Source: a bacterium (lineage in GTDB: Bacteria > SM23-31 > JAUVVT01). Taken from it: 5,083 nucleotides of DNA. The stretch covers positions 1 through 5,083 of the forward strand of contig JAUWXV010000266.1 in assembly GCA_030616165.1 (NCBI GenBank), read 5' to 3'. The notes under the pieces are model-generated. The model worked only from the letters and a program-made list of their open reading frames with translations, was not told the origin of the DNA and made no database searches. How positions within the stretch are numbered: the stretch's first letter is position 1; each line of letters begins with the position of its first letter. A program made the translations under genes and the position numbers. This document shows, in pieces, positions 1 through 5,083 of this stretch.

Positions 1-68
1 ATACAAATATAAAAATTAAGGAACTTTTTTTATTTTCTCATTAAAAAAATGCTTAACTCCAGTCAAAT

Positions 69-91
69 TTTTTTGTAAAAATTACAAAAAA
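69..91. repeat. AT-rich perfect inverted repeat (hairpin)
   Basis: The arms TTTTTTGTAA (69-78) and TTACAAAAAA (82-91) pair over 10 bp around a 3-nt AAA loop. The hairpin lies in gene-free, very AT-rich DNA. It could be the remains of a terminator for a gene left of the window, but its stem has almost no G/C, so it may also be chance in AT-rich sequence. Apart from this and a 10-bp palindrome at 113-122, I see nothing of note in 1-189. Confidence 0.35.
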
Positions 92-189
92 GAACATATG
101 TTATTTAACATGGCACTAGTGCATTGTAACTCATTTAACTATTATTAATAATACAGTGATATAAAGATATTATTATAGGCTGTTTTGTG

Positions 190-209
190 GGAACACCTTA
201 GCCAGCAGA
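190..209. repeat. Short dispersed repeat, copy A (partner at 1763-1782)
   Basis: This 20-nt stretch beginning GGAACAC and containing GCCAGC matches 1763-1782 at 17 of 20 positions. It adjoins the 5' end of the ~140-bp repeat at 214-355 and may be its outer edge. The partner copy lies just after the Gfo/Idh gene and is not followed by the long repeat. Confidence 0.4.
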
Positions 210-213
210 AGTT

Positions 214-355
214 GGAATCCAGTAATATTTATGAGCTAAACAACGTATGGATTCCCCCGAGTACTCGGGGGAATGACAAGGTGGGGGTGGGAATGACAGT
301 TCTTGAATGATATTTTTGATTATTTTTGAATAAGTATTTTTATTAAATCCTATTA
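214..355 (+). repeat. ~140-bp dispersed repeat, copy 1, upstream of Gfo/Idh gene
   Basis: The segment is highly similar to 2909-3045. The first 18 nt (GGAATCCAGTAATATTTA) are identical. Positions 271-307 match 2962-2998 with one mismatch in 37, and the AT-rich 3' part is also recognisably shared. At its centre, 251-274 is a perfect 24-nt palindrome built from ATTCCCCCGAGT and its complement. The ATTCCC...GGGAAT pattern resembles the dRS3 repeats known from Neisseria and similar intergenic repeats of many uncultured bacteria; that likeness is from memory and does not imply common descent. The repeat ends 18 nt before the start codon at 374. Confidence 0.8.
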
Positions 356-356
356 A
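326..356 (+). promoter_or_regulatory. Weak candidate promoter at the 3' end of repeat copy 1
   Basis: TTGAAT (326-331) and TATTAA (351-356) resemble -35 and -10 boxes at a wide spacing of 19 nt. The same pair, at the same spacing, occurs in repeat copy 2 (TTGAAA 3017-3022, TATTAT 3042-3047). Transcription would begin close to 363, leaving an almost absent leader with the GGAG ribosome site at 363-366 near its 5' end. That weakens the call, and in AT-rich DNA such boxes occur by chance. Confidence 0.25.
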
Positions 357-373
357 GTAATTGGAGAAAGGAT

Positions 374-1738
374 ATGAAATCAATAAATCGGCGGGAGTTT
401 TTGAAGGGTTCAATAGGTGCTGCCACCGTTACGACACTGTCCCGTAAGAAAATTATTGGAGCAAATGATAAAGTTATCTTAGGAATAATGGGTGTTGGCG
501 GCAGGGGAGTTCAGTTGATAAGACATCTTATGAAAAGGTCTGATGTTAATATTAAATATATTTGTGATGCAGATACCCGCCGCTATGGGAGGGCAGCGGA
601 GGTTGTGGTAGAAGAGCATGGATATAAGCCGAAATTTGTGCAGGACTTTCGAGAGATGCTCAAAGATACCGAAGTCGATGCAGTTGTAAATGCAACTTCT
701 GACCGCTGGCATGCACTTGGCACAATTATGTCCTGTCAGGCAGGAAAAGACGTTTATGTAGAAAAACCGCTTTCACTCAGCATCTGGGACGGCAGAAAGA
801 TGGTTGAAGCGGCACGTAAATATAAGAGGGTGGTTCAAGTGGGCATTCAAAACCGCAGTGGTCCCGCTATTGAAAATGCCGTTGAGTATGTCCGTTCCGG
901 TAAACTTGGCGATATTTACCTTGCCCGTGTTTTCAATATGATGCTTCATAGTCCTATAACAAAAGCCAAAGAGGCACAGGTTCCGGAGGGTATAGATTAT
1001 GATTTATGGTGTGGTCCGTCGCCTATGCTTCCCTACCGCCCGGGCAGTTGGTGGCAGGGATTGTGGGATTTTTATTGTGGTGCTATTCCCGGTGATTTGG
1101 CTCATCAAATGGATGTGGTTCGATACCTGATTGGCAAGACATATCCGGATACTGTTTCCCATTCAGGAGGGGTTTTCTATCTCAAGGATGGACGAGAACA
1201 ACCGGATACACAGTTTGCAACTTACGAGTTCGGCAATCTTACATTACTTTCCGAATCGGCTCTCTGGGCACCATATATGCATAAAATCCCCGGCAGTGTG
1301 CGAGATTCAGACCAGTTTCCAAACTGGCAGTTTACCTCCACGAAGGTAGAGATATGCGGGACTGAAGGCTTTATGCAATTTGGAAGACACGGAGGAGGAT
1401 GGCAGGTTTATGCTGCAAAGAAATCCAGCAGCGGTGGAGGTTGGGAGACAGGAACCCAGGAAAATGAATTAATTGCTTCAGAATACAGCCGTCAAGGCAC
1501 CGATAATAATATTGAAAATTTCATCAGTTGTATCCACAGCCGCAAAAAATCCAAAGCCGATGTTGAAGAAGCCCATCTTTCGACGCTGCTGTGTCATCTT
1601 GCTAATATCTCATACCGGGTGGGAAACCGGAAACTAAAATTTGACGGAAAAACTGAAACATTCTTAGATGATGCAGAAGCGAATAAATATTTAAAAGCCA
1701 ACTACAGGGAACCATGGGTTATACCAGATGAAGTATAA
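374..1738 (+). CDS. Tat-exported Gfo/Idh/MocA family oxidoreductase
   Basis: This is a 454-residue NAD(P)-dependent oxidoreductase of the Gfo/Idh/MocA family, whose members mostly act on sugars, inositols and their derivatives; the substrate here cannot be read from sequence. Residues 6-12 are a twin-arginine motif, R-R-E-F-L-K-G, followed by a short uncharged stretch. This predicts folded export by the Tat pathway, as is usual in the planctomycete/verrucomicrobial type. The Rossmann motif G-I-M-G-V-G-G-R-G is at 37-45, the family E-K-P signature at 130-132, and the likely catalytic His and Asp at 244 and 247 (G-D-L-A-H-Q-M-D). The C-terminus, Y-R-E-P-W-V-I-P, is typical of full-length members, so the gene looks intact. 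GGAG at 363-366 lies 7 nt before the ATG and supports this start. No partner gene is adjacent: the next gene is 215 bp away and metabolically unrelated. Confidence 0.93.
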   Translation: MKSINRREFLKGSIGAATVTTLSRKKIIGANDKVILGIMGVGGRGVQLIRHLMKRSDVNIKYICDADTRRYGRAAEVVVEEHGYKPKFVQDFREMLKDTEVDAVVNATSDRWHALGTIMSCQAGKDVYVEKPLSLSIWDGRKMVEAARKYKRVVQVGIQNRSGPAIENAVEYVRSGKLGDIYLARVFNMMLHSPITKAKEAQVPEGIDYDLWCGPSPMLPYRPGSWWQGLWDFYCGAIPGDLAHQMDVVRYLIGKTYPDTVSHSGGVFYLKDGREQPDTQFATYEFGNLTLLSESALWAPYMHKIPGSVRDSDQFPNWQFTSTKVEICGTEGFMQFGRHGGGWQVYAAKKSSSGGGWETGTQENELIASEYSRQGTDNNIENFISCIHSRKKSKADVEEAHLSTLLCHLANISYRVGNRKLKFDGKTETFLDDAEANKYLKANYREPWVIPDEV

Positions 1739-1762
1739 CAAGGATAGTCGATATATTGTTAA

Positions 1763-1782
1763 GGAACACTTTCGCCAGCGGA
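1763..1782. repeat. Short dispersed repeat, copy B (partner at 190-209)
   Basis: It matches 190-209 at 17 of 20 positions (GGAACAC, then GCCAGC). It is followed by a 6-bp inverted repeat, GGACAA (1794-1799) and TTGTCC (1809-1814). This small cluster follows the stop codon of the Gfo/Idh gene. There is no T tract, so it does not look like a standard intrinsic terminator. Confidence 0.4.
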
Positions 1783-1822
1783 GAATTTCTGAAGGACAAA
1801 TGAGAGGGTTGTCCCTACATAG

Positions 1823-1851
1823 TTGTGGAAATTAAACTAAGTTAATATATT
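1823..1851 (+). promoter_or_regulatory. Candidate promoter for the dehydratase small-subunit gene
   Basis: TTGTGG (1823-1828) and TATATT (1846-1851) are separated by 17 nt, the optimum for a housekeeping sigma-70-type promoter. The -10 box lies inside a 12-nt palindrome, TTAATATATTAA (1842-1853), which could be an operator. Transcription would start near 1858 and give a leader of about 95 nt containing the stem-loop at 1867-1906. The boxes are imperfect and the region is AT-rich, so this is a suggestion only. Confidence 0.35.
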
Positions 1852-1866
1852 AAATGCACTTATTTA

Positions 1867-1906
1867 GGCAAAAAGATTTAAAAACGAAATTTTTAGACTT
1901 TTTGCC
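1867..1906 (+). promoter_or_regulatory. 40-nt stem-loop in the leader of the dehydratase gene
   Basis: GGCAAAAAG (1867-1875) pairs perfectly with CTTTTTGCC (1898-1906). Inside it, TAAAAA (1879-1884) pairs with TTTTTA (1890-1895), so the two stems are separated only by a small internal loop. No T run follows, so it is a poor intrinsic terminator. It lies about 48 nt before the ATG at 1954, inside the leader predicted from the promoter at 1823-1851. It may stabilise or regulate the transcript. I do not recognise a known riboswitch. Confidence 0.45.
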
Positions 1907-1953
1907 GTGTCATCTTCAATGAAAAGAAAGTAAATCTACGGGGATAAAAAATT

Positions 1954-2457
1954 ATGATAATAAAAGGGAAAGTCTGGAAATACGGAGATAATATTAATAC
2001 GGATATTATTTATCCGGGTAAATATACATATATGAGATATTCGCCTGAAGAGATGGCGGAGCATGCCCTTGAGGGGCTTGACCCGAAATTTGCAAGTAAT
2101 GTCCGAAAGGGCGATGTCATAGCGGCAGGTAAAAACTTCGGATGCGGCAGTTCAAGGGAACAGGCTGTTCAATGTTTAAAGTATGCCGGTGTTGAAGCGG
2201 TTATCGGAAAGTCGTTTGCCCGAATATTTTTCAGGAATGCTGTTAACAATGGGCTTCTGGTTATAGAATCACAAGAAGCAGCGGAAAATTTGTTAAATGG
2301 TGAAGAGATTTCCATAGATACAGAACAGGGAGTGATAAAAACTAACAATAAAGTTTTTAAGTTCACCTCTCTGCCCGAGTTTTTTGCTGAAATCATTAAA
2401 TGTGGAGGTATAATTCCTTATACACAGAAGAGACTTAAGACAGGAAATGAATTGTAA
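1954..2457 (+). CDS. leuD: LeuD-like 3-isopropylmalate/homoaconitate dehydratase small subunit
   Basis: This 167-residue protein is the swivel-domain subunit of a two-subunit aconitase-superfamily hydro-lyase. With a large [4Fe-4S] subunit (LeuC type), it would isomerise 2-isopropylmalate to 3-isopropylmalate or act on a related tricarboxylate. The family features are N-terminal G-K-V-W-K-Y-G-D-N-I-N-T-D-I-I-Y-P (residues 5-21), G-K-N-F-G-C-G-S-S-R-E-Q (59-70) with substrate-binding S-S-R, and S-F-A-R-I-F-F-R-N (87-95). The length fits the short archaeal-type LeuD/DmdB/homoaconitase group, not the ~200-residue proteobacterial LeuD. The specificity loop after the N-terminal strand reads Y-T-Y-M-R-Y (24-29), unlike the Y-L-x-x loops I recall for both IPM isomerase and homoaconitase, so leucine biosynthesis is not certain. 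GGGGA at 1940-1944 is a modest ribosome site. No large-subunit gene is adjacent. A dehydrogenase for the following reaction type is 612 bp downstream. Confidence 0.9.
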   Translation: MIIKGKVWKYGDNINTDIIYPGKYTYMRYSPEEMAEHALEGLDPKFASNVRKGDVIAAGKNFGCGSSREQAVQCLKYAGVEAVIGKSFARIFFRNAVNNGLLVIESQEAAENLLNGEEISIDTEQGVIKTNNKVFKFTSLPEFFAEIIKCGGIIPYTQKRLKTGNEL

Positions 2458-2492
2458 TTTTGATAAAATTTTGTAAATCCCCCGATTATTAC

Positions 2493-2526
2493 GGTCAGAC
2501 CCCAAGGCAAGCAAGAATGTCTGACC
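2493..2526. repeat. Inverted repeat after the dehydratase gene
   Basis: GGTCAGAC (2493-2500) is the exact complement of GTCTGACC (2519-2526), with an 18-nt loop. The right side, AATGTCTGACCTAC, closely resembles AATGTCTGTCCTAC in the 24-bp repeat at 5015-5038, so this is probably a diverged member of the same dispersed family. No T tract follows directly, so a terminator role is unproven. Confidence 0.45.
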
Positions 2527-2724
2527 TACTATTGATATAAGTGTTTCATAACAAATATATGATTATATACTTTTAAAAAAGTGGAAGTAACGAAGTTAAA
2601 GTAGAATATTTTTTAAAATAAAAATTAACCAAAGTTTTTTTTAAACCAGGATTATTCATAAATTTTACATTTTTAGTGAATAACCTGTATCCATATATAC
2701 ATATAAGTGTATTTGATTTTGTTA

Positions 2725-2811
2725 TGTCAGGCGAAGGCGAGACATCCCGTATTTTGAGATTTCTCGACTCCGCCTCCCCCGCTGACGGGGAGGACTCCGC
2801 TCGAAATGACA
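2725..2811. repeat. GC-rich intergenic repeat with internal hairpin
   Basis: This block is clearly richer in G/C than its AT-rich flanks. It is bounded by TGTCA (2725-2729) and TGACA (2807-2811). Inside, CCTCCCC (2773-2779) pairs with GGGGAGG (2787-2793), and the motif GACTCCGC is partly repeated on the two sides. It looks like a member of the widespread GAGATTTCTCGACT...GCTCGAAATGACA repeat type, here with an insertion at its centre. Between this block and the repeat at 2909, a small inverted repeat, GTGTTG/CAACAC (2884-2897), is also present. No gene is supported anywhere in 2458-3069. Confidence 0.5.
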
Positions 2812-2908
2812 GGTGAGTGTGAGAGCCCGCAGTTGCAGGGGGATTTAGGTCGTCCGCTGAAAGTGGATCCAAATGACACGGAGGTGTTGTGCAACACTCA
2901 CGAAAGAG

Positions 2909-3045
2909 GGAATCCAGTAATATTTAGGGGCTGAACAATGTATGGATTCCCGCTTTCGCGGGAATGACAAGGTGGGGGCGGGAATGACAGTTCTTGAAAA
3001 ATATTTTTAAATATTTTTGAAAAAGTATTTTCGTGAAACCCTATT
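2909..3045 (+). repeat. ~140-bp dispersed repeat, copy 2, upstream of dehydrogenase gene
   Basis: This is the same repeat, in the same orientation, as 214-355. Its central hairpin is changed but still pairs: ATTCCCGC (2946-2953) with GCGGGAAT (2958-2965), loop TTTC. Changes on both sides of the stem relative to copy 1 keep the pairing, which suggests that the structure matters or that the two copies were drawn from different subfamilies. It ends 24 nt before the ATG at 3070, close to the 18 nt seen for copy 1. It carries the same TTGAAA...TATTAT pair with 19-nt spacing. Confidence 0.8.
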
Positions 3046-3047
3046 AT
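3017..3047 (+). promoter_or_regulatory. Weak candidate promoter at the 3' end of repeat copy 2
   Basis: TTGAAA (3017-3022) and TATTAT (3042-3047) could serve as -35 and -10 boxes, with a long spacing of 19 nt. Transcription would start about 15 nt before the ATG at 3070. The leader has no convincing Shine-Dalgarno sequence beyond GAG at 3062-3064. The matching arrangement at 326-356 is the main reason to mention it. Confidence 0.27.
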
Positions 3048-3069
3048 TTTAAATAAGATTTGAGATAAA

Positions 3070-4083
3070 ATGGCGAAGTATAAAATTTCTCTTCTCCCTG
3101 GAGATGGTATTGGAAGGGATGTAATGGATGCTGCGGAGATAATTCTTGATGGGATTTCACTTGATGCTGAATACAAAGCCGGAGATATTGGGTGGGAATT
3201 CTGGAAAAATGAGGGGAATCCTCTTCCTGAAAGGACATTGGAGATGCTCAAAGGTTGTGATTGTGCCCTTTTTGGTGCAATTACTTCAAAGCCAAAAGAG
3301 GAAGCCGAAAAAGAATTAAATATAAACCTTGAGAATAAGGGATATATTTATACCAGTCCGATAGTAAAACTGCGGAAAGAATTTGACCTTTACGCTAACG
3401 TTAGACCATGCAAATCGTTTCCCGCCAACCCGCTTAATTACAGGGATGATATAGATATTGTAATATTCCGAGAAAATACAGAGGATTTATACAGCGGAGT
3501 TGAATTCTATCCACTTCCTGAAGAGGTAATGCAAGTTCTATTGAAGTATAATGCGAATATGAGAAAATATTCAGATGTAGCACTTGATGAAATTGCACTT
3601 TCGTGCCGAATTCTGACTAAAAACGGATGCAGGAGAATAATAAAGTCAGCCTTTGAATATGCAGAGAAAAATGGGTATAAATCGGTTACCGTAGTTGAAA
3701 AACCTAATGTAATCAGAGAAACAAGCGGTATGATGATTCGAGAAGCCAGAGATATCGCAAGTAATTATCCCGAGATTGAACACTGGGAAACAAACGTCGA
3801 TGCGATGGCAATGTGGCTTGTAAAAAATCCTCAGAATTACAGTGTAATTGCAACTTCCAATATGTTCGGGGATATAATTTCAGACCTATGTGCCCAACTG
3901 GTTGGAGGACTTGGCTTTGCATCAAGCGGTAATATAGGCGATAAGTTTGCCGTTTTTGAGCCGACTCATGGGTCAGCACCAAAGTATGCCGGTCAATATA
4001 AGGTCAATCCAATTGCAATGATACTTTCGGTTAAACTTATGCTCGAATACCTCAGTGAAAATTCTATGTCAGAAATATTGTAA
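3070..4083 (+). CDS. Isocitrate/isopropylmalate dehydrogenase family protein, C-terminus cut by TAA
   Basis: This is a beta-decarboxylating dehydrogenase that oxidises a 2-hydroxy acid and releases CO2, using a divalent metal. The 337 residues include L-P-G-D-G-I-G (9-15), the substrate-arginine segment L-R-K-E-F-D-L-Y-A-N-V-R-P (101-113), R-E-N-T-E-D-L-Y (134-141, catalytic Tyr141), catalytic Lys211, and metal-binding Asp244, Asp268 and Asp272. Residues S-P-I before the first Arg (96-98) match my recollection of archaeal homoisocitrate dehydrogenase AksF, not the S-x-N of true isocitrate dehydrogenase. In contrast, H-G-S-A-P-K-Y-A-G-Q-Y-K-V (300-312) carries Lys305, Tyr306 and Val312, the equivalents of the NADP-binding Lys344, Tyr345 and Val351 of E. 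coli Icd. The substrate is therefore uncertain: isopropylmalate, methylmalate, homoisocitrate or isocitrate. The frame stops at TAA 4081-4083, before the conserved C-terminal segment, which is present just downstream in the same frame. Family membership is certain; functional state is not. Confidence 0.9.
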   Translation: MAKYKISLLPGDGIGRDVMDAAEIILDGISLDAEYKAGDIGWEFWKNEGNPLPERTLEMLKGCDCALFGAITSKPKEEAEKELNINLENKGYIYTSPIVKLRKEFDLYANVRPCKSFPANPLNYRDDIDIVIFRENTEDLYSGVEFYPLPEEVMQVLLKYNANMRKYSDVALDEIALSCRILTKNGCRRIIKSAFEYAEKNGYKSVTVVEKPNVIRETSGMMIREARDIASNYPEIEHWETNVDAMAMWLVKNPQNYSVIATSNMFGDIISDLCAQLVGGLGFASSGNIGDKFAVFEPTHGSAPKYAGQYKVNPIAMILSVKLMLEYLSENSMSEIL

Positions 4084-4188
4084 AAGGAAGTTGTTAATGT
4101 TATTAAAGAGTGGAAGGTTAAAACTTATGACCTGGGAGGAAATAGTTCTACAATTGAAGTTGCCAAGGAGATAAGTTACTTTCTTTGA
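4081..4188 (+). pseudogene. In-frame C-terminal remainder of the dehydrogenase behind a TAA stop
   Basis: Reading on from the TAA in the same frame gives 34 sense codons before TGA at 4186-4188. They encode V-I-K-E-W-K-V-K-T-Y-D-L-G-G-N-S-S-T and then E-V-A-K-E-I. This is the normal C-terminal segment of the family (compare T-P-D-L-G-G in AksF and T-Y-D-F in E. coli Icd), with no insertion or deletion needed. The full reading would be 372 codons counting the TAA, a usual family length. The Tyr at 4126-4128 aligns with E. coli Tyr391, which helps bind the NADP 2'-phosphate. One base change (for example from AAA, GAA or CAA) explains the stop. A recent nonsense mutation or a sequencing error is likelier than readthrough, because TAA is also the normal stop of the other three genes here. 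Confidence 0.85.
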
Positions 4189-4189
4189 A

Positions 4190-4215
4190 CTTACTTCTTT
4201 TGAAAAAGAAGTAAG
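4190..4215 (+). terminator. 11-bp hairpin right after the dehydrogenase frame
   Basis: CTTACTTCTTT (4190-4200) pairs perfectly with AAAGAAGTAAG (4205-4215) around a TGAA loop. It begins one base after the TGA at 4188, which fits the end of the full-length dehydrogenase better than its truncated form. The stem is AT-rich and no T tract follows, so it may be an mRNA 3'-end stabiliser or a repeat and not an efficient terminator. Confidence 0.4.
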
Positions 4216-4232
4216 CAAGAAAACTTTGACTT

Positions 4233-4270
4233 ATTTCTCATTCCCCCGATTGCTCGGGGGAATGAGAAAT
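4233..4270 (+). repeat. 17-bp perfect hairpin of the ATTCCC...GGGAAT type
   Basis: The arms 4233-4249 and 4254-4270 are perfect 17-nt complements around a TTGC loop. Their core, ATTCCCCCGA/TCGGGGGAAT, is identical to the stem in the repeat at 251-274, but the rest of the 140-bp repeat is absent here. The stable stem could end transcription from the dehydrogenase gene or block read-through into the membrane-protein gene, though it is followed by only scattered T residues. It is thus the core of a dispersed repeat family that also occurs at 251-274 and 2946-2965. Confidence 0.7.
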
Positions 4271-4297
4271 TGTTCAACTTTATTAAACTTTTGGAAA

Positions 4298-4340
4298 TTG
4301 AAGAATAGTAGAATACTTAAAGGTATAAAATAAAGGAGGA
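4298..4340 (+). promoter_or_regulatory. Possible promoter and strong ribosome site for membrane-protein gene
   Basis: AAAGGAGGA at 4332-4340 is a near-perfect Shine-Dalgarno sequence, the best in the window. The first canonical start in the long frame, ATG 4427, is 86 nt further on and too far to use it. Eight nt after it lies ATT 4349, then ATT 4352, both in frame with the membrane protein. TTGAAG (4298-4303) and TATAAA (4324-4329) might be promoter boxes, but their 20-nt spacing is poor and the -10 box would place the transcript start at or inside the Shine-Dalgarno region, so the promoter part is weak. The ribosome site itself is convincing. Confidence 0.5.
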
Positions 4341-4348
4341 GACTAAAG

Positions 4349-4426
4349 ATTATTGAGCAAATTCTCAAGGAATTAAAAGAACACAGTCCATTCACTATTT
4401 TTGGTGCTGTTACGGGGATAATTATT
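4349..4426 (+). other. Probable N-terminal extension of the membrane protein, from an ATT start
   Basis: The frame of the membrane protein is open upstream of ATG 4427 back to TAA 4331-4333. From ATT 4349 it reads I-I-E-Q-I-L-K-E-L-K-E-H-S-P-F-T-I-F-G-A and on into V-T-G-I-I-I before the Met of 4427. The sequence is a charged amphipathic N-terminus followed by the first half of a membrane segment that ATG 4427 would cut in two. With the Shine-Dalgarno sequence 8 nt upstream, ATT 4349 or ATT 4352 is the likely start. ATT is a rare but real initiator (E. coli infC). The alternative is that an original ATG was mutated or misread. No ATG, GTG or TTG lies in frame here. Confidence 0.65.
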
Positions 4427-4957
4427 ATGCTGATTTTTTACAATGTCCCCAATGAGATTGCTTATAATATTTTTTATATTCTACATCCAGGTCATGTTGT
4501 TTTAAGTGCCATTGTTACAGCATCCATGTATAAATTATACAGCCACAAATCTAAATTGTGGAGTATAATTATGGTTGGCTATGTTGGCTCAATTGGCATA
4601 GCCACGTTAAGTGATTCAATAATTCCTTATTTTGGGGAAGTTCTCCTTAATCTTCCAAATAGAGAAATTCATTTAGGTTTTATTGAAGAATGGTGGTTAG
4701 TAAATCCTCTGGCTTTATTGGGTATTGCAATTGCTTATTTTAGACCGGAAACTAAATTTCCACATGCCGGACATGTTTTATTAAGTACATGGGCATCTTT
4801 GTTTCATATCATTATAGCCCTGGGAGAAACAATAAACTGGATTTTAATTATTGCAACATTTGTATTTTTGTTCTTAGCAGTCTGGATACCCTGCTGTGCA
4901 AGTGATATTATATTTCCTCTGTTGTTTGTTAAGAAAAGAACGGAAGGGGAAATTTAA
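4427..4957 (+). CDS. Polytopic membrane protein with duplicated HxGH motifs, function unknown
   Basis: I cannot assign a function. From the first ATG the protein has 176 residues; I think translation begins at 4349 or 4352, giving about 202 (numbering below uses 4349). It is strongly hydrophobic, with about six membrane segments near 14-31, 37-64, 71-97, 115-131, 138-159 and 163-194. H-P-G-H-V-V-L-S (46-53) and S-D-S-I-I-P (88-93) recur as H-A-G-H-V-L-L-S (139-146) and S-D-I-I-F-P (185-190), so two three-segment halves look like an ancient duplication. Other notable residues are paired Trp after two Glu (113-116) and Cys-Cys (182-183). Paired His in membrane segments could bind metal or haem, which is inference only. 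There is no signal peptide with a cleavage site. The preceding gene is separated by two hairpins, so it is probably transcribed alone. I recall similar uncharacterised proteins from other uncultured bacteria but cannot name a family. Confidence 0.8.
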   Translation: MLIFYNVPNEIAYNIFYILHPGHVVLSAIVTASMYKLYSHKSKLWSIIMVGYVGSIGIATLSDSIIPYFGEVLLNLPNREIHLGFIEEWWLVNPLALLGIAIAYFRPETKFPHAGHVLLSTWASLFHIIIALGETINWILIIATFVFLFLAVWIPCCASDIIFPLLFVKKRTEGEI

Positions 4958-4972
4958 TTGGTGGTTTTCCCC

Positions 4973-4991
4973 CCCCCGCTTAAAGCGGGGG
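4973..4991 (+). terminator. GC-rich hairpin after the membrane-protein gene
   Basis: CCCCCGCT (4973-4980) pairs with AGCGGGGG (4984-4991) around a TAA loop, 15 nt after the stop codon. T-rich sequence follows only at some distance (5000-5013), so termination is plausible but not textbook. The left arm lies in a run of nine C residues (4969-4977), which is also a place where sequencing length errors are common. The stem resembles the other GC-rich hairpins of the window. Confidence 0.5.
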
Positions 4992-5014
4992 TATTCGGTT
5001 TACTTACTTTTTTA

Positions 5015-5072
5015 CAGACAGGAATGTCTGTCCTACCGATTTATTTTTCAGACAGGAATGTGTGTCCTACCG
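5015..5072 (+). repeat. 24-bp repeat in two direct copies
   Basis: CAGACAGGAATGTCTGTCCT at 5015-5034, continuing ACCG to 5038, recurs at 5049-5072 with one mismatch (CTG to GTG). The start-to-start distance is 34 nt, and TTT-rich sequence follows each copy. The first copy forms a 7-bp hairpin, ACAGACA/TGTCTGT (5014-5031) with loop GGAA; the mismatch in the second copy breaks that pairing. Two copies of a unit with 10-nt separation do not make a CRISPR. The repeat may continue beyond the window, and a diverged relative lies at 2493-2529. Confidence 0.7.
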
Positions 5073-5083
5073 GTTTTTTTGAC

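Follow-up and report, generated by a model that had tools for sequence, protein, structure and literature searches.

A conserved dehydrogenase gene interrupted by an in-frame TAA: a probable young nonsense pseudogene

Bacterial nonsense pseudogenes are recognized by a stop codon that is missing from their orthologues and by homologous sequence that continues behind it, and both were found in a gene of the isocitrate/isopropylmalate dehydrogenase superfamily. The gene lies in the window analyzed here, a contig of 5,083 nucleotides (G000:C5) that was taken whole from a bacterial draft genome of 3.74 Mb (G000; 343 contigs, 90% complete). Its frame is cut by a TAA in front of a homologous C-terminal tail (Table 1). 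We regard the gene as a probable young nonsense pseudogene on which selection is relaxed and, as such, as most likely an ordinary one that involves no new mode of decoding. In the next paragraphs we focus on the interrupted frame, on its orthologue in a related genome and on the background of interrupted genes in both drafts, and the competing explanations are weighed along the way.

Table 1. Features of the window around the interrupted dehydrogenase gene.
Feature	Position	Strand	Basis
LeuD-type small subunit, former operon partner	1954..2457	+	TIGR02087 196 bits, above cut-off; adjoins dehydrogenase in G001
Partly repetitive non-coding spacer, LeuD to dehydrogenase	2458..3069		612 nt; 28 nt in G001
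Dehydrogenase body (PF00180), 337 codons	3070..4080	+	PF00180 E 1.2e-81; 80% identity to G001:C443
In-frame TAA	4081..4083	+	Glu in 68/91 aligned rows; GAG in G001
Homologous C-terminal tail, 34 codons + TGA	4084..4188	+	AksF2 end matched alone; gap-free alignment
Conserved membrane protein 3' of dehydrogenase, likewise in G001	4349..4957	+	80% nucleotide identity, G001 C443:8558-9173

The interrupted frame and its homologues

One and the same frame runs from ATG 3070 to the TAA, continues through KEVVNVIKEWKVKTYDLGGNSSTIEVAKEISYFL and closes at TGA 4186-4188, and the peptide TYDLGGNSSTIEVAK is part of the tail encoded behind the stop. A reading of this DNA from the sequence alone (hereafter the sequence-only reading) had described a same-frame continuation of 34 codons at 4081-4188 and a gap-free homology of this tail to the C-terminus of the family; the former is confirmed by the sequence and its translation, and the latter by profile matches and alignments. 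By itself, the 34-residue tail aligns with the C-terminal end of NCBIfam AksF2 (profile positions 298-327 of 333, E 7e-6), and the PF00180 match spans the stop (profile 1-347 of 348, flagged '1 TAA'); the resemblance is therefore not due to chance. Furthermore, relatives align across the TAA without gaps.

The short form of 337 residues reaches 275 bits in PF00180, for which the gathering cut-off is 27, and is thus a member of the superfamily. With the stop read through, membership extends along the whole domain: homology to the isocitrate, homoisocitrate and isopropylmalate dehydrogenases (PF00180; AksF2_Meth, LEU3_arch; structures 6ltf, 3asj) is full-length, the AksF2 score rises from 313 to 354 bits, and the motifs HGSAPKYAG and TYDLGG are both found. 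The read-through protein misses the curated cut-offs of AksF2 homoisocitrate dehydrogenase (354 of 540 bits) and LEU3_arch (329 of 409.8 bits). It differs from the solved relatives 6ltf and 3asj by extra residues around 143-172, and from PF00180 dehydrogenases in general by its stop at residue 337. No literature on this particular gene was found.

Related genomes and a GTDB genome scan supplied 96 genes for the comparison with homologues; about 90 are distinct. All extend well beyond the site of the TAA. Only two have fewer than 368 residues, one with 361 and one, cut by a contig end, with 353. In the alignment suggested by the sequence-only reading, a sense codon stands opposite the TAA, encoding mostly Glu and in 6 of the 91 rows Asp. 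Close homologues that likewise end at residue 337 without the tail, named beforehand as the finding that would contradict an interruption, do not occur among the roughly 90, and a naturally short subfamily was rejected, as it has no member in this set. The only other in-frame stop was found in the copy of G001.

The orthologue in G001 and the broken operon

G001, itself a draft, is the sole genome of the same family that was compared. Its dehydrogenase gene on contig C443 has a TAG at codon 273, inside the conserved SDLCAQLVGG, GAG at codon 338 and an intact tail. The two stops are therefore independent, and a shared ancestral stop is ruled out. Accordingly, the proposed course of events would start from an ancestor with GAA or GAG at codon 338, in which this Glu codon would have changed to TAA in the window's lineage after the split from G001. 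If chance alone interrupts about 3% of genes, the probability of a second interruption in the orthologue is only about 3%, and stops in both copies may be taken as a hint, rather than as proof, of gene-specific relaxed selection. Given the separate stop in its G001 orthologue, the dehydrogenase gene seems to be under relaxed selection within this bacterial family, in which it might be becoming dispensable.

On C443 the gene belongs to an apparent operon LeuC-LeuD-dehydrogenase-membrane protein. The operon around the window copy is broken up: parts of the long spacer upstream are repeated within the window and on other G000 contigs, and the LeuC counterpart of G000 lies on contig C261 beside LipA, as in G001, but is followed by a different gene.

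These observations bear on the possibility that the real gene is intact and that the contig, which stems from a metagenome assembly, has received the TAA through a consensus or assembly error. The contig is a short one in a draft of 343, the dehydrogenase body is well conserved, and the in-frame stops in roughly 3% of scanned matches of both drafts could likewise stem from a modest error rate; however, a separate error in the same gene of the sister draft would be needed, and the operon rearrangement and several unusual residues near the stop go beyond a single base error. The stop in G001, the broken operon and the diverged flank of the stop (see below) thus favor gene decay over an isolated sequencing error, the main rival, which we regard as unlikely. 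From the origins that the sequence-only reading had listed, a recent nonsense mutation emerges as the best account, sequencing error is less favored, and programmed readthrough finds no support.

Divergence around the stop

The earlier statement that any further damage is absent is not quite right. Residues 325-351, which flank the stop, score lower against the family profile than the same segment in any other of the 92 rows (0.82; the next is 1.57). In 325-371, the window copy accounts for 13 changes with respect to the family and the G001 copy for 5; in the body the numbers are 25 and 33. This excess near the stop is of borderline significance (Fisher p 0.03 one-sided, 0.057 two-sided). As the end of the protein is less conserved family-wide, this signal of divergence is modest. 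Between the window copy and that of G001, dN amounts to 0.25 in the tail and 0.12 in the body, with saturation at synonymous sites, and dN/dS of the body is 0.078. Only 2 of 106 conserved columns outside the C-terminal segment deviate in the window copy. Given this conservation of the body, decay, if real, would be very recent, and the emerging picture is that of a gene which may have been under selection over most of the branch and released recently. The window gene resembles bacterial nonsense pseudogenes in its single in-frame stop, the homology continuing in frame, the disrupted operon and the different stop of its G001 orthologue; as a pseudogene it would stand out in being very young, with divergence confined to the vicinity of the stop and the rest conserved.

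Predicted effect on the protein

The structure predicted for the read-through protein with Glu at 338 (mean pLDDT 86, pTM 0.86) places the stop within the penultimate helix, which spans residues 331-347. Translation would end at residue 337, and the product would keep half of this helix but neither the TYDLGG loop nor the last helix (361-371). The sequence-only reading had assigned a last helix and a strand to the lost segment; the helix is indeed lost, and no strand is predicted there. The tyrosine of the TYDLGG motif is presumably the equivalent of Tyr391 in E. coli Icd. The 337-residue product is probably unstable or inactive, and a loss of dehydrogenase function appears likely.

Alternatively, the lineage could have trimmed the C-terminus of a short protein that still functions, the tail being a remnant. 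Strong purifying selection on the body and free divergence around 325-351 with intact catalytic motifs agree with this, but T352, Y353, D354, G356 and G357 are near-invariant across the family, all of the roughly 90 homologues keep the tail, the stop cuts a predicted helix in its middle, and the G001 gene is cut much earlier. Such a trimmed enzyme therefore seems quite improbable to us.

Interrupted genes in both drafts and the question of recoding

In-frame stops were counted in four domain families in both genomes. Among domain matches, G000 has none in 47 of Gfo/Idh and 33 of ABC type, 2 in 28 of sulfatases and 1 in 3 of Iso_dh; the respective counts in G001 are 1/36, 0/21, 1/32 and 1/2. 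In each draft, about 3% of the scanned matches are thus interrupted, a background that remains attributable to young pseudogenes, errors or both. A raised nonsense rate in this family was not detected with the sulfatases: 3 are interrupted here and a single one in a set of 12 other genomes, a difference that is not significant (p 0.14, based on approximate gene totals).

The four other interrupted genes make use of all three stop codons; one also shifts frame and another has two stops. These are two sulfatase genes in which a single in-frame stop is followed by conserved sequence (L211, G000:C54:3600-5800; L213, G001:C113:1-2200), a sulfatase whose halves lie in different frames, apparently by a frameshift (L212, G000:C24:14000-15900), and a Gfo/Idh-type gene whose frame is conserved apart from two in-frame stops (L214, G001:C167:8800-10700). 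As judged by eye from flanking motifs, their stops appear to replace Trp-like, Leu-like and His- or Tyr-like residues; those of the two dehydrogenases replace Glu and Leu.

Since the residues replaced appear to differ, a reassignment of TAA is rejected; suppression was likewise discarded, as no suppressor tRNA was found among those of G000 and most of those of G001. All 39 tRNA genes of the 90% complete G000 draft read sense codons (ARAGORN), and most of the G001 tRNAs, checked in the same way, include none either. In a large screen of the genetic codes used by bacteria and archaea, the known changes of stop codons are listed as reassignments of UGA (PMC8629427).

That the enzyme is complete, through readthrough of the stop or through re-initiation that yields the tail as a separate piece, is a notion in line with the intact TYDLGG motif, with an AAGGAAG after the stop that resembles a ribosome-binding site, and with the interruption of the otherwise open G001 gene. 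In addition to the tRNA inventory, the replaced residues and the restriction of known reassignments in that screen to UGA, it is opposed by the differing codons and places of the two stops, the lack of stops in most scanned genes and the lack of an in-frame ATG, GTG or TTG at the start of the tail, and we hold it to be very improbable. Equally hard to credit is the broader idea that this family tolerates in-frame stops via leaky termination or two assembling fragments, with a functional dehydrogenase whose stop differs between relatives.

Possible causes and consequences of relaxed selection

If the gene is the young pseudogene proposed here, a plausible cause of relaxed selection would be a second IDH-like enzyme in both genomes, together with a separate leucine set in G000. 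Besides a second LeuC/LeuD pair that scores above the curated cut-offs for leucine, G000 encodes a LeuB above its own cut-off. Contig C93 carries a third family member with an S-x-N motif, which we take to be typical of isocitrate dehydrogenases, and G001 has a counterpart; none was identified in four other class members, whose drafts are incomplete. Replacement of the dehydrogenase by the C93 enzyme would, hypothetically, explain the relaxed selection. The neighbors of the dehydrogenase do not settle its substrate: in the class member G004 a relative shares its locus with aconitase, citrate synthase and succinyl-CoA ligase subunits, and about 20 of 80 loci place the gene near LeuC/LeuD relatives.

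For annotation, we recommend labeling the 337-residue protein that is called at this locus as the product of a probable pseudogene; the dehydrogenase should not be counted as certainly present in pathway reconstructions.

Further observations on the window and its relatives

The window contains a pair of repeats, 209-380 and 2904-3071, which are 80-88% alike and have relatives on other contigs of G000. Both copies end near start codons, those of a Gfo/Idh gene (374) and of the dehydrogenase (3070). In the LeuC beside LipA, within the last 1.7 kb of G000:C261, NPGCGACLG stands in place of NPGCGPCLG in G001.

Profile searches returned no family match for the membrane protein. Its frame has no in-frame ATG, GTG or TTG near 4349, and the listed ATG 4427 sits 26 codons into the conserved stretch. 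The alignment to G001 begins at an ATT ATT pair just after AGGAGGAG (4334-4341), and translation of this frame possibly starts at AUU.
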